DNA of 64,000 nucleotides from NCBI RefSeq assembly GCF_002095535.1, contig NZ_MLJI01000001.1:3213832-3277831 (forward strand), in the 5' to 3' direction. Source of the DNA: Pantoea cypripedii. Lineage in GTDB: Bacteria; Pseudomonadota; Gammaproteobacteria; Enterobacterales; Enterobacteriaceae. Numbering within the stretch: the stretch's first letter is position 1; every line of letters starts with the position of its first letter. Below the pieces are notes generated by a model, which was not told the origin of the DNA, did not search any database, and saw only the letters and a program-made list of their open reading frames with translations. Shown piece by piece: positions 1-64,000 of this stretch. Both the position numbers and the translations under genes were made by a program.

Positions 1-6
1 TCGGAG

Positions 7-846
7 ATGAGTTCATTGCTGCGGATTCGTCAGCTTTATCCGCGTCTGGCGCTTAACGAGCGACGTCTGGCGGATTTTTTGTTGTCACAACCGGACCGGG
101 CGCGGCATTTGAGTTCGCAAAAACTGGCGGAAGAATCCGGCGTCAGCCAGTCCAGCGTGGTCAAGTTTGCCCAGAAGCTGGGTTATAAAGGGTTCCCGGC
201 ATTGAAGTTAGCACTCAGCGAATCACTGGCCGACCGTGATGCCATCACCGTTCATAACCATATTCTTAGCGATGACCCGCTGAAAGTGGTGGGTGAAAAA
301 CTGCTGGCTGAGAAGATCTCGGCGATTCGCGCCACGCTGGATATCAACAGCGAAGAGATGTTGATGGAAACGTTACGGCTGCTGAAAAATGCCAACCGTA
401 TCCTGCTGGTCGGTATTGGCGCATCGGGCCTGGTCGCAAAAGATTTTTCCTGGAAACTGATGAAGATTGGCATCAACGCAGTCGCCGAGCAGGATATGCA
501 TGCGTTGCTCGCCAGCGTACAGGCGATGACAGCGGGCGATGTGCTGCTGGCTATTTCCTATACCGGCGAACGACGTGAAATCAATCTTGCCGCCCAGGAG
601 GCCGCGCAGACCGGAGCCGATGTGCTGGCGTTTACCGGGTTCACCCCCAATACGTTGCAGCAGTGCGCCACGCATTGTCTTTATACCGTTGCCGAGGAGC
701 AAAGCACCCGCAGTGCCGCGATCTCCTCAACCAGTGCCCAGCTGGCCCTGACAGACCTGTTGTTTATGGCGCTGGTGCAGAATGACCCTGAGCGCGCCTC
801 CAGCCATATCCGCCACAGTGAAGCGCTGGTAAGAAAACTGGTGTAA
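7..846 (+). CDS. yfhH: RpiR/MurR-family transcriptional regulator YfhH
   Basis: A 279-residue regulator with an N-terminal helix-turn-helix domain (about residues 1-77, with a VSQSSVVKFAQKLGYKGF recognition region) and a C-terminal SIS sugar-phosphate-binding domain (about 125-250). It resembles E. coli YfhH over its whole length, and the next genes (yfhL, acpS) are the same as in E. coli, which supports the name. The ATG at 7 has only six bases before it in the window; these include GGAG, so the start fits but the upstream promoter cannot be seen. By family it should sense a phosphosugar; its ligand and targets are not evident here. Confidence 0.9.
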   Translation: MSSLLRIRQLYPRLALNERRLADFLLSQPDRARHLSSQKLAEESGVSQSSVVKFAQKLGYKGFPALKLALSESLADRDAITVHNHILSDDPLKVVGEKLLAEKISAIRATLDINSEEMLMETLRLLKNANRILLVGIGASGLVAKDFSWKLMKIGINAVAEQDMHALLASVQAMTAGDVLLAISYTGERREINLAAQEAAQTGADVLAFTGFTPNTLQQCATHCLYTVAEEQSTRSAAISSTSAQLALTDLLFMALVQNDPERASSHIRHSEALVRKLV

Positions 847-977
847 CACGCGTCGCAGGCTATTTTGCGCTGGCGCAAATGAAAGGGAGAAAACCAGCAC
901 GCCAGATTGGGGGGAAGGACGGATTATGCTAAGGTGCGCGCCTTTACTGAATCTTTTACACCAGATAGTAACTCACC

Positions 978-1226
978 ATGGCTTTACTGATTACCCAGCG
1001 CTGTATCAACTGCGACATGTGCGAACCGGAGTGCCCGAACCAGGCGATCAGCCTCGGTGACGCCATCTACCAGATCGACAGCGCTCGCTGCACCGAATGC
1101 GTCGGCCATTATGATGTGCCGACCTGCCTGAGTGTCTGCCCCATCGATAACACCATCATTCCTGACCCACAGCACCCCGAAAGTCGCGAGGCGCTGTGGG
1201 AGAAATTTGTGGTGCTGCATCACTAG
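978..1226 (+). CDS. yfhL: YfhL-type 2[4Fe-4S] ferredoxin
   Basis: An 82-residue ferredoxin of the Alvin type. The first cluster motif is [12 protein letters not shown] near residues 9-20. The second begins [13 protein letters not shown] and ends in CP, carrying the inserted loop typical of this group. It should carry electrons through two 4Fe-4S clusters; its partner enzyme is not evident. It lies between yfhH and acpS as in E. coli. Its TAG stop and the acpS stop on the other strand share the four bases CTAG at 1223-1226, so the two convergent genes end on top of each other and no terminator fits between them. Confidence 0.93.
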
Positions 1227-1603
1227 CTTTCGATGATCACCGTGGCACAGGCGTAATGACGTTCATCGGCCAGGGTGACATGCACATGCTGCACGCCAAG
1301 CTGCCGCGCTATTTCCGCCGCATGCTGGAAGAAACGTAAACCCGGTTTACCCAGCGCGTCGTTGTACACTTCAAACTGATTAAACGCCAGACCGCCGCGA
1401 ATGCCGGTGCCAAAGGCTTTCGCCGCCGCTTCCTTCACCGCAAAACGCTTAGCCAGAAAACGCACCGGCTGCTGGTGCGTCTGATATTGCTGCCACTCGG
1501 CTTCGCTCAGCACTCGACGCGCCAGACGATCCCCGGAGCGCCCAATGACATCGGCGATGCGCTCAATCTCAACGATATCGCTGCCCAGCCCGAGGATGGC
1601 CAT
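1223..1603 (-). CDS. acpS: Holo-[acyl-carrier-protein] synthase
   Basis: A 126-residue AcpS that moves 4'-phosphopantetheine from CoA to a serine of acyl carrier protein, activating it for fatty-acid synthesis. The magnesium-binding [12 protein letters not shown] segment lies at residues 5-16, and the second conserved stretch [14 protein letters not shown] at about 54-67. Length is normal for the family. The ATG at 1603 overlaps the pdxJ TAA by one base (TAATG), so translation is probably coupled to pdxJ in a pdxJ-acpS operon, as in E. coli. Confidence 0.97.
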
Positions 1604-2334
1604 TAACGGCGCGCTTCCCGCATCAACTGTTTCATCTCTTTCACTGCGTCAGCCAGACCACTCATCACCGCGCGACCAATAATCGCATGGCCGATATTCA
1701 GTTCATGCATTTCCGGTAACGCCGCAATCGGCAGCACGTTGTGGTAGGTCAGTCCGTGGCCCGCATTCACTTTCAGGCCAAGGCTGGCGGCAAAAGTGGC
1801 AGCGATACGAATTCGCTCCAGCTCAGCATCACGTGCCAGCCCTTCAGGCGCTTCCGCATAGGCACCGGTGTGGATTTCAATATAAGGCGCACCACTGGCG
1901 ACTGCCGCTTCAATCTGACGGTGGTCGGCATCAATAAACAACGAAACCAGAATGCCCGCCTCGCTCAGTTGCCTTACCGCCGCGTTGATTTTGTCTTGCT
2001 GTCCCGCCACGTCGAGGCCGCCTTCGGTGGTCACTTCCTGACGTTTTTCCGGCACCAGGCAGCAGAAATGCGGTTTGATGTCGCAGGCAATGCCGACCAT
2101 TTCATCGGTGACGGCCATTTCCAGGTTCATACGTGTCTGGATGGTGTCACGCAGAATACGCACATCGCGGTCGGTAATATGACGGCGGTCTTCACGCAGG
2201 TGCACGGTAATGCCATCCGCCCCAGCCTGTTCGGAGATAAATGCGGCCTGCACCGGATCGGGATAATTAGTGCCACGCGCGTTACGTACGGTGGCGATGT
2301 GGTCAATGTTGACCCCTAACAGCAACTCAGCCAT
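1603..2334 (-). CDS. pdxJ: Pyridoxine 5'-phosphate synthase
   Basis: A 243-residue PdxJ that condenses 1-deoxyxylulose 5-phosphate with 3-amino-2-oxopropyl phosphate in the last ring-closing step of vitamin B6 synthesis. The N-terminal [16 protein letters not shown] segment and the later HTGAYAE and [10 protein letters not shown] motifs are characteristic of the TIM-barrel active site. It follows recO on the same strand after about 60 bases and overlaps acpS by one base. Length and motif spacing are ordinary, with no sign of damage. Confidence 0.97.
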
Positions 2335-2393
2335 GACAATCCTTAGATATGTTTAGTGTGTTGAGAGTGTACCGCGCGACATCAGCCCTGGCA

Positions 2394-3122
2394 TCATTCG
2401 CTCGCCGCATCCGGCTTCTTTTTCGGCACAAACTGACGAAAGAGTTCCTGGCTCTTGAGCGGTTTACCGCCCAGGTATGGTTTCAGTGCCATACGGGTAA
2501 AACGTTTGGCTGCGCGCAGGCTATCCGCATCCGGGAAATCTCGTTCCCACAGCGCCCGCAGTTGGCGACCGGTAAAGCTGCGCTGGTTCACCACCAGGCT
2601 GGCAATAAACCCTTTTTCTTCGCGATAGCTGTAGGTCATACCGTCATCTACTTCTTCGCCACTGCCTGCGCAGTGCAGGAAATCGACACCGTATCCCAGG
2701 TGGCCCAGCAGCGCCAGCTCAAAGCGACGCAATGACGGTTCCGGCGTGCCGCTGGCCGCCGCCAGTGACTGGATGCAATTCAGGTAATCGAAGAATAACT
2801 CAGAGAAGGGAATTTCCTGCTCCAGTACGCGTGACAAGAGTTCGTTCACGTACAGGCCACAGTAGAGTGTGATACCGCTGAGCGGCAGCGCCAGCGATAC
2901 CGCTTCGGCACTGCGCAGCGTTTTTACTTCGCCACGCCCGCCCCAGCGCACCAGCAGCGGAGTGAAAGGTTGCAAAGCACCTTTGAGTTGCGAACGGCGC
3001 GACCGCGCGCCTTTGGCGAGGACACGTACGCGCCCTTCGCTTTCGCTAAAGAGATCGAGCAGCAGGCTGGTTTCGCTATAGGGGCGACTATGCAGCACAA
3101 AGGCGCGTTGCCAGCCTTCCAT
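2394..3122 (-). CDS. recO: DNA repair protein RecO
   Basis: A 242-residue RecO, which with RecF and RecR loads RecA onto SSB-coated single-stranded DNA for recombinational gap repair. The N-terminal OB fold is seen from [27 protein letters not shown] and the helical C-terminal part from about residue 80. It starts three bases after the era stop and so is the last or next-to-last gene of an rnc-era-recO operon, the arrangement known from E. coli. The C-terminal tail KKKPDAASE is slightly variable for the family. Confidence 0.95.
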
Positions 3123-3125
3123 CGA

Positions 3126-4031
3126 TTAGAGGTCGTCTACATAACCCAGACTGCGCAGCGCACGTTCGTCGTCTGCCCAGCCAGATTTGACCTTCACCCA
3201 CAGTTCGAGATGCACTTTGGCCTCGAACATCTCTTCCATATCTTTACGCGCTTCAATACCAATGGTTTTGATTTTGGCCCCTTTGTTGCCAATCACCATT
3301 TTCTTCTGACCATCGCGCTCAACCAGAATCAGGCCGCTGATATCATAGCCGCCACGTTCGTTGGTTTCGAACTTCTCAATCTCAACGGTAACGGAATAAG
3401 GCAGCTCAGCACCGAGGAAACGCATCAGTTTTTCACGGATGATTTCAGACGCCATAAAGCGCTGAGAGCGGTCAGTGATGTACTCTTCCGGGAAGTGATG
3501 TTCCGCCTGCGGCAGACGCTTGCGCACGATCGCCGCAATGGTATCCACGTTCTTGCCAAATTCCGCCGAGATCGGCACGATTTCAGCGAAGTTCATCTGC
3601 TGGCTAAGGAATTGCAGGTGTGGCAGCAGGATGCTTTTATCCTGGATGTTATCGACTTTGTTAACCGCCAGCACTACCGGCACTTTGCCATCGCGCAGCT
3701 TGTTCAGCACCATTTCGTCATCCGGCGTCCAGCGGGTGCCATCGACCACGAAAATGACCAATTCAACATCACCGATGGAGCTGCTGGCAGCACGGTTCAT
3801 CAGGCGGTTGATCGCCCGCTTCTCTTCCATATGCAGCCCGGGGGTGTCCACGTAGATGGCCTGATACGGCCCTTCGGTATGAATCCCCATGATGCGGTGA
3901 CGCGTGGTTTGCGGCTTGCGTGAAGTGATCGACACCTTCTGCCCCAGCAACTGGTTCAGTAAGGTGGATTTGCCGACGTTCGGTCGGCCAACAATCGCGA
4001 CAAAGCCGCAATAAGTTTCGTGTTCGCTCAT
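3126..4031 (-). CDS. era: Ras-like GTPase Era
   Basis: A 301-residue Era, a GTPase that binds the 3' end of 16S rRNA and helps assemble the 30S subunit. The G1 loop GRPNVGKST is at residues 16-24, G3 DTPGL at about 62-66, and G4 NKVD at about 124-127. A C-terminal KH domain carries [13 protein letters not shown] at about 246-258. It sits between rnc and recO as in E. coli. Length is identical to the usual enterobacterial protein. Confidence 0.98.
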
Positions 4032-4076
4032 TCGAGTCCTGACTTAATCAGCACCGGTCAGGGTGCTGCGATATGA

Positions 4077-4881
<805 letters not shown>

Positions 4882-4887
4882 CTGTTA

Positions 4888-5859
4888 TCAGTGAATACCG
4901 CCGATGCGACTCAGTCGCACGCCGGTTGGCCACTGTCCTTCCTGTTTCTCAAAGCTCATCCAGATAGCGACCGCTTTACCGACCAGATTGCGCTCGGGTA
5001 CAAAGCCCCAGTAGCGGCTATCGGCGCTGTTATCACGGTTATCGCCCATCATGAAGTATTGCCCCTGCGGCACAATCCACGTGGACTGTGGCTCGCCTGG
5101 CTGCTGATAGTACATGCTCGCCTGACTCTGCGCTTCGTTAACCAGCAGAATGTCGTGCGTCACGTTGCCCAGCGTCTCTTTACGTGTACCAAGACGCAGG
5201 CCACCACGCATGGTTTCGCCTGGCGGTACCTGGAAGAAGCCGTTACCGGTTTCATTACCATCGAAGCCGCTGAAAGTCTGAATAAAGCTACTCGGTTCGA
5301 TATTGGTGTAGGTAATCGGCAACGCGGTGTCACATTTGCTCCCCGCACAGCCCGGGTTAACGGTCAACGTTTTGCTATAAGGATCGTAGACCACTTTGTC
5401 GCCCGGTAAACCGATAACGCGTTTGATGTAATCCATGCTTGGATCTTTCGGGTATTTAAATACCGCGACATCACCGCGTTGCGGATGGCCGGTTGGGATC
5501 AGCGTGGTTTGCGTGATCGGATCTTTCAGCCCATAGGCAAACTTCTCAACGAGGATGAAGTCACCAATTAACAGGGTTGGCATCATCGAACCAGATGGGA
5601 TCTGGAACGGCTCATACACGAAAGAACGAACAATAAACACCACCGCCAGCACCGGGAAAACCGATGCTGCCGTTTCCACCCAGCCAGGCTGCGCGGAGAC
5701 TTTCGCCAGCGTTTTGCTATCCAGCGTGTTGCCAGCTTGCGCCTGTGCAGCAGCCTGCTTAGCACGACGCGCCGGTGCCCATTTAAAACGATCAATACAC
5801 CAGATAACACCCGTTACCAGGGTGGCGATCGCCAGAATCAGGGCGAACATATTAGCCAT
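4888..5859 (-). CDS. lepB: Signal peptidase I
   Basis: A 323-residue leader peptidase that removes signal peptides from exported proteins at the periplasmic face of the inner membrane. Two N-terminal membrane segments (about 4-22 and 62-77) flank a cytoplasmic loop. The catalytic serine is S91 in PSGSMMPTL and the general base is K146 in YIKRVIG, the same numbering as E. coli. The box GDNRDNSADSRYWG is near residue 273. It lies directly downstream of lepA with a nine-base gap, as in the E. coli lepA-lepB operon. Confidence 0.98.
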   Translation of the reverse strand: MANMFALILAIATLVTGVIWCIDRFKWAPARRAKQAAAQAQAGNTLDSKTLAKVSAQPGWVETAASVFPVLAVVFIVRSFVYEPFQIPSGSMMPTLLIGDFILVEKFAYGLKDPITQTTLIPTGHPQRGDVAVFKYPKDPSMDYIKRVIGLPGDKVVYDPYSKTLTVNPGCAGSKCDTALPITYTNIEPSSFIQTFSGFDGNETGNGFFQVPPGETMRGGLRLGTRKETLGNVTHDILLVNEAQSQASMYYQQPGEPQSTWIVPQGQYFMMGDNRDNSADSRYWGFVPERNLVGKAVAIWMSFEKQEGQWPTGVRLSRIGGIH

Positions 5860-5868
5860 TGAGGTTCC

Positions 5869-7668
5869 TTATTTGCTGTCTTTACCGACATGCAGAATGG
5901 CAAGGAATGCTTCCTGCGGCAGCTCAACGTTACCGACCTGCTTCATTCGCTTCTTACCGTCCTTCTGCTTCTGCAACAGTTTTTTCTTACGGCTGACGTC
6001 ACCGCCATAGCATTTCGCCAGAACGTTTTTACGCAGCTGTTTGACTGTTGAGCGAGCGATAATGTGGTTGCCAATTGCTGCCTGAATCGCGATATCGAAC
6101 TGCTGTCGTGGGATCAGTTCTTTCATCTTCTCCACCAGATCACGGCCACGATATTGCGAGTTATCACGGTGAGTAATCAGCGCCAGCGCATCGACACGTT
6201 CTGAGTTGATCAGCACGTCGACACGCACCATGTCAGAGGCCTGGAAACGTTTGAAGTTATAATCCAGTGAAGCATAGCCGCGTGACGTCGATTTAAGACG
6301 GTCGAAGAAGTCGAGGACCACTTCCGCCATCGGAATTTCGTAAGTCAGCGCAACCTGGTTGCCGTGGTAAACCATATTTGTCTGAACACCACGCTTCTCG
6401 ATGCACAGCGTAATGACGTTGCCCAGATATTCCTGTGGCAGCAGCATATGACACTCGGCGATCGGTTCGCGCAGTTCTTCAATATTATTCAGCGGCGGTA
6501 GCTTCGACGGGCTGTCGACATACACCACTTCGCCATCTGTGGTTTCCACTTCGTACACCACGGTCGGTGCGGTGGTGATCAGATCGAGATCGTATTCACG
6601 CTCCAGACGTTCCTGGATGATCTCCATATGCAGCAGGCCAAGGAAGCCACAGCGGAAGCCGAAGCCCAGCGCAGTGGAGCTTTCCGGCTCGTAAAACAGC
6701 GAGGCATCGTTCAGGCTCAGTTTGCCCAGCGCATCGCGGAAGGCTTCGTAATCGTCAGAGCTGACCGGGAACAGACCGGCGTAGACCTGTGGCTTCACTT
6801 TTTTGAAGCCCGGCAGCGCTTTATCCGCAGGGTTACGTTGCAGCGTCAGGGTATCGCCCACCGGCGCACCGAGGATGTCTTTAATGGCGCAGACCAGCCA
6901 ACCTACCTCACCGCATTTCAGCTCGGTGCGATCGACTTGTTTCGGCGTGAAAATCCCCAGGCGCTCAGCGTTGTACACCTGACCGGTGCTGATCACTTTA
7001 ACTTTGTCGCCTTTACGCAGCGTACCGTTCTTGATACGAATCAGCGACACCACGCCAAGATAGTTATCGAACCATGAGTCGATGATCAGCGCTTGCAGCG
7101 GAGCATCCGGATCGCCCTGCGGCGGCGGAATGTCACGCACCAGACGTTCCAGCACTTCCGGCACACCGACGCCAGTTTTCGCTGAACAGCGCACGGCATC
7201 CGTCGCATCGATACCGACGATATCTTCAATCTCTTCCGCCACACGCTCCGGGTCGGCCGCAGGCAGGTCGATCTTGTTCAGTACCGGTACCACTTCCAGA
7301 TCCATTTCCATTGCGGTGTAGCAGTTCGCCAGCGTCTGTGCTTCAACGCCCTGACCTGCATCGACCACCAGCAACGCCCCTTCACAGGCCGCCAGAGAGC
7401 GCGATACTTCATAGGAGAAGTCAACGTGTCCGGGGGTATCGATAAAATTGAGCTGGTAAGTTTCACCGTTCAGCGCTTTGTAATCGAGCGTTACGCTCTG
7501 CGCTTTAATGGTAATGCCGCGCTCACGTTCCAAATCCATTGAATCCAGAACCTGCGCTGCCATCTCACGATCGCTCAGGCCACCACAAATTTGGATCAAA
7601 CGGTCGGAGAGCGTCGATTTGCCGTGGTCGATATGAGCGATGATGGAGAAATTTCTTATGTGCTTCAT
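5869..7668 (-). CDS. lepA: Elongation factor 4 (LepA)
   Basis: A 599-residue translational GTPase that acts on ribosomes, affecting initiation and back-translocation. The G1 loop AHIDHGKST is at residues 11-19, RGITIKA and DTPGHVDF follow, and NKIDLPAAD is near residue 131. The EF4-specific C-terminal domain ends in a basic stretch. Length equals that of E. coli LepA. It is the first gene of lepA-lepB. A 217-base spacer with the rpoE-operon terminator separates it from rseC. Confidence 0.98.
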
Positions 7669-7851
7669 TTATATGAATATCTTCACGTAGAACAGCAGTT
7701 GAATACTTGAGCACAGACACATTCAGGAAACGGTATTTTACCTGGAACCCTGTCAGCCTCATTAATGACGACGCATATTACACTGTTAACGCCTTGCGTT
7801 AAAGAATGGAACAGCGGGGAATCGCAACAGAATTAAGCGGCTAAGCGCGCA

Positions 7852-7876
7852 TAAAAAGGCCGCGATCGACGCGGCC
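7852..7876 (-). terminator. Terminator after rpoE-rseABC
   Basis: The stem GGCCGCG/CGCGGCC with a five-base loop lies ten bases past the rseC stop and, read on the minus strand, is followed by TTTTTAT. It is a standard intrinsic terminator closing the sigma-E operon. Confidence 0.85.
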
Positions 7877-7885
7877 CGGCAAGAA

Positions 7886-8350
7886 TCAGATTTCAGTTTC
7901 AACCCGCATGGCATCTGGCGGCAAAGCAACATTCAGGATCACTGGCTGAAAAGCCTCACGTTCGCCAACTAATGTCGAGACCCCTTTTGCCACAATAAAG
8001 CCGCCGACGCCACCCAGCAGCGCACCGCAGGCAGACGCCAGATCGCTATGGAACAGCATCTGAAACAAGCCAGCAACCAGAAACAGGCCAAACAGCGGTG
8101 TCATGTAAACCAGCAACGCAGAGCCCAGCAGACTACTCTCACGGATACCCAGCTCAATACGCTGACCAGGTTGTAGCGGTTCCGGGCTGGCGATTTGCAT
8201 CACATGGGCATTTTTCGGCCCCAGCTTATTCAGCATGTGGCTGCCGCAGCCTTTACGTGCTGAGCAACTGTTACAGGAGGTCTTCGCTTCGGTATGTAAC
8301 GTCGCGACGCCCTCTTTCCATGCCACCACGGTGGCCCATTCTCTCATCAT
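7886..8350 (-). CDS. rseC: SoxR-reducing/sigma-E regulatory protein RseC
   Basis: A 154-residue inner-membrane protein. The N-terminal part carries a cysteine cluster (CNSCSARKGCGSH, about residues 25-37). Two membrane helices lie at about residues 74-96 and 101-121. In E. coli RseC modestly affects sigma-E activity and, with the Rsx complex, helps keep SoxR reduced. It is the last gene of rpoE-rseA-rseB-rseC; its ATG overlaps the rseB TGA by four bases. The protein is a few residues shorter at the C terminus than the E. coli form. Confidence 0.94.
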   Translation of the reverse strand: MMREWATVVAWKEGVATLHTEAKTSCNSCSARKGCGSHMLNKLGPKNAHVMQIASPEPLQPGQRIELGIRESSLLGSALLVYMTPLFGLFLVAGLFQMLFHSDLASACGALLGGVGGFIVAKGVSTLVGEREAFQPVILNVALPPDAMRVETEI

Positions 8351-9303
8351 TTTGCTGGTCCCGAATCAATGCTGTCCGCAATACGTTTTGCTGTGGCGGG
8401 AGGAATCTCACCCACCACGGTAATCTCGCTATTATTGCGCACTTCGGTCTGCACCGTACGACGCCCAGTGCGCAATGTCTGCGCAACGCTGTTTTTATCA
8501 GCTGGCGTTACGTTAATGGCGAAACTGAACAAACCATCGCTGTAGAGACGGGATTCCACCGTTTTGTTCAGCGCCGGGATATCACGACGGCTCTGCGAAA
8601 TCAGCGTCATCCCCGCCGGTAGCCATGTCGGCTGCCAGTTGAGCTGAACTTTATCGCCCACGGGTAAGGATAAGGTGGGTGGAAGATTGGCTTTCTCCAG
8701 CCCCTGCATCAGATTACGCACGCCTTCATCGACAGCAAAACTGATAACGCGGAACTGTTCGAGCGTCTCGCCATCGCGATCCAGCAGATCAATACGTAAC
8801 GGCAGCCTGGTATCGACATCCAGCCACACCACATAGCTATAGCGTGAGCCGTCACGGGAAACGATGCGCACCACTTCACACAACTGATCGGCAATACGTG
8901 AACGACCAACCGGAATGAAATCGTAGGCGCTACTCAGGCGAGAGAAGTCGGCAAACATTAACGGCGGCAGTGCATCGACGATATGGTTGCCGGGCAGTGT
9001 GAACGGATCGAGACCAGCTTCGAAATAGCTGATGTCATTACCGCGCTGAATCACTTCACGTCGCGGACCGTCCATCTGCAAAAGCTGGGCGAAAACACGG
9101 TTGTTGATAACCGCGTGGCGATAACGCAGAGATTCAATGCCGAGACGCGAGACATTGATATAAGCGAATTCGTAATTGAGGGACTGGCTTGCCTGCTCCA
9201 TCTGCTGTAACAACGCCCCGGACGCAGAGGTCTGCGCCGGGGCGGTAGATGTGTAAAGCAGGCTGCCTGCCAGCAGGCTAACGGCACACCAAAGCTGCTT
9301 CAT
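8347..9303 (-). CDS. rseB: Periplasmic sigma-E regulator RseB
   Basis: A 318-residue periplasmic protein with a cleavable signal peptide (about residues 1-23, ending ...YTSTAPAQ). RseB binds the periplasmic domain of RseA and protects it from DegS; off-pathway lipopolysaccharide and mislocalised lipoproteins relieve the block. The MucB/RseB fold spans the mature chain. It overlaps the rseA stop by one base (TAATG) and the rseC start by four, so the operon is translationally linked. Confidence 0.96.
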   Translation of the reverse strand: MKQLWCAVSLLAGSLLYTSTAPAQTSASGALLQQMEQASQSLNYEFAYINVSRLGIESLRYRHAVINNRVFAQLLQMDGPRREVIQRGNDISYFEAGLDPFTLPGNHIVDALPPLMFADFSRLSSAYDFIPVGRSRIADQLCEVVRIVSRDGSRYSYVVWLDVDTRLPLRIDLLDRDGETLEQFRVISFAVDEGVRNLMQGLEKANLPPTLSLPVGDKVQLNWQPTWLPAGMTLISQSRRDIPALNKTVESRLYSDGLFSFAINVTPADKNSVAQTLRTGRRTVQTEVRNNSEITVVGEIPPATAKRIADSIDSGPAK

Positions 9304-9959
9304 TACTGCTGCTGAATTCCTAACGACTGATTACCGGGAACATTAGCCTGAGCCTGTTGCGGATCGTTCTTTTCAAACTGAACCTGATCGGCATGCAGAC
9401 GACGTTGCAGCTCATAATCCTGCAGCATCGCGTTGATACGACGACGCTGTTCCTGCACCTGCTGATTCGAACTGTTGGTATCGAACGCGTCAGAAGGAAC
9501 CCCCAGACTGACCGGAGAGGCCTTGCCCATCATCGGCAGCGTGTTGAACACTGGAGAATCGGACGATTGCGTTGCGTTGCTACCCGCAGGCTGATTGTAG
9601 TGCTGAACACCGACAATCACCGCCAGCGATACACAGGCGGCTAAACCGACCTGCGCCAGTTGCGCTGTCCAGGAGCCAGACTTACGCCAGAACGGCATTT
9701 TCTTCCAGCTCGCCGGTTCAGGCTGCGCTTCCGGAATCAGCGACGTCACTTTACGTACCGGTTCATTTTCGATGGCTGCCGCTACACGCGCGGAGATATC
9801 AAAATGCAGCACTTCACCCACATCGCCCCGCAGGGTGTCGCGGATCAGATGGTAGCTTTCCCAGCTTTTTTGCAGATTTACATCCCTGGATAACGACGCC
9901 AGCAGCTCGTTATCTAAAGTCTCACCATCCATTAAAGCGGAAAGTTTTTCTTTCTGCAT
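9303..9959 (-). CDS. rseA: Anti-sigma-E factor RseA
   Basis: A 218-residue single-pass inner-membrane anti-sigma factor. The N-terminal cytoplasmic domain (about 1-66, MQKEKLSALMDGE...) holds sigma-E. The membrane helix lies at about residues 100-119 (QLAQVGLAACVSLAVIVGV). The periplasmic part is cut by DegS and then RseP under envelope stress. The tail is rich in Gln, as in relatives. It follows rpoE after 27 bases and is co-transcribed with it. Confidence 0.96.
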   Translation of the reverse strand: MQKEKLSALMDGETLDNELLASLSRDVNLQKSWESYHLIRDTLRGDVGEVLHFDISARVAAAIENEPVRKVTSLIPEAQPEPASWKKMPFWRKSGSWTAQLAQVGLAACVSLAVIVGVQHYNQPAGSNATQSSDSPVFNTLPMMGKASPVSLGVPSDAFDTNSSNQQVQEQRRRINAMLQDYELQRRLHADQVQFEKNDPQQAQANVPGNQSLGIQQQ

Positions 9960-9986
9960 GCTTTGGTACCCTTCCAGTAGCCGTTA

Positions 9987-10565
9987 TCACTGACGTTGGA
10001 TAAGCGGTTGAACTTTATTATCAATAGCCTCTCGTGCACGGAAGATACGCGAACGTACCGTACCGACCGGACAATCCATGATGGCGGCAATTTCTTCGTA
10101 GCTTAATCCGTCCAGCTCTCTGAGGGTAATGGCCATACGTAAATCCTCAGGAAGCGCCTCAATGGTACGAAAGACGATCTGTTTCAGTTCGTCAGACAAC
10201 ATTAAGTTCTCAGGGTTCGAAATTTCTTTTAACGCACCCGCACTTTCGAAATTTTCCGCGTCGATCGCGTCAACATCGCTGGATGGCGGGCGGCGTCCCT
10301 GAGCCACCAGATAATTTTTTGCTGTGTTCACCGCAATGCGGTACAGCCATGTGTAAAACGCGCTGTCGCCACGGAATGATTCCAGTGCGCGATACGCTTT
10401 AATGAAAGACTCCTGTACCACATCCGGCACATCGCCCGATGGGACATAACGTGAAACCAGGCTCGCCACTTTATGCTGGTATCGTATCACCAGTAAATTA
10501 AAGGACTTTTGATCTCCCTTCTGAACCCGTTCAACAAGAACCTGATCCGTTAACTGCTCGCTCAT
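9987..10565 (-). CDS. rpoE: RNA polymerase sigma-E factor
   Basis: A 192-residue ECF sigma factor controlling the envelope-stress response. Region 2 (about 20-95, with PDVVQESFIKAYRALESFRG) recognises the -10 element, and region 4 (about 130-190, with LDGLSYEEIAAIMDCPVGTVRSR) recognises the -35. The frame is open 18 codons upstream, but MSEQLTDQV at 10565 matches the E. coli start and sits after a GGGGAG ribosome-binding site. A leader ORF overlaps this ATG by four bases, and a sigma-E promoter lies about 85-110 bases upstream, so autoregulation is visible in the sequence. Confidence 0.98.
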   Translation of the reverse strand: MSEQLTDQVLVERVQKGDQKSFNLLVIRYQHKVASLVSRYVPSGDVPDVVQESFIKAYRALESFRGDSAFYTWLYRIAVNTAKNYLVAQGRRPPSSDVDAIDAENFESAGALKEISNPENLMLSDELKQIVFRTIEALPEDLRMAITLRELDGLSYEEIAAIMDCPVGTVRSRIFRAREAIDNKVQPLIQRQ

Positions 10566-10657
10566 CCGAGGTAATGTCTCCCCAAACTCTTTAAATACGC
10601 GTAAATGAACTGCCAGCACATCTCATTAGTTCTGAGCAAGCATGCGCTTAGAGTCAT
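10562..10657 (-). CDS. rseD: Putative rpoE leader ORF (RseD-like)
   Basis: A 31-codon ORF whose TGA overlaps the rpoE ATG as ATGA, the standard layout for translational coupling. A leader ORF named rseD is annotated before rpoE in E. coli; I use the symbol by position, not by proven homology. Its first ATG (10657) overlaps the -10 box of the sigma-E promoter, so a transcript from that promoter would lack it. The in-frame ATG at codon 13 (10621) would remain and give a 19-residue peptide starting MCWQFIY. The first ATG has no strong ribosome-binding site. Confidence 0.5.
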   Translation of the reverse strand: MTLSACLLRTNEMCWQFIYAYLKSLGRHYLG

Positions 10658-10674
10658 ATTCTGGCCTGAAGTTC
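10648..10674 (-). promoter_or_regulatory. Sigma-E promoter of rpoE
   Basis: On the minus strand GAACTT (10669-10674) is followed after exactly 16 bases by TCTAA (10648-10652), matching the sigma-E consensus GAACTT-N16-TCTGA with one mismatch. Transcription would begin about 75 bases before rpoE. This is the expected autoregulatory promoter. Confidence 0.85.
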
Positions 10675-10948
10675 ATTACGACCTGATAATTTTCCGTATC
10701 GGCACCAAGACGCCTTTGTTGTTGATTGTCTTACAGTGTAGCGACTTGCCGCGCGGGCGACCTTTGGTCGGCACCGATAATCGCTGGCAGAGTAACCCAT
10801 GACGCAACGATTTTCATCTTTATTACCTGAATTTTCAGTATGTTTGGTATAAAAAACGCGTAAAGACTATTTTCAGACATAACTTACTGAAATCGCGTTG
10901 TTATCACGGAAAAGCGTCTCATTTCTCCGCGACATTTGTTCAAAATAC

Positions 10949-10977
10949 TTCACAGCGCGAGCATCCGGGCTTATGCT
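10949..10977 (+). promoter_or_regulatory. Sigma-70 promoter of nadB
   Basis: TTCACA (10949-10954) and TATGCT (10972-10977) are separated by 17 bases. The predicted start lies near 10985, just before the NadR operator. The remaining spacer between rseD and this point (10658-10948) is AT-rich and must also hold housekeeping promoters for rpoE, which I could not place. Confidence 0.6.
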
Positions 10978-10989
10978 CAGGGGACCTTT

Positions 10990-11007
10990 TGTTTAGTAAA
11001 TTAAACA
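10990..11007 (+). promoter_or_regulatory. NadR operator of nadB
   Basis: TGTTTA-GTAAAT-TAAACA is a perfect 6-6-6 palindrome matching the NadR box consensus TGTTTA-N6-TAAACA. It sits two bases before the chosen nadB ATG and across the predicted transcription start, so NadR with NAD(P) bound should block nadB transcription. Confidence 0.88.
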
Positions 11008-11009
11008 TC

Positions 11010-12629
11010 ATGACCTCATTCTCCGATTATCAGTGTGATGTACTTATTGTCGGCAGTGGCGCTGCTGGCCTGTCACTGGCGCTGCGTCTGGCACCGCATT
11101 TTCAGGTCACGGTGCTGAGTAAAGCCCAGGTAAATGAAGGTTCGACGCTCTACGCCCAGGGTGGTATCGCCGCCGTGTTTGATGAAACCGACAGCATTGA
11201 ATCACACGTAGAAGACACCCTGATTGCGGGTGCCGGTTTATGTGATCGCGCGACGGTCAGCTTTATCGCCAGCAACGCACGCGACTGCGTACAGTGGCTA
11301 ATTGATAACGGCGTAGCCTTCGATAAAGAGCCGCAGGGAGAGGGCGAAGCGCGCTACCACCTGACGCGAGAAGGCGGCCACAGCCATCGCCGCATTCTGC
11401 ACAGTGCTGATGCGACCGGGCGTGCCGTGGAAACCACGCTGGTCAGCCAGGCCCTGAGTCATCCCAATATTCGTATTCTTGAACGCACCAATGCGGTAGA
11501 CCTGATCTTATCCGATAAAATTGGCCAGCCAGGCCCACGTCGTGTGGTCGGTGCCTGGATCTGGAACCGTAATCGCGAACAGGTCGAAACCTGCCGGGCG
11601 CGTGCAGTGATTCTGGCTACCGGCGGTGCCGCTAAAGTTTATCAATACACCACCAATCCGGACGTCGCTTCCGGTGACGGCATCGCCATGGCATGGCGCG
11701 CAGGCTGCCGGGTCGCGAATCTGGAATTCAATCAGTTCCACCCCACCTGCCTGTTCCATCCTCAGGCGCAAAACTTCCTGCTTACCGAAGCCCTGCGTGG
11801 TGAAGGAGCATGGTTACTGCGCCCGGACGGTACGCGCTTTATGCCTGATTTTGATGAGCGCGCCGAGCTGGCGCCACGCGATATCGTGGCACGCGCTATT
11901 GACCATGAGATGAAGCGTCTTGGCGTGGATTGCATGTACCTCGACATCAGCCATCAGCCCGCCAGTTTTGTTCGCGCCCATTTCCCGATGATTTATGAAA
12001 AGCTGCTGACCTTTGGCCTGGATCTGACCAAAGATCCAATACCCATTGTCCCCGCCGCCCATTACACCTGCGGCGGTGTGATGGTAAACCAACAGGGGCG
12101 TACCGATGTCGATGGCCTGTATGCCATAGGTGAAGTCAGCTATACCGGCCTGCATGGCGCGAACCGTATGGCGTCAAACTCCCTGCTGGAGTGCCTGGTG
12201 TATGGCTGGTCGGCAGCGGAAGATTTGATCCGTCGTTTGCCAGACATTGAGCAAGTTGGACATCTGCCCGCCTGGGATGAAAGCCGTGTCGATGATGCTG
12301 ATGAACGCGTGGTGATTCAGCATAACTGGCACGAACTGCGGCTGTTTATGTGGGATTACATGGGCATCGTGCGCACCACCAAGCGACTGGAACGGGCGCT
12401 GCACCGTATCAACCTGCTACAGCAGGAAATTGATGAGTATTACGCGCATTTCCGCCTGTCTAACAATTTGCTGGAACTGCGCAACCTGGTTCAGGTGGCG
12501 GAGCTGATGGTACGCTGTGCGCTGGAACGTAAGGAGAGTCGCGGCCTGCATTACACGCCGGACTATCCTTTCCTGTTACCCGAAGCACAGCCTACGGTGC
12601 TGGCTCCAGCCCATTACATGAACAGATAG
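11010..12629 (+). CDS. nadB: L-aspartate oxidase
   Basis: A 539-residue flavoenzyme that oxidises L-aspartate to iminoaspartate in the first step of NAD synthesis. The FAD-binding [18 protein letters not shown] lies at about residues 10-27. [15 protein letters not shown] and RDIVARAID belong to the active site, and the C-terminal helical domain starts near 430. A TTG seven codons upstream (10989) is also open, but the ATG at 11010 fits the E. coli N terminus, and the upstream piece lies inside the operator. It overlaps the convergent trmN6 by 16 bases. Confidence 0.96.
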
Positions 12630-13363
12630 AAATCGCGCGTCAGGCTGCACCAGTCTTCTGAGTATTGCGTGTTCTCATCACGTATCGCCAGCCGCTCCAT
12701 CAAGTGTTCCCCTGCACTGGGCGAGAACCCAAGCAGCACGCGATGGGGTGGTCGCTGCGCGTATTCTGCCACGTCATAACGAAAACGCAGATGCCAGCCA
12801 TCCTGCTGTGCCTGATCAATCATGCCCTGCCCCAGTGATTCGGGCAGCACTACGCAAAAGAACCCCTCTTCTTCTATTAACTGCGCCGCACAACGCAGCA
12901 AAGTCTGGTGATCAAGACTGTCGGTGGACCGCGCGGCGGCACGTTGCGGGGTCGCACAGGCCACGCCAGGTGCGAAATAAGGGGGATTACTGACGATCAG
13001 CGAGTAACGTTGCTCGCAGTCCTCTGCCCAATCGGTGATATCCGCATGATGCACCGTCACTCTTGATGGCCAGGGGGACGCCTGCACATTCTCCTGCGCC
13101 TGCCCGGCGGCATCAGCGTCCAGTTCTACCGCATCAATATGCACCTCATCTGGCGTGCGCTGGGCAATCATCAGGGCAATCAGCCCGCTGCCGCTACCGA
13201 TATCCAGCACCCGCCGCACACCAGCAACCGGTGCCCACGCGCCCAGCAAAATCCCGTCGGTGCCAACTTTCATTGCACAGCGATCGTGGGCAATAAAAAA
13301 CCGCTTAAAGGTAAAACCATTCTTTTGTAACTGAGGCCGCGGATGCGGCGTCGTTTCTGTCAT
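12614..13363 (-). CDS. trmN6: tRNA1(Val) A37 N6-methyltransferase
   Basis: A 249-residue SAM-dependent methyltransferase (formerly YfiC) that methylates adenine 37 of tRNA-Val. The SAM motif is [13 protein letters not shown] near residue 54, and the catalytic SNPPYF motif near 122 marks an amino-N6-adenine methyltransferase. The frame stays open 32 codons upstream to 13459, but homology starts with [26 protein letters not shown], so the ATG at 13363 is preferred. It converges with nadB, as in E. coli. Confidence 0.9.
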
Positions 13364-13520
13364 TCTCTGCAACCACTCAACAAATCCTGCCCAATGGCAG
13401 AGCTTCAGTGTAACGTGGCTCGGCAGGGAAAACATCTCCTGGCCGAACGACATCGGCACACAAACAGATGAAGATTATGTTTGTTCTGTCTATAATCAGC
13501 GCCCCAAACTGAGGTAGACC

Positions 13521-14849
13521 ATGACCGTAACCACATTCTCCGAACTCGAACTCGACGAAAGCCTGCTGGATGCCCTGCAGGAAAAAGGCTTCACGCGCCC
13601 AACAGCCATCCAGGCTGAGGCCATCCCTGCCGCACTGGAGGGCCGTGACGTACTGGGTTCAGCACCGACCGGAACGGGGAAAACCGCAGCTTATCTGCTG
13701 CCGGCTTTGCAGCACCTGATCGATTTTCCACGTAAAAAATCAGGCCCGCCGCGCATTTTAATTTTAACGCCCACGCGCGAACTGGCGATGCAGGTTGCTG
13801 ATCACGCGCGTGAACTGGCAAAACATACGCATCTGGATATCGCCACCATCACTGGCGGCGTTGCCTACATGAACCACGCTGAAGTCTTCAGCGAAAATCA
13901 GGATATCGTGGTGGCGACCACGGGCCGCTTGCTGCAATACATCAAAGAAGAAAACTTTGACTGCCGCGCCGTTGAAACGCTGATTCTCGATGAAGCCGAC
14001 CGCATGCTGGACATGGGTTTTGCCCAGGACATCGAAACCATCGCGGGCGAAACCCGCTGGCGTAAGCAAACGCTGCTGTTCTCCGCCACGCTGGAAGGCG
14101 ACAACATCAAAGACTTTGCCGAGCGCCTGCTGAATGACCCGGTGTCGGTGAGTTCTGACCCCAGCCAGCGTGAGCGTAAGAAAATTCAGCAATGGTATTA
14201 CCGTGCCGACGACCTTGAGCACAAGACCAAACTGCTGGTGCATCTGCTGAAGCAACCTGAAGTCACCCGCTCGATTGTGTTTGTGCGCAAGCGCGAGCGT
14301 CTGCATGAACTGGTGACCTGGCTGCACGAAGCCGGTATTCGCTGCAGCTATCTCGAAGGTGAGATGGTGCAAGCCAAACGCAACGAGGCGCTGAAACGTC
14401 TGAATGACGGTCGCGTCAACGTACTGGTGGCCACCGACGTCGCTGCACGCGGTATCGACATCGAAGATGTCAGCCATGTATTCAACTTTGATATGCCACG
14501 CACCGCGGATACCTATCTGCACCGCATTGGCCGCACCGCGCGTGCTGGCCGCAAAGGCACGGCGCTGTCGCTGGTTGAAGCACATGACCACGTGCTGCTG
14601 GGCAAGATCAGCCGTTACATTGATGAAACGCTAAAACCACGCACCATTGATGAGTTGCGTCCGGAAAGCCGCGCCCCCAGCGCGAAAGTGACCGGAAAAC
14701 CGTCGAAAAAGGTGCTTGCGAAGCGTAAAGAGCAGAAAGAGAAAGAAGCCGAAAAACCGCGGGTGAAAAAACGTCACCGCGATGCCAAAAATATCGGTAA
14801 ACGCCGCAAGCCAAGCGGTTCCGGCACACCGGATCAAAGTGTGGAATAA
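13521..14849 (+). CDS. srmB: DEAD-box RNA helicase SrmB
   Basis: A 442-residue ATP-dependent RNA helicase for early 50S ribosome assembly. In order: the Q motif near FTRPTAIQAEAIP, Walker A SAPTGTGKT (about 50-58), PTRELA, DEAD in LILDEADRMLDMGF (about 154-167), SAT (about 193), and RGIDIEDVSHV plus HRIGRTARAGR in the second RecA domain. The C-terminal 70 residues are very basic (KKVLAKRKEQKEKE and following), the usual RNA-binding tail. It is divergent from trmN6 and ends at a strong terminator. Confidence 0.97.
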   Translation: MTVTTFSELELDESLLDALQEKGFTRPTAIQAEAIPAALEGRDVLGSAPTGTGKTAAYLLPALQHLIDFPRKKSGPPRILILTPTRELAMQVADHARELAKHTHLDIATITGGVAYMNHAEVFSENQDIVVATTGRLLQYIKEENFDCRAVETLILDEADRMLDMGFAQDIETIAGETRWRKQTLLFSATLEGDNIKDFAERLLNDPVSVSSDPSQRERKKIQQWYYRADDLEHKTKLLVHLLKQPEVTRSIVFVRKRERLHELVTWLHEAGIRCSYLEGEMVQAKRNEALKRLNDGRVNVLVATDVAARGIDIEDVSHVFNFDMPRTADTYLHRIGRTARAGRKGTALSLVEAHDHVLLGKISRYIDETLKPRTIDELRPESRAPSAKVTGKPSKKVLAKRKEQKEKEAEKPRVKKRHRDAKNIGKRRKPSGSGTPDQSVE

Positions 14850-14864
14850 ATCAGCACACTTACC

Positions 14865-14894
14865 AAAAAATCGCCTCCTGTGAGGCGATTTTTT
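14865..14894 (+). terminator. Terminator after srmB
   Basis: TCGCCTC-CTGT-GAGGCGA with six As before and six Ts after it. It works for srmB and, by symmetry, could act on minus-strand transcripts too. Confidence 0.9.
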
Positions 14895-14963
14895 ATGTTT
14901 AACTGCCAAAAATCCCCATTTCGCTGCCCTTTTCACTCTGGTGTTACGAAGCTAAAAGATTAA

Positions 14964-15001
14964 ATACAAAAAGGCCGCACCGGTAAGCACCGGTACGGCC
15001 T
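14964..15001 (-). terminator. Terminator after grcA
   Basis: The imperfect stem AGGCCG-CACCGGT/ACCGGTA-CGGCCT is followed on the minus strand by TTTTTGT. It lies about 45 bases past the grcA stop. Confidence 0.85.
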
Positions 15002-15044
15002 GGATTGCTGTGTGTCTTTTCGTCAGTTATGCAAAAAGCCGCAG

Positions 15045-15428
15045 TTACAGGCTTTCAGTGAAAGTACGGGTGATAACATCACGCTGTTGTTCCGGCGTCA
15101 GCGCATTAAAACGTACTGCATAACCTGATACGCGGATGGTCAACTGCGGATATTTTTCTGGGTGTTTCACCGCATCTTCCAGCGTTTCACGACGCAGAAC
15201 GTTAACGTTCAGATGCTGGCCGCCCTCGATACGTACCTGTGGTTTCTGCTCCACTGGAATTTCGCGGTAAGCAATTTCACCCAGATCGCTGATGGCAACC
15301 ACCTGATCTTCAGCAAAATCACCTTTTGCACACAGGCAACGTGCTTCAGATTTTTCATCGTCCAGCAGCCAGAAAGAATTCAGCAGCTGCGGATTATTGG
15401 TTTTAGTAATTTGAATACCGGTAATCAT
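15045..15428 (-). CDS. grcA: Autonomous glycyl radical cofactor GrcA
   Basis: A 127-residue protein (YfiD) that can replace the damaged glycyl-radical domain of pyruvate formate-lyase. The C-terminal [11 protein letters not shown] motif near residue 100 holds the radical glycine and copies the end of PflB. Its upstream region carries a well-placed FNR box, so induction without oxygen is expected. It stands alone between two terminators or spacers. Length is identical to E. coli. Confidence 0.97.
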
Positions 15429-15495
15429 ACATGGCCTCCAGGTCCAGGCGCTGCCACGGTTGAACAGCGCGGTTTTCGAAAATCTTTGATGCTCA

Positions 15496-15537
15496 GGTAT
15501 ATCACTGGCAGAAATGAGCTGTTTTGACCTGCATCAA
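15496..15537 (-). promoter_or_regulatory. FNR-dependent promoter of grcA
   Basis: On the minus strand TTGAT-GCAG-GTCAA (15524-15537) matches the FNR box TTGAT-N4-ATCAA at nine of ten positions. A -10-like TATACC is at 15496-15501. The box centre is about 41.5 bases before the predicted start near 15489, the classical class II position. A weaker FNR-like site (TTGTA-AATT-ATCAA, 15609-15622) lies further up. Confidence 0.75.
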
Positions 15538-15693
15538 TTTCAACCAGGCGGCCTGGAGCCAGCAAAAACTAAAAACTTGTTTTATAACAGGTTTACGCTT
15601 TAAATTTTTTGTAAATTATCAAATTATTTTTGACCTTCTGCTCCCCGCCCGGACGCGTTAAGCTAGGCGCAATTTTTTGGCAGGGAGTCCATG

Positions 15694-16371
15694 ATGACCG
15701 AGAAGCTGACCTGGCACGATGTGCTGGCTGAAGAGAAAGAGAAACCTTATTTTGTGGAGACCCTGAAGGCGGTCGCCAGTGAGCGCGCTGCGGGTAAAAC
15801 GGTCTATCCGCCGCAAAAAGATGTGTTCAATGCCTTTCGCCTGACCGAGTTAGGGGACATCAAGGTCGTGATTTTGGGCCAGGACCCGTATCACGGCCCC
15901 AATCAGGCTCACGGACTGGCTTTTTCCGTACTACCGGGCGTAGCCATCCCCCCCTCGCTGCTAAATATGTATAAAGAGCTGGAGCAGGATATTCCGGGAT
16001 TTGTACGCCCGCAGCATGGTTTTCTGGAGAGCTGGGCAAAACAAGGTGTGATGTTGCTGAACACGGTGCTGACAGTGGAAGCCGGCCAGGCACATTCCCA
16101 TGCGCGCTTTGGCTGGGAAACCTTTACTGACAACGTGATCAGCGCGATTAACCAGCATCGCGAAGGGGTGATTTTTCTGCTGTGGGGTTCGCATGCGCAG
16201 AAGAAAGGCAGCATTATCGATCGCCAGCGTCATCATGTTCTGAAAGCGCCGCATCCTTCACCGTTGTCCGCCCATCGGGGCTTTTTTGGCAGCCGTCATT
16301 TTTCGCAGGCTAATGCCTTGTTGAATCAGGCAGGAAAACCGGACATTGACTGGACACCGGTGTTGCCCTGA
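15694..16371 (+). CDS. ung: Uracil-DNA glycosylase
   Basis: A 225-residue family 1 UDG that removes uracil from DNA as the first step of base-excision repair. The catalytic [18 protein letters not shown] stretch is at about residues 61-78, and the [14 protein letters not shown]-intercalation loop near 186. Two adjacent ATGs occur; the second (15694) is six bases from AGGGAG and is preferred, while the first (15691) would add one Met. It is divergent from grcA and convergent with grpE. Confidence 0.96.
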
Positions 16372-16376
16372 AACGC

Positions 16377-16401
16377 AAACGGCCGCATCAGGCGGCCGTT
16401 T
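16377..16401. terminator. Bidirectional terminator ung/grpE
   Basis: AAACGGCCGC/GCGGCCGTTT around a five-base loop, placed between the convergent ung and grpE stops. The flanking A and T runs are short, but it can serve both strands. Confidence 0.7.
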
Positions 16402-16417
16402 GTGATCAAGCAGCAAA

Positions 16418-16996
16418 TCAGCTTTTCGCTTTTGCTACCGCAACCATCGCCGGACGCAGCAAGCGACCGTTGAGCGTATAACCACGCTGCATCACCATCA
16501 TGACGTGATTAGGTGCCACTTCTTCGGATTCCATCATCGACATCGCCTGATGCACATCCGGGTTGAAAGGCACATTGGTCTCACCAACCACTTCCACGCC
16601 GAATTTACGCACCGCACCCAGCAGTGATTTCAGCGTCAGCTCGATGCCTTCAATCATTGATGCCAGTTCAGAATTCTCTTTATCCGCCACTTCCAGCGCA
16701 CGCTCCAGGCTATCGATGACCGGCAGCAGCTCGTTGGCAAATTTTTCCAGCGCAAATTTGTGCGCTTTTTCCACGTCCATTTCAGTACGACGACGGATGT
16801 TCTCGATTTCCGCCTGCGCACGCAGTTGTGCTTCACGCACACCGGACTGCGACTGAGCTAATTCAGCTTCCAGTTGCGCGATGCGTTCATCACGCGGATC
16901 CACCTCAGCTGCCGTCTCTGCGTCCAAGTGCTGTTGATCCTGTTGAATTTCGTCTGAGACTTGCTCGTTTGGGGTGTTCTGTTCTTTACTACTCAT
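16418..16996 (-). CDS. grpE: Nucleotide exchange factor GrpE
   Basis: A 192-residue GrpE, the co-chaperone that releases ADP from DnaK and acts as a thermosensor. An acidic, disordered N-terminal segment (1-40) leads to a long coiled-coil helix (about 40-90), then a four-helix region and the beta domain with the [18 protein letters not shown] signature. The ATG at 16996 (MSSKEQNTP) matches E. coli and follows a GGAG ribosome-binding site; an ATG nine codons upstream is less likely. A sigma-32 promoter lies about 45-70 bases upstream. Confidence 0.97.
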
Positions 16997-17038
16997 GAAT
17001 TTCTCCGCGTTTTGCACATTCATCTCGCTGGTTCGCTT

Positions 17039-17067
17039 ATTATGGGGATCAGTTTGACGGTTTCAAG
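17039..17067 (-). promoter_or_regulatory. Sigma-32 heat-shock promoter of grpE
   Basis: On the minus strand CTTGAA (17062-17067) is followed after 14 bases by CCCCATAAT (17039-17047), essentially the sigma-32 consensus. Heat induction of grpE follows from this. Confidence 0.85.
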
Positions 17068-17119
17068 GGAACCCATCACATTGCCTGGCCGTTTTGGCTT
17101 ATGAGGAACACGAGCGCAA

Positions 17120-17998
17120 ATGAACAAACACTTTAACTGCATTGGGATCGTTGGTCATCCACGCCATCCTACTGCGTTAACCACCCATGAAATGCTGTGG
17201 CGCTGGCTGACAGCAAAAGGCTATGAGGTGATTGTTGAGCAGCAAATTGCGCGCGAACTGGCACTGAAAAATGTGCAAACCGGCACGCTGGCGGAAATTG
17301 GCCAGCAGGCCGATCTGGCTGTCGTGGTCGGTGGCGACGGCAACATGCTCGGAGCCGCGCGCGTGCTGGCCCGTTACGATATCAAAGTGATTGGTATTAA
17401 CCGTGGCAATCTGGGTTTTCTGACCGATCTCGATCCAGATAATGCCCAGCAACAGCTGGATGATGTGTTGCAGGGCGACTATTTCGTCGAAAGTCGTTTT
17501 TTACTGGAAGCGCAGGTGTGCAAAGAAGATTGCTCACCGCGTATTGGCAGCGCCATTAATGAAGTGGTTCTGCATCCGGGTAAAGTGGCTCATATGATTG
17601 AATTTGAAGTCTATATCGATGAGGTTTTTGCTTTCTCGCAACGTTCCGATGGTCTGATTATCTCCACCCCGACGGGTTCAACCGCTTATTCACTCTCGGC
17701 AGGTGGCCCGATTCTGACGCCTTCGCTGGAAGCCATCGTGCTGGTACCGATGTTCCCGCATACCTTGTCGGCGCGCCCGCTGGTGATCAACAGTAACAGT
17801 ACCATTCGCCTGCGTTTCTCCTCGCGGCGTAACGATCTGGAGATCAGCTGCGATAGCCAGATTGCGTTGCCGATTCAGGAGGGTGAAGATGTGTTGATTC
17901 GCCGTAGCACCCATCACCTCAATCTCATCCACCCTAAAAATTACAATTATTTTAATACGTTAAGCTCAAAACTTGGCTGGTCAAAAAAATTGTTCTGA
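17120..17998 (+). CDS. nadK: NAD kinase
   Basis: A 292-residue NAD kinase making NADP+ from NAD+ and ATP. The [11 protein letters not shown] motif (about residues 72-82) and the conserved [17 protein letters not shown] loop (about 178-194) form the nucleotide and catalytic sites. Length equals E. coli NadK. It is divergent from grpE across a 120-base spacer and stands directly upstream of recN, as in E. coli. Confidence 0.98.
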
Positions 17999-18014
17999 AA
18001 ATCACCTGAACCAC

Positions 18015-18074
18015 TTTACTGGATAAAAAACCAGTTTATACTGTATGAAAAACCATATCTGTTTTTCTATACAG
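18015..18074 (+). promoter_or_regulatory. LexA-controlled recN promoter
   Basis: Two LexA boxes fit the CTG-N10-CAG pattern: CTGGATAAAAAACCAG at 18019-18034 and CTGTTTTTCTATACAG at 18059-18074, the second with the full CTGT-N8-ACAG consensus. A degenerate third half-box starts at 18041. A promoter TTTACT-N16-TATACT (18015-18042) lies under the first box. recN should be strongly SOS-induced, as in E. coli. Confidence 0.85.
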
Positions 18075-18082
18075 GTGAATTT

Positions 18083-19744
18083 ATGCTGGCACAACTGACC
18101 ATCAGTAATTTTGCTATCGTTCGTGAACTGGAAATCGATTTTCACCGTGGCATGACAGCGATCACAGGTGAAACCGGCGCAGGGAAATCCATCGCTATCG
18201 ATGCGCTCGGCTTGTGCCTCGGTGGTCGTGCCGAAGCAGATATGGTGCGCCAGGGAGCGAATCGTGCGGATATTTGTGCGCGCTTTCAGCTGAAAGCCTC
18301 GCCGTCTGCCCAACGCTGGCTGGTAGAAAATCAACTGGATGACGGCAATGAATGCCTGTTACGCCGCGTGATCAGTGCCGATGGCCGGTCACGCGGTTTT
18401 ATCAACGGCACGTCAGTTCCACTTTCCCAACTACGTGAACTGGGTCAGTTGTTGATTCAGATTCACGGTCAGCATGCTCACCAGCTGTTGCTCAAACCCG
18501 AACATCAAAAACATCTGCTTGATGCTTACGCCGCACACGATGCTCTGCTGGTCCAGATGCGTACCCACTATCAACGCTGGCATCAAAGCTGCCGTGCGCT
18601 GGCTCAGCATCAGCAACTCTCCCAGGAGCGGGAAGCACGTCGCGAGCTGTTGCAGTATCAGTTGAAAGAGTTGAATGAGTTTGCACCGCAACCCGGTGAG
18701 TTTGAGCAAATCGACGAAGAATATAAACGTCTTGCCAACAGTGGTCAGTTGCTCTCGACCAGCCAGCAGGCCTTGCAGATTCTGGCCGACAGCGAAGACA
18801 CCAATATGCAAAGTCTGCTGTATAGCGCGCGTCAGATGCTGAGCGAGCTGGTCACACTGGATGATAAAGTCAGCGGCGTATTTAATTTGCTGGAAGAAGC
18901 GGCAATCCAGGTAAGTGAGGCCAGTGATGAATTGCGTCACTATTGCGATCGCCTCGATCTCGATCCCAATCGTCTGCATGAACTGGAGCAACGCCTGTCG
19001 CGCCAGATCGCACTGGCACGCAAGCATCATGTCACCCCCGAAGCGCTGCCCGTGTTGTATCAGCAACTGCTGGATGAAGCCGAACAACTCTCTCAGCAGG
19101 AGAGCGATCAGGAGACATTACAGACTGCTGTCGCTGCGCATCATCAGGAAGCACTGGCGAGCGCCACGCTGCTGCATCAGCAGCGTGAAGTTGCAGCACA
19201 GGAACTGACCCGGTTAATCACCCAAAGCATGCGCATGCTGGCAATGCCGCACGGTGAATTCGCGATTGTGCTGGAATTCAACCCGGAGCAGCTGACGGCC
19301 GAAGGAGCCAGCCGCATTGATTTTCGCGTGACGACTAACCCTGGCCAGCCATTGCAGCCGCTCGGGAAAGTGGCATCAGGGGGTGAGTTGTCGCGTATCG
19401 CATTGGCCATTCAGGTCATTACCGCGCAGAAAATGGAGACTCCGGCAATGATCTTTGATGAAGTGGATGTTGGTATCAGTGGTCCGACAGCTGCCGTTGT
19501 CGGTCAGATGTTGCGTCAGTTGGGTGAATCAACCCAGGTGATGTGCGTGACGCATCTGCCGCAGGTTGCCGGTTGTGGTCATCAACATTTCTTCGTCAGC
19601 AAAGAAACGGATGGTGCAATGACAGAAACGCACATGCAGCCGCTAGATAAACGTGCCCGCCTGCAGGAACTGGCGCGTCTGCTGGGTGGTAGTGAGGTGA
19701 CACGCAACACGCTGGCGAACGCGAAAGAACTTTTAGCAGCCTGA
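18083..19744 (+). CDS. recN: DNA repair protein RecN
   Basis: A 553-residue SMC-like ATPase that holds broken DNA together during double-strand-break repair. Walker [16 protein letters not shown] is at about residues 31-45; two long coiled-coil arms (about 150-380) follow, then the ABC signature [13 protein letters not shown] (about 431-443) and Walker [13 protein letters not shown]. The ATG at 18083 follows AGGTGA at good spacing. The upstream LexA boxes confirm SOS control. Confidence 0.97.
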
Positions 19745-19932
19745 TACCGCACTTTTTTCCGGCCCGATGGTCATATGCTTGCTCTGTAGAGGTTTCCAAT
19801 AGCGAAAAGGTTTATTATCATCGGCACTTATGTCGCCAGAGTAATAAAGCCTGCCGCAGGCAGAGTTCAGAATTTGATGGCAAAAAAACAGCCTGATAAA
19901 AAGGCGTTTGGCCCCAGAAAAGGAATGTAGAG

Positions 19933-20280
19933 ATGCGCTGTAAAATGCTGACTGCCGCGGCAGTGGTAATGTTGATGATGACCGCCGGATGTTCCACCCT
20001 TGAGCGTGTTGTATACCGTCCTGATATCAATCAGGGGAACTACCTGGTCGCCAACGATGTGGCTAAAATCCACACTGGCATGACGCAGCAGCAGGTCGCG
20101 TATACCCTTGGTACCCCGATGATGCGCGATCCCTTTGGCAGCAATGTCTGGTACTACGTATTCCGCGAACAACCAGGCCATGAAAGCGTGAAACAGCAGA
20201 CGCTGACGCTGACTTTCGACAGCAATGGCGTGCTGACTAACATCGATAACAAACCGCGTCTCACTGGCAGCGAAGGCTAA
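19933..20280 (+). CDS. bamE: Outer-membrane assembly lipoprotein BamE
   Basis: A 115-residue lipoprotein of the BAM complex, which inserts beta-barrel proteins into the outer membrane. The signal peptide ends in the lipobox MTAGC, making C20 the lipidated residue. The SmpA/OmlA fold follows, with [24 protein letters not shown]. It sits between recN and ratB as in E. coli and is followed by a strong terminator. Confidence 0.96.
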
Positions 20281-20291
20281 GTAAGATGCAA

Positions 20292-20319
20292 TAAAAAAGG
20301 CGCCTGGAGCGCCTTTTTT
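20292..20319 (+). terminator. Terminator bamE/ratB
   Basis: GGCGC-CTGGA-GCGCC flanked by an A run and a T run of six or more; it can stop both bamE and the convergent ratB transcript. Confidence 0.9.
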
Positions 20320-20334
20320 GTTTCTGCCGTTTCG

Positions 20335-20625
20335 CTATTTTTTCTCTGCTGAGCGCTCCGCTCGCTGGCGTCTCATCTCTTTCGGGTCGGCAATCAGCGG
20401 ACGATAGATTTCCACGCGATCGCCATCCTGCAATGTATCATCCAGCTTTACCGGGCGACTGAACACACCGACTTTATTAGTTTTCAGATCGATATCTTTG
20501 CGCAGAGATAACAGCCCTGAAGCCTTAATTGCCTCTTCAACTGTCGCACCCTCTTCCAGCGTTACGGTGCGCAGGTACTGTTTTTCCGGCAGTGCATAAA
20601 CAACTTCTATCGTGATATCAGGCAC
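20335..20625 (-). CDS. ratB: RnfH-family protein RatB
   Basis: A 96-residue ubiquitin-like-fold protein of the UPF0125/RnfH family (YfjF, also called PasI). In some E. coli strains the ratA/ratB pair was proposed as a toxin-antitoxin system, but this is disputed and cannot be judged from sequence. The core reads [25 protein letters not shown] and ends in a basic, charged tail. Its start overlaps the ratA end by eight bases, so the two are co-translated. Confidence 0.9.
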
Positions 20626-21052
20626 GATAAACCTCTTTGGCGCGTTTAGTAAAGGCCATCACCATGTTGTTAGCCAGCTCTTTAAACACCCGACCGAACG
20701 CCATTTCTACCAGCATATTGGTGAACTCAAAATCCAGACTCAACTCGACCTTGCAGGCATCGTCACCCAGTGAAGTAAAGTGCCAGCCCCCCGTCAGCTT
20801 GCGGAACGGACCGTCAACCAGTTGCATATGAATGCTTTGATTGCTGGTCAATGTGTTACGCGTAGTAAAAGTCTTACTGATGCCTGCTTTGGAGACATCG
20901 ACAGCAGCTGTCATTTGATTACCGCTGTTTTCCAGCACCCGACTGCCGGTGCAACCCGGAAGAAATTCAGGATAAGCATCAACATCATTCACGAGCTGGT
21001 ACATCTGCTCAGCGCTGTAGGGGACCAGCGCTGAACGACTTATCTGGGCCAT
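20618..21052 (-). CDS. ratA: START-domain protein RatA
   Basis: A 144-residue protein of the polyketide cyclase/START (COQ10-like) family. The same protein is described as a ubiquinone-binding COQ10 relative and, in E. coli, as an inhibitor of 70S ribosome assembly (PasT/RatA). The N-terminal [20 protein letters not shown] and the PEFLPGC motif are typical. It begins ratA-ratB and is divergent from smpB. Confidence 0.92.
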
Positions 21053-21112
21053 AATGGTTCCTGTTCATCACAAAACCGTTAAATAATACCATTTTCAGCC
21101 ATTAAACAAAAA

Positions 21113-21140
21113 TTCACGGCTTTGCCAGCTGTGCTAAAAT
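21113..21140 (+). promoter_or_regulatory. Probable smpB promoter
   Basis: TTCACG (21113-21118) and TAAAAT (21135-21140) with a 16-base spacer, about 70 bases before the smpB ATG. It is a good but unproven sigma-70 match. Confidence 0.45.
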
Positions 21141-21211
21141 AGCTCGTTTTTTACCGCCCCGCAGGACAGGGGATGCGTCCACAGACTGAGTGATGTAGAC
21201 TACGCCGCACT

Positions 21212-21694
21212 ATGACAAAGAAAAAAGCTAACAAACCCGGTTCAGCCACTATTGCCCTCAACAAACGCGCTCGCCATGAATACTTCATTGAAGAAGAGTT
21301 CGAAGCGGGTATGTCGTTGCAAGGATGGGAAGTCAAATCTCTCCGCGCCGGTAAAGCCAACATCAGCGACAGCTATATTCTGCTGCGCGATGGCGAAGCC
21401 TATCTGTTTGGGTCGACTTTTCAACCGCTGGCGGTGGCCTCTTCGCATGTGGTGTGCGACCCAACCCGCAACCGCAAACTACTGCTGAAGCAGCGTGAAC
21501 TTGATTCACTCTATGGACGCGTCAACCGCGAAGGTTACACGGTCGTCGCCTTGTCGATTTACTGGAAAAATGCCTGGGCCAAACTAAAGATCGGTGTGGC
21601 ACGCGGTAAGAAAGAGCACGACAAACGCGCAGATATCAAAGAACGCGAATGGAAGATGGATAAAGCGCGTATTATGAAAAATTCCAACCGCTAA
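21212..21694 (+). CDS. smpB: SsrA-binding protein SmpB
   Basis: A 160-residue protein that binds tmRNA and mimics the missing codon-anticodon half during ribosome rescue. The oligonucleotide-binding fold reads [39 protein letters not shown] in pieces, and the basic C-terminal tail [11 protein letters not shown] is the part that enters the mRNA channel. It lies immediately before its partner ssrA. Length is standard. Confidence 0.98.
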
Positions 21695-21720
21695 GGGATG
21701 GAATCTGCAGTTTTTTTTGC

Positions 21721-21726
21721 TATAAT
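21721..21726 (+). promoter_or_regulatory. -10 element of ssrA
   Basis: A perfect TATAAT hexamer lies 11 bases before the mature tmRNA 5' end. No convincing -35 is seen in front of it; the run of eight Ts just upstream could also serve as a T tail, but no stem precedes it. Confidence 0.6.
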
Positions 21727-21737
21727 TAAAAGTTCCT

Positions 21738-22136
21738 GGGGCTGATTCTGGATTCGACGGGATTGTGAACCCTTAGGTGCATGCCGAGGTGCGGTAGGCC
21801 TCGATAAAAAACCGCAAAAAAATAGTTGCAAAAATCAACTTAAATATGGACGCAGCTAACAGCGATAACTTCGCTTTAGCCGCTTAATCAGCCTAAGAAA
21901 CTGAGTCCTTCCTCTCTCCCTAGCCTCCGCTCTTAGGACGGGGATCAAGAGAGGTCAAACCCAAAAGAGATCGCGTGGATGCCCTGCCTGGGGTTGAAGC
22001 GTTAAATCCAATCAGGCTAGTTTGTTAGTGGCGTGTCCATCCGCAGCTGGCAGGCGAATGTAAAGACTGGACTAAGCATGTAGTGCCGACGGTGTAGTAA
22101 TTTCGGACGCGGGTTCAACTCCCGCCAGCTCCACCA
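21738..22136 (+). ncRNA. ssrA: tmRNA (SsrA) with extended tag reading frame
   Basis: The RNA runs from GGGGCTGATTCTGG to the encoded CCA end; GGGGCTG pairs with CAGCTCC to form the Ala acceptor stem, and the T-arm GCGGGTTCAACTCCCGC is intact. At about 399 bases it is roughly 36 longer than E. coli tmRNA. The resume codon in the conserved UAGUYGCA context is GCA at 21828. From there the frame is open for 19 codons to TAA at 21885-21887 and ends NSDNFALAA. If that start is used the tag is AKINLNMDAANSDNFALAA, nine residues longer than in E. coli. A later resume codon (21855) would give ANSDNFALAA. The pseudoknot-rich 3' part is well conserved. Confidence 0.95.
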
Positions 22137-22180
22137 AAATTCTTTCGCGGCGATACCAGAATTGTCCGCTGAAGTCCTGA

Positions 22181-22214
22181 AAGCCCGCATGGCGTAAGCC
22201 CTGCGGGCTTTTTT
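22181..22214 (+). terminator. Terminator after ssrA
   Basis: AAGCCCGC and GCGGGCTT, separated by a 14-base loop and followed by a T run, lie 45 bases after the tmRNA end. Confidence 0.85.
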
Positions 22215-22991
22215 GTGTCTGTCGTTGTCCTGATGATCGAAGAGCGCGCCAACATGGTAGTCAAACATCTGACACTGCATGATGGAAACAGCTTTTTTTG
22301 ATTGTTAAGACCACTGATAAAAAATCTGGTGCTTGCGCTATCAACGTCCAGCGACGTAACAACAAACCATGATTGCCCTTGTGTCAACGATGGTTTAAAC
22401 GTGAATCTGGCGCAACTTTGGTGGTAAAAAAAACCTCAAAAATTCCACAATTGTTCGTGACATCATCATCTACCCGAAAAGAAAAAAATTACTTCAGGAG
22501 GTGGAGTTAACAGGTCACCCCATTTATTACCGGCGAGTAATGCTGCAACTGCAAATCAGCATTGAGCAAAGCACATGTTAAATCGATAAATTTCTGGCTG
22601 ATGTATTGCACTTGCGAAACCACGAACAAGCACGACTAAAAATACCAGGCACCTGACTCTTACATAGTTAAAATTTGAGTTAGGATAATATTATATAAAA
22701 CATGACATTGCCGTCGCTGGTACGGGTCAGCCAGCGTAATGAAACCCTTAAAGCCTACGTAGAGTCAATTTTACGGTTTGCGTCTGTCGTTTCACGGATA
22801 GCCTGAGAAAAGCCTGAGTAATTTGGGATGGATTCGAAACACAAATAATAAATACCTAAAAAGAGGTGTAATTGTTGATGTGACTCAGCTTTAGATGCAT
22901 GCATAAATGATGACGTTACCCTCCCCATTGCTTTAGAATAAAGAGCTTATAGAGCCGCACTGTATTTAAGATTAGATCTGGGAGAGTCGTT
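22215..22991. other. AT-rich non-coding start of the accessory island
   Basis: About 775 bases with no gene I can support. The base composition is visibly more AT-rich than the core genes. A short frame at 22702-22806 (34 codons, from ATGACATTG) could be a decayed gene piece but has no recognisable family. No copy of the ssrA 3' end and no integrase were found by eye. Confidence 0.5.
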
Positions 22992-24425
22992 TTGAGCGAG
23001 AAACCACTTGTAGTGGATTTGGATGGTACGTTAATCCATTCAGATATGCTGCACGAATCTGCATTAAGGGTGTTCAGGGATAGTCCGTTTGAAACGCTTC
23101 GTATTCCATTTCTTCTAAAAAAGGGCAAGGCTTGTTTGAAGCAACACCTTGCCTCACAAACCGAATTTGATCCTAAGACACTCCCCTATAACGAAGAATT
23201 GCTTGAATGGCTCAGGCAACAGCGTGCTGAAGGCCGCTATCTGGTCTTATGCACGGCATCGGATAAATCAATTGCAGATCGCATTGCCGGGCATCTGAAT
23301 ATTTTCGATGAAGTCATCGCCAGCGATGGTATTTCGAATATTGAGGGCAAACACAAAGCCGCCGCGTTGGTACAACGCTTCCAGCAGCATGGTTACGATT
23401 ATGCAGGTAACTCCTCTGCTGATTTAGCAGTCTGGTCTCAAGCGCACAAGGCTATCGTTGTTAATGGTTCAGACGATCTGATTAAAAAGGCCCGGGATAT
23501 TTCTACCGTTGACCGGGTATTCCCTAAAAGAGAAATCGGCTTTTCCGCATGGCGCCGGGTTCTGCGTATCCATCAGTGGCTAAAAAATCTTCTCCTTTTA
23601 GTTCCCTTGTTTGCCGCTCATGATGTCAGCAATGGCGCAGCCTGGGTATCTCTGATGTTTGCTTTTATCGCATTCAGCCTTTGCGCGTCTACGGTATACA
23701 TAGCCAATGACTTGCTCGATCTTGACAGTGACCGCCTGCATCCACGAAAGCGAAATCGGCCCTTTGCCTCAGGACTTGTCCCTGCCTGGAAGGGCGTTCT
23801 GCTTGCGCCACTGCTGCTGATTATCAGTTTGACCGTAGCGGTGTTGGTGGGGAAACAGTTTCTTTGCTGGCTCCTGTTCTACTTTGCCCTGACGTGTGCC
23901 TACTCATGGGTGCTCAAACGGTTGATGTTAATTGATTGCCTCACCCTGGCGATGCTTTATACCTTACGCATCGTTGCAGGCGCGGCAGCGGTTGGTCATG
24001 AACTGTCCTTCTGGCTGCTGGCTTTTTCAGTATTTCTCTTTCTTTCTCTTGCGTTCGTCAAACGCTACGCAGAATTGGAAGTTCAATTACTCAGTGGAAA
24101 AGAGAAAATTCATGGACGTGGATACCACACTCCCGATGCGCCGTTGATTCAGACCATGGGGATTGTGGCTGGCTACGCATCTGTTTTGGTTCTGGCACTG
24201 TATCTGAACAGCGATGCGGTACTGAAGTTGTACGCTGCGCCTGAGCTGATTTGGGGAGCCGTACCTGTCATGCTGTTTTGGGTAAGCTGGATGTGGATGC
24301 AAGCACACCGGGGAAAAATGCACGATGACCCGCTGGTATTTGCCGTCAAAGATCGAGCTAGTCTCAGCGCTGGTATTATATTTGCCGCCATTTTGGTTGC
24401 CGGCACAGTGGGGATTTCATGGTAA
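22992..24425 (+). CDS. HAD phosphatase-UbiA phosphoribosyl/prenyl transferase fusion
   Basis: A 477-residue two-domain protein. Residues 1 to about 175 are a HAD hydrolase with the nucleophile motif VVDLDGTL (D9, D11) and LCTASD near 87. From about 185 there is a UbiA-type polytopic domain with the Mg/diphosphate motif NDLLDLDSD (239-247) and a second acidic motif at DCLTLAMLYTLR (D315). In mycobacteria a UbiA protein (Rv3806c) puts phosphoribose from PRPP on decaprenyl phosphate and a phosphatase then removes the 5'-phosphate. Here one chain carries both likely steps. TTG start at 22992 follows GGGAGAG. It overlaps the DprE1-like gene by seven bases and leads the operon. Confidence 0.85.
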   Translation: MSEKPLVVDLDGTLIHSDMLHESALRVFRDSPFETLRIPFLLKKGKACLKQHLASQTEFDPKTLPYNEELLEWLRQQRAEGRYLVLCTASDKSIADRIAGHLNIFDEVIASDGISNIEGKHKAAALVQRFQQHGYDYAGNSSADLAVWSQAHKAIVVNGSDDLIKKARDISTVDRVFPKREIGFSAWRRVLRIHQWLKNLLLLVPLFAAHDVSNGAAWVSLMFAFIAFSLCASTVYIANDLLDLDSDRLHPRKRNRPFASGLVPAWKGVLLAPLLLIISLTVAVLVGKQFLCWLLFYFALTCAYSWVLKRLMLIDCLTLAMLYTLRIVAGAAAVGHELSFWLLAFSVFLFLSLAFVKRYAELEVQLLSGKEKIHGRGYHTPDAPLIQTMGIVAGYASVLVLALYLNSDAVLKLYAAPELIWGAVPVMLFWVSWMWMQAHRGKMHDDPLVFAVKDRASLSAGIIFAAILVAGTVGISW

Positions 24426-25711
24426 CGATAAACTCATGGGGCCGCCTGTCTCGTGAAGAACACAAGGTGGTGGCACTCAGTGATCGTGGTCAGATTCAGG
24501 CTTCTCTGACCACTCCGGGCCTGGCTCATGGCATGGGACGCAGCTACGGTGACGTATGCCTTAATCCGCAAGGCGAGCTCTGGGTAACGACCGGACTTGA
24601 CCACTTCATCGCCTTTGATGAAAGTACGGGTCGTTTGGTATGCGAAGCTGGAGTCCTGCTGCAGGACATTCAGAGGCTGATGATTCCACGTGGCTGGATT
24701 CTGCCCGTTACCCCAGGAACTCAGCTGGTAACCGTTGGCGGTGCCATCGCCAATGATGTGCATGGCAAAAACCACCACGTTGTGGGTTCATTCGGGGATC
24801 ACATCAAAAGCCTGACTCTTATCCGGACGGATGGCGAAACGATTCATTGTGGCCCGGATGAGCGACCAGATTGGTTCGCCGCCACAGTGGGTGGCGTTGG
24901 CCTCACCGGCGTAATCGCTTCAGCCGAGATCCAGCTTCGTCCCGTTGCAGGCCCTTGGGTCGATACTGAGACCATTGCCTTTGACAACCTTGATGAGTTT
25001 TTCCGACTGTCGGATACGTCAGAAGCGGAGTGGGAACACACCGTTTCCTGGATCGACTGTATCTCAAAAGGCGGCGGGCGTGGTTTGTTCATGCGCGGCA
25101 ATCCTGCTGATATAAAAGACCGGAAAGCACCCAAGGCTGGCAAACTCACCATGCCCATCGTGCCACCCGTCTCAATGGTTAACCGCCTGACACTTCGCCC
25201 CTTCAATATGACCTACTACCATCTCAAAAAGTGGCAGGCAGGAAGGGCAATCGCTCATTACGAGCCCTTTTTCTACCCCCTGGACAACGTGCTGCACTGG
25301 AACCGGATGTACGGTCCTAAAGGCTTTTATCAGTACCAGAGTGTGGTGCCACGCGAAGTGGGGCAAGATGCCGTTCAGGCGATGTTGAAAGAGATCGCCC
25401 GCTCGGGCGACGGCTCCTTCCTCGCAGTACTCAAAACCTTTGGCAACCGACAGCCCCTGGGGATGCTGAGTTTTCCGCAACCAGGCGTCACACTGGCGTT
25501 GGATTTCCCGAATCATGGAGATCGCACGCACAAACTCTTTGAACGACTGGATGCCATCGTGCGTGAAGCGAAAGGCCGAATCTACCTGGCCAAGGATGCA
25601 CGTATGCCTAAAGAATTGTTCGAAGCTGGCTATCCGCGTCTGGCCGAATTTATCCAATACCGGGACCCGGGCATCAGCTCTGGCCTCTCACGCCGCCTAA
25701 TGGGAATTTGA
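24419..25711 (+). CDS. DprE1-like FAD-dependent oxidase subunit
   Basis: A 430-residue VAO-type flavoprotein closely resembling mycobacterial DprE1, which oxidises decaprenylphosphoryl-ribose at C2. The FAD segment GMGRSYGD (38-45), the core GGAIANDVHGKNHHVVGSFG (107-126) with the flavin-site His115, and YLAKDAR with catalytic-type Lys392 all line up. The cysteine of M. tuberculosis DprE1 (C387) that benzothiazinones attack is Ala360 here (TLALDFP). It pairs with the adjacent SDR, whose ATG follows the TGA with no gap. The substrate would be a polyprenylphosphoryl pentose. Confidence 0.88.
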   Translation: MVTINSWGRLSREEHKVVALSDRGQIQASLTTPGLAHGMGRSYGDVCLNPQGELWVTTGLDHFIAFDESTGRLVCEAGVLLQDIQRLMIPRGWILPVTPGTQLVTVGGAIANDVHGKNHHVVGSFGDHIKSLTLIRTDGETIHCGPDERPDWFAATVGGVGLTGVIASAEIQLRPVAGPWVDTETIAFDNLDEFFRLSDTSEAEWEHTVSWIDCISKGGGRGLFMRGNPADIKDRKAPKAGKLTMPIVPPVSMVNRLTLRPFNMTYYHLKKWQAGRAIAHYEPFFYPLDNVLHWNRMYGPKGFYQYQSVVPREVGQDAVQAMLKEIARSGDGSFLAVLKTFGNRQPLGMLSFPQPGVTLALDFPNHGDRTHKLFERLDAIVREAKGRIYLAKDARMPKELFEAGYPRLAEFIQYRDPGISSGLSRRLMGI

Positions 25712-26464
25712 ATGAAGCTTAAGAAAAAAATCGTCATCATTGGTGCTACCTCGGCGATGGCTGAACAATGTGCACGACTGTGGGCGAAAGAAAACCCATC
25801 TGAGATTGTTTTGGTCAGCAGGAATCTGGAAAAAGCCGAACGTATTGCTTCAGATCTCAAGGTGCGCACCCCGGATACGGTAATTACCAACCTTCAAGTG
25901 GATTTTCTCGATGCGAGCCAGATTCAGGAGTTGATTAATCACATCTACCAATCTGGCAATGTAGATGTAGCACTCATTGCGCATGGTTCTCTGCCTGACC
26001 AGGAAGCGTGTCAAAACGATCTCGTCCTTTGTCGGGAAGCCCTGGATGTCAATGGTATATCGCCAGTGCTGTTTGCCGAGGCTTTTGCCATGAACATGCA
26101 AAAGGCCGACAGCGGAACACTCGCCATCATCGGTTCCGTGGCGGGTGACAGGGGCAGAAAATCTAACTATACCTACGGCGCAGCAAAAGGGCTGGTTGCA
26201 GGGTATGTACAAGGTCTGCAACACCGCTTTGCCAATACGAATGTAAAGGTGGTTTTAATTAAACCAGGACCAACCGATACGCCAATGACCGCCCATCTCA
26301 AACAATCCGGCGCCAAACTCGCCCCCGTTGACCGCGTGGCAGCAGAGGTCGTGCGTGGCATTGAAAGTGGGCAACGGGTTATATACACTCCGAAAATTTG
26401 GTCGGTAATCATGATGGTTATTCGCCATATTCCGAATTTCGTATTTAAAAGGCTGGATATTTAA
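25712..26464 (+). CDS. DprE2-like SDR reductase subunit
   Basis: A 250-residue classical short-chain dehydrogenase. The cofactor motif IIGATSAMAEQCAR is at residues 8-21, the catalytic Ser in IIGSVAGDRG near 139, and the Tyr-x3-Lys pair in YTYGAAKG near 155-159. The glycine pattern of the first motif and the adjacency to the DprE1-like gene mark it as DprE2-like, the partner that reduces the 2-keto intermediate to the D-arabino form. Its stop overlaps the next ATG by one base (TAATG). Confidence 0.87.
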   Translation: MKLKKKIVIIGATSAMAEQCARLWAKENPSEIVLVSRNLEKAERIASDLKVRTPDTVITNLQVDFLDASQIQELINHIYQSGNVDVALIAHGSLPDQEACQNDLVLCREALDVNGISPVLFAEAFAMNMQKADSGTLAIIGSVAGDRGRKSNYTYGAAKGLVAGYVQGLQHRFANTNVKVVLIKPGPTDTPMTAHLKQSGAKLAPVDRVAAEVVRGIESGQRVIYTPKIWSVIMMVIRHIPNFVFKRLDI

Positions 26465-28842
26465 TGTCAGGATTGAAATCGAATACAGCTTCAGGAAGGA
26501 GCGCTGGTCTGATTAACAACCGTGCGATAAAAGACACAATCTTTTTACTGGCACTCTTGCTGGTAGCGATTGTGGTTATTGTTCCTCTCTCGCCAAGAAT
26601 GCCATGGTCAGGCCTCGACCCATCATGGATGTATGGGATGAATGAGGCGACGGCTCAGGGAATGTCTTTCGGCAAAGACATCATTTTTACATTCGGGCCC
26701 TATTCCTCAATTTATACAAGAAGCTACGATCCAGCGACCGATCAATTGATGATCTGGGGATCGCTCTTTCTGGCAGTATCGTTTGCCGTTGCTGTCTGGC
26801 TTAACTTCAGGACAGCGGGACGGAGTTTAAAAATTGCATTGCTGGTTGCCCTGGCCGCACTAACCTATAGCCGTGATGCGTTGTTTTTCTTTTATACCAT
26901 GCTGGTGGGCATTCAGGTTTATCACTGGGCAATGGCATTCGATGCAAAACAAGCTACCGAGCCCAAGGGCTTCGCTCTCAACGCCGCTTTATTTGTGCCT
27001 TTTGGTTTATTGCCACTGATTAAAGGCTCAACGCTGGCTGCATGTCTGGGAATTACTTTTCTTGCCTTTGCTTTGCTGGCAAAAAGAAGGCAATGGAAAC
27101 TGTGCCTGCTGATTGGCGCAACAATTTTAGTTTCGATGGTGTTTTTTTGGGCGCTGTCCGGACAGCCGCTAACCGGGCTTGCTAATTATTTTATCGGGCT
27201 GACACCCATTGTTAGCGGCTACACCGAAGCGATGGCAATAGATGGGCCCAAGCGCGAGTACATTATGTATTTGGTAGCGACAGTTGCCCTTGTCGGCTGC
27301 CTGCTACGTGATACACGAGGTTCTTTTTACGACAAATCGGTGGTTGCATTTGTTTTTTTAGGCATCCTCTTTTTGGCTTTAAAAGCGGGTTTCGTCCGAC
27401 ATGACAGCCATGCGAACATTTCTGGAGCGATGCTTCTGCTGGGAGCATTGTTGGCAGGAACGCTGCTCTCTACCCGCAGCGCGATCCCCCTTCTGGTAGT
27501 CTGTTTGCTGGTATGGGGTTACATCGACTTTTCCTATACGAAAAACCCTGTTGGAAGCATTGTAACCAATGCCAAAAATACCTTCTCCGGCGCATGGAAT
27601 GGACTAAAACAGCGTATATTTTCACCTCAGGCACTTACAGACGATTTTAACGATCGCATAAATCAATTGAAGAAGCTCGGAGCCATTCCAAAGCTGGAAG
27701 GAACAGTTGATATTTACTCATACGATCAATCTTATCTGCTCGCATCAGGAAATAAATGGAACCCACGCCCTGTTTTGCAAAGCTATTCGGTCTACACCCC
27801 TAAACTGGCCGAATTGAATAAGATGCACCTTCTTGGCGACAATCGACCAGATAATGTGATATTCGGCGTTCAGCCGATTGATCGCAGGTTACCTTCGCTT
27901 GAGGATGGTGCAAGCTGGCCTGTCCTGCTGTCCAGTTATGAGCCAACTACCTTTACGGGTGACTACCTGTATCTTAAGCACAGAAGCACGCCTACTCCAT
28001 CAAACGAACCACTAAAGCCCATCGGTGGAGGCGTTTACTCGTTTGGTGAGCAGATCACTTTACCTGAATCTGACAGGCCGCTATTTGCGAAGTTAGATAT
28101 TCGCAAAAGCTTTGCGGGTTCTATCATGAACACGCTATTCAAGCCAGGCCAGCTTGAGATGAAACTGACGATGCAAAATGGCATCACCCGCAGCTACAGA
28201 ATCATCTCGGGAATGACGGAGTCTGGCTTTATTATTTCACCGCTGATTGAAACCACAGAAGAGTTTGGATTACTTTCTGCTGATTTAAATTCACTCAATG
28301 ATAAGCGAGTGAAATCGATTGAGATTTCTGCAACCAGCCTGCCTTTCCTTTGGAAGCCGTCATTTAATATCGAGTTTTATCCACTCAATTACCCGTCTTC
28401 ACGTGATTTCATAGGAAAAATGGGTTTTGCTGAACCCCTGGCAAAAACCTTTAACACCACTACAGTCGTTCAACAATGTAACGGGAGTATTGACTCTGCC
28501 AACGGTGTTTCTCCATCATCTGGCGCCATCAAAGCTTCATCCTTACTCAATTCTCAAGGTTGGCTGGCGGCTTCCGTTTCCCCTGCTGAAGTCCCGGATA
28601 AGGTTTATCTGGTACTATCTGGTAACGAAGGAAAACGGTATTTTTTTGATACCGAGCGTAAGACGCGTCCAGATGTGGGAGATTACTTCAAACAGCCGTT
28701 ATTGAACTCTTCCGGTTACGAAACGACCGCTGATGTGTCCAATTTAAATGGGGATTACCAGTTGGGACTTGCATACTCAAGAGGCAACGATCTCTTTGTA
28801 TGCCCCCAATTCAATGTCCCGGTCAAGATATCTCAGGAGTAA
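26464..28842 (+). CDS. Large polytopic membrane protein, putative GT-C arabinofuranosyltransferase
   Basis: A 792-residue protein with about ten to twelve membrane segments in residues 25-390 and a long soluble C-terminal region (about 400-792), presumably periplasmic. The first extracytoplasmic loop carries WSGLDPSWMYGMNE and TFGPYSS, an acidic loop in the position where GT-C enzymes keep their catalytic Asp. I cannot assign a named family. Its place between polyprenyl-arabinose genes and flippase-like genes suggests that it uses the lipid-linked sugar at the outer face of the membrane. Soluble-domain function is unknown. Confidence 0.6.
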   Translation: MSGLKSNTASGRSAGLINNRAIKDTIFLLALLLVAIVVIVPLSPRMPWSGLDPSWMYGMNEATAQGMSFGKDIIFTFGPYSSIYTRSYDPATDQLMIWGSLFLAVSFAVAVWLNFRTAGRSLKIALLVALAALTYSRDALFFFYTMLVGIQVYHWAMAFDAKQATEPKGFALNAALFVPFGLLPLIKGSTLAACLGITFLAFALLAKRRQWKLCLLIGATILVSMVFFWALSGQPLTGLANYFIGLTPIVSGYTEAMAIDGPKREYIMYLVATVALVGCLLRDTRGSFYDKSVVAFVFLGILFLALKAGFVRHDSHANISGAMLLLGALLAGTLLSTRSAIPLLVVCLLVWGYIDFSYTKNPVGSIVTNAKNTFSGAWNGLKQRIFSPQALTDDFNDRINQLKKLGAIPKLEGTVDIYSYDQSYLLASGNKWNPRPVLQSYSVYTPKLAELNKMHLLGDNRPDNVIFGVQPIDRRLPSLEDGASWPVLLSSYEPTTFTGDYLYLKHRSTPTPSNEPLKPIGGGVYSFGEQITLPESDRPLFAKLDIRKSFAGSIMNTLFKPGQLEMKLTMQNGITRSYRIISGMTESGFIISPLIETTEEFGLLSADLNSLNDKRVKSIEISATSLPFLWKPSFNIEFYPLNYPSSRDFIGKMGFAEPLAKTFNTTTVVQQCNGSIDSANGVSPSSGAIKASSLLNSQGWLAASVSPAEVPDKVYLVLSGNEGKRYFFDTERKTRPDVGDYFKQPLLNSSGYETTADVSNLNGDYQLGLAYSRGNDLFVCPQFNVPVKISQE

Positions 28843-28845
28843 ATT

Positions 28846-29784
28846 TTGTTGCAGAAAAAGATAATACTTTCTGGCGGGGCTGGTCTGGTTGGCCAAAATT
28901 TAGTGGCCCGACTCAAGGCAAAGGGCTATGCAAATATTGTTGTTCTCGACAAGCATCGTAACAATCTTGAGGTGCTGAAACGGGTGCAACCCGACATCAC
29001 GGTCGAGTATGCAGACCTTGCTGAACCCGGTCAGTGGCAACAACACTTCGTGGGTGCGGATGTCGTGGTGATGTTACAGGCCCAGATTGGGGGTAACGAT
29101 TATCAGGAGTTCGTTAGAAACAATATTGATTCGACCCGGCTGCTTCTGGATACCATCAAGGCGAACAACGTGCCTTATATGGTGCAGATTAGCTCCTCGG
29201 TTGTGGAATCAGTGGCAGATGACTTCTATACCAACACCAAAAAGGAACAAGAAAAAATGGTGCTGGAATATGGCATACCCTGCCCCATTTTACGTCCTAC
29301 GTTAATGTTTGGCTGGTTCGATCGCAAACACCTGGGCTGGTTATCCCGCTTCATGAAGAAAGTTCCGGTGTTCCCTATCCCAGGGGATGGCCGCTATATG
29401 CGACAACCGCTGTATGTCGGTGATTTTGCCAATATCATTATCAGCTGTATCGAGAATGGTATTCGCGATGGCGTGTACAACATTTCAGGCCATGAAAAAA
29501 TCGACTACATCGACATGATTCGCGAGATCAAACGTGCGATTAAGTCCAGAACGATTATTTTACGCATTCCGTATTCTCTTTTTTATGCTCTCTTGTCTGT
29601 CTGGGGCCTGTTTGATAAAAATCCGCCCTTTACCACCCAGCAGCTGGCGGCTTTAACTGCGAAGGATGAGTTTGAGGTGATCGATTGGCCCGGCATTTTT
29701 GGTGTTCCTTACACCCCTTTCAGGGATGCCGTGGAAGAAACCTTTAACGATCCACGCTATAGCGGCGTAGAGCTGGAGTTTTAA
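28846..29784 (+). CDS. Extended SDR (NAD-dependent epimerase/dehydratase family)
   Basis: A 312-residue Rossmann-fold protein. SGGAGLVGQNLVARL (9-23) is the NAD(P) motif, and YTNTK near 128-132 fits the Tyr-x3-Lys catalytic pair. The chain is typical of nucleotide-sugar epimerases or reductases but could act on a lipid-linked sugar. TTG start at 28846 lies six bases after AGGAGT. It is one of two operon genes (with the flavoprotein downstream) not explained by simple arabinofuranose synthesis. Confidence 0.7.
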   Translation: MLQKKIILSGGAGLVGQNLVARLKAKGYANIVVLDKHRNNLEVLKRVQPDITVEYADLAEPGQWQQHFVGADVVVMLQAQIGGNDYQEFVRNNIDSTRLLLDTIKANNVPYMVQISSSVVESVADDFYTNTKKEQEKMVLEYGIPCPILRPTLMFGWFDRKHLGWLSRFMKKVPVFPIPGDGRYMRQPLYVGDFANIIISCIENGIRDGVYNISGHEKIDYIDMIREIKRAIKSRTIILRIPYSLFYALLSVWGLFDKNPPFTTQQLAALTAKDEFEVIDWPGIFGVPYTPFRDAVEETFNDPRYSGVELEF

Positions 29785-29785
29785 G

Positions 29786-31093
29786 ATGGGACAACGAATT
29801 GCGGTATTGGGCGCAGGTCCAATGGGTTTGGCTGTGGCTTACCAGTTGGCACTTGATGGGCATAAACCGGTACTTTTTGAGGCCGATGACCGTGTCGGCG
29901 GTATGACTGCGACTTTTGATTTTGGTGGCCTGGAAATTGAGCGCTACTACCATTTTCATTGCATTTCCGATCATGCTTTTCTGCAAATGCTTGATGAATT
30001 AGGCCTTGCCGATCAGATGCAGTGGACGGAAACCAAAATGGGCTACTGGTATCAGGGACGTTTGCAGCCCTGGGGTAATCCGGTTGCTCTGCTCAAATTC
30101 CGTGGCCTGAGCCTGATGGCGAAATTCCGCTATGGCCTGCATGCTTTCCTGTCGACGAAACGCGATGACTGGCGTCCTCTGGATAATGTCGAAGCGAGTG
30201 GTTGGATCAAGCGCTGGGTAGGCGCTGAGGCCTGGGAAGTATTGTGGCGTCGGCTTTTTGACTACAAGTTCTATGACTATGCTCATGGCTTGTCTGCTGC
30301 CTGGATATGGAGTCGTATACGTCGTATTGGGCGTTCTCGCTACAGCTTGTTCCGCGAGAAACTGGGTTACCTTGAAGGCGGCTCTGCCACGCTGTTAACC
30401 GCACTGAAAGCAGCGATCGAAGCGCATGGTGGCGAAGTAAGACTGAAGTCTCCCATCGAGAAAGTCGTCATCAATGACGGCAAGGTAGCTGGCGTGCAGG
30501 TTGCGGGTCAGCTTGAATCATTCGATAAGGTGATCAGCACCATTCCGCTGCCATACGTACCTAAACTCATGCCGGATTTGCCTGCGGACATTATGGCCAA
30601 ATTCAGCACCACCAAAAATATTGCGGTAGTGTGTGTCATTGCCAAACTCAGGAAGGCCGTCACTGAGAACTTCTGGTTAAACACCAATGACCCGGATATG
30701 GATATACCTGGTCTGGTGGAGTACACCAACCTGCGTCCGCTCGACCAACATGTGGTGTATGTGCCATTTTACGTCCCGGGAGAGCACCCTCTTTATGCGG
30801 AACCCGATGAGGCTTTCCTGACAAAAGTGCGGAATTATCTCAAGAAGATTAATCCGTCACTGACTGATGAAGATTTTGTCGAAATGCGCGCCAGCCGTTA
30901 TCGCTACGCACAACCAATCTGTGATCCTGGATACCTGGACAAGCTTCCTCCGGTTGCATTACCGGTGAAGGGACTGTGGGTAGCTGATACCTCCTACTAC
31001 TACCCGGAAGATCGCGGCATTTCGGAAAGTATCGGATTTGGCCGACAAATGGCGAAAATGGCCACCACTGACAGCAGGGAGCTTTCCCAGTAA
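29786..31093 (+). CDS. FAD-dependent oxidoreductase (amine-oxidase/UGM-like)
   Basis: A 435-residue flavoprotein. The dinucleotide motif VLGAGPMGLAVAYQL (7-21) and FEADDRVGGMTATF (about 31-44) are the two classical FAD-contact segments of the protoporphyrinogen-oxidase/UDP-galactopyranose-mutase superfamily. The C-terminal GLWVADTSYYYPEDRGISESIGFG closes the FAD site. It could be a mutase or desaturase; the sequence does not decide. It follows the SDR by one base and overlaps gtrA by one base. Confidence 0.65.
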   Translation: MGQRIAVLGAGPMGLAVAYQLALDGHKPVLFEADDRVGGMTATFDFGGLEIERYYHFHCISDHAFLQMLDELGLADQMQWTETKMGYWYQGRLQPWGNPVALLKFRGLSLMAKFRYGLHAFLSTKRDDWRPLDNVEASGWIKRWVGAEAWEVLWRRLFDYKFYDYAHGLSAAWIWSRIRRIGRSRYSLFREKLGYLEGGSATLLTALKAAIEAHGGEVRLKSPIEKVVINDGKVAGVQVAGQLESFDKVISTIPLPYVPKLMPDLPADIMAKFSTTKNIAVVCVIAKLRKAVTENFWLNTNDPDMDIPGLVEYTNLRPLDQHVVYVPFYVPGEHPLYAEPDEAFLTKVRNYLKKINPSLTDEDFVEMRASRYRYAQPICDPGYLDKLPPVALPVKGLWVADTSYYYPEDRGISESIGFGRQMAKMATTDSRELSQ

Positions 31094-31482
31094 TGATTTC
31101 GCCACAATTCCTTCGATTTTTGGTCGCGGGAGGAATCGCTGCCAGTGCTAACTTTGGCTCACGATTTGTCTTTAGCATGTTCGTTGGCTACGGCTTCGCG
31201 GTTTTTTTTGCTTACCTGGTCGGCATGCTGGTGGCATTTCTACTGATGCGCGGGCATGTTTTTAATGCGAGTCAGGGGACACTTGCGCCGCAAGTGTACA
31301 AGTTTGTGGCGGTAAACATTCTTGCCGTTCTTCAGACGTTAGCGATCAGTCTGTTGCTGGCGCGCTGGTTGTTACCCTCATTTGGCATCGTGGATCACGC
31401 CGAAGCAATCGGCCATCTGGTGGGCGTGCTGGTACCGGTGGTGACCAGTTATTTCGGCCATAAGTTGTTAACCTTTCGATGA
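31093..31482 (+). CDS. GtrA-family membrane protein
   Basis: A 129-residue protein with four predicted membrane helices and the family's typical start, QFLRFLVAGGIAASANFGSRF, and end, SYFGHKLLTFR. GtrA proteins are thought to flip or escort polyprenyl-phosphate-linked sugars; in phage-type O-antigen conversion GtrA moves undecaprenyl-phosphate-glucose outward. In this operon it is the natural candidate for moving polyprenylphosphoryl-arabinose across the membrane. It overlaps both neighbours (TAATG and ATGA). Confidence 0.85.
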   Translation: MISPQFLRFLVAGGIAASANFGSRFVFSMFVGYGFAVFFAYLVGMLVAFLLMRGHVFNASQGTLAPQVYKFVAVNILAVLQTLAISLLLARWLLPSFGIVDHAEAIGHLVGVLVPVVTSYFGHKLLTFR

Positions 31483-32483
31483 GCAAGTTTTTCACTCGAC
31501 TTCAGGGTGCGCTGCGTGAGCGGCGCATCATTCGGGCCATTGTCTGGTTTGTCACTATCGGCGTGCTGCTTAATCTGACCGCTGTTTTCTGGTCAGGCTG
31601 GCATGAGACAGTCGCGGCATTCGCCGCGTTAGGGCTTCAGACGCTGGTGATCAGTGCCGTGGTGTCGAGTAGCTCTTATCTGTGGCGTTTTGGCCGCTGG
31701 GAATATTCTCTCCACTGCCTTGAAAATGTCGTGCCCAGATTCACCCATTTCGCCGTTTACCTGTCCGGGCTAGCCTTAACGGCAACACCCGGAAAATCCG
31801 GAGAAACGTTCCGTTCTGCATTATTAGTCCCGCATGGCGTAAAAGTTCCCGATAGCCTCGCCGCCTTCCTTGTTGACAGGGGATCCGATGTTTTAGGGAT
31901 GGTTTTGCTGGGTGCGCTGGCCGCTCTCCTGGCGGAGCATCACCTTGCATGGGTGTGGCTGCTGTCGTTTGCTGCCCTGCTGCTGGCAAGCTGTGTCTTC
32001 TCATACGTTCTGTCACACCCCAGGGTCAGCAATAGCTGGAGTCGGCTGGATCGTGCGATGACATGGTTACCCATTAAGGGAGGACAAGCCATGCTCGAAG
32101 CCTGGTCCAGGGTGTGGAAACTACCAAGAGTCTCAGCCTTTTCGGGTGTCGCGATGGTTGCCTATGGCACACAGGCTCTGGTATTTGCCTGGTTCTGCCA
32201 CATTTTAGGCACGGGAGTTTCAGGTGCTGACTGCGTGTTAATCTTCGTGCAAGCAACGTTGTTCGGCGCAGCAAGTATGATACCAGCCGGGCTAGGCGTC
32301 ATGGAGGCAGCGCTGGTTTTTCAACTGGTTGCGCATGGCGTTAACGACGGTACGGCGATGTCGTTGGCGATCTCCATTCGTCTGGTGACACTGTGGTTTG
32401 GCATGTCTCTGGGTGCCTTGTCTCTGCTACTGTTGTCTGGTCGAAAACTGGGTATACAGCAAGACCCCACCAGAACACGATGA
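31479..32483 (+). CDS. Flippase-like / LPG synthase TM-domain (UPF0104) protein
   Basis: A 334-residue integral membrane protein with about eight helices. It contains the LSGLALTATPGKSGETFRSAL and PAGLGVMEAALV segments that mark the lysylphosphatidylglycerol-synthase transmembrane (AglD-like) family. It lacks the C-terminal tRNA-using domain of MprF, so it is not an aminoacyl-lipid synthase. A transport or modification step late in the glycan pathway fits its position as the last operon gene. It begins inside the gtrA stop (ATGA). Confidence 0.75.
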   Translation: MSKFFTRLQGALRERRIIRAIVWFVTIGVLLNLTAVFWSGWHETVAAFAALGLQTLVISAVVSSSSYLWRFGRWEYSLHCLENVVPRFTHFAVYLSGLALTATPGKSGETFRSALLVPHGVKVPDSLAAFLVDRGSDVLGMVLLGALAALLAEHHLAWVWLLSFAALLLASCVFSYVLSHPRVSNSWSRLDRAMTWLPIKGGQAMLEAWSRVWKLPRVSAFSGVAMVAYGTQALVFAWFCHILGTGVSGADCVLIFVQATLFGAASMIPAGLGVMEAALVFQLVAHGVNDGTAMSLAISIRLVTLWFGMSLGALSLLLLSGRKLGIQQDPTRTR

Positions 32484-32576
32484 TTCATTTACAGTTTATT
32501 CCTAAAGCCAGATGTGACTGAGCGTGCCATTGTTAACTACGGTCAGAACATTAATGACTTTGATGAGGGAATATTC

Positions 32577-32933
32577 ATGAAAAAGACAATTATCGCTTTA
32601 TCAGCATTTCTGCTGGCTTCGTCGGCTTTTGCCGCCACCACACACGCAACCGATGAAACCGTCGCCAATGCACAGGCAGGCGCGAATACCGCAAAAGAGA
32701 AACTGCATCAGGCTCAGGATGAAGGGTCTGAACTGAAGCTCAAGTCTAAACATGCTGCTGAAGGTAAAAGCGATAGCCTGAGTAGTAAGGCAAGCGAAGG
32801 TACGCAAAAGGCCTGGCATAGCACCAAAGAAGGGACTGAAAAAGGTTGGGATGCAACCAAAGAAGGTGCTCAGAAAGGCTGGAACAAAACCAAAGAAGGT
32901 GCCAGCGACGTGAAGAAAAAAGTCACCGAATAA
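32577..32933 (+). CDS. Exported LEA-like 11-residue repeat protein
   Basis: A 118-residue secreted protein. The signal peptide MKKTIIALSAFLLASSAFA is followed by a mature chain with almost no hydrophobic core. The C-terminal half has three tandem 11-residue repeats (TQKAWHSTKEG, TEKGWDATKEG, AQKGWNKTKEG) and a fourth degenerate unit. Such amphipathic 11-mers resemble LEA and apolipoprotein-like proteins that fold on drying or on membranes. I chose the ATG at 32577 because of the signal peptide and GAGGGA upstream; an in-frame extension to 32514 is unlikely. Function is unknown. Confidence 0.75.
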   Translation: MKKTIIALSAFLLASSAFAATTHATDETVANAQAGANTAKEKLHQAQDEGSELKLKSKHAAEGKSDSLSSKASEGTQKAWHSTKEGTEKGWDATKEGAQKGWNKTKEGASDVKKKVTE

Positions 32934-32944
32934 GTTAACTCAGA

Positions 32945-32968
32945 GGCCGCAAATGCGGCCTTTTCTTT
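32945..32968 (+). terminator. Terminator after the LEA-like gene
   Basis: GGCCGC-AAAT-GCGGCC followed by TTTTCTTT, eleven bases after the stop. Confidence 0.85.
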
Positions 32969-33050
32969 ATTTTAACCAACCCCATTCTTTGCTTCCTGCC
33001 TTCATAGACCTTACACTGCTTTTTTCCTTCAAAAACCATTAAACACGCTT

Positions 33051-33710
33051 ATGTCTGACACCTTCATCCGCCAGCCGCTTCCCCTGCCAAACGGTCACAA
33101 CAAAGTGCTGCTGCATTCATGCTGCGCGCCCTGCTCCGGTGAAGTGATGGAAGCGATGCTGGCTTCCGGTATCGATTACACCATTTTCTTTTACAACCCA
33201 AACATTCATCCACTGAAAGAATACGAACTGCGGAAGGAAGAAAATATCCGTTTTGCCGAGCAGTTTGGTGTCCCTTTTGTCGATGCCGATTATGACAAAG
33301 ACAACTGGTTCGAACGCGCTCGTGGTATGGAGTGGGAGCCGGAACGCGGTGTGCGTTGCACCATGTGTTTTGATATGCGCTTCGAACGCACTGCATTATA
33401 TGCCCACGAACATGGCTTTCCGGTCATCACCAGCTCACTGGGTATTTCGCGCTGGAAGAATATGCAGCAAATCAACGATTGCGGTGTGCGTGCCGCCGCA
33501 CGTTATCCGGATATGCTGTATTGGGAATTTAACTGGCGCAAAGGTGGGGGGTCCGCACGCATGATCGAAATCAGTAAGCGCGAGCGTTTCTATCAGCAGG
33601 AATATTGTGGTTGCATCTATTCATTACGCGACAGTAACCGCCATCGCGTCGCCAGCGGTCGGGAACGCATCGAGATTGGCGTGCAGTATTATCAACCTGA
33701 TGAAGATTAG
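33051..33710 (+). CDS. queH: Epoxyqueuosine reductase QueH
   Basis: A 219-residue member of the DUF208/QueH family, which performs the last step of queuosine tRNA modification (epoxyqueuosine to queuosine) in organisms without or besides QueG. The cysteine motifs HSCCAPCSG (about 22-30), CTMCFDMR (about 104-111) and [13 protein letters not shown] (about 183-195) are those that bind the iron-sulfur cluster and a second metal. Its stop overlaps the convergent tetR-type gene by three to four bases. Confidence 0.9.
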
Positions 33711-34270
33711 CTCTGCAGGATGCTGGTGAAAAAACGCTGAACCATGGTCGCATCCGGCTGCCTGCCTTCCTGGATAATGGAACGCAGCAGCCAGGCATCA
33801 GTGAACGCTACCGCAGCTTCCGCCTGCTGCGAAGTCAACGCCAGTTGCTGTTGCAGTATTTGCTGATGACTGGTAATCCATGCCGCTGCTGCCTGCCGCA
33901 GACGAGGGCGTGAAACCGCAGCAACAAACAATTCGTACTCACAAATCAATCTGGCCCGCGCATCCAGCGTCCAGAACAAGAACCGGGTTAGCTGCCGTGC
34001 GATGTCCGTTTCGGCTTCCCCGAGAAACCACTCTTGTGTTTGCCGGGTAAAATTCTCCACCGCCCGTTCGATGACCGCCGCATGCAGCTCATCGAGATTT
34101 TTAAAATGATAAGTGACGGTTCCTGGCGAGATAGCACAATCGGTCGCCACTGCGCGATGGGTACAGGCATGTAATCCGTCACGACGAATAATCGCCGCCG
34201 CGCAGTGCAGAATACTGTCACGCATCTGCTCACCACCAGCGCGCATCGCTCTCTTCCCGACACTCATCAT
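33707..34270 (-). CDS. TetR-family transcriptional regulator
   Basis: A 187-residue regulator with an N-terminal TetR helix-turn-helix (about residues 15-65; the recognition helix is in [16 protein letters not shown]) and a variable C-terminal ligand-binding domain. It sits ten bases past the end of a small DUF1471 gene on the same strand, so it may be the second gene of that operon and regulate it. Two inverted repeats upstream of the DUF1471 gene are candidate operators. The ligand is unknown. Confidence 0.85.
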
Positions 34271-34280
34271 CTGGTCCTTA

Positions 34281-34538
34281 TTATTTCAACAGCTGTGCAC
34301 TGCCAGAAAAGGTGTTTTTGCCGTTGGCAGAAGTGATATGAAACGCCGGGGCACCTGCACGGTCGGCTTTTTGGGCGAGCGCTGCAACCAGATCGTCAAG
34401 ATTGCTGGCACCGCTGGCACTGATATGCCCGATCACCTGCTGCGTACCCGGAGACGCAATTTCAGTGGCGGCCAGCGCCGAAGCACTCAGGGAGACCAGC
34501 GCACCGGCCATCATCAGTTTTACAAGGATAGTTTTCAT
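34281..34538 (-). CDS. DUF1471 (YhcN/BhsA-type) periplasmic protein
   Basis: An 85-residue secreted protein: signal peptide to about residue 23 (SASALA), then one DUF1471 domain with IGHISASGASNLDDL and PAFHITSANGKNTFSGSAQLLK. Members such as BhsA, McbA and YhcN are stress-induced periplasmic proteins of enterobacteria involved in biofilm and stress responses; no biochemical activity is firmly known. It is directly upstream of the TetR-type gene. Confidence 0.85.
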   Translation of the reverse strand: MKTILVKLMMAGALVSLSASALAATEIASPGTQQVIGHISASGASNLDDLVAALAQKADRAGAPAFHITSANGKNTFSGSAQLLK

Positions 34539-34601
34539 ATTTGCTCCAATAGGGGGGAATGTTGGAGCGCATGGTAGAGCGATGGTCAGATAAACATAAC
34601 C

Positions 34602-34641
34602 CTGTCACCCTGACAGACTTATTCATTAAAATTGAATAAGT
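34602..34641. promoter_or_regulatory. Two inverted repeats upstream of the DUF1471-tetR genes
   Basis: CTGTCA-CCC-TGACAG (34602-34616) and ACTTATTCA-N7-TGAATAAGT (34617-34641) lie side by side, about 65-105 bases before the DUF1471 ATG. Symmetric sites of this size next to a TetR gene are candidate operators. The rest of the 34539-34784 spacer is AT-rich; a short CGTAC/GTACG repeat is at 34739-34752. Confidence 0.35.
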
Positions 34642-34784
34642 TCACTCCATTAAAATACCGTACAACGTACAAAATAAGAAACTATCATCTATAAAATAAC
34701 GACACATTGATTAAACATGCCAAAAACAGGCATTCATCGTACCAGCGTACGATAAATCCATGTCAAGCCTTGCGTATTCTGGTC

Positions 34785-34817
34785 AAAAAAAAGCAGCGTT
34801 TCCTGGAAAACGCTGCT
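34785..34817 (-). terminator. Terminator after mgtA and its downstream small ORF
   Basis: AGCAGCGTTT/AAACGCTGCT around a six-base loop, followed on the minus strand by a run of eight Ts. It lies about 30 bases past the small ORF stop. Confidence 0.88.
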
Positions 34818-34845
34818 GTTATAACCGCCCAAATCGTTAAATCCG

Positions 34846-34926
34846 TTAACGCACCACCACCGTTAACAGCACGATCACTGCCATGATGATTAGCAGATGG
34901 CACACCACTTTATCCAGTTTGCGCAT
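34846..34926 (-). CDS. 26-residue membrane peptide downstream of mgtA
   Basis: A short ORF starting MRKLDKVV and continuing as one long hydrophobic stretch rich in Leu, Ile and Val to a final Arg, so a single membrane helix is likely. It has an excellent ribosome-binding site (GGGAGG, five bases before ATG), begins 15 bases after the mgtA stop and is followed by the operon terminator; these facts together make it a real gene. In Salmonella and E. coli, small membrane peptides (MgtR, MgtS, MgtU) modulate magnesium transporters; I infer a similar job, but see no sequence match strong enough to name it. Confidence 0.65.
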   Translation of the reverse strand: MRKLDKVVCHLLIIMAVIVLLTVVVR

Positions 34927-34941
34927 ATCGCCTCCCTGGTT

Positions 34942-37665
34942 TTAGAACCACTGACCAAAACGTTTGATGTAGAGCGTTTTCATGCCCTGCGCCACCACGC
35001 AGTAACCCAGCAGAATCGCGACCAGCCACGGGAAGTAGGCCCACGGCAGCGGTACCAGACCCACCATCGCGCCGAGTGGTGAGAACGGTAGCAAAATCCC
35101 CGCCACCATTACGCAGGCGGTAGCGAGCAACACCGGCAACGCCGCGCGGCTCTGGATAAACGGAATCTTTTGTGTGCGCAGCATATGCACCACCAACGTC
35201 TGTGACAGCAACCCTTCTACAAACCAGCCAGACTGGAACAGCGACTGTACTGCCGGAGTATTGGCAGCGAACACATACCACATGACAGCAAAGGTTGTGA
35301 TATCAAAGATGGAAGATGTCGGCCCAATCCACAGCATGAAACGTTTGATATTACGCGCATCCCATTTACGCGGTTTACGCAGGAATTCACGGTCCATTTT
35401 GTCCCACGGCAATGCCAGCTGGGAAACGTCATACATCAGGTTCTGAATCAGCAGATGTATCGCCAGCATTGGCAGGAACGGTATAAAGGCGCTCGCTACC
35501 AGCACGGAAAAAACGTTGCCGAAGTTAGAGCTGGCGGTCATATTCAGGTACTTAATGATGTTACCGAAGGTTTCCCGCCCCTTCATCACACCCGCCTCCA
35601 GCACCATCAGATCTTTTTCCAGCAGGATAATGTCAGATGATTCTTTCGCGATATCCGCGGCACTATCGACAGAGATCCCTACATCCGCATCGCGCAGGGC
35701 TGGTGCATCGTTGATACCGTCCCCCAGGAAGCCAACGGTATGATCCTGCTGTTGCAGCGCACGCAGGATGCGTGATTTCTGCAATGGCGTCAGTTTGGCA
35801 AATACCGCACTCTGCGCGGCCACTGTCGCCAGTTGTTCATCACTCATCGCCGCAATATCATCACCGGTGACGATGGTGCCACAGTCAATACCGACCTGCT
35901 GGCAGATACGCGCCGTCACGACCGGGTTATCACCGGTCAGCACTTTGACGCTGACACCGTTTTCCTGCAGCGCTGTAATGGCTTTCGCGGCACTCTCTTT
36001 CGGCGGATCGAGGAAGGTGAGCAACCCTTCAATCGTCAATCCCTGCTCATCTGCCACGCTCAGCGCATGCTGTAAGCCAGGTTCCGGCAAAACACGGCTT
36101 GCCACCAGCAGCACGCGAAAGCCCTGTTCATTATACTGATGCGCCAGCGCCAGCAGCTCCGCACGACGGCTCGCATCCAATGGCTGGGTAAGCTTACCTT
36201 CACGTTCCGCAGTGGCAATGCTCAGCATCTCTTCCACCGCGCCTTTGCAGATCAGCAGCTGCTGGCCAAGACGACGGTCTGCCACCACCACCGATACCCG
36301 GCGGCGAACAAAATCAAACGGCAGCTCATCCACTTTGCTGTAGTAATCCGCGACGGCACTGCTGACGCGACCTTCACCGTAGCGCAAAATTGCGCGATCC
36401 ATCAGATTGGGCGTGCTGCTTTGATAGTGGCTGTTCAGCCAGCTCAGCATCAGTACGCGTGAGTTTTCCACACCCGCACAATCAAGATGGTGCTCCAGAA
36501 TAATGTTGTCCTGGGTTAGCGTGCCGGTTTTATCGGTACACAGGATATCCATCGCGCCAAGGTTCTGAATCGCGTTCAGTCGTTTCACGATCACTTTGCG
36601 GCGAGACATGGCGATCGCACCTTTCGCCAGGTTGGAGCTGACAATCATCGGCAACATCTCCGGTGTCAGACCCACCGCCACCGCCAGGGCAAACAACGCC
36701 GCATCCAGCCAGTCACCTTTGGTCAGGCCGTTAATCAGCAAAACCACCGGCACCATCACCAGCATAAAACGGATCAGCAGCCAGCTGACGCTGTTAACCC
36801 CACGGTCAAACGAGGTTTGCGTACGGTTGCCGACGATGGATTTCGCCAGGCTGCCAAAATAGGTTTCCTCACCGGTCGCCACCACCACGGCTTTCGCGGT
36901 ACCGCTGGAAACGTTAGTTCCCATCAGGCACACGCTACCCAGTTCCAGCAGAGAAGTCCCCTGCTCGCTGGAAGCACTGCTTTTGCTGGCGAGATTGCCG
37001 GTGACGTCATATTTCTCCACCGGCAGCGATTCACCCGTCAGGATCGCCTGGCTGATAAACAGATCGCGTGAATCAAGCAGGCGCACATCGGCAGGCACCA
37101 GATCCCCGGCAGAGAGATAAATGATGTCACCCGGCACCAGGGTGGCAATGTCCACTTCCTGTTTACGCGCCGGTTGCTGCGCCGATTCACGACGCAGTAC
37201 CGTCGCGGTGGTACGCACCATCGATTTGAGTGCCTGAGCCGCTTTATTGGTACGGAATTCCTGCCAGAAGCGCAGCAAACCGCTGAGCGTTACCATCGTC
37301 ACAATGATGATGACACCGGTCAGATCGGTCTCCTCGCCATGACGTGCTGGCATCCAGTAATCAGTGAAGAAACTGACGCCAGCCAGCACCATCAGGACAT
37401 AGATAAAGGGATTGTTGAACGCCACTAACAGCTGCACCAGCGCCGATGGGGCTTTGTCATGTGCCACCTGGTTGTGACCAAATACCGCCAGGCGCGCTTC
37501 TGCTTCGCTGGCACTCAGCCCCTGCGCATCGCTATGCACCCGAGCCAGGGTCTCACTGGCGGTGAAAGCCGCTTCTTCTTCAATCAGATAGCGCGGGGTT
37601 TTCTGACGCGGCTGACGTGCGATGTTCAGCGCTCTTTTTTCTTTATTGAGTTTCATGTCAGTCAT
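34942..37665 (-). CDS. mgtA: Magnesium-importing P-type ATPase
   Basis: A 907-residue P3B-type ATPase that brings Mg2+ into the cell. The phosphorylation motif DKTGTLTQDN is near residue 389, TGESLPVEKY near 224, the ion-site segment GLTPEMLPMIVSSNLAKGA in the fourth helix, and GDGINDAPALRDADVGISVD in the P domain. Ten membrane helices are expected. Length is close to E. coli MgtA (898). A long leader with a possible proline-rich peptide precedes it, and a small membrane peptide follows it. Confidence 0.95.
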   Translation of the reverse strand: MTDMKLNKEKRALNIARQPRQKTPRYLIEEEAAFTASETLARVHSDAQGLSASEAEARLAVFGHNQVAHDKAPSALVQLLVAFNNPFIYVLMVLAGVSFFTDYWMPARHGEETDLTGVIIIVTMVTLSGLLRFWQEFRTNKAAQALKSMVRTTATVLRRESAQQPARKQEVDIATLVPGDIIYLSAGDLVPADVRLLDSRDLFISQAILTGESLPVEKYDVTGNLASKSSASSEQGTSLLELGSVCLMGTNVSSGTAKAVVVATGEETYFGSLAKSIVGNRTQTSFDRGVNSVSWLLIRFMLVMVPVVLLINGLTKGDWLDAALFALAVAVGLTPEMLPMIVSSNLAKGAIAMSRRKVIVKRLNAIQNLGAMDILCTDKTGTLTQDNIILEHHLDCAGVENSRVLMLSWLNSHYQSSTPNLMDRAILRYGEGRVSSAVADYYSKVDELPFDFVRRRVSVVVADRRLGQQLLICKGAVEEMLSIATAEREGKLTQPLDASRRAELLALAHQYNEQGFRVLLVASRVLPEPGLQHALSVADEQGLTIEGLLTFLDPPKESAAKAITALQENGVSVKVLTGDNPVVTARICQQVGIDCGTIVTGDDIAAMSDEQLATVAAQSAVFAKLTPLQKSRILRALQQQDHTVGFLGDGINDAPALRDADVGISVDSAADIAKESSDIILLEKDLMVLEAGVMKGRETFGNIIKYLNMTASSNFGNVFSVLVASAFIPFLPMLAIHLLIQNLMYDVSQLALPWDKMDREFLRKPRKWDARNIKRFMLWIGPTSSIFDITTFAVMWYVFAANTPAVQSLFQSGWFVEGLLSQTLVVHMLRTQKIPFIQSRAALPVLLATACVMVAGILLPFSPLGAMVGLVPLPWAYFPWLVAILLGYCVVAQGMKTLYIKRFGQWF

Positions 37666-37894
37666 CGTGACACTCCTCTTTTTTACGGCAATAAATATCC
37701 CTGCATGTCAGGCATGCATTATTGGGAAATAAACTAACGGCAAAGCGTTATTAAAATAAAAACGACACACAGGAAATATCCATGCCTGTATACGGAAAGA
37801 AGAAATAAATCATCCCGCTTACTGAGGCAGCAATTAATGAATATTCAACGATGTCGATGCCCGCGTTCTGTCGCCAGATGCGCAGGAAGAAACA

Positions 37895-37957
37895 GCACAC
37901 TGAAAATCAGTGTGCGCACCGAGGTGGAGGGAAAAGTGCGTGTAAAATCATATGCAT
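37895..37957 (-). promoter_or_regulatory. Candidate proline-rich leader peptide and hairpin before mgtA
   Basis: A 16-codon ORF (37907-37957) contains three consecutive Pro codons (LFPPPRC) and ends inside a perfect hairpin, GCACACTGA-TTT-TCAGTGTGC (37895-37915), whose first arm covers the last codons. In Salmonella and E. coli the mgtA leader carries the Pro-rich peptide MgtL, whose slow translation opens transcription into mgtA. The sequence is not MgtL, and its ribosome-binding site is weak, so this is a functional guess. Confidence 0.45.
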
Positions 37958-38144
37958 GACGTTATACCCCAAGCGTTCGCTCGTACTACATTCAAAGCAT
38001 GGGAACAATCGTCAGAAAAGAGAGAGGATTGCTACCCGCCGGTTCCGGCAAGCAGCAACAAAAGAATTCGTGCGTCAGCTTGCCTTGTGTTGTGATAAAT
38101 AAGGGTGACTGTCCAACTGAATTCTCCTGTTTGAAGTTGCGGCC

Positions 38145-38172
38145 ATTATATTCCTGGAGCATGTATTGTAAA
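38145..38172 (-). promoter_or_regulatory. Probable mgtA promoter
   Basis: On the minus strand TTTACA (38167-38172), a 16-base spacer and a perfect TATAAT (38145-38150). The leader from there to the mgtA ATG would be about 470 bases, longer than the roughly 260 bases in E. coli. No PhoP box is seen at its -35. Confidence 0.55.
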
Positions 38173-38269
38173 GTTAATTATTCAGCCATCGGTTTCCGTT
38201 TAAATTCTGTTGTAAATCCCCTGACTTCAACCGATCCAGACCTGAGCTAATGTTAAGGTTCCGTAAATC

Positions 38270-38286
38270 TGTTTACCCCATGTTTA
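38270..38286 (+). promoter_or_regulatory. PhoP-box-like direct repeat
   Basis: TGTTTA-CCCCA-TGTTTA is a perfect PhoP-type direct repeat (half-sites 11 bases apart). It lies about 120 bases before the peptide-transporter gene in the same orientation, with TATAAC (38293-38298) after only six bases, closer than the usual 11-12. The same DNA is also about 100 bases upstream of the mgtA promoter, so its target is open. Confidence 0.5.
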
Positions 38287-38407
38287 CCGGCTTATAACCA
38301 TAAGGTTAGCCTTAGAACTTTAAGGCATATCTATATCTGATAATTGACTATTATTCATTACAACGCTTTCGTAAACTCGCGTTACTTTTTTAAGGCAAGG
38401 AATTCTC

Positions 38408-39976
38408 ATGAAAAAAATAATCCCCTCCCTGCTGGCGTTATCGATGGTAGCCGCATTCTCTGTTGATGCCGCGACGCCGAAAGATACGCTGGTGATTGCC
38501 CAATCCACCGACGATGCCGACAGCTTTGACCCGGCCCAGGGCTTTGAGCTGACCACGGTGCAGGCGTTCACCAACATTTATCAACGCCTGGTCCAGTCCG
38601 ATCCGCAAAATCCGACCGACCTGAAACCCACCCTGGCAACCTCCTGGCAGCCGGGCAGTGACAACCGCAGCCTGACGTTTGAACTGCGTAAAGATGCCAA
38701 ATTCGCCAGCGGCAACCCGCTGCGACCGGAAGATGTGATCTTCTCACTGGGCCGTGTGGTAAAGCTAAACCTCGATCCTTCCTTTATCCTTACTCAGCTT
38801 GGCTGGAATAAAGACAACGTCGACAGCTTCCTGAAAAAAGTTGACGACAACCATGTCCAAATCAGCTGGAGCGCCAACGTGAGTCCGGCCTATGTGCTGA
38901 GCCTGCTGTCTGCGCCCGTCTCCTCCATCGTTGATGAGAAAACCGCACAGGCGAACGCAACCAATGGCGATTTTGGTCACGCCTGGCTTGGCACCCATTC
39001 AGCAGGCAGCGGCCCTTATCAGATCCGCAAAGTGGTGTTACACGAAGTGGTGTTGCTGACGGCTAACCCCACCTCTCCGGCTGGCGCACCGAAACTGAAA
39101 AACGTCCTGATCAAAAACGTACCGGAGCCAGCGGCACGTCGTCTGCTGCTGGAACAGGGTGATGTGGATATCGCGCGTAACCTCGGTGCCGACCAAATCG
39201 CCGCGCTGAAAGGTAAAGCGGGCGTGAAAACTGAAGCCATCCCGATGGCCTCGCTTTACTACATTCAGTTCAACGTGGGTGCCAATCCGGTGCTGAAAAA
39301 CCCGGCATTGTGGGAAGCGGCGCGTTACCTGTTCGACTATAAAGGTATCGCCAACGACCTGCTGAAAGGCCAGTTCGAAGTGCATCAGACCTTCCTGCCC
39401 AAAGGTTTCCTCGGTGCCCTGAACGATACCCCGTACAGCTACGATCCGGAAAAAGCCAAAGCGATTCTGAAGAAGGCCGGTTTGACCAACGTCAGCTTTA
39501 CCCTCTCCACCAGCAATCAGCCGCCGTATCTCGACATCGCACAGGCGCTGCAGGGTAGCTTTGCCAAAGGTGGCGTGAAGGTTGAAGTGCAGCCGGGACT
39601 CAGTTCTGAAGTGTCTACCAAGGTTAAAGCGCACCAGTATCAGGCGACGCTGAATGCCTGGGGTGCTGACTACTTCGATCCCAACACTAACGCCGCCTCC
39701 TTTGCTTACAACCCGGAAGATGGCAGCAAAACCATCGCTTACCGTTCTGACTGGCACATCCCGGAGCTGAGCAAACAAACGCTGGCAGCCACCGCCGAGA
39801 GCGACAGCAACAAGCGTGTGGAAATGTATCAGGCGATGCAGCGTGAAGTGTTGAAGAACTCACCTTATGTGATTGGCCTGCAGGCGCGTAACCTGATTGC
39901 GCTGCGCGATAACCTGCAAGGCTACGTTCAGGGCATCAACCCGGATATGGTGTATTACTCACAGGTTACCAAGTAA
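38408..39976 (+). CDS. ABC transporter solute-binding protein, dipeptide/oligopeptide type
   Basis: A 522-residue periplasmic binding protein (family 5) with signal peptide MKKIIPSLLALSMVAAFSVDA. TLVIAQSTDDADSFDPAQGFE and LTFELRKDAKFASGNPLRPEDVIFSLGR are the usual DppA/OppA/NikA-like segments. It is the first of five overlapping genes forming a complete peptide-type importer. The ligand (peptide, nickel or other) cannot be told from sequence. Its stop overlaps the first permease start by one base (TAATG). Confidence 0.85.
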   Translation: MKKIIPSLLALSMVAAFSVDAATPKDTLVIAQSTDDADSFDPAQGFELTTVQAFTNIYQRLVQSDPQNPTDLKPTLATSWQPGSDNRSLTFELRKDAKFASGNPLRPEDVIFSLGRVVKLNLDPSFILTQLGWNKDNVDSFLKKVDDNHVQISWSANVSPAYVLSLLSAPVSSIVDEKTAQANATNGDFGHAWLGTHSAGSGPYQIRKVVLHEVVLLTANPTSPAGAPKLKNVLIKNVPEPAARRLLLEQGDVDIARNLGADQIAALKGKAGVKTEAIPMASLYYIQFNVGANPVLKNPALWEAARYLFDYKGIANDLLKGQFEVHQTFLPKGFLGALNDTPYSYDPEKAKAILKKAGLTNVSFTLSTSNQPPYLDIAQALQGSFAKGGVKVEVQPGLSSEVSTKVKAHQYQATLNAWGADYFDPNTNAASFAYNPEDGSKTIAYRSDWHIPELSKQTLAATAESDSNKRVEMYQAMQREVLKNSPYVIGLQARNLIALRDNLQGYVQGINPDMVYYSQVTK

Positions 39977-41028
39977 TGGCGGCATCAGCCCCACAGGCCG
40001 GGTTCGCCCGGCCACTCTGGCAACGCACCAGCCGAATCGTCACCAGCCTGCTGTCGCTGCTGGTGACGCTGCTCGGCCTGCTGGCCTTTACCTTTATGCT
40101 GTCGCACCTGTCACCGGTCGATCCAGTGCAGCAGATCGCGGGCGATCACGCCAGTGAGGCCACCTATGCGCAGGTGCGTCACGATCTCGGTCTCGATCAA
40201 CCGGTGCTGGTGCAATTCTGGCGTTATATCAGCCATCTGGCCCACGGCGATCTCGGCCTGTCCCATCTGACCAATCAACCGGTGAGCGCCGACCTGATGC
40301 GCACCTTCCCGGCGACCATTGAGCTGGCGACTTGTTCGATCATTTTTGCGGCGGTATTCGGTGTGGCGCTGGCGCTGCTGGCGGCCTGGAAACCAGGCAG
40401 CATCATCGATAACGTGGCGCGTTTTATTTCGCTGCTCGGTTATTCCGTGCCGGTGTTCTGGCTGGGTCTGCTCGGCCTGCTGTTGTTTTACGCCGTGCTG
40501 CACTGGTCCGCCGGACCGGGTCAGCTGGATGATATCTGGATTTATACGCTGGAGCCGAAAACCGGTTTTGTGCTGATTGATAGCTGGCTGTCCGGGGATC
40601 CTGAGATGTTCCGCAATGCGATCGCCCATATCTGGCTGCCGGTGGTGATTCTCGGCATGCTGGCGATGGCCGGGATTACCCGCCTGCTGCGTGCCGCGTT
40701 GCTGGAGGAGAGCAGCAAAGAGTATGTGATTCTGGCGCGCGCCAAAGGTGCTGGCCGCACGCGCATTCTGCTGCGTCATATCTTTCCCAACGTGCTCGGC
40801 ACCCTGATTACCGTTATCGCCCTCTCCTGGGCCACCCTGCTGGAAGGTTCGGTGCTAACGGAAACCGTTTTTGCCTGGCCCGGCGTGGGTCGCTACATGA
40901 CTAACGCGCTGTTCTCCGCCGATGTTCCGGCGATTCTCGGCGCGACCCTGCTGATTGGCAGCTGCTTTATTCTGCTTAACGCGGTGGCCGACGCCCTGAC
41001 CTGGTTAACCGATCCGAGAACCCGATGA
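39976..41028 (+). CDS. ABC transporter permease, DppB type
   Basis: A 350-residue membrane subunit with about six helices. The N-terminal FTFMLSHLSPVDPVQQIAG resembles the GDP motif of the family, and the EAA loop reads EYVILARAKGAGRTRILLRHIFPN. It forms the translocation pore together with the next gene, which it overlaps by four bases. An N-terminal extension of about 20 residues before the first helix is slightly longer than usual. Confidence 0.85.
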   Translation: MAASAPQAGFARPLWQRTSRIVTSLLSLLVTLLGLLAFTFMLSHLSPVDPVQQIAGDHASEATYAQVRHDLGLDQPVLVQFWRYISHLAHGDLGLSHLTNQPVSADLMRTFPATIELATCSIIFAAVFGVALALLAAWKPGSIIDNVARFISLLGYSVPVFWLGLLGLLLFYAVLHWSAGPGQLDDIWIYTLEPKTGFVLIDSWLSGDPEMFRNAIAHIWLPVVILGMLAMAGITRLLRAALLEESSKEYVILARAKGAGRTRILLRHIFPNVLGTLITVIALSWATLLEGSVLTETVFAWPGVGRYMTNALFSADVPAILGATLLIGSCFILLNAVADALTWLTDPRTR

Positions 41029-41882
41029 CTCAACAACTCTCCGAACTGGAAACGCTGCGCCCGCGTCGCAGCCGTCGCCGCATCACCTCCCTCAGCATCG
41101 GTTTAACCCTGGTGGTGATTTTGCTGGTGATGGCGGTGTTTGCACCGCTGCTGTCCCCCTTTGATCCGAATGTGCAAACCATCAGCATGCGCCTGCTGCC
41201 GCCTTCGGCAACCCACTGGTTTGGCACCGATGGTTTTGGTCGTGATCTGCTGTCTCGCGTGATTTATGGCACCCGTCCGACGCTGCTGCTAGTGGCGCTG
41301 ATTCTGGTACTGACCATCCCGGTAGGTCTGCTGGTCGGCATCACCGCCGGTTATGTTGGCGGCTGGACCGAGCGCGTGCTGATGCGCATTACCGACATTT
41401 TTCTCTCGCTGCCCAATCTGGTTATCGCCCTGGCGTTCGTTGCCATGCTCGGCCCAGGCCTGATGAACGGCGCGCTGGCGCTGGCACTCACCAGCTGGCC
41501 ACCGTTCGCCCGTCAGGCGCGTGCCGAGACGCTGGCGCTGCGCCGTAGTGATTACCTCGCCGCAGCGCGGATGCAGGGCATCACCGGCCTGCGTCTGATG
41601 TTCGGCCATATTCTGCCGCTTTGCCTGCCTACCGCGGTGGTGCGTGCGGCGCTGAGTCTCGGCGGAATTATTCTTTCCGCTGCCGGCCTCGGCTTTCTCG
41701 GCATGGGCGTGCAACCGCCGACCGCAGAATGGGGATCGATGGTGGCCGAAGGCAGCAAAGTGATTTTCGACCAATGGTGGGTGGCTGCGGCCCCCGGTGC
41801 TGCCATTTTGTTCGCCAGCCTGGCGTTTAACCTGGCAGGCGACGGCCTGCGTGACCAACTGGATACCCGCCATGCCAAATGA
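41025..41882 (+). CDS. ABC transporter permease, DppC type
   Basis: A 285-residue second permease. HWFGTDGFGRDLLSRVIYGTR is the diagnostic N-terminal segment of DppC/OppC proteins, and SDYLAAARMQGITGLRLMFGHILP is the EAA loop contacting the ATPases. Six helices are likely. It overlaps the following ATPase gene by 11 bases. Confidence 0.87.
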   Translation: MTQQLSELETLRPRRSRRRITSLSIGLTLVVILLVMAVFAPLLSPFDPNVQTISMRLLPPSATHWFGTDGFGRDLLSRVIYGTRPTLLLVALILVLTIPVGLLVGITAGYVGGWTERVLMRITDIFLSLPNLVIALAFVAMLGPGLMNGALALALTSWPPFARQARAETLALRRSDYLAAARMQGITGLRLMFGHILPLCLPTAVVRAALSLGGIILSAAGLGFLGMGVQPPTAEWGSMVAEGSKVIFDQWWVAAAPGAAILFASLAFNLAGDGLRDQLDTRHAK

Positions 41883-42705
41883 TCTGTTAATTGATGCCCA
41901 GGGGCTGGTGATTCGCAGCGACGACGCGCTGCTGGTTGATGACATCCACTTTCAGCTCGGGCGCGAACGCATGGCGCTGGTGGGTGAGTCAGGTTCAGGT
42001 AAATCCCTCACCGCCCGTACCCTGATGGGGCTGTTGTCACCGTCACTGCAATTGCACGCAGATCGCCTGCAAGTGGTGGGCCAGGATGCATTGCAGATGC
42101 GCGAACGCGACTGGAGCCGCCTGCGCGGCAGCAAGGTGGCAATGGTGATGCAGGACCCGAAATACGCCCTCAACCCCACGCGTACCATTGGCTGGCAGGT
42201 GGAGGAACCGCTGGTGCTGCACCATCGCCTGAGCCGCGCCGAGCGCAAAGAGAAAGTATGCGACATGCTCGATGCCGTCGGCCTGCCGGATCCCCGTCAG
42301 CTGATGAAACGTTATCCGCATCAGCTCTCCGGGGGAATGGGCCAGCGTGTGATGCTGGCGATTGCCTTGATCACCGATCCCGAGCTGCTGATCGCCGATG
42401 AACCGACCTCAGCGCTCGATCATGCAATGCGTGATCAGGTGCTGGCGCTGATTCGTCGTCTGGTTGAACAACGCAACATGGGACTGCTGCTGATCAGCCA
42501 CGATCTGCAACAGGTGTCGGAGCATTGCGAGCGGGTGATGGTGATGTATAAAGGTCGTCTGCTGGATACCTTGCCTGCTGCGGAGTTGTCCAACGCCAGC
42601 CATCCGTATACCCGCACGCTGTGGGCCTGCCGTCCGAGCAAAGCCACCCATGGCGCAGCACTACCGGTGCTGGATCGTGCCGCCCTGGAGCAGAACCATG
42701 ATTGA
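41872..42705 (+). CDS. ABC transporter ATPase, DppD type
   Basis: A 277-residue ATP-binding subunit. Walker A GESGSGKS is near residue 38, the signature LSGGMGQRVMLA near 150 and Walker B ELLIADEPTSALD near 172. I place the start at the ATG at 41872, where homology begins (MPNDLLIDAQGL); an upstream frame only reads through the permease. Compared with DppD it lacks part of the C-terminal iron-sulfur or oligopeptide domain, so it is on the short side. It overlaps the next ATPase by eight bases. Confidence 0.85.
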   Translation: MPNDLLIDAQGLVIRSDDALLVDDIHFQLGRERMALVGESGSGKSLTARTLMGLLSPSLQLHADRLQVVGQDALQMRERDWSRLRGSKVAMVMQDPKYALNPTRTIGWQVEEPLVLHHRLSRAERKEKVCDMLDAVGLPDPRQLMKRYPHQLSGGMGQRVMLAIALITDPELLIADEPTSALDHAMRDQVLALIRRLVEQRNMGLLLISHDLQQVSEHCERVMVMYKGRLLDTLPAAELSNASHPYTRTLWACRPSKATHGAALPVLDRAALEQNHD

Positions 42706-43375
42706 GTTATCCAACCTGAGCGTATCCCATAAGCAGGGCTACGAACTGCGCACCGTGGTCCATGACGTCAACCTCAATGTGAAGGCAGGCGAGTGTTTTG
42801 GCCTGGTTGGTCCCTCTGGCTGCGGTAAATCGTCGCTGCTGTGGGTGATGGCCGGACTCAACCCGCACTGGTCCGGTAGCATGGCACTGGCGGGCACCAC
42901 CGTGAAACCGGGTAAACCCTTTACTGGCCAGTTGCGCCGTGATGTGCAGATGGTATTTCAGGATCCCTACGCTTCGCTGCATCCGCGCCATCGCCTGCGT
43001 CGTACCCTGGCAGAGCCGTTAAAGATGCTGAAACAGGACCATATCGACGATCGCATCAACGATGGATTTCGCCATGTGGGCCTTGATCCGGCGCTGGCAG
43101 ATCGCTATCCGCATCAGCTTTCCGGCGGTCAGCGTCAGCGCGTCGCCATTGTGCGCGCCCTGCTGCTCCAGCCGAAGATCCTGCTGCTGGATGAGCCAAC
43201 CTCGGCGCTGGATATGTCCGTGCAGGCGGAGATCCTCAACCTGCTGAACGATCTGAAGCGTGATGATGGGTTAACCATGGTGCTGGTAAGCCACGATCCT
43301 GACGTGATCGATCATATGTGCGATCGCGCCGTTCGCATGGCACAGGGCAGGATTGTTGAGCAGTTAAGTGCTTAA
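42698..43375 (+). CDS. ABC transporter ATPase, DppF type
   Basis: A 225-residue second ATPase. Walker A GPSGCGKS is near 38, the Q loop VFQDPYASLHPRHRLR near 88, the signature LSGGQRQRVAIVRAL near 139 and Walker B ILLLDEPTSALD near 160. Like its partner it is shorter than DppF, with no C-terminal oligopeptide-transporter extension. It closes the five-gene operon; a palindromic repeat follows. Confidence 0.85.
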   Translation: MIELSNLSVSHKQGYELRTVVHDVNLNVKAGECFGLVGPSGCGKSSLLWVMAGLNPHWSGSMALAGTTVKPGKPFTGQLRRDVQMVFQDPYASLHPRHRLRRTLAEPLKMLKQDHIDDRINDGFRHVGLDPALADRYPHQLSGGQRQRVAIVRALLLQPKILLLDEPTSALDMSVQAEILNLLNDLKRDDGLTMVLVSHDPDVIDHMCDRAVRMAQGRIVEQLSA

Positions 43376-43379
43376 AACC

Positions 43380-43440
43380 GCGCGATAAATCGCGCCGCTA
43401 CGATCAGACAGATTTTTGTAGCGGCGCGATTCATCGCGCA
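43380..43440. repeat. REP-like inverted repeat, copy 1
   Basis: Two 21-base arms (43381-43401 and 43418-43440) are inverted copies with one mismatch and a 16-base centre; the core is CGCGAT-nAAT-CGCGCCGCTAC. It lies between the convergent peptide transporter and SsuB-type genes. Copies with the same arm sequence are at 58538-58609, and a related palindrome is at 46827-46848. Confidence 0.85.
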
Positions 43441-43445
43441 ATCCG

Positions 43446-44234
43446 TTAATGCGCCATCGTTTGCAAGGTTTCGCTGCGGATCGACTCGGTAATCTCCGCC
43501 TTCAGCGTCATAAACTCCGGTGAAGTTTTAATGGTGTAATCACGGCCACTGTTAAAGTTCACCGCCACTTCCTGTTTGATGCGACCCGGCCGGGCGCTGA
43601 AGATCGCCACCTTATTTGCCATAAAGATCGCCTCATCGATGTCGTGCGTAACGAAGAGCACCGTCTTGCGCGATTGCTCCCACACTGACAGCAACAACTC
43701 CTGCATCATCACCCGCGTCTGATTATCAAGCGCACCAAAGGGTTCATCCATCAGCAGCACTTTCGGGTCATTCGCCAGCGCACGCGCAATGGCGGTACGC
43801 TGCTGCATGCCGCCAGACAACTGGCGGGGATAGTGCTGGGCAAAGCCACGCAGCCCCACCTGTTGGATATAATAATCGCTACGCTCCTTTTGCTGTGCGG
43901 CACTCAGGCCACGTTCACGCAGACCAAAGCGGATGTTCTCTTCCACCGTCAGCCACGGGAACAGCGTGTAGCTCTGAAACACCATGCCACGGTCGGCACC
44001 GGGGCCATCGACCGGCTGCCCATCAAGCCAGATCTCGCCACGCGTCGGGGTGTCCAGCCCGGCAATGATGCGCAGCAGCGTCGATTTACCACAGCCGGAG
44101 GGGCCGAGAATGGTGATGAAATCATTCTCCTCCACCTGATAATGAATCGGCTGCAACGCCAGCGTTTGTTCGCCTTTCGGCCCGGTAAATACGCGTTCCA
44201 CCCCGCGCACGTTCAGCTTGCTGTGTTTCATCAC
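43446..44234 (-). CDS. ABC transporter ATPase, nitrate/sulfonate/taurine type
   Basis: A 262-residue ATPase of the SsuB/TauB/NrtD family. Walker [10 protein letters not shown] is near residue 43, the signature [15 protein letters not shown] near 138 and Walker [13 protein letters not shown] near 158. It is the last gene of a three-gene importer and overlaps the permease stop by four bases. No desulfonation, nitrate or pyrimidine enzyme lies nearby, so the substrate is undetermined. Confidence 0.85.
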
Positions 44235-45082
44235 AGGTTACTCCATGCAAACAAGCGCCGGTTGGCGACTTTGAACAGATAATCAGACACCAAGCCGATA
44301 CAGCCAATCACGATGATGCCAAAGATAATTTGCCCGGTATTCAGCAGCGCCTGGCTGTCGACAATCATATGGCCGATACCGCTTTCCGAACCGATCAGCT
44401 CAGCAACGATCACATAGGTCCATGCCCAGCCGAGTACCAGCCGCAGCAGCTCGGCAATGCCGGGAGCGGCACCGGGGATCAATACCCGACGCACGATGGA
44501 ACGATTGCTACAGCCCAGCGTATAGGCTGCCTCCACCAGATCGCGTCGCGCGCTGCTGACGGTCACTGCCACCATCAATACGATCTGGAAAAAGGAGCCG
44601 ATAAAGATGACGAGGATTTTCTGCATTTCACCAATACCGGCCCACAGGATCAGCAGCGGCACAAAGGCCGATGCCGGCAGATAACGACAGAAGGAGACGA
44701 AGGGTTCGAGAAAGGCTTCCCACATTTTGTACGAGCCCATCATGATGCCAAGCGGCACCCCGATCAGGGCCGCCAGCAGGAATCCGGCCAGCACGCGCAT
44801 CACCGTCATACCGATATCCAGCGAAAAGTTATATTCGGTGAATAGCGACACGCCCTGTTGCAACATGGTTATCGGATCGGCAAGGAAAGTTGGCGATACC
44901 ATGCCACTGAAGGTCACCAGCGCCCATACCGCGACAAACAGCACAAAGAAAGCCACGCCAAGGCCGATACGCAACCGGGTTGAGATCGCTTTTAACGGCA
45001 CCATCAACGGATTATGCCAGCGGCGTGGTGCATCCGGCAGCGCCGCGGGCGGCGTTACGGGTTGGCTTTTACTCATCTCCAT
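44231..45082 (-). CDS. ABC transporter permease, SsuC/TauC type
   Basis: A 283-residue membrane subunit with about six helices after a 40-residue Pro-rich cytoplasmic N terminus. The EAA loop reads LVEAAYTLGCSNRSIVRRVLIPGAAPGI. Six to seven hydrophobic segments from residue 38 onward fit the family. It lies 15 bases after the binding-protein stop and overlaps the ATPase. Confidence 0.85.
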   Translation of the reverse strand: MEMSKSQPVTPPAALPDAPRRWHNPLMVPLKAISTRLRIGLGVAFFVLFVAVWALVTFSGMVSPTFLADPITMLQQGVSLFTEYNFSLDIGMTVMRVLAGFLLAALIGVPLGIMMGSYKMWEAFLEPFVSFCRYLPASAFVPLLILWAGIGEMQKILVIFIGSFFQIVLMVAVTVSSARRDLVEAAYTLGCSNRSIVRRVLIPGAAPGIAELLRLVLGWAWTYVIVAELIGSESGIGHMIVDSQALLNTGQIIFGIIVIGCIGLVSDYLFKVANRRLFAWSNL

Positions 45083-45097
45083 CTCCTGTCTCCCTGA

Positions 45098-46057
45098 TTA
45101 CTGCACGAAGCTGGCGTCGTACAGGCTCTTCACGTCAGGCATTTTTTTAATCACGCCCGCGCGCAGCAGCAGTTTGCCCGCTTCATCACTAAAGGTTTCG
45201 ATTTCACCGCTAAAGAATTTTTTGTTCTCTTCAGGACCGGCCCAGCGCAGGTAGCTGGCGGATTCGGCAAACTCTTTGCCGGTGGATTTCACCGCTGCAC
45301 CCATGATTTCGTTGGATTTATCCGGCTGCTGTTTGATCATCTCCAGCGCATCGTAGTAGCTGGCCACCAGCGCTTTCGCCGCCTGTGGATGCTCTTTCAG
45401 GAAGGTGGGAGTACAACCGAGCGTATCCATCACCATCGGGTAATCCAGCGTGGTGGCGAGGATTTTGCCCGCTTTCGGCTGGTTACGAATCACTGACAGG
45501 TAAGGTTCGTAGGTCATGGCCGCATCGTTTTGTCCGGCAACAAACGACTGTGCCGCCGCCTGCGGGGCCATGGTCGCCAGCTTGACATCTTTCATCGTCA
45601 AACCGTTTTTATCCAGCATCCAGGCCAGCGCAAAGTACGGCGAAGTTCCCGGCGCATCCACGGCGATGGTTTTGCCTTTAAGATCTTTGATGCTGGTGAT
45701 ATCGCTACGGGTTGCCAGGCCATCAGCACCGTAGGATTTATCCAGCTGGACGATTTGCTTGATCGGCACACCGGCCGCATTCCATGAAATATAGGTTTCG
45801 ACCGTGGTGGCCGCACATTGAATGGTGCCGGAAGCCACCGCCAGATGACGGCTGCTTTGCGGGATCATTTTTACATCGACATCAAGGCCATGCTTTTTGA
45901 AGATACCGGCTTTATCTGCCAGCGTCAGCGGAGCAAATCCGGTCCAGCCGGAAATACCGATCGCCACTTTAGTCTCCGCAGCCTGCGCGCCGAGCGCAGA
46001 CCCCAACATAACGGCTACGGTTAACGCACGAACTGCATGTTGCACTGGCTTACCCAT
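45098..46057 (-). CDS. ABC transporter binding protein, NrtA/SsuA-like
   Basis: A 319-residue periplasmic protein with signal peptide to about residue 27 (GSALGAQAA). GISGWTGFAPLTLADKAGIF and the later AVDAPGTSPYFAL are typical of the NMT1/SsuA/TauA fold. It is first in a binding protein-permease-ATPase operon. Sulfonate, nitrate and hydroxymethylpyrimidine transporters share this fold; the ligand is not decided. Confidence 0.8.
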   Translation of the reverse strand: MGKPVQHAVRALTVAVMLGSALGAQAAETKVAIGISGWTGFAPLTLADKAGIFKKHGLDVDVKMIPQSSRHLAVASGTIQCAATTVETYISWNAAGVPIKQIVQLDKSYGADGLATRSDITSIKDLKGKTIAVDAPGTSPYFALAWMLDKNGLTMKDVKLATMAPQAAAQSFVAGQNDAAMTYEPYLSVIRNQPKAGKILATTLDYPMVMDTLGCTPTFLKEHPQAAKALVASYYDALEMIKQQPDKSNEIMGAAVKSTGKEFAESASYLRWAGPEENKKFFSGEIETFSDEAGKLLLRAGVIKKMPDVKSLYDASFVQ

Positions 46058-46273
46058 CTTCCACTCCTGTCAAAAGGTGATGAAAAACTACAGTTGTATA
46101 GGCTTATCTATACAAGCAAAGCAATGGCTGTGCCAGAAAGCAGATCGAGACTGTGCGGCAGCGCACGCGATGATCGGAAAATGCGTTGCACCGTCGCAGA
46201 GCAAGCCAGGGAGCGCATTAACCACTTTGGTGCGGTTATACTCAGCGCATCTTAGTTGAAGAAGGAATGCCGT

Positions 46274-46819
46274 ATGACGGTCAAATTACGTCCGCTGGAG
46301 CGGGAAGATCTGCACTTTGTGCATCAGTTAGATAACAACGCCAGCGTGATGCGTTATTGGTTCGAGGAGCCGTATGAAGCCTTCGTCGAGCTGTCGGACC
46401 TGTACAACAAACATATTCACGACCAGACCGAACGTCGTTTCGTGGTCGAGCATGATGGACAGAAAACCGGGCTGGTGGAGCTGGTCGAGATTAATCACGT
46501 ACATCGCCGCGCCGAGTTTCAGATCATTATCGATCCGGCTCATCAGGGGAAAGGACTGGCAACCCAGGCGGCGAAGTTAGCGATGGACTATGGCTTTTCG
46601 GTGCTGAATCTCTACAAGCTCTATCTGATTGTCGATCAGGAGAATGAGAAGGCTATCCACATCTACACCAAGCTGGGCTTTGAAGTGGAGGGCGTGTTGA
46701 AACACGAGTTTTTCATTAACGGTGCGTACCGTAACACCATCCGCATGTGTATCTTTCAGCATCAATATCTGGCGCAGCATAAAACGCCTGGGGCGATGGT
46801 GAAGCCCACCGCGCAATAA
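46274..46819 (+). CDS. speG: Spermidine N1-acetyltransferase
   Basis: A 181-residue GNAT acetyltransferase nearly identical over long stretches to E. coli SpeG ([37 protein letters not shown]). It acetylates spermidine and spermine and so limits polyamine toxicity. The acetyl-CoA motif is [12 protein letters not shown] near residue 84. The ATG at 46274 follows AAGGAA; a TTG six codons upstream is open but less likely. A palindromic repeat follows the stop. Confidence 0.95.
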
Positions 46820-46826
46820 GCACGTT

Positions 46827-46848
46827 GAGGCGCGATTTATCGCGCCTC
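46827..46848. repeat. REP-like palindrome, copy 2
   Basis: GAGGCGCGAT-TT-ATCGCGCCTC is a 22-base palindrome sharing the GCGCGATTYATCGCGC core of the repeat family. It sits between convergent speG and the lipoprotein gene. Confidence 0.8.
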
Positions 46849-46855
46849 TGGCTAT

Positions 46856-47275
46856 TTACCCGCGTGCGCCCACCCGGTTAAGAAATGCTTTGGGGTGCTC
46901 GGGCTTCAGGTCATACATGCCGCCGTTGAACGGATCGATCAGCAGCCAACCGGGGAAACCGAGCAACGGAATGTTCCCCAGCAAATACCACAGGTTGGCG
47001 CTGCCTTCGATCGGCATCGTCACCGGGACATAACCCGGATTCTCCAGCATCACCAGATAGTGTTTCTTACCGAAATAGCTGCCAGTAGATTTTGCCAGCT
47101 CGACAGTCTGCGGCGTCACGCCCTGCGCCACGGCATGGCCGGTCTCATCCTGCACGGTGAAATGCGCACCCTGTGGCACGGAGTCAATTCTTACCGATTG
47201 CGTTTGGGTGCCAACAATGGTCGCACAGCCGCTTAACAGCAGCGCGCAGGCAGGAAGGAGATGTCGCAGGTTCAT
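46856..47275 (-). CDS. Putative PEGA-like lipoprotein
   Basis: A 139-residue lipoprotein: signal peptide with lipobox LLSGC (C17), then a region SVRIDSVPQGAHFTVQDETG that resembles PEGA-type sugar-binding repeats, and a hydrophobic stretch WYLLGNIPLLGFPGWLLIDPFNGGMYDL near residue 96. The last part resembles E. coli YceK-type lipoproteins. No function is known; outer-membrane or periplasmic attachment is expected. Confidence 0.75.
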   Translation of the reverse strand: MNLRHLLPACALLLSGCATIVGTQTQSVRIDSVPQGAHFTVQDETGHAVAQGVTPQTVELAKSTGSYFGKKHYLVMLENPGYVPVTMPIEGSANLWYLLGNIPLLGFPGWLLIDPFNGGMYDLKPEHPKAFLNRVGARG

Positions 47276-47371
47276 AGCAGGTCCGCTTCAGGGTCAGAAG
47301 GTACAGTCTAAACTGCCCTTCCGCCCTTTTCACTCGCCTCAATCGCCCTATCAGTGGCGCTTTTCTGCGTG

Positions 47372-48307
47372 TTATTGCGGTTGACAACAGGCGGCAATCG
47401 CCGCGATATCCTGCGGCGTGGTGCGACAGCAGCCGCCAATCAGGCGGGCACCGGCCTGCTGCCACTCCGGGAATTTGTCACGCAGCGTGCAGCCCGAGGG
47501 TGCCGAGTGCCAGGTTTTACTGCTGGCATCGTACTGTTCGCCCGAGTTCGGATAGACCAGCAGCGGCTTATCACACAGCGCCTGCAAGGTACGCAGCGCC
47601 GGGGTGACGCTCTCCAGTGCTACACAGTTGATTCCCAGCGCCACCACCTGCGGGGCCGCATTGAGCAGCGCCGCGACTTCACTCAGCGGTGTACCATCGC
47701 TGATATGCTGTGCATCGCGTAGCGTGAAGGAGAACCAGGCGCTGCTGTCCGGGAACTCCGCCAGCAGGCTGACCAGCGCCTCGGCTTCCGCGAAGGACGG
47801 CAACGTTTCGCAGGCCAGCAAATCCACGCCCGCCTCCAGCAAGGCCGCGATGCGTGGACGATGGAACGCCTTCATCTCGTCTGCAGGCAACGCGTAGTCG
47901 CCACGATATTCCGCCCCATTGGCGAGAAACGCGCCATACGGCCCCACCGACCCGGCCACCAGCAGTGGTGCGCTGCTACCTGATGCGGCGCGATAGTCAT
48001 CCCGCGCACGTTTTGCCAGCGTGGCACTCTGGCGGATCAGCGCCAGCGCCTGAGTCTCATCCAATCCACGCTGGGCAAAGCCCTGTGGCGTCGCCTGGTA
48101 GCTGGCGGTAATGGCGCAATGGGCACCGGCAGCAAAATAATCGTAATGGACCTGATAGATCAGTTCAGGATTTTCCATCAGCACCTTCGCCGACCATAAC
48201 GCATCGGCCAGATTGCAGCCGCGTGCTTCCAGTTCGGTTGCCAGCGCACCATCAAGGATCAGAGTGTCGGTTTGAGATAGCGCCTGCGCTATCGGGTTAC
48301 GCCACAT
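47372..48307 (-). CDS. mmuM: Homocysteine S-methyltransferase
   Basis: A 311-residue MmuM that uses S-methylmethionine (or S-adenosylmethionine) to methylate homocysteine. The zinc-binding cysteines lie in GINCVALE and in the C-terminal [26 protein letters not shown] is the typical N terminus. The frame stays open 46 codons upstream, but [10 protein letters not shown] at 48307 matches the E. coli start. It overlaps mmuP by 11 bases and should be repressed with it by MetJ. Confidence 0.93.
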
Positions 48308-49712
48308 CGTTGGCCTCCTCAGCCTGCAAAGATGATTTACGTCGTTGCGTGACATGGTATGCGGCATAACAGAAGAGAACAAACGGAATCCCGCACCACA
48401 GCGCAATCCGTTGCGACGGATCGAAAGCCAGCCCGACACAGGCAAGCAGACACAGCAGGAAACCGAGGATCGGCGTCAGCGGATAGAGTGGCGCACGGTA
48501 CACCAGATCCTTTAAGGTTCCCCCCTGCTGAAGATGGCGGCGGCGGAACATATAATGTGCAGCGCAGATGCTGAGCCAGACCGCCACCACGGCAAAACCG
48601 GAGATAGCGGACAGCGCGACAAATACCGTATCCGGGGCGATCACGCTGGAGAATAGCGCCAGCAGGCCGCCGATCATACTGATGGTAAGCGCCAGTACCG
48701 GGATGCCGCGACGATTCACCCGGGCAAAACAGCGCGGCAGAGTGTTCTCATTAGCCAGCGACCACAGCATCCGCCCCGACGCATACAACCCGGAGTTCGC
48801 CGCCGACAGGATCGCCGTAAGAATCACGAAGTTGAAGATATCAGCCGCCCAGGGAATGCCGATCTTCTCAAACACCAGCACAAACGGACTTTTCACGATC
48901 CCGGCCTGATCCATCGGGATCAGCGCCGCCAGCACCAGCACCGTGCCGATAAAGAAGATGATCAGACGCGCCACTGTGGTACGGATCGCCAGCGGCAGGG
49001 CTTTTTGCGGCTGCTCGGTTTCCCCGGCAGCGATGCCTATCAATTCCGTGCCCGAGAAGGCGAAGTTGACTGCCACCATCGTCATCAGAATCGGCAGAGT
49101 GCCGTGCGGCAGCCAGCCCGATGCGGTGAGATTATGCAGGCCGGGCGCAGCACTGCCGTCCTTCATCGGGATAAAGCCAAACATCGCCCCTGCGCCGAGA
49201 ATAATAAAGGCGACAATGGTGATCACCTTGATAATCGAGAACCAGAATTCCCCTTCGGCAAAGAAGCGGGTCGAGACGATATTCAGCAAATAGATGGCGA
49301 TACAGAACACCAGACACCACACCCAAACCGGGATGGTCGGGAACCAGTACTGCATGCAAAATCCGGCGGCGGTCAGACTGGAACCCAGCGCTACCGTCCA
49401 GGTCAGCCAGTAGAGCCAGGCGACGGTATAACCGGTAGCCGGGCTGAGGTAACGCGCAGCATAGACATGGAAAGCCCCGGTTTCCGGCATCGCCACCGCC
49501 AGCTCACCGAGACACACCATCACCAGCCACACCACCAGCGCACCAATCAGATAGGCCAGCAGCGTACCGGCGGCACCGGTGGTTGAGATGATGTAGCCGG
49601 TATTAAAGAACAGGCCAGTGCCGATAACGCCCCCCAGTGACAGCATCACCAGATGCCGCACTTTCATGGTGCGTTTAAAGTTTTCCTGCGGAGGATTTTG
49701 CTCGGATTGCAT
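48297..49712 (-). CDS. mmuP: S-methylmethionine permease
   Basis: A 471-residue amino-acid permease of the APC family with about twelve helices. The N-terminal [21 protein letters not shown] is the family's substrate and sodium-proton region. Pairing with mmuM makes S-methylmethionine the likely cargo. A MetJ operator lies 16 bases upstream of the ATG, which fits a methionine-salvage role. Confidence 0.88.
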
Positions 49713-49727
49713 TATTTTTATCCATAT

Positions 49728-49743
49728 GGACGTCTAAACATCT
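49728..49743 (-). promoter_or_regulatory. MetJ operator of mmuPM
   Basis: Two adjacent eight-base met boxes, GGACGTCT and AAACATCT, match AGACGTCT at seven and six positions. Tandem boxes are what the MetJ repressor needs. They lie 16 to 31 bases before the mmuP ATG, at a promoter-proximal position. Confidence 0.75.
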
Positions 49744-49821
49744 ACATGGAGACAGGGTTATACGCGCCAGCGCAGGGAAATGCAACGTGGCAAAAGGTAA
49801 GGATTTTATCGGGTGGGTGCG

Positions 49822-49839
49822 GCCCCGCACAGGCGGGGC
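49822..49839 (-). terminator. GC-rich hairpin after ygaC
   Basis: GCCCCGC-ACAG-GCGGGGC lies six bases past the ygaC stop. There is no T run on either strand, so termination is possible but weakly supported. Confidence 0.4.
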
Positions 49840-49845
49840 ACTGCG

Positions 49846-50184
49846 TTAGCCGCCGAATACGCCCTGCAAATAGCGCTCCAGCGCGATGCGTGAGCTAAAG
49901 CCGTGGGGAATACCGTAATGTTCCTGAGTATCGCCCGCCAGATAGAGAGGAAATTGCGTGTAATGATCGCAGGTTTTCATTTCCGATGCCGGTTCAGCAA
50001 AGTTCAGGCTTTTCTCTTTCAGCGTGGGGTGAATAATCAGTGCCGTGCGCCCCATGCGCGCCTCACGGTTGACGTAAACATAGTTGTCGCCACGACGATA
50101 GCCATAGATTTTCGGCGTCAGGGTATCCATTTCGAACCCTGCTTTCTCCAGTACGCGCGCAACCTCATCCGGTCGTAAATACAT
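49846..50184 (-). CDS. ygaC: DUF2002 protein YgaC
   Basis: A 112-residue protein that matches E. coli YgaC (DUF2002) along its length: [17 protein letters not shown], then [23 protein letters not shown] and [23 protein letters not shown]. coli ygaC is Fur-related by report; the function is unknown. I start at 50184, where the match begins, although the frame is open 24 codons further up. It is divergent from ygaM, as in E. coli. Confidence 0.9.
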
Positions 50185-50332
50185 GCTTGCTCCTCTCTGC
50201 TCTAGCCTCGCAACCTTACAACAGCCGTGTGGCACAAGGCTTTCGGAATTTTCCATAAAGCCAGGCGAAAACCAGCGTTTGATGATGACTCGTCTACACT
50301 AAGTATTACTTTTAAATCAAAGGGAGCGAAAA

Positions 50333-50647
50333 ATGTTTAATCGAACCAGTAAAAACGATGACATTGATATCAATCAGGATGTGAACGAGCTGGCTGATTC
50401 GCTGGAAGCGTTACTGAGATCTTACGGCAGTGAAGCCAAAGACGAGGTGGAAAGCGCACGCAGCAAAGCACAGTCGCTGCTGAAACAAACTCGTGCAAAA
50501 CTGAATGGCAACAACCGGGTTTCGCAGGCTGCACGCGATGCGAGCTATCAGGTTGATGCCTATGTTCATGATAAACCCTGGCACGGTGTCGGCATCGGTG
50601 CCGCCGTTGGCCTGGTGATTGGGGCGTTGCTGGTATCACGCCGCTAA
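50333..50647 (+). CDS. ygaM: DUF883 tail-anchored protein YgaM
   Basis: A 104-residue protein of the ElaB/YgaM/YqjD family. A helical, charged region (about residues 14-70) is followed by a C-terminal hydrophobic tail (GVGIGAAVGLVIGALLV, about 84-100) ending in basic residues, consistent with C-terminal anchoring in the inner membrane. Relatives bind ribosomes in stationary phase; that function is known for YqjD and only assumed here. It precedes nrdH as in E. coli. Confidence 0.93.
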   Translation: MFNRTSKNDDIDINQDVNELADSLEALLRSYGSEAKDEVESARSKAQSLLKQTRAKLNGNNRVSQAARDASYQVDAYVHDKPWHGVGIGAAVGLVIGALLVSRR

Positions 50648-50666
50648 CCCTCACATCCCTGCAGAG

Positions 50667-50692
50667 AGCCTCGCACCCTGCGGGGCTTTTTT
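50667..50692 (+). terminator. Terminator after ygaM
   Basis: AGCCTCGC-ACCCT-GCGGGGCT with one G-T pair, followed by six Ts. Confidence 0.85.
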
Positions 50693-50848
50693 GTGTCCAG
50701 CGATCCCGCCCTGGCTCCCCATGGATTGTTCAATTTCCCGCCTGAATTTGCCTTAAATGCCGTGCTCTGCCCTTTTACAAAATTATTTTTGGGCCGGGAA
50801 AGCGCATGATCCCTGGCCTTAGGCGAAATCTGAGGTTCGAAATCACAA

Positions 50849-50896
50849 AACCCTATATCTGGTGGGCTTGACCGCCACAAACACTACATCTAGTAT
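50849..50896 (+). promoter_or_regulatory. Pair of NrdR boxes before nrdH
   Basis: Two 16-base boxes of the form ACACWAYATMTAGTGT lie at 50849-50864 (AACCCTATATCTGGTG) and 50881-50896 (ACACTACATCTAGTAT). Their starts are 32 bases apart, three helical turns, the arrangement of NrdR operators in enterobacterial nrd promoters. The nrd genes should be repressed by NrdR when dATP is high. The spacer 50693-50848 is otherwise featureless. Confidence 0.85.
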
Positions 50897-51003
50897 TTAC
50901 CTCATCAACTCGCTACCAGATGTCAGCAAGGATGAGGCTCGCAGCAGAAGGATTTTTGCTTCGTATCTCGCATCCTGACCACAACCAGAGGGAAATACGA
51001 ATC

Positions 51004-51246
51004 ATGCGCATTATTATTTACACTAAGAACAACTGTGTCCAGTGCAACGCCACAAAAAATGCCATGGACCGTAATGGCATCGATTACCAGCTGATTAACC
51101 TCGACTCACAACCTGAAGCCATCGACAGCCTGAAATCCCTGGGCTATCGCCAGGTGCCGGTGGTCATGACTCAGGATGATCACTGGAGTGGTTTCCGTCC
51201 CGATAAAATCGCCAGCCTGCGCCAGCTCGCTGCTGTCGGGGGATAA
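51004..51246 (+). CDS. nrdH: Glutaredoxin-like NrdH
   Basis: An 80-residue redoxin that reduces the class Ib ribonucleotide reductase NrdEF and is itself reduced by thioredoxin reductase. The active-site CVQC motif is at residues 11-14 and the cis-Pro in QVPVV near 57. ATG at 51004 gives the E. coli-like N terminus MRIIIYTKN and follows AGGGAAA. It starts the nrdHIEF operon under the NrdR boxes. Confidence 0.96.
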
Positions 51247-51633
51247 GGCGATGTTTCCACTGGTGTATTTTTCCAGCCAGTCGGAGAACACGCACCGATT
51301 CATCACCCGTCTGGGCCTGCCTGCACAGCGCATCCCCGTTGATAGCACGCAGCAACTGCATATTGACCAACCCTATATCCTGGTGGTGCCGAGCTACGGC
51401 GGCGGCAGCGCGCGGGGTGCGGTGCCCAGACAAGTGATCCAGTTCCTCAATGATGAAGCTAACCGACGCGGTATCCGCGGGGTGATTGCTGCCGGTAACC
51501 GCAACTTTGGTGCAGGGTTCTGCCTGGCAGGCGACATCATTGCGCAGAAATGTCAGGTTCCCTATCTCTACCGCTTTGAGTTGATGGGAACCCCCGACGA
51601 TATCGCTAATGTAAAAGCGGGAGTAACCCAATT

Positions 51634-54740
<3,107 letters not shown>

Positions 54741-54747
54741 TCCTTTC

Positions 54748-54776
54748 ATATCGGGCTGGCCTCAGCCCGATATTTC
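54748..54776 (+). terminator. Terminator after nrdF
   Basis: ATATCGGGCT/AGCCCGATAT with a six-base loop, followed by TTTCCCC. The T run is short, but the stem is strong and eight bases past the stop. Confidence 0.75.
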
Positions 54777-55133
54777 CCCTTGCGGCTGTTGGTTATTCCC
54801 CCGTTATTTACCCTTTATAACTTCATTCTATTGTCATTTTTTCGTCATTCAAATGGTCCATATATCGCCAGCTAAAGCGTGATTTATCGCCTTTCAGCCA
54901 ATTATTTCCGTCCAGATGGCATAAATTCGGCAAAAAATTCCGAAAAAATTGATCCTCCCTCATCCCTTGTGAGCACTGGAATTGCGCGCCATTTCATCCG
55001 GCAGCGCGCGCCGAATATCGGCCGCAAGGGTTGTCAGATATTCTCATTATGTTACGGTATAGGCCGCTTAATTTTAATCAGGGCCACAACAAGAAATAGC
55101 GAAACATCAATTAACCAGGAATTTAATTACTGC
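54777..55133 (+). promoter_or_regulatory. AT-rich proU upstream region
   Basis: About 357 bases without a gene. It is AT-rich around 54800-54960 and should hold the osmoregulated proU promoter. TTGTCA (55031-55036) and TATAGG (55058-55063) are 21 bases apart, too far for a good promoter, so I could not place the start. H-NS silencing is expected from E. coli proU, not shown here. Confidence 0.4.
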
Positions 55134-56321
55134 ATGGCAATTAAACTCGAAGTAAAGAATTTATATAAGATATTTGGTGATCACCCGGAAAGGGCATTTA
55201 AACATATTGATAACGGTGAGGGTAAAGAGGCAATTCTGGCGAAAACCGGACTCTCTCTCGGCGTTAAGAATGCCAGTCTGGCCATTGAAGAAGGCGAGAT
55301 CTTCGTCATCATGGGGCTTTCAGGTTCAGGTAAGTCCACCATGGTTCGCCTTCTCAATCGTCTGATCGAGCCGACACGCGGCCAGGTGATTATTGACGGT
55401 GTCGATATTGCACAAATATCGGAAGCTGAACTGCGCGAAGTGCGTAGAAATAAGATCAGCATGGTATTTCAGTCATTTGCCCTGATGCCACATATGACGG
55501 TATTAAATAATACCGCCTTTGGCATGGAATTAGCGGGCGTCGCATTGCAGGAACGGCAGGAAAAAGCGCTGGAAGCATTGCGTCAGGTGGGACTGGAAAA
55601 TTATGCCCATGCGTACCCGGATGAACTTTCCGGTGGTATGCGTCAGCGTGTTGGATTAGCTCGCGCGCTGGCAATCAATCCCGATATATTGTTGATGGAT
55701 GAAGCCTTCTCCGCACTCGATCCGCTTATTCGTACCGAGATGCAGGATGAGCTGGTGAAATTGCAGGCAAAACATCAGCGTACCATTGTATTTATTTCCC
55801 ACGATCTCGATGAAGCGATGCGTATTGGCGATCGTATTGCCATTATGCAGGGCGGCGAAGTGGTGCAGGTCGGTACACCGGATGAAATCCTTAATAATCC
55901 AGCCAACGATTATGTCCGTACCTTCTTCCGTGGTGTCGATATCAGCCATGTATTTAGTGCCAAAGATATTGCGCGTCGTACTGCCGGGGCACTGATCCGT
56001 AAAGCGGCCGGTCTTGGTCCACGCTCAGCCATTAAGCTGTTGCAGGATGAAGATCGCGATTTTGGTTATGTGCTGGAAAAACAGAAATTTATTGGCGTGG
56101 TTTCAACTGATTCGCTGAAAGCGGCGTTAGCAGCTGGCGATGGGCTGGACAGCGCACTGCTGGACATTCCGGCTGTTCCTGCGGACACCTCACTGAATGA
56201 TTTGCTCTCCCATGTGGCTCAGGCACCTTGTGCCGTGCCGGTGGTGGGTGAAGAAAATCAATACGTTGGTGTTATTTCGAAAAGCACGCTGCTGCGCGCT
56301 TTAGACCGTGAAGGAGCCTGA
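55134..56321 (+). CDS. proV: Glycine betaine/proline ABC transporter ATPase ProV
   Basis: A 395-residue ATPase. Walker [10 protein letters not shown] is near residue 61, the signature [15 protein letters not shown] near 164 and Walker [13 protein letters not shown] near 184. Two C-terminal CBS domains (about 275-395, ending with [14 protein letters not shown]) sense ionic strength. [17 protein letters not shown] at 55134 matches the E. coli start; a longer open frame upstream is not used. The ribosome-binding site AGGA is rather far (about 13 bases). First gene of proVWX. Confidence 0.96.
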
Positions 56322-56323
56322 GA

Positions 56324-57466
56324 ATGAGTGAACAAAACAGCAATCCGTGGGATAGCGCCAGCCAGGCAGCCACCCCTGATAACAGCGCGGCGGCCAGCAG
56401 CAGCGATCCCTGGTCAACCGGTGCCAGCAGCACGCCCGCCGATAGCGGTGCTGCCGCTGCCAGTAGCGGCGGTCATGACGCGGCCAGCAGTGCAGCAAGC
56501 AGCAGCGACTGGCTGAGCAGTGCGCCTGCGCCGCAGCCCGAACATTTTAATATCATGGACCCGTTCCATAAGACCATGATCCCGCTCGACAGCTGGGTGA
56601 CCGAGGGCATCGACTGGGTGGTTAACCACTTCCGTCCGGTGTTCCAGGGCATCCGCGTGCCAGTGGATTACATCCTCAGCGCCTTCCAGCAATTACTGCT
56701 GGGGATGCCGGCGCCGGTGGCGATTATCGTGTTTGCGCTGATTGCCTGGCAGATCGCCAGCCCGGCGATGGGTATCGCCACCCTGATTTCGCTGGTGCTG
56801 ATTGGTGCGATTGGAGCCTGGTCGCAGGCAATGGTGACGCTGGCGCTGGTGCTCACCGCCCTGCTGTTCTGCATCATTATTGGTTTGCCACTCGGCATCT
56901 GGCTGGCACGCAGCGAACGCGCTGCCCGTATCATCCGCCCGCTGCTTGATGCGATGCAAACCACCCCGGCCTTCGTCTATCTGGTGCCGATTGTGATGCT
57001 GTTCGGTATTGGTAACGTGCCTGGCGTGGTGGTGACCATTATCTTTGCGCTGCCGCCGATTGTGCGTCTGACCATTCTGGGGATCAAACAAGTCCCGGCT
57101 GATCTGATTGAAGCCAGTGAATCCTTTGGTGCCAGCCCGCGTCAGATGCTGTTCAAAGTGCAGCTGCCGCTGGCGATGCCTACCATTATGGCCGGGGTTA
57201 ACCAGACGCTGATGCTGGCGCTGTCGATGGTGGTGATCGCCTCGATGATTGCCGTCGGCGGCCTTGGCCAGATGGTATTACGCGGGATTGGTCGTCTTGA
57301 TATGGGCCTCGCCACTGTCGGCGGCGTCGGTATCGTGATCCTCGCCATTATTCTCGACCGTCTGACCCAGTCAGTCGGGCGTGACAGCCGCAGCCGTGGC
57401 AATCGCCACTGGTACAGCACCGGCCCGGTCGGCCTGCTGATGCGCCCTTTCAGTAAAAACAAGTAA
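56324..57466 (+). CDS. proW: Glycine betaine/proline ABC transporter permease ProW
   Basis: A 380-residue permease. The first 65 residues are unusually rich in Ser, Ala and Asp ([19 protein letters not shown], then several SS and AA runs) and look disordered; E. coli ProW also has a long N-terminal tail. The core has about seven helices and the EAA loop [27 protein letters not shown]. It starts two bases after proV. Confidence 0.96.
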
Positions 57467-57523
57467 TCCATTTGGGCGGCACCTTGTGGCCGCCCGTCTC
57501 CGACGCAACACGTAAAATAAGGA

Positions 57524-58525
57524 ATGACTATGCGCAAGACAGCTCTATTCGCTGCCGTCCTGACGACGTTCGCCGTGACGCACGTGTCCGCCGCCGACCT
57601 GCCGGGTAAAGGCATTACCGTTAAGCCGGTGCAGAGCACCATCTCAGAAGAAACCTTTCAGACGCTGCTGGTGAGCCGCGCGCTGGAAAAGCTGGGCTAC
57701 ACCGTAGATAAGCCAAGCGAGGTCGATTACAACGTTGGCTATACCACGATTGCCGAAGGTGATGCCACCTTCACCGCCGTCAACTGGCAGCCGCTGCACG
57801 ATGATATGTACAAAGCCGCCGGTGGCGACCAAAAGTTCTACCGTGAAGGCACCTACGTGACTGGCGCGGCACAGGGCTATCTGATCGACAAAAAGACCGC
57901 TGAAAAATACCACATCAACAATTTTGCCCAGTTAAAAGATCCGAAAATTGCGAAATTGTTCGATACCAATGGTGATGGCAAAGCTGACCTGACCGGATGT
58001 ACGCCGGGCTGGGGCTGCGAAGCGGTGATTAATCACCAGATCAACGCCTATGGCCTGAGCAATACCGTGGAGCATAACCAGGGTAACTACTCCGCGATGA
58101 TCGCCGATACCATCACCCGCTTTAAGCAAGGTAAACCGATTCTGTACTACACCTGGACGCCGTACTGGGTGAGCGACGTACTGAAGCCGGGTAAAGATGT
58201 GGTATGGCTGCAGGTACCGTTCTCATCACTGCCGGGTGAGCAGAAGAATGTCGATACCAAACTGGCCAACGGTGCCAACTATGGCTTCCCGGTGAACACC
58301 ATGCACATCGTTGCTAACAAAGCCTGGGCTGAGAAAAACCCGGCAGCGGCGAAACTGTTTGCTGAGATGAAACTGCCGATCTCCGATATCAATGCCGAAA
58401 ACGCCGCCATGCATAGCGGGCAGTCTTCGGAAGATGATATCAACCGCCACGTTGATGGCTGGATCAAAGGCCATCAGGCTGAGTTCGATAAGTGGGTGCA
58501 GGACGCCCTGGCCGCCGCGAAATAA
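57524..58525 (+). CDS. proX: Glycine betaine-binding protein ProX
   Basis: A 333-residue periplasmic binding protein with signal peptide to about residue 24 (THVSA). The betaine pocket uses Trp residues, visible in [24 protein letters not shown] and [17 protein letters not shown]. Length and motifs equal E. coli ProX. It closes proVWX; two large inverted repeats follow. Confidence 0.96.
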
Positions 58526-58537
58526 ATGTTGCAGGCC

Positions 58538-58609
58538 GTAGCGGCGCGATTCATCGCGCAATTCCTCGCTCGCTGCCGGAAAAACCCGCGCGATAAATCG
58601 CGCCGCTAC
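58538..58609. repeat. REP-like inverted repeat, copy 3
   Basis: The arms 58538-58560 and 58589-58609 carry the same sequences as at 43.4 kb, in the opposite outer-inner order, around a 28-base centre. It lies 12 bases past the proX stop. Confidence 0.85.
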
Positions 58610-58611
58610 AC

Positions 58612-58646
58612 GGGAGCCGAATCACCCTATTGGTGATTCGGCTCCC
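58612..58646. repeat. Perfect 15-base hairpin after proX
   Basis: GGGAGCCGAATCACC and GGTGATTCGGCTCCC form a perfect stem with a five-base loop (CTATT), immediately beside the REP-like repeat. No T run follows on either strand, so a simple intrinsic terminator is not the obvious reading, but an mRNA-stabilising or terminating role is possible. Confidence 0.75.
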
Positions 58647-58759
58647 CAATCGATTCGGACGCTATAACGTACTGGTACGTCCTGTTAATTAACACAACAA
58701 TGAAATAGTTTTTTGGGTTACTATTACCCTATTATGATTATTTGCCTGCTCATCCCGCT

Positions 58760-59938
58760 ATGAATGCTTCCCATCAGGGCCTCAATTCTGCCCTGGTCGC
58801 ACTGATGTCGGTTGCGACTGGCCTTGCCGTCGCCAGTAACTATTATGTCCAGCCGCTGCTGGATACCATCGCCCACCAGTTTAATCTCTCCGTCAGCCTC
58901 GCCGGTTTTATCGTCACCACAGCCCAGCTGGGTTATGCCTGTGGCCTGCTATTGCTGGTGCCATTGGGGGATATGCTGGAGCGCCGTAGCCTGATTGCGT
59001 CGATGAGCCTGCTGGCCGCCGGTGGCATGATGATCACCGCGCTCTCCCCTTCTCTGCCCTTTATGCTGCTGGGCACCGTTGTCACCGGGTTATTTTCCGT
59101 GGTGGCGCAGATGCTGGTGCCCCTCGCCGCCACCCTGGCTGCGCCCGAAAAACGCGGCAAGGTGGTCGGGACGGTGATGAGTGGTTTGCTGCTGGGTATC
59201 CTGCTGGCACGTACCGCCGCAGGGGCACTGGCACAGCTTGGCGGCTGGCGCTGCGTCTATTGGACAGCCAGCGTATTGATGATCCTGATGGCGCTGGCAC
59301 TGTGGCGCTTTCTGCCGCGCTATAAACAGCATGTGCCGCTGAATTATCCGCAGCTGCTGCGATCCATCTTTAGCCTGTATGCCGGTAATCGGGTGATCCG
59401 TACCCGCGCATTAACTGGCTGCCTCAGCTTTGCCAACTTCAGCATGCTTTGGACTTCAATGGCGTTTCTGCTCTCTGCCCAGCCCTATGGCTTTAATGAA
59501 GGTGAAATTGGCCTGTTGGGGCTGGTGGGTGCGGCGGGCGCGCTGGCGGCACGTCAGGCGGGTGGCCTCGCCGATAAGGGCAAAGCCAAACTCACCACCA
59601 GCGCCGGATTGCTGATTATGCTGGTGGCCTGGCTGGTGACTGCACTGGGCGCACAGCATTTGCTGGCGCTGATTATCGGTATCCTGCTGCTCGATTTAGC
59701 TGTGCAGGCGGTGCATATCACCAACCAAAGTGTCATTTATCGCCACAAACCCGAGGCACGTAATCGCCTCAATGCCGGTTATATGACCAGTTATTTTATT
59801 GGCGGCGCACTGGGCTCCATCATCTCAGCGAACGCATTTCATCATGCGGGCTGGTATGGCGTTTGTGGGGCGGGTGTGCTGTTCACCGTAATTAACCTAT
59901 TGATTTGGTGGCGCAATGCGCGTTTCGAAAGTGTTTAG
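58760..59938 (+). CDS. ygaY: MFS transporter, YgaY-like
   Basis: A 392-residue major-facilitator protein with about twelve helices. The loop 2-3 motif reads LGDMLERRSLIA near residues 68-79, and the first helix VALMSVATGLAVASNYYVQPLLDTIA suits the sugar-efflux/drug-proton group. By position between proX and mprA it corresponds to E. coli ygaY, which is a pseudogene there but intact here. The substrate is unknown. Neither candidate start (TTG 58742, ATG 58760) has a strong ribosome-binding site; I use the ATG. Confidence 0.8.
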   Translation: MNASHQGLNSALVALMSVATGLAVASNYYVQPLLDTIAHQFNLSVSLAGFIVTTAQLGYACGLLLLVPLGDMLERRSLIASMSLLAAGGMMITALSPSLPFMLLGTVVTGLFSVVAQMLVPLAATLAAPEKRGKVVGTVMSGLLLGILLARTAAGALAQLGGWRCVYWTASVLMILMALALWRFLPRYKQHVPLNYPQLLRSIFSLYAGNRVIRTRALTGCLSFANFSMLWTSMAFLLSAQPYGFNEGEIGLLGLVGAAGALAARQAGGLADKGKAKLTTSAGLLIMLVAWLVTALGAQHLLALIIGILLLDLAVQAVHITNQSVIYRHKPEARNRLNAGYMTSYFIGGALGSIISANAFHHAGWYGVCGAGVLFTVINLLIWWRNARFESV

Positions 59939-60267
59939 AAAACGTAAAGACCGGACCAAATCAATGAGCAATACTGTTCATCAATGATTGGGTTTGTTAT
60001 GGTTAGCCAGAGAGTTATTCATCAGGGTTATTTTTTCTCGCGAAATTATTCAACAGTAAAAAGATTTCGCGAGGCGAATTGATAGCATCCCTTGTCTGCG
60101 TATCTGTAGCCATCGGATCGGGCCATGTGCCCGGGGTCAGGGAGCGGCCTCGAATCGCCTGGTGTTGACAGTGTGATCCTGCTAACAATCACTCGCGGGA
60201 ATTATGACTACGCTTAATCTGTCACCATCATTACTATACCAGTTGCAACTAGTGAGGTTTTTTTAGA
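59939..60267. other. Spacer ygaY-mprA with an inverted repeat
   Basis: 329 bases without a gene. An inverted repeat CTCGCGAAAT-N17-ATTTCGCGAG is at 60037-60073, without a terminator T run behind it. A TTGACA hexamer is at 60165-60170, about 100 bases before mprA, but no -10 at normal spacing is obvious. The E. coli branched-chain amino acid exporter genes ygaZH, found here in E. coli, are absent. Confidence 0.5.
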
Positions 60268-60798
60268 ATGGAAAGTTCGTTTACTCCCATTGAGCAGATG
60301 CTAAACATCCGTGCTACTCGCCACAAAGATTTTCCACTGCAGGAAATCATCCTGACGCGTCTGTGCATGCATATGCAGGGCAAACTGCTGGATAATCGCA
60401 ACAAAATGTTGAAGGCGCAGGGAATTAACGAAACCTTATTCATGGCGCTGATTACCCTGGACGCCCAGGAAAACCAGAGCATCCAGCCATCAGAACTGAG
60501 TTCCGCACTGGGTTCTTCCCGTACCAACGCCACACGTATTGCTGACGAACTGGAAAAACGCGGCTGGATTGAGCGTCGTGAAAGCGATAACGATCGCCGT
60601 TGCCTGCATCTGCACCTGACAGAAAAAGGTAACGAATTCTTACGTCAGCTGCTGCCACCGCAGCACCAGAGCCTGCAATATCTCTGGTCCTCCCTCTCCT
60701 CAGACGAGCAGGGCCAGTTGGAAGCCATTACCCGTAAGCTGCTTAACCGCCTCGACAAAATGGACGAAGACCAACTCATCGCCTCTCTGTCGCGCTAA
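60268..60798 (+). CDS. mprA: MarR-family repressor MprA (EmrR)
   Basis: A 176-residue MarR-type repressor of the emrRAB operon; by E. coli precedent it is released by uncouplers and other lipophilic drugs. The winged helix covers about residues 55-115, with [38 protein letters not shown]- and C-terminal helices form the dimer. ATG at 60268 lies downstream of GAGG. The gene is followed by an intrinsic hairpin before emrA. Confidence 0.95.
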
Positions 60799-60857
60799 TA
60801 GCAAGAAGTGCGACACAATCACCTGTCGAAACCGATATTTTAATCCCCTTTTATCCG

Positions 60858-60884
60858 GCCAGCGTGTTAAACGCTGGCTTTTTT
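60858..60884 (+). terminator. Hairpin between mprA and emrA
   Basis: GCCAGCG-N7-CGCTGGC followed by six Ts. It would stop or attenuate transcription from mprA into emrAB, so emrAB expression may depend on read-through or an internal promoter. Confidence 0.8.
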
Positions 60885-60948
60885 CGACTCGGGACCCCGT
60901 GTTGATGGATCAGCACATCCCGACAAAATGGAAAACGTGGAGAATCAA

Positions 60949-62121
60949 ATGAGTGCGACAGCGGAAGCCCAAAGCCCGCAACAGCCAGCGAATAAAAAGA
61001 AGAAGCGTAAAGGTGCGCTGATCCTGCTGGCAATCGTGTTTGTATTAATTGGCGTGGCATATCTGGCTTACTGGTGGGTGGTACTACGGCATTTCCAGGA
61101 AACCGATGATGCTTATGTCTCCGGTAACCAGGTGCAGGTGATGGCGCAGGTTTCCGGTAGCGTCAATAAAGTCTGGTTCGATGACACTGACTTCGTCAAA
61201 AAAGGGGATGTGCTGGTATCGCTCGATAAAACCGATGCCGAACAGGCATTCGAGAAAGCCCAGACAGCGCTGGCCACCAGCGTTCGTCAGACGCATCAGT
61301 TAATGATCACCGGCAAGCAGGACCAGGCCAGCATTAAGTTGCAGCAAACCGCGCTGGAACAGGCTGAAGCAGATCTGAAACGCCGTGAGCCGCTGGGTGC
61401 GGCTAACCTGATCGGTCGTGAAGAGTTGCAGCACGCACGCGATGCCGTGGCAACCGCCAAAGCACAGCTCGACGTGGCCGTGCAGCAGTTCAACGCTAAT
61501 CAGGCGATGATCCTCAACACCTCGCTGGAAAACCAGCCGGCTGTCAAACAAGCCTCTGCTGAACTGCGTGATGCCTGGCTGGCACTGCAACGTACCGATA
61601 TTCGCAGCCCGATGGATGGCTATGTCTCGCGTCGTAGCGTTCAGGTGGGTTCGCAAATCTCCACCAGCACGCCGTTGCTGGCAGTGGTTCCAGCCACCAA
61701 TTTGTGGGTAGACGCCAACTTCAAAGAGACCCAGCTGGCAGACGTTCGTATTGGACAGCCTGCGACAGTGGTCAGTGATATCTACGGTGATGATGTGGTG
61801 TATCAGGGTAAAGTGGTCGGCCTTGATATGGGCACCGGTAGCGCCTTCTCGCTGCTGCCAGCCCAGAACGCCACCGGTAACTGGATCAAAGTGGTTCAGC
61901 GTCTGCCGGTGCGTATCGAACTGGATGCCAAAGAAGTGGCGGATCATCCACTGCGTATCGGTCTGTCCACCCTGGTGAAAGTGGATACCTCGAATAAAGA
62001 GGGGGCAACCCTGGCCAGCAGCGTACGTGCTCAGGCCGCTTATGAAAGTAATGCGCTGGCAATCGATTTGACACCGGTTAACCAGATGATCACTGACATC
62101 GTTCGTGCCAACGCCGGCTGA
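60949..62121 (+). CDS. emrA: Multidrug efflux adaptor EmrA
   Basis: A 390-residue membrane-fusion protein that links the EmrB pump to the outer-membrane channel TolC. A basic N terminus (KKKKRKG) is followed by one membrane helix (about 29-50), a biotinyl-lipoyl half-domain (QVSGSVNKVWFDDTDFVKKGDVL), a long coiled-coil hairpin (about 95-195) and the second half-domain. The ATG at 60949 gives exactly the E. coli length; an ATG seven codons upstream is weaker. Confidence 0.96.
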   Translation: MSATAEAQSPQQPANKKKKRKGALILLAIVFVLIGVAYLAYWWVVLRHFQETDDAYVSGNQVQVMAQVSGSVNKVWFDDTDFVKKGDVLVSLDKTDAEQAFEKAQTALATSVRQTHQLMITGKQDQASIKLQQTALEQAEADLKRREPLGAANLIGREELQHARDAVATAKAQLDVAVQQFNANQAMILNTSLENQPAVKQASAELRDAWLALQRTDIRSPMDGYVSRRSVQVGSQISTSTPLLAVVPATNLWVDANFKETQLADVRIGQPATVVSDIYGDDVVYQGKVVGLDMGTGSAFSLLPAQNATGNWIKVVQRLPVRIELDAKEVADHPLRIGLSTLVKVDTSNKEGATLASSVRAQAAYESNALAIDLTPVNQMITDIVRANAG

Positions 62122-62138
62122 TAACGCGGGAGGCTGTT

Positions 62139-63674
62139 ATGGCACAAAAACCGCTTGAAGGCGCGCCGTTAGTCCTGATGACCATCGCCCTGTCGCTGGC
62201 GACGTTCATGCAGGTACTCGACTCGACTATCGCCAACGTGGCGATTCCGACCATCGCCGGTAATCTCGGTGCCTCGAACTCGCAGGGCACCTGGGTGATC
62301 ACTTCCTTCGGGGTGGCAAACGCCATCTCGATCCCGATCACCGGTTGGCTGGCGAAACGTGTTGGTGAAGTGAAGCTGTTTACCTGGGCGACCATTTTGT
62401 TCGCCCTCGCCTCTTTCGCCTGTGGTGTCTCCGAAAGTCTATCGATGCTGATTTTCTTTCGTGTTATCCAGGGCGTAGTGGCCGGTCCGTTGATTCCTCT
62501 ATCACAGAGTCTGCTGCTGAATAACTATCCCCCCGCGAAACGCAGTGTAGCGTTATCGCTATGGGCGATGACAGTGATCGTAGCGCCGATCTGTGGGCCA
62601 ATTCTTGGTGGCTGGATCAGTGATAACTATCACTGGGGCTGGATCTTCTTCATCAACGTGCCGATTGGCGTGGTGGTGGTGATGCTGACGCTGCAAACCC
62701 TGCGGGGCCGCGAAACACAAACGGCAAGCCGCCCGATTGATATGGTCGGTCTGGTGTTGCTGGTGGTGGGTATTGGCTGTCTGCAGGTGATGCTGGACCG
62801 CGGTAGAGAGCTGGACTGGTTCAGCTCGACGGAGATTATCGTGCTGACAGTCGTCGCCGTGGTCTCCCTTTTGGTGCTACTGGTGTGGGAACTGACCGAT
62901 GACCATCCGATAGTCGATCTTTCGCTATTTAAATCGCGTAATTTCACCATCGGGTGTTTGTCGATCAGCCTCGCTTACATGCTCTACTTCGGCTCGATCG
63001 TGTTGTTGCCGCAGTTATTGCAGGAAGTGTACGGCTACACCGCCACTTGGGCTGGGCTGGCCTCGGCTCCGGTCGGGGTGATTCCGGTGATCCTGTCGCC
63101 GATTATCGGGCGCTTTGCACATAAGCTGGATATGCGCCGTCTGGTGACCTTCAGCTTTATTATGTATGCCGTCTGTTTCTACTGGCGCGCGTATACCTTT
63201 GAGCCGGGGATGGATTTTGGTGCGTCGGCGTGGCCGCAGTTTATTCAGGGCTTCGCAGTGGCCTGTTTCTTTATGCCACTGACCACCATCACGTTGTCGG
63301 GCTTACCGCCGGAACGTATGGCGGCAGCGTCCAGTCTGTCCAACTTCGTGCGTACGCTGGCGGGTTCCATCGGTACCTCGATCACCACCACCATGTGGAC
63401 CGATCGCGAATCGATGCATCACAGCTATTTGTCGGAGTCGGTCAATGCGTACAACGCCAATTCGCAGCAGATGTACGATCAGCTGGAAAGTCTCGGTATG
63501 ACCCAGCAGCAGGCCTCTGCGTATATTGCGCAGCAGATCACCAACCAGGGACTGATCATCTCAGCCAACGAGATTTTCTGGGCCTCAGCCGGGGTGTTTA
63601 TCATTCTGCTGGTGTTGATTTGGTTCGCGCGTCCGCCTTTTGGGGCGGGCGGTGGCGGCGGTGGTGCACACTAA
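62139..63674 (+). CDS. emrB: Multidrug efflux MFS transporter EmrB
   Basis: A 511-residue DHA2-family (fourteen-helix) proton antiporter. LDSTIANVAIPTIAGNLGAS is the family motif D1 in the first helix, and WVITSFGVANAIS follows in the second. Together with EmrA and TolC it exports uncouplers, nalidixic acid and similar compounds in E. coli. The C-terminal GAGGGGGGAH is a Gly-rich variant tail. It starts 17 bases after emrA and ends at a strong terminator. Confidence 0.97.
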   Translation: MAQKPLEGAPLVLMTIALSLATFMQVLDSTIANVAIPTIAGNLGASNSQGTWVITSFGVANAISIPITGWLAKRVGEVKLFTWATILFALASFACGVSESLSMLIFFRVIQGVVAGPLIPLSQSLLLNNYPPAKRSVALSLWAMTVIVAPICGPILGGWISDNYHWGWIFFINVPIGVVVVMLTLQTLRGRETQTASRPIDMVGLVLLVVGIGCLQVMLDRGRELDWFSSTEIIVLTVVAVVSLLVLLVWELTDDHPIVDLSLFKSRNFTIGCLSISLAYMLYFGSIVLLPQLLQEVYGYTATWAGLASAPVGVIPVILSPIIGRFAHKLDMRRLVTFSFIMYAVCFYWRAYTFEPGMDFGASAWPQFIQGFAVACFFMPLTTITLSGLPPERMAAASSLSNFVRTLAGSIGTSITTTMWTDRESMHHSYLSESVNAYNANSQQMYDQLESLGMTQQQASAYIAQQITNQGLIISANEIFWASAGVFIILLVLIWFARPPFGAGGGGGGAH

Positions 63675-63685
63675 GCCAGAAAGCA

Positions 63686-63716
63686 AAACGCCTGATGAAG
63701 TTCATCAGGCGTTTAT
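63686..63716 (+). terminator. Terminator after emrB
   Basis: AAACGCCTGATGAA/TTCATCAGGCGTTT, a nearly perfect 14-base stem, followed by TTTATT. Confidence 0.88.
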
Positions 63717-63768
63717 TGCGGCAACATGGATATCACGACTTATTTCTTACCTGACAGCTTCACCCTGG

Positions 63769-63987
63769 TTATTGATTTGGTCTTTCTGGCATGATCTTAG
63801 CAATGAGGTAAACAACGAATACCGATAAACCTATCGCAATAAATCGCTCATGCCATGTTTCATAATGAAAAAACCAGTAGCAACACACTAAAATCAATAG
63901 CCCTCCGATAATCGAACCAGAAGCTTCTATTAGCGTGTACATAACTCGCTTTCCAGGGCTTAATTTAGGGGGTTTATCGTCTCGCAT
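63769..63987 (-). CDS. Small hypothetical two-helix membrane protein
   Basis: A 72-residue protein with two predicted membrane helices (about residues 18-40 and 49-65) and a basic tail PERPNQ. I recognise no family. The ATG at 63987 is preferred over a GTG at 63996, because GAGTGAG precedes it. Anything upstream is cut off by the window end, so its operon context is unknown. Confidence 0.55.
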   Translation of the reverse strand: MRDDKPPKLSPGKRVMYTLIEASGSIIGGLLILVCCYWFFHYETWHERFIAIGLSVFVVYLIAKIMPERPNQ

Positions 63988-64000
63988 GAATCTCACTCTT

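Follow-up and report, generated by a model that had tools for sequence, protein, structure and literature searches.

A 64,000-nucleotide stretch of the Pantoea cypripedii chromosome, here called the window, carries eight consecutive intact open reading frames on the plus strand between positions 22992 and 32483. All eight members of the one-strand operon described in the initial annotation were located, and Pfam or NCBIfam assigned a family to each of them except the 792-aa protein. The features are:

21738..22136, plus strand: ssrA (tmRNA), a chromosomal marker adjoining the operon
22910..22939, plus strand: possible promoter, which matches the consensus only weakly and no better than chance would give (13 such matches in the region against an expected 11.9)
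22992..24425, plus strand: HAD phosphatase-UbiA fusion, predicted polyprenyl-phosphoribose synthase with a built-in 5-phosphatase
24419..25711, plus strand: DprE1-like FAD oxidase, predicted to oxidize C2 of polyprenyl-P-ribose
25712..26464, plus strand: DprE2-like SDR, predicted to reduce the 2-keto group
26464..28842, plus strand: glycosyltransferase of 792 aa, GT-C fold in the predicted model
28846..29784, plus strand: extended SDR of the sugar epimerase/dehydratase type (PF01370)
29786..31093, plus strand: flavoprotein of the phytoene desaturase/protoporphyrinogen oxidase/UGM fold (NF005560)
31093..31482, plus strand: small membrane protein of the GtrA family, candidate flippase (PF04138)
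31479..32483, plus strand: LPG_synthase_TM flippase-like protein, accessory (PF03706/TIGR00374)

Four of the seven junctions are overlaps (7, 1, 1 and 4 bp) and the other three abut or are gapped (0, 3 and 1 bp), which makes "mostly overlapping by 1-7 bases" a fair description. The two last genes bear out the proposed flippase candidates at the level of family assignment. Around the operon, 20 classified neighbour genes are mostly housekeeping, transport or regulatory.

The first three genes correspond to the donor-forming half of the pathway. The HAD-UbiA protein combines PF12710 and PF01040, scores 684 bits against NF006088 (cut-off 351) and matches the decaprenyl-P phosphoribosyltransferase of M. 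tuberculosis (PDB 8j8j, E 1.9e-26). Its catalytic residues (D9 of DLDGT, N239/D240/D243/D247 and R358/E361) have the same spacing as N247/D248/D251/D255 and R366/E369 of ORF15 from Citrobacter youngae (PMC11127046), and its sequence thereby unites the Asn/Asp motif with the phosphoribose phosphatase expected of a polyprenyl-phosphoribose synthase. As to a phage origin, the same protein gave one partial phage match. The DprE1-like protein is homologous to DprE1 along its whole length, with residues 6-417 matching PDB 4aut (E 4e-74), and its DVHGKNHH aligns with DIHGKNHH of DprE1, the HGKNHH stretch being one that we take to be catalytic. The DprE2-like SDR carries Y155-x3-K159 and scores 257 bits against PRK07102, under the cut-off. 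The NCBIfam equivalog thresholds were not reached by either partner (360 bits against 500 for DprE1, NF053785; 162 against 250 for DprE2, NF053786); these two models appear to centre on mycobacterial proteins. Since the fusion protein keeps the catalytic residues of the Citrobacter synthase and relatives of DprE1 and DprE2 lie next to it, undecaprenyl-P-D-arabinofuranose is a well-supported predicted intermediate. The families and the PDB matches agree with the PRPP-derived route that had been proposed, including the suggested likeness to the mycobacterial enzymes, and the operon very probably makes a lipid-bound sugar of the D-arabinose type by the route of tuberculosis bacteria and links it to a molecule of the cell surface.

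The 792-aa protein gave no Pfam or NCBIfam match at E 0.01, nor is there sequence homology to AftA at that threshold in Pfam, the agreement being one of fold. Its structure model (pLDDT 90.4) has AftA, ALG3, Pmt4, OST and ArnT among its fold matches and ends in an Ig-like domain (~670-792); the model thus supports the earlier reading of a large GT-C-like protein, and would provide the GT-C-fold transferase of the published three-component systems (PMC11127046). D52, located after the first helix, is present in at least 90% of 65 aligned sequences, and a profile of 65 sequences searched against PDB sequences at E 1 had no GT-C enzymes among its matches. The GT-C family has no fixed link to the arabinose-type donor: in 44 of the 80 loci fetched by this protein, the stretch fetched contains none of the remaining seven operon genes. 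In six HAD-UbiA loci without DprE1, a weak stand-in for GT136, no polytopic protein of at least 400 aa and at least five predicted helices matched the GT-C protein of the window; this comparison was run against single sequences, and of the candidates one of 621 aa (L127) fell under the helix filter and another (L125) is an acyltransferase.

The extended SDR and the flavoprotein are two strongly conserved enzymes that are uncharacterised. The SDR has the motifs GGAGLVG and Y128-x3-K132, with S117, S118, Y128 and K132 invariant in 38 sequences; in a PHROGs search of five operon proteins it was the only one to match (phrog_540). The flavoprotein scores 580 bits against NF005560 (cut-off 252) and shares the UDP-galactopyranose mutase fold and a flavin-binding N-terminal part, while no GLF Pfam match was obtained at E 0.01, phytoene desaturase and PPO outscoring GLF. 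Together they form the most conserved part of the operon (median identity 69 and 74%, respectively, versus 52% for DprE1), the flavoprotein being more conserved than DprE1 in 39 of 46 distinct loci and the SDR in 41 of 44.

The pair is also linked to DprE1. All 27 genomes and plasmid records in which the flavoprotein was found (at least 45% identity) hold DprE1 as well: seven of seven plasmid records, with the two genes ~3 kb apart, eight of eight genomes among 398 Pseudomonadota (at least 48% identity) and 13 of 13 among 299 genomes of one family (at least 69% identity), one genome being common to the two samples. In the 20 genomes, DprE1 lies in the same fetched locus in 18, ~39 kb off on the same contig in one and on another contig in one; one of the 20 (G1119, 95% complete) has the flavoprotein without the SDR. 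For comparison, DprE1 occurs in 30 of 190 Pseudomonadota genomes at E 1e-60. The converse fails, as the flavoprotein is present in only five of 30 DprE1-bearing Pseudomonadota genomes, and 57 of 64 DprE1-bearing plasmid records lack a flavoprotein match of at least 45%. Among the 299 genomes of the one family, the two whose sole flavoprotein match is a distant one (27-28%) hold DprE1 too, ~42 and 82 kb away, so presence somewhere in the genome is weaker evidence than the 18 of 20 cases within one locus. Likewise, the 27 cases are not independent, because presence of the pair is clustered by descent: on a DprE1 tree of 66 rows, where some of the pair-less loci sit on short contigs, the label changes 10 times against a shuffled mean of 15.3, and none of 500 shuffles was as low. 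At least seven of these changes are forced by strongly supported branches, and the pair is joined to distant DprE1 lineages; in one locus (L006) the flavoprotein is 80% identical and DprE1 39%. Linkage and conservation show that the SDR and flavoprotein are functionally tied to DprE1, from which it does not follow that the sugar is their substrate.

The gene set as a whole is not a chance assembly, given that 32 of the 80 GT-C loci hold ubiA, dprE1 and dprE2 and 29 of these 32 add both the sdr and the fad gene. An LPG_synthase_TM gene is present in nine of 25 complete loci. The loci span Pseudomonadota, Chlorobiota and Thermodesulfobacteriota and occur on plasmids too; plasmids of Rhizobium, Azospirillum, Cereibacter and Paracoccus carry plain operons, in which ubiA, gtrA, dprE1 and dprE2 are accompanied by genes for hypothetical proteins. 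The SDR and flavoprotein are constant across the extended loci, while differing polytopic proteins occupy the transferase position; none of the eight others tested from these loci has a Pfam family, and the only candidates matching the GT-C protein of the window were its already known homologues. The mycobacterial-type arabinose donor pathway can be regarded as a transferable cassette found across several phyla, with changing transferases.

Three-component pentofuranose glycosylation systems were published in 2024 by Kelly et al. (PMC11127046), and the general pathway is not new; the "elaborate systems" in the supplement of that paper may include the present type of operon. The Citrobacter youngae O1/O2 system (ORF15, ORF14, ORF12 and ORF13; PMC11127046) shares the HAD-UbiA fusion, alike in its catalytic residues and their spacing, a GT-C enzyme carrying an additional beta domain and, in O2, epimerization of the sugar while lipid-linked, whereas the present operon has DprE1/DprE2 and the SDR/flavoprotein pair, and GtrA in place of the ORF14 transporter. 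The mycobacterial DPA pathway (Rv3806c, Rv3807c, DprE1, DprE2, Rv3789, AftA/Emb) likewise leads from PRPP to polyprenyl-P-Araf, with a small membrane exporter candidate and a GT-C transferase, AftA being among the nearest folds; here, in contrast, the phosphatase is fused to UbiA, the SDR and flavoprotein are added and the Gram-negative host has no arabinogalactan. The rhizobial noeCNHOP operon, which adds D-Araf to Nod factors, similarly groups three orthologues of mycobacterial DPA genes (noeC, noeH and noeO) with a proposed phosphatase (noeN) and transferase (noeP), but the acceptor is a lipochitooligosaccharide and the SDR/flavoprotein pair is missing from the genes named (PMC5080398). With Gtr O-antigen modification (GtrA, GtrB, Gtr GT-C) the operon shares a GtrA family protein and a GT-C using a lipid-linked donor in the periplasm, whereas GtrB is absent from the operon and the donor is predicted to derive from PRPP rather than from a nucleotide sugar.

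Taken together, we consider it reasonably probable that this is a horizontally acquired, mobile-looking envelope-glycosylation operon in which UbiA, HAD, DprE1 and DprE2 make a donor, the SDR and flavoprotein tailor it, GtrA acts as its flippase and the GT-C protein hands the sugar on to a glycan. UbiA would transfer ribose-5-phosphate from PRPP to undecaprenyl phosphate, the fused HAD domain would strip the 5-phosphate and DprE1 with DprE2 would invert C2 to give undecaprenyl-P-D-arabinofuranose, steps predicted from homology to characterised enzymes. The SDR and flavoprotein could then tailor the lipid-linked pentose further, before flipping by GtrA, in which the LPG_synthase_TM protein may assist, and transfer by the GT-C protein, on the outer side of the membrane, to a glycan perhaps held by the Ig-like domain. 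Such tailoring would mean that the transferred sugar is probably not plain D-arabinofuranose, and probably a derivative or isomer of it.

The earlier proposal that D-arabinofuranose itself is transferred had assigned no role to the SDR and flavoprotein, and it is not supported in that form: D-Araf is doubtful as the end sugar because this pair is the most conserved part of the operon, because every genome examined with a flavoprotein of at least 45% identity also has DprE1, and because noeCNHOP is described, as far as its named genes go, without it; with two extra enzymes, the final sugar may be other than arabinose. Plain D-arabinofuranose, with the pair serving the acceptor or some other arabinosylation-linked step, is nonetheless possible, if rather unlikely: known systems need no more than UbiA, a phosphatase, DprE1 and DprE2 to make D-Araf (PMC11127046; for noeCNHOP, by its genes as named), and pair-less operons exist on the plasmids noted above, but the constancy of the pair beside a varying transferase-slot protein is easier to reconcile with a common donor than with a common acceptor. 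It is improbable that the isoprenoid carrier is what the pair modifies, e.g., through reduction or desaturation of the donor's polyprenyl chain, as the SDR belongs with the sugar epimerases/dehydratases and DprE1, which should then not be needed, is present in all 27 flavoprotein-bearing genomes or records examined. Glycosylation of a protein, e.g., type IV pilin, which certain Pseudomonas strains arabinosylate with polyprenyl-P-Araf as the proposed donor (PMC11127046), is more improbable still, given that no pilin gene was found among the operon genes and the 20 classified neighbours and that the C-terminal domain is Ig-like, the broad class to which glycan binding is ascribed in ORF12 (PMC11127046); the acceptor is most likely a periplasmic glycan.

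As for tailoring of the lipid-linked pentose, we suggest tentatively, at slightly less than even chances, that the SDR and flavoprotein form a second epimerase/isomerase stage, one that the literature consulted does not describe, acting on undecaprenyl-P-D-arabinofuranose and yielding a pentose that this route is not known to give. D-lyxofuranose, by C3 inversion, and an L-xylo sugar, by C4 inversion via a 3-keto intermediate, would be reasonable products chemically; the UGM-fold flavoprotein could possibly also change the ring. Lyxf occurs in no solved structure (PMC11127046), and no paper combining "lyxofuranose" with "O-antigen" was found in the literature searched, which speaks neither for nor against this product. 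The Ralstonia solanacearum O-antigen carries a non-stoichiometric terminal beta-L-xylose in the pyranose form (PMC10450222), and an R. solanacearum strain encodes a homologue of the GT-C protein of the window (P0104, 41%). The presence of the cassette in Ralstonia was not established in the 299-genome family sample, where the best match to P0104 is 40% identical and a near-identical strain is absent, or among the 120 listed of 7496 relatives of a Caballeronia flavoprotein, where the sole Ralstonia name is "Ralstonia pickettii DTP0602"; L-xylose as a product is a lead only. A direct assay of the SDR and flavoprotein is feasible with PRPP and a short polyprenyl phosphate, and if the pair does make a new pentose, the origin of rare surface-glycan pentoses becomes testable.

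The operon comprises eight genes on the + strand, all intact by open reading frame analysis and close-packed, which encode in order a HAD-UbiA fusion (ubiA), DprE1-like and DprE2-like proteins (dprE1, dprE2), a GT-C protein (gtc), an extended SDR (sdr), a flavoprotein of the phytoene desaturase/UGM fold (fad), GtrA (gtrA) and an LPG_synthase_TM protein. Four of the seven junctions overlap by 1-7 bp, and the remaining three abut or have a 1-3 bp gap. The operon is preceded by smpB and ssrA and followed 3', in order, by genes for a small lysine-rich protein, QueH, a TetR-type regulator and a magnesium P-type ATPase:

21738-22136, ssrA (tmRNA), the one tmRNA match in this genome
22196-22210, terminator-like hairpin before the operon
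22992-32483, + strand, the eight-gene operon
about 32574-32933, gene 3' of the operon for the small lysine-rich protein, whose start is signal-like
32942, terminator-like hairpin after the small lysine-rich protein
33051-33710, QueH-type epoxyqueuosine reductase, by family classification

The leader before the operon is AT-rich (42.1% G+C vs 53.5% in the whole window), and the upstream match to a promoter consensus does not exceed chance expectation. The small lysine-rich protein is probably not an operon member, because a homologue occurs in the congener G238, a genome lacking any match to HAD-UbiA. The QueH-type enzyme sits in an enterobacterial-type genome (6.55 Mb, three contigs).

In the established pathway, UbiA/phosphatase, DprE1 and DprE2 activities together produce polyprenyl-P-D-arabinofuranose. 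Residues 189-369 of the HAD-UbiA fusion match the solved M. tuberculosis decaprenyl-phosphate phosphoribosyltransferase (E 1.9e-26), and D9 in its DLDGT motif would be the expected phosphatase nucleophile. The DprE1-like protein aligns to solved DprE1 across residues 6-417 (E 4e-74), an alignment in which the HGKNHH stretch is kept. C387, the M. tuberculosis DprE1 cysteine targeted by benzothiazinones, has alanine as its counterpart (LALDFP/VCVDFP, by manual reading of the alignment). For the DprE2-like protein the best family is PRK07102, with DprE2 next. This class of system is already described in the main text of Kelly et al. (2024; PMC11127046), where the residues N247, D248, D251, D255, R366 and E369 are given for the Citrobacter youngae HAD-UbiA protein ORF15; N239, D240, D243, D247, R358 and E361 show the same spacing here, the last two being numbered by manual reading of the sequence. 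DprE1/E2 homologues are also given there for Araf-bearing glycans, and Xanthomonas and Bacillus systems that have multiple candidate epimerases or GT-C proteins are noted as unexplained. The SDR-flavoprotein pair is not described in the parts of that text covered, nor was any pointer to it found in titles and abstracts listed by literature searches.

The flavoprotein was used as query so that loci were not selected by GT-C. At E 1e-40 it matched 9 of 398 Pseudomonadota genomes; all eight with at least 48% identity carry DprE1, seven in the same locus and one (G529, where the flavoprotein contig ends) on another contig, and the ninth (34%) is without DprE1. Within one family, 15 of 299 genomes matched at E 1e-60: DprE1 is present in all 13 with at least 69% identity (12 in the same locus; ~39 kb away in G1340), and two matching at 27-28% have DprE1 ~42 and ~82 kb distant, the cassette being absent. 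All seven plasmid records at 45% or above carry DprE1 ~3 kb from the flavoprotein. Combined, DprE1 occurs in 27 of 27 flavoprotein carriers, one genome being common to both genome samples; the SDR is missing solely from G1119 among 20 flavoprotein-bearing genomes. As background, DprE1 was found at E 1e-60 in 30 of 190 Pseudomonadota genomes, five of which belong to the flavoprotein carriers, and 57 of 64 DprE1-bearing plasmid records (a count on plasmid sequence alone) have no flavoprotein match of at least 45%. Five of these 57 were inspected: four hold ubiA-gtrA-dprE1-dprE2 operons, a single gene being inserted in two of them, and in the fifth dprE1-dprE2 lies away from ubiA. One of the four, the Rhizobium laguerreae stretch, also has an annotated 306-aa flavoprotein upstream, with no match to the window flavoprotein in the plasmid search. 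Distant relatives (27-34% identity) lie in different gene settings at loci L198 and L199 (genomes G1382 and G1335) and L151 (G538); large polytopic proteins adjoin those in L198 and L199.

Loci fetched through GT-C (n=80, stretches of genome records) contain no other operon gene in 44 cases, 26 of them from Legionella and close kin. ubiA, dprE1 and dprE2 occur together in 32, accompanied by sdr and fad in 29. In L044 (a short contig) and L050, sdr and fad are present and dprE1 is absent from the fetched stretch; L050 appears to be the G1340 contig, where DprE1 is ~39 kb off. Over the 25 loci in which six genes have good coverage, median identities to the window are 74% (fad), 69% (sdr), 52% (dprE1), 50% (ubiA), 46% (gtrA), 44% (dprE2) and 38% (gtc). 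What varies is the transferase slot, in which GT-C is replaced or joined by other polytopic proteins. GT-C homologues unaccompanied, within the fetched stretch, by any of the seven remaining operon genes lie in L015, L017, L020, L021, L023-L027, L029, L031, L032, L034 and other Legionella loci; L. gratiana has GT-C-only L025 plus a second locus, L013, with the cassette divided between two strands.

DprE1 sequences from 49 extended operons (those with the pair) and 17 plain ones were placed on a 66-row tree. The extended/plain label requires 10 changes on it, at least seven of these forced by strongly supported branches; shuffled labels gave a mean of 15.3 changes, and 0 of 500 shuffles were as low as 10. 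Judged from this tree, extended operons are clustered by descent, yet have also been gained or lost repeatedly. At L006, the flavoprotein is 80% but DprE1 only 39% identical to the window, indicating that the same pair is coupled to distant donor genes. In 39 of 46 distinct extended loci (Pantoea/Erwinia rows L003, L004 and L133 and one duplicate excluded) the flavoprotein exceeds DprE1 in conservation, as does the SDR in 41 of 44.

This one-way dependence on DprE1, strong conservation and repeated rejoining fit a pair of enzymes acting on the DprE1/DprE2 product. The main rival is plain arabinosylation. The rhizobial noeCNHOP operon, which adds D-arabinofuranose to Nod factors, is described without the pair in the parts of PMC5080398 covered; from this, together with the pair's dependence, conservation and rejoining, we think that the sugar transferred by the operon is a derivative or isomer of D-arabinofuranose.

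Pantoea and Erwinia are the nearest named relatives by operon proteins. The HAD-UbiA gene was found at E 1e-30 in 2 of 392 sampled family genomes, including the window's own, and in none of four other sampled genomes of the genus. In the congener G267 the operon is missing from this place, ssrA being followed by a magnesium ATPase gene and its downstream neighbours; in the Erwinia-like G018, ssrA and the operon are on separate contigs. Agrobacterium salinitolerans pDG3-1a (L085), a plasmid typed as conjugative, carries a six-gene core, ubiA-dprE1-dprE2-sdr-fad-gtrA; dTDP-rhamnose and rhamnan synthesis genes lie nearby.

The tmRNA tag beside the operon is extended (AKINLNMDAANSDNFALAA vs ANDENYALAA in six relatives), its frame carrying a 27-nt in-frame insertion, with about 8 nt more directly after it, and this lengthened tag is worth separate study.
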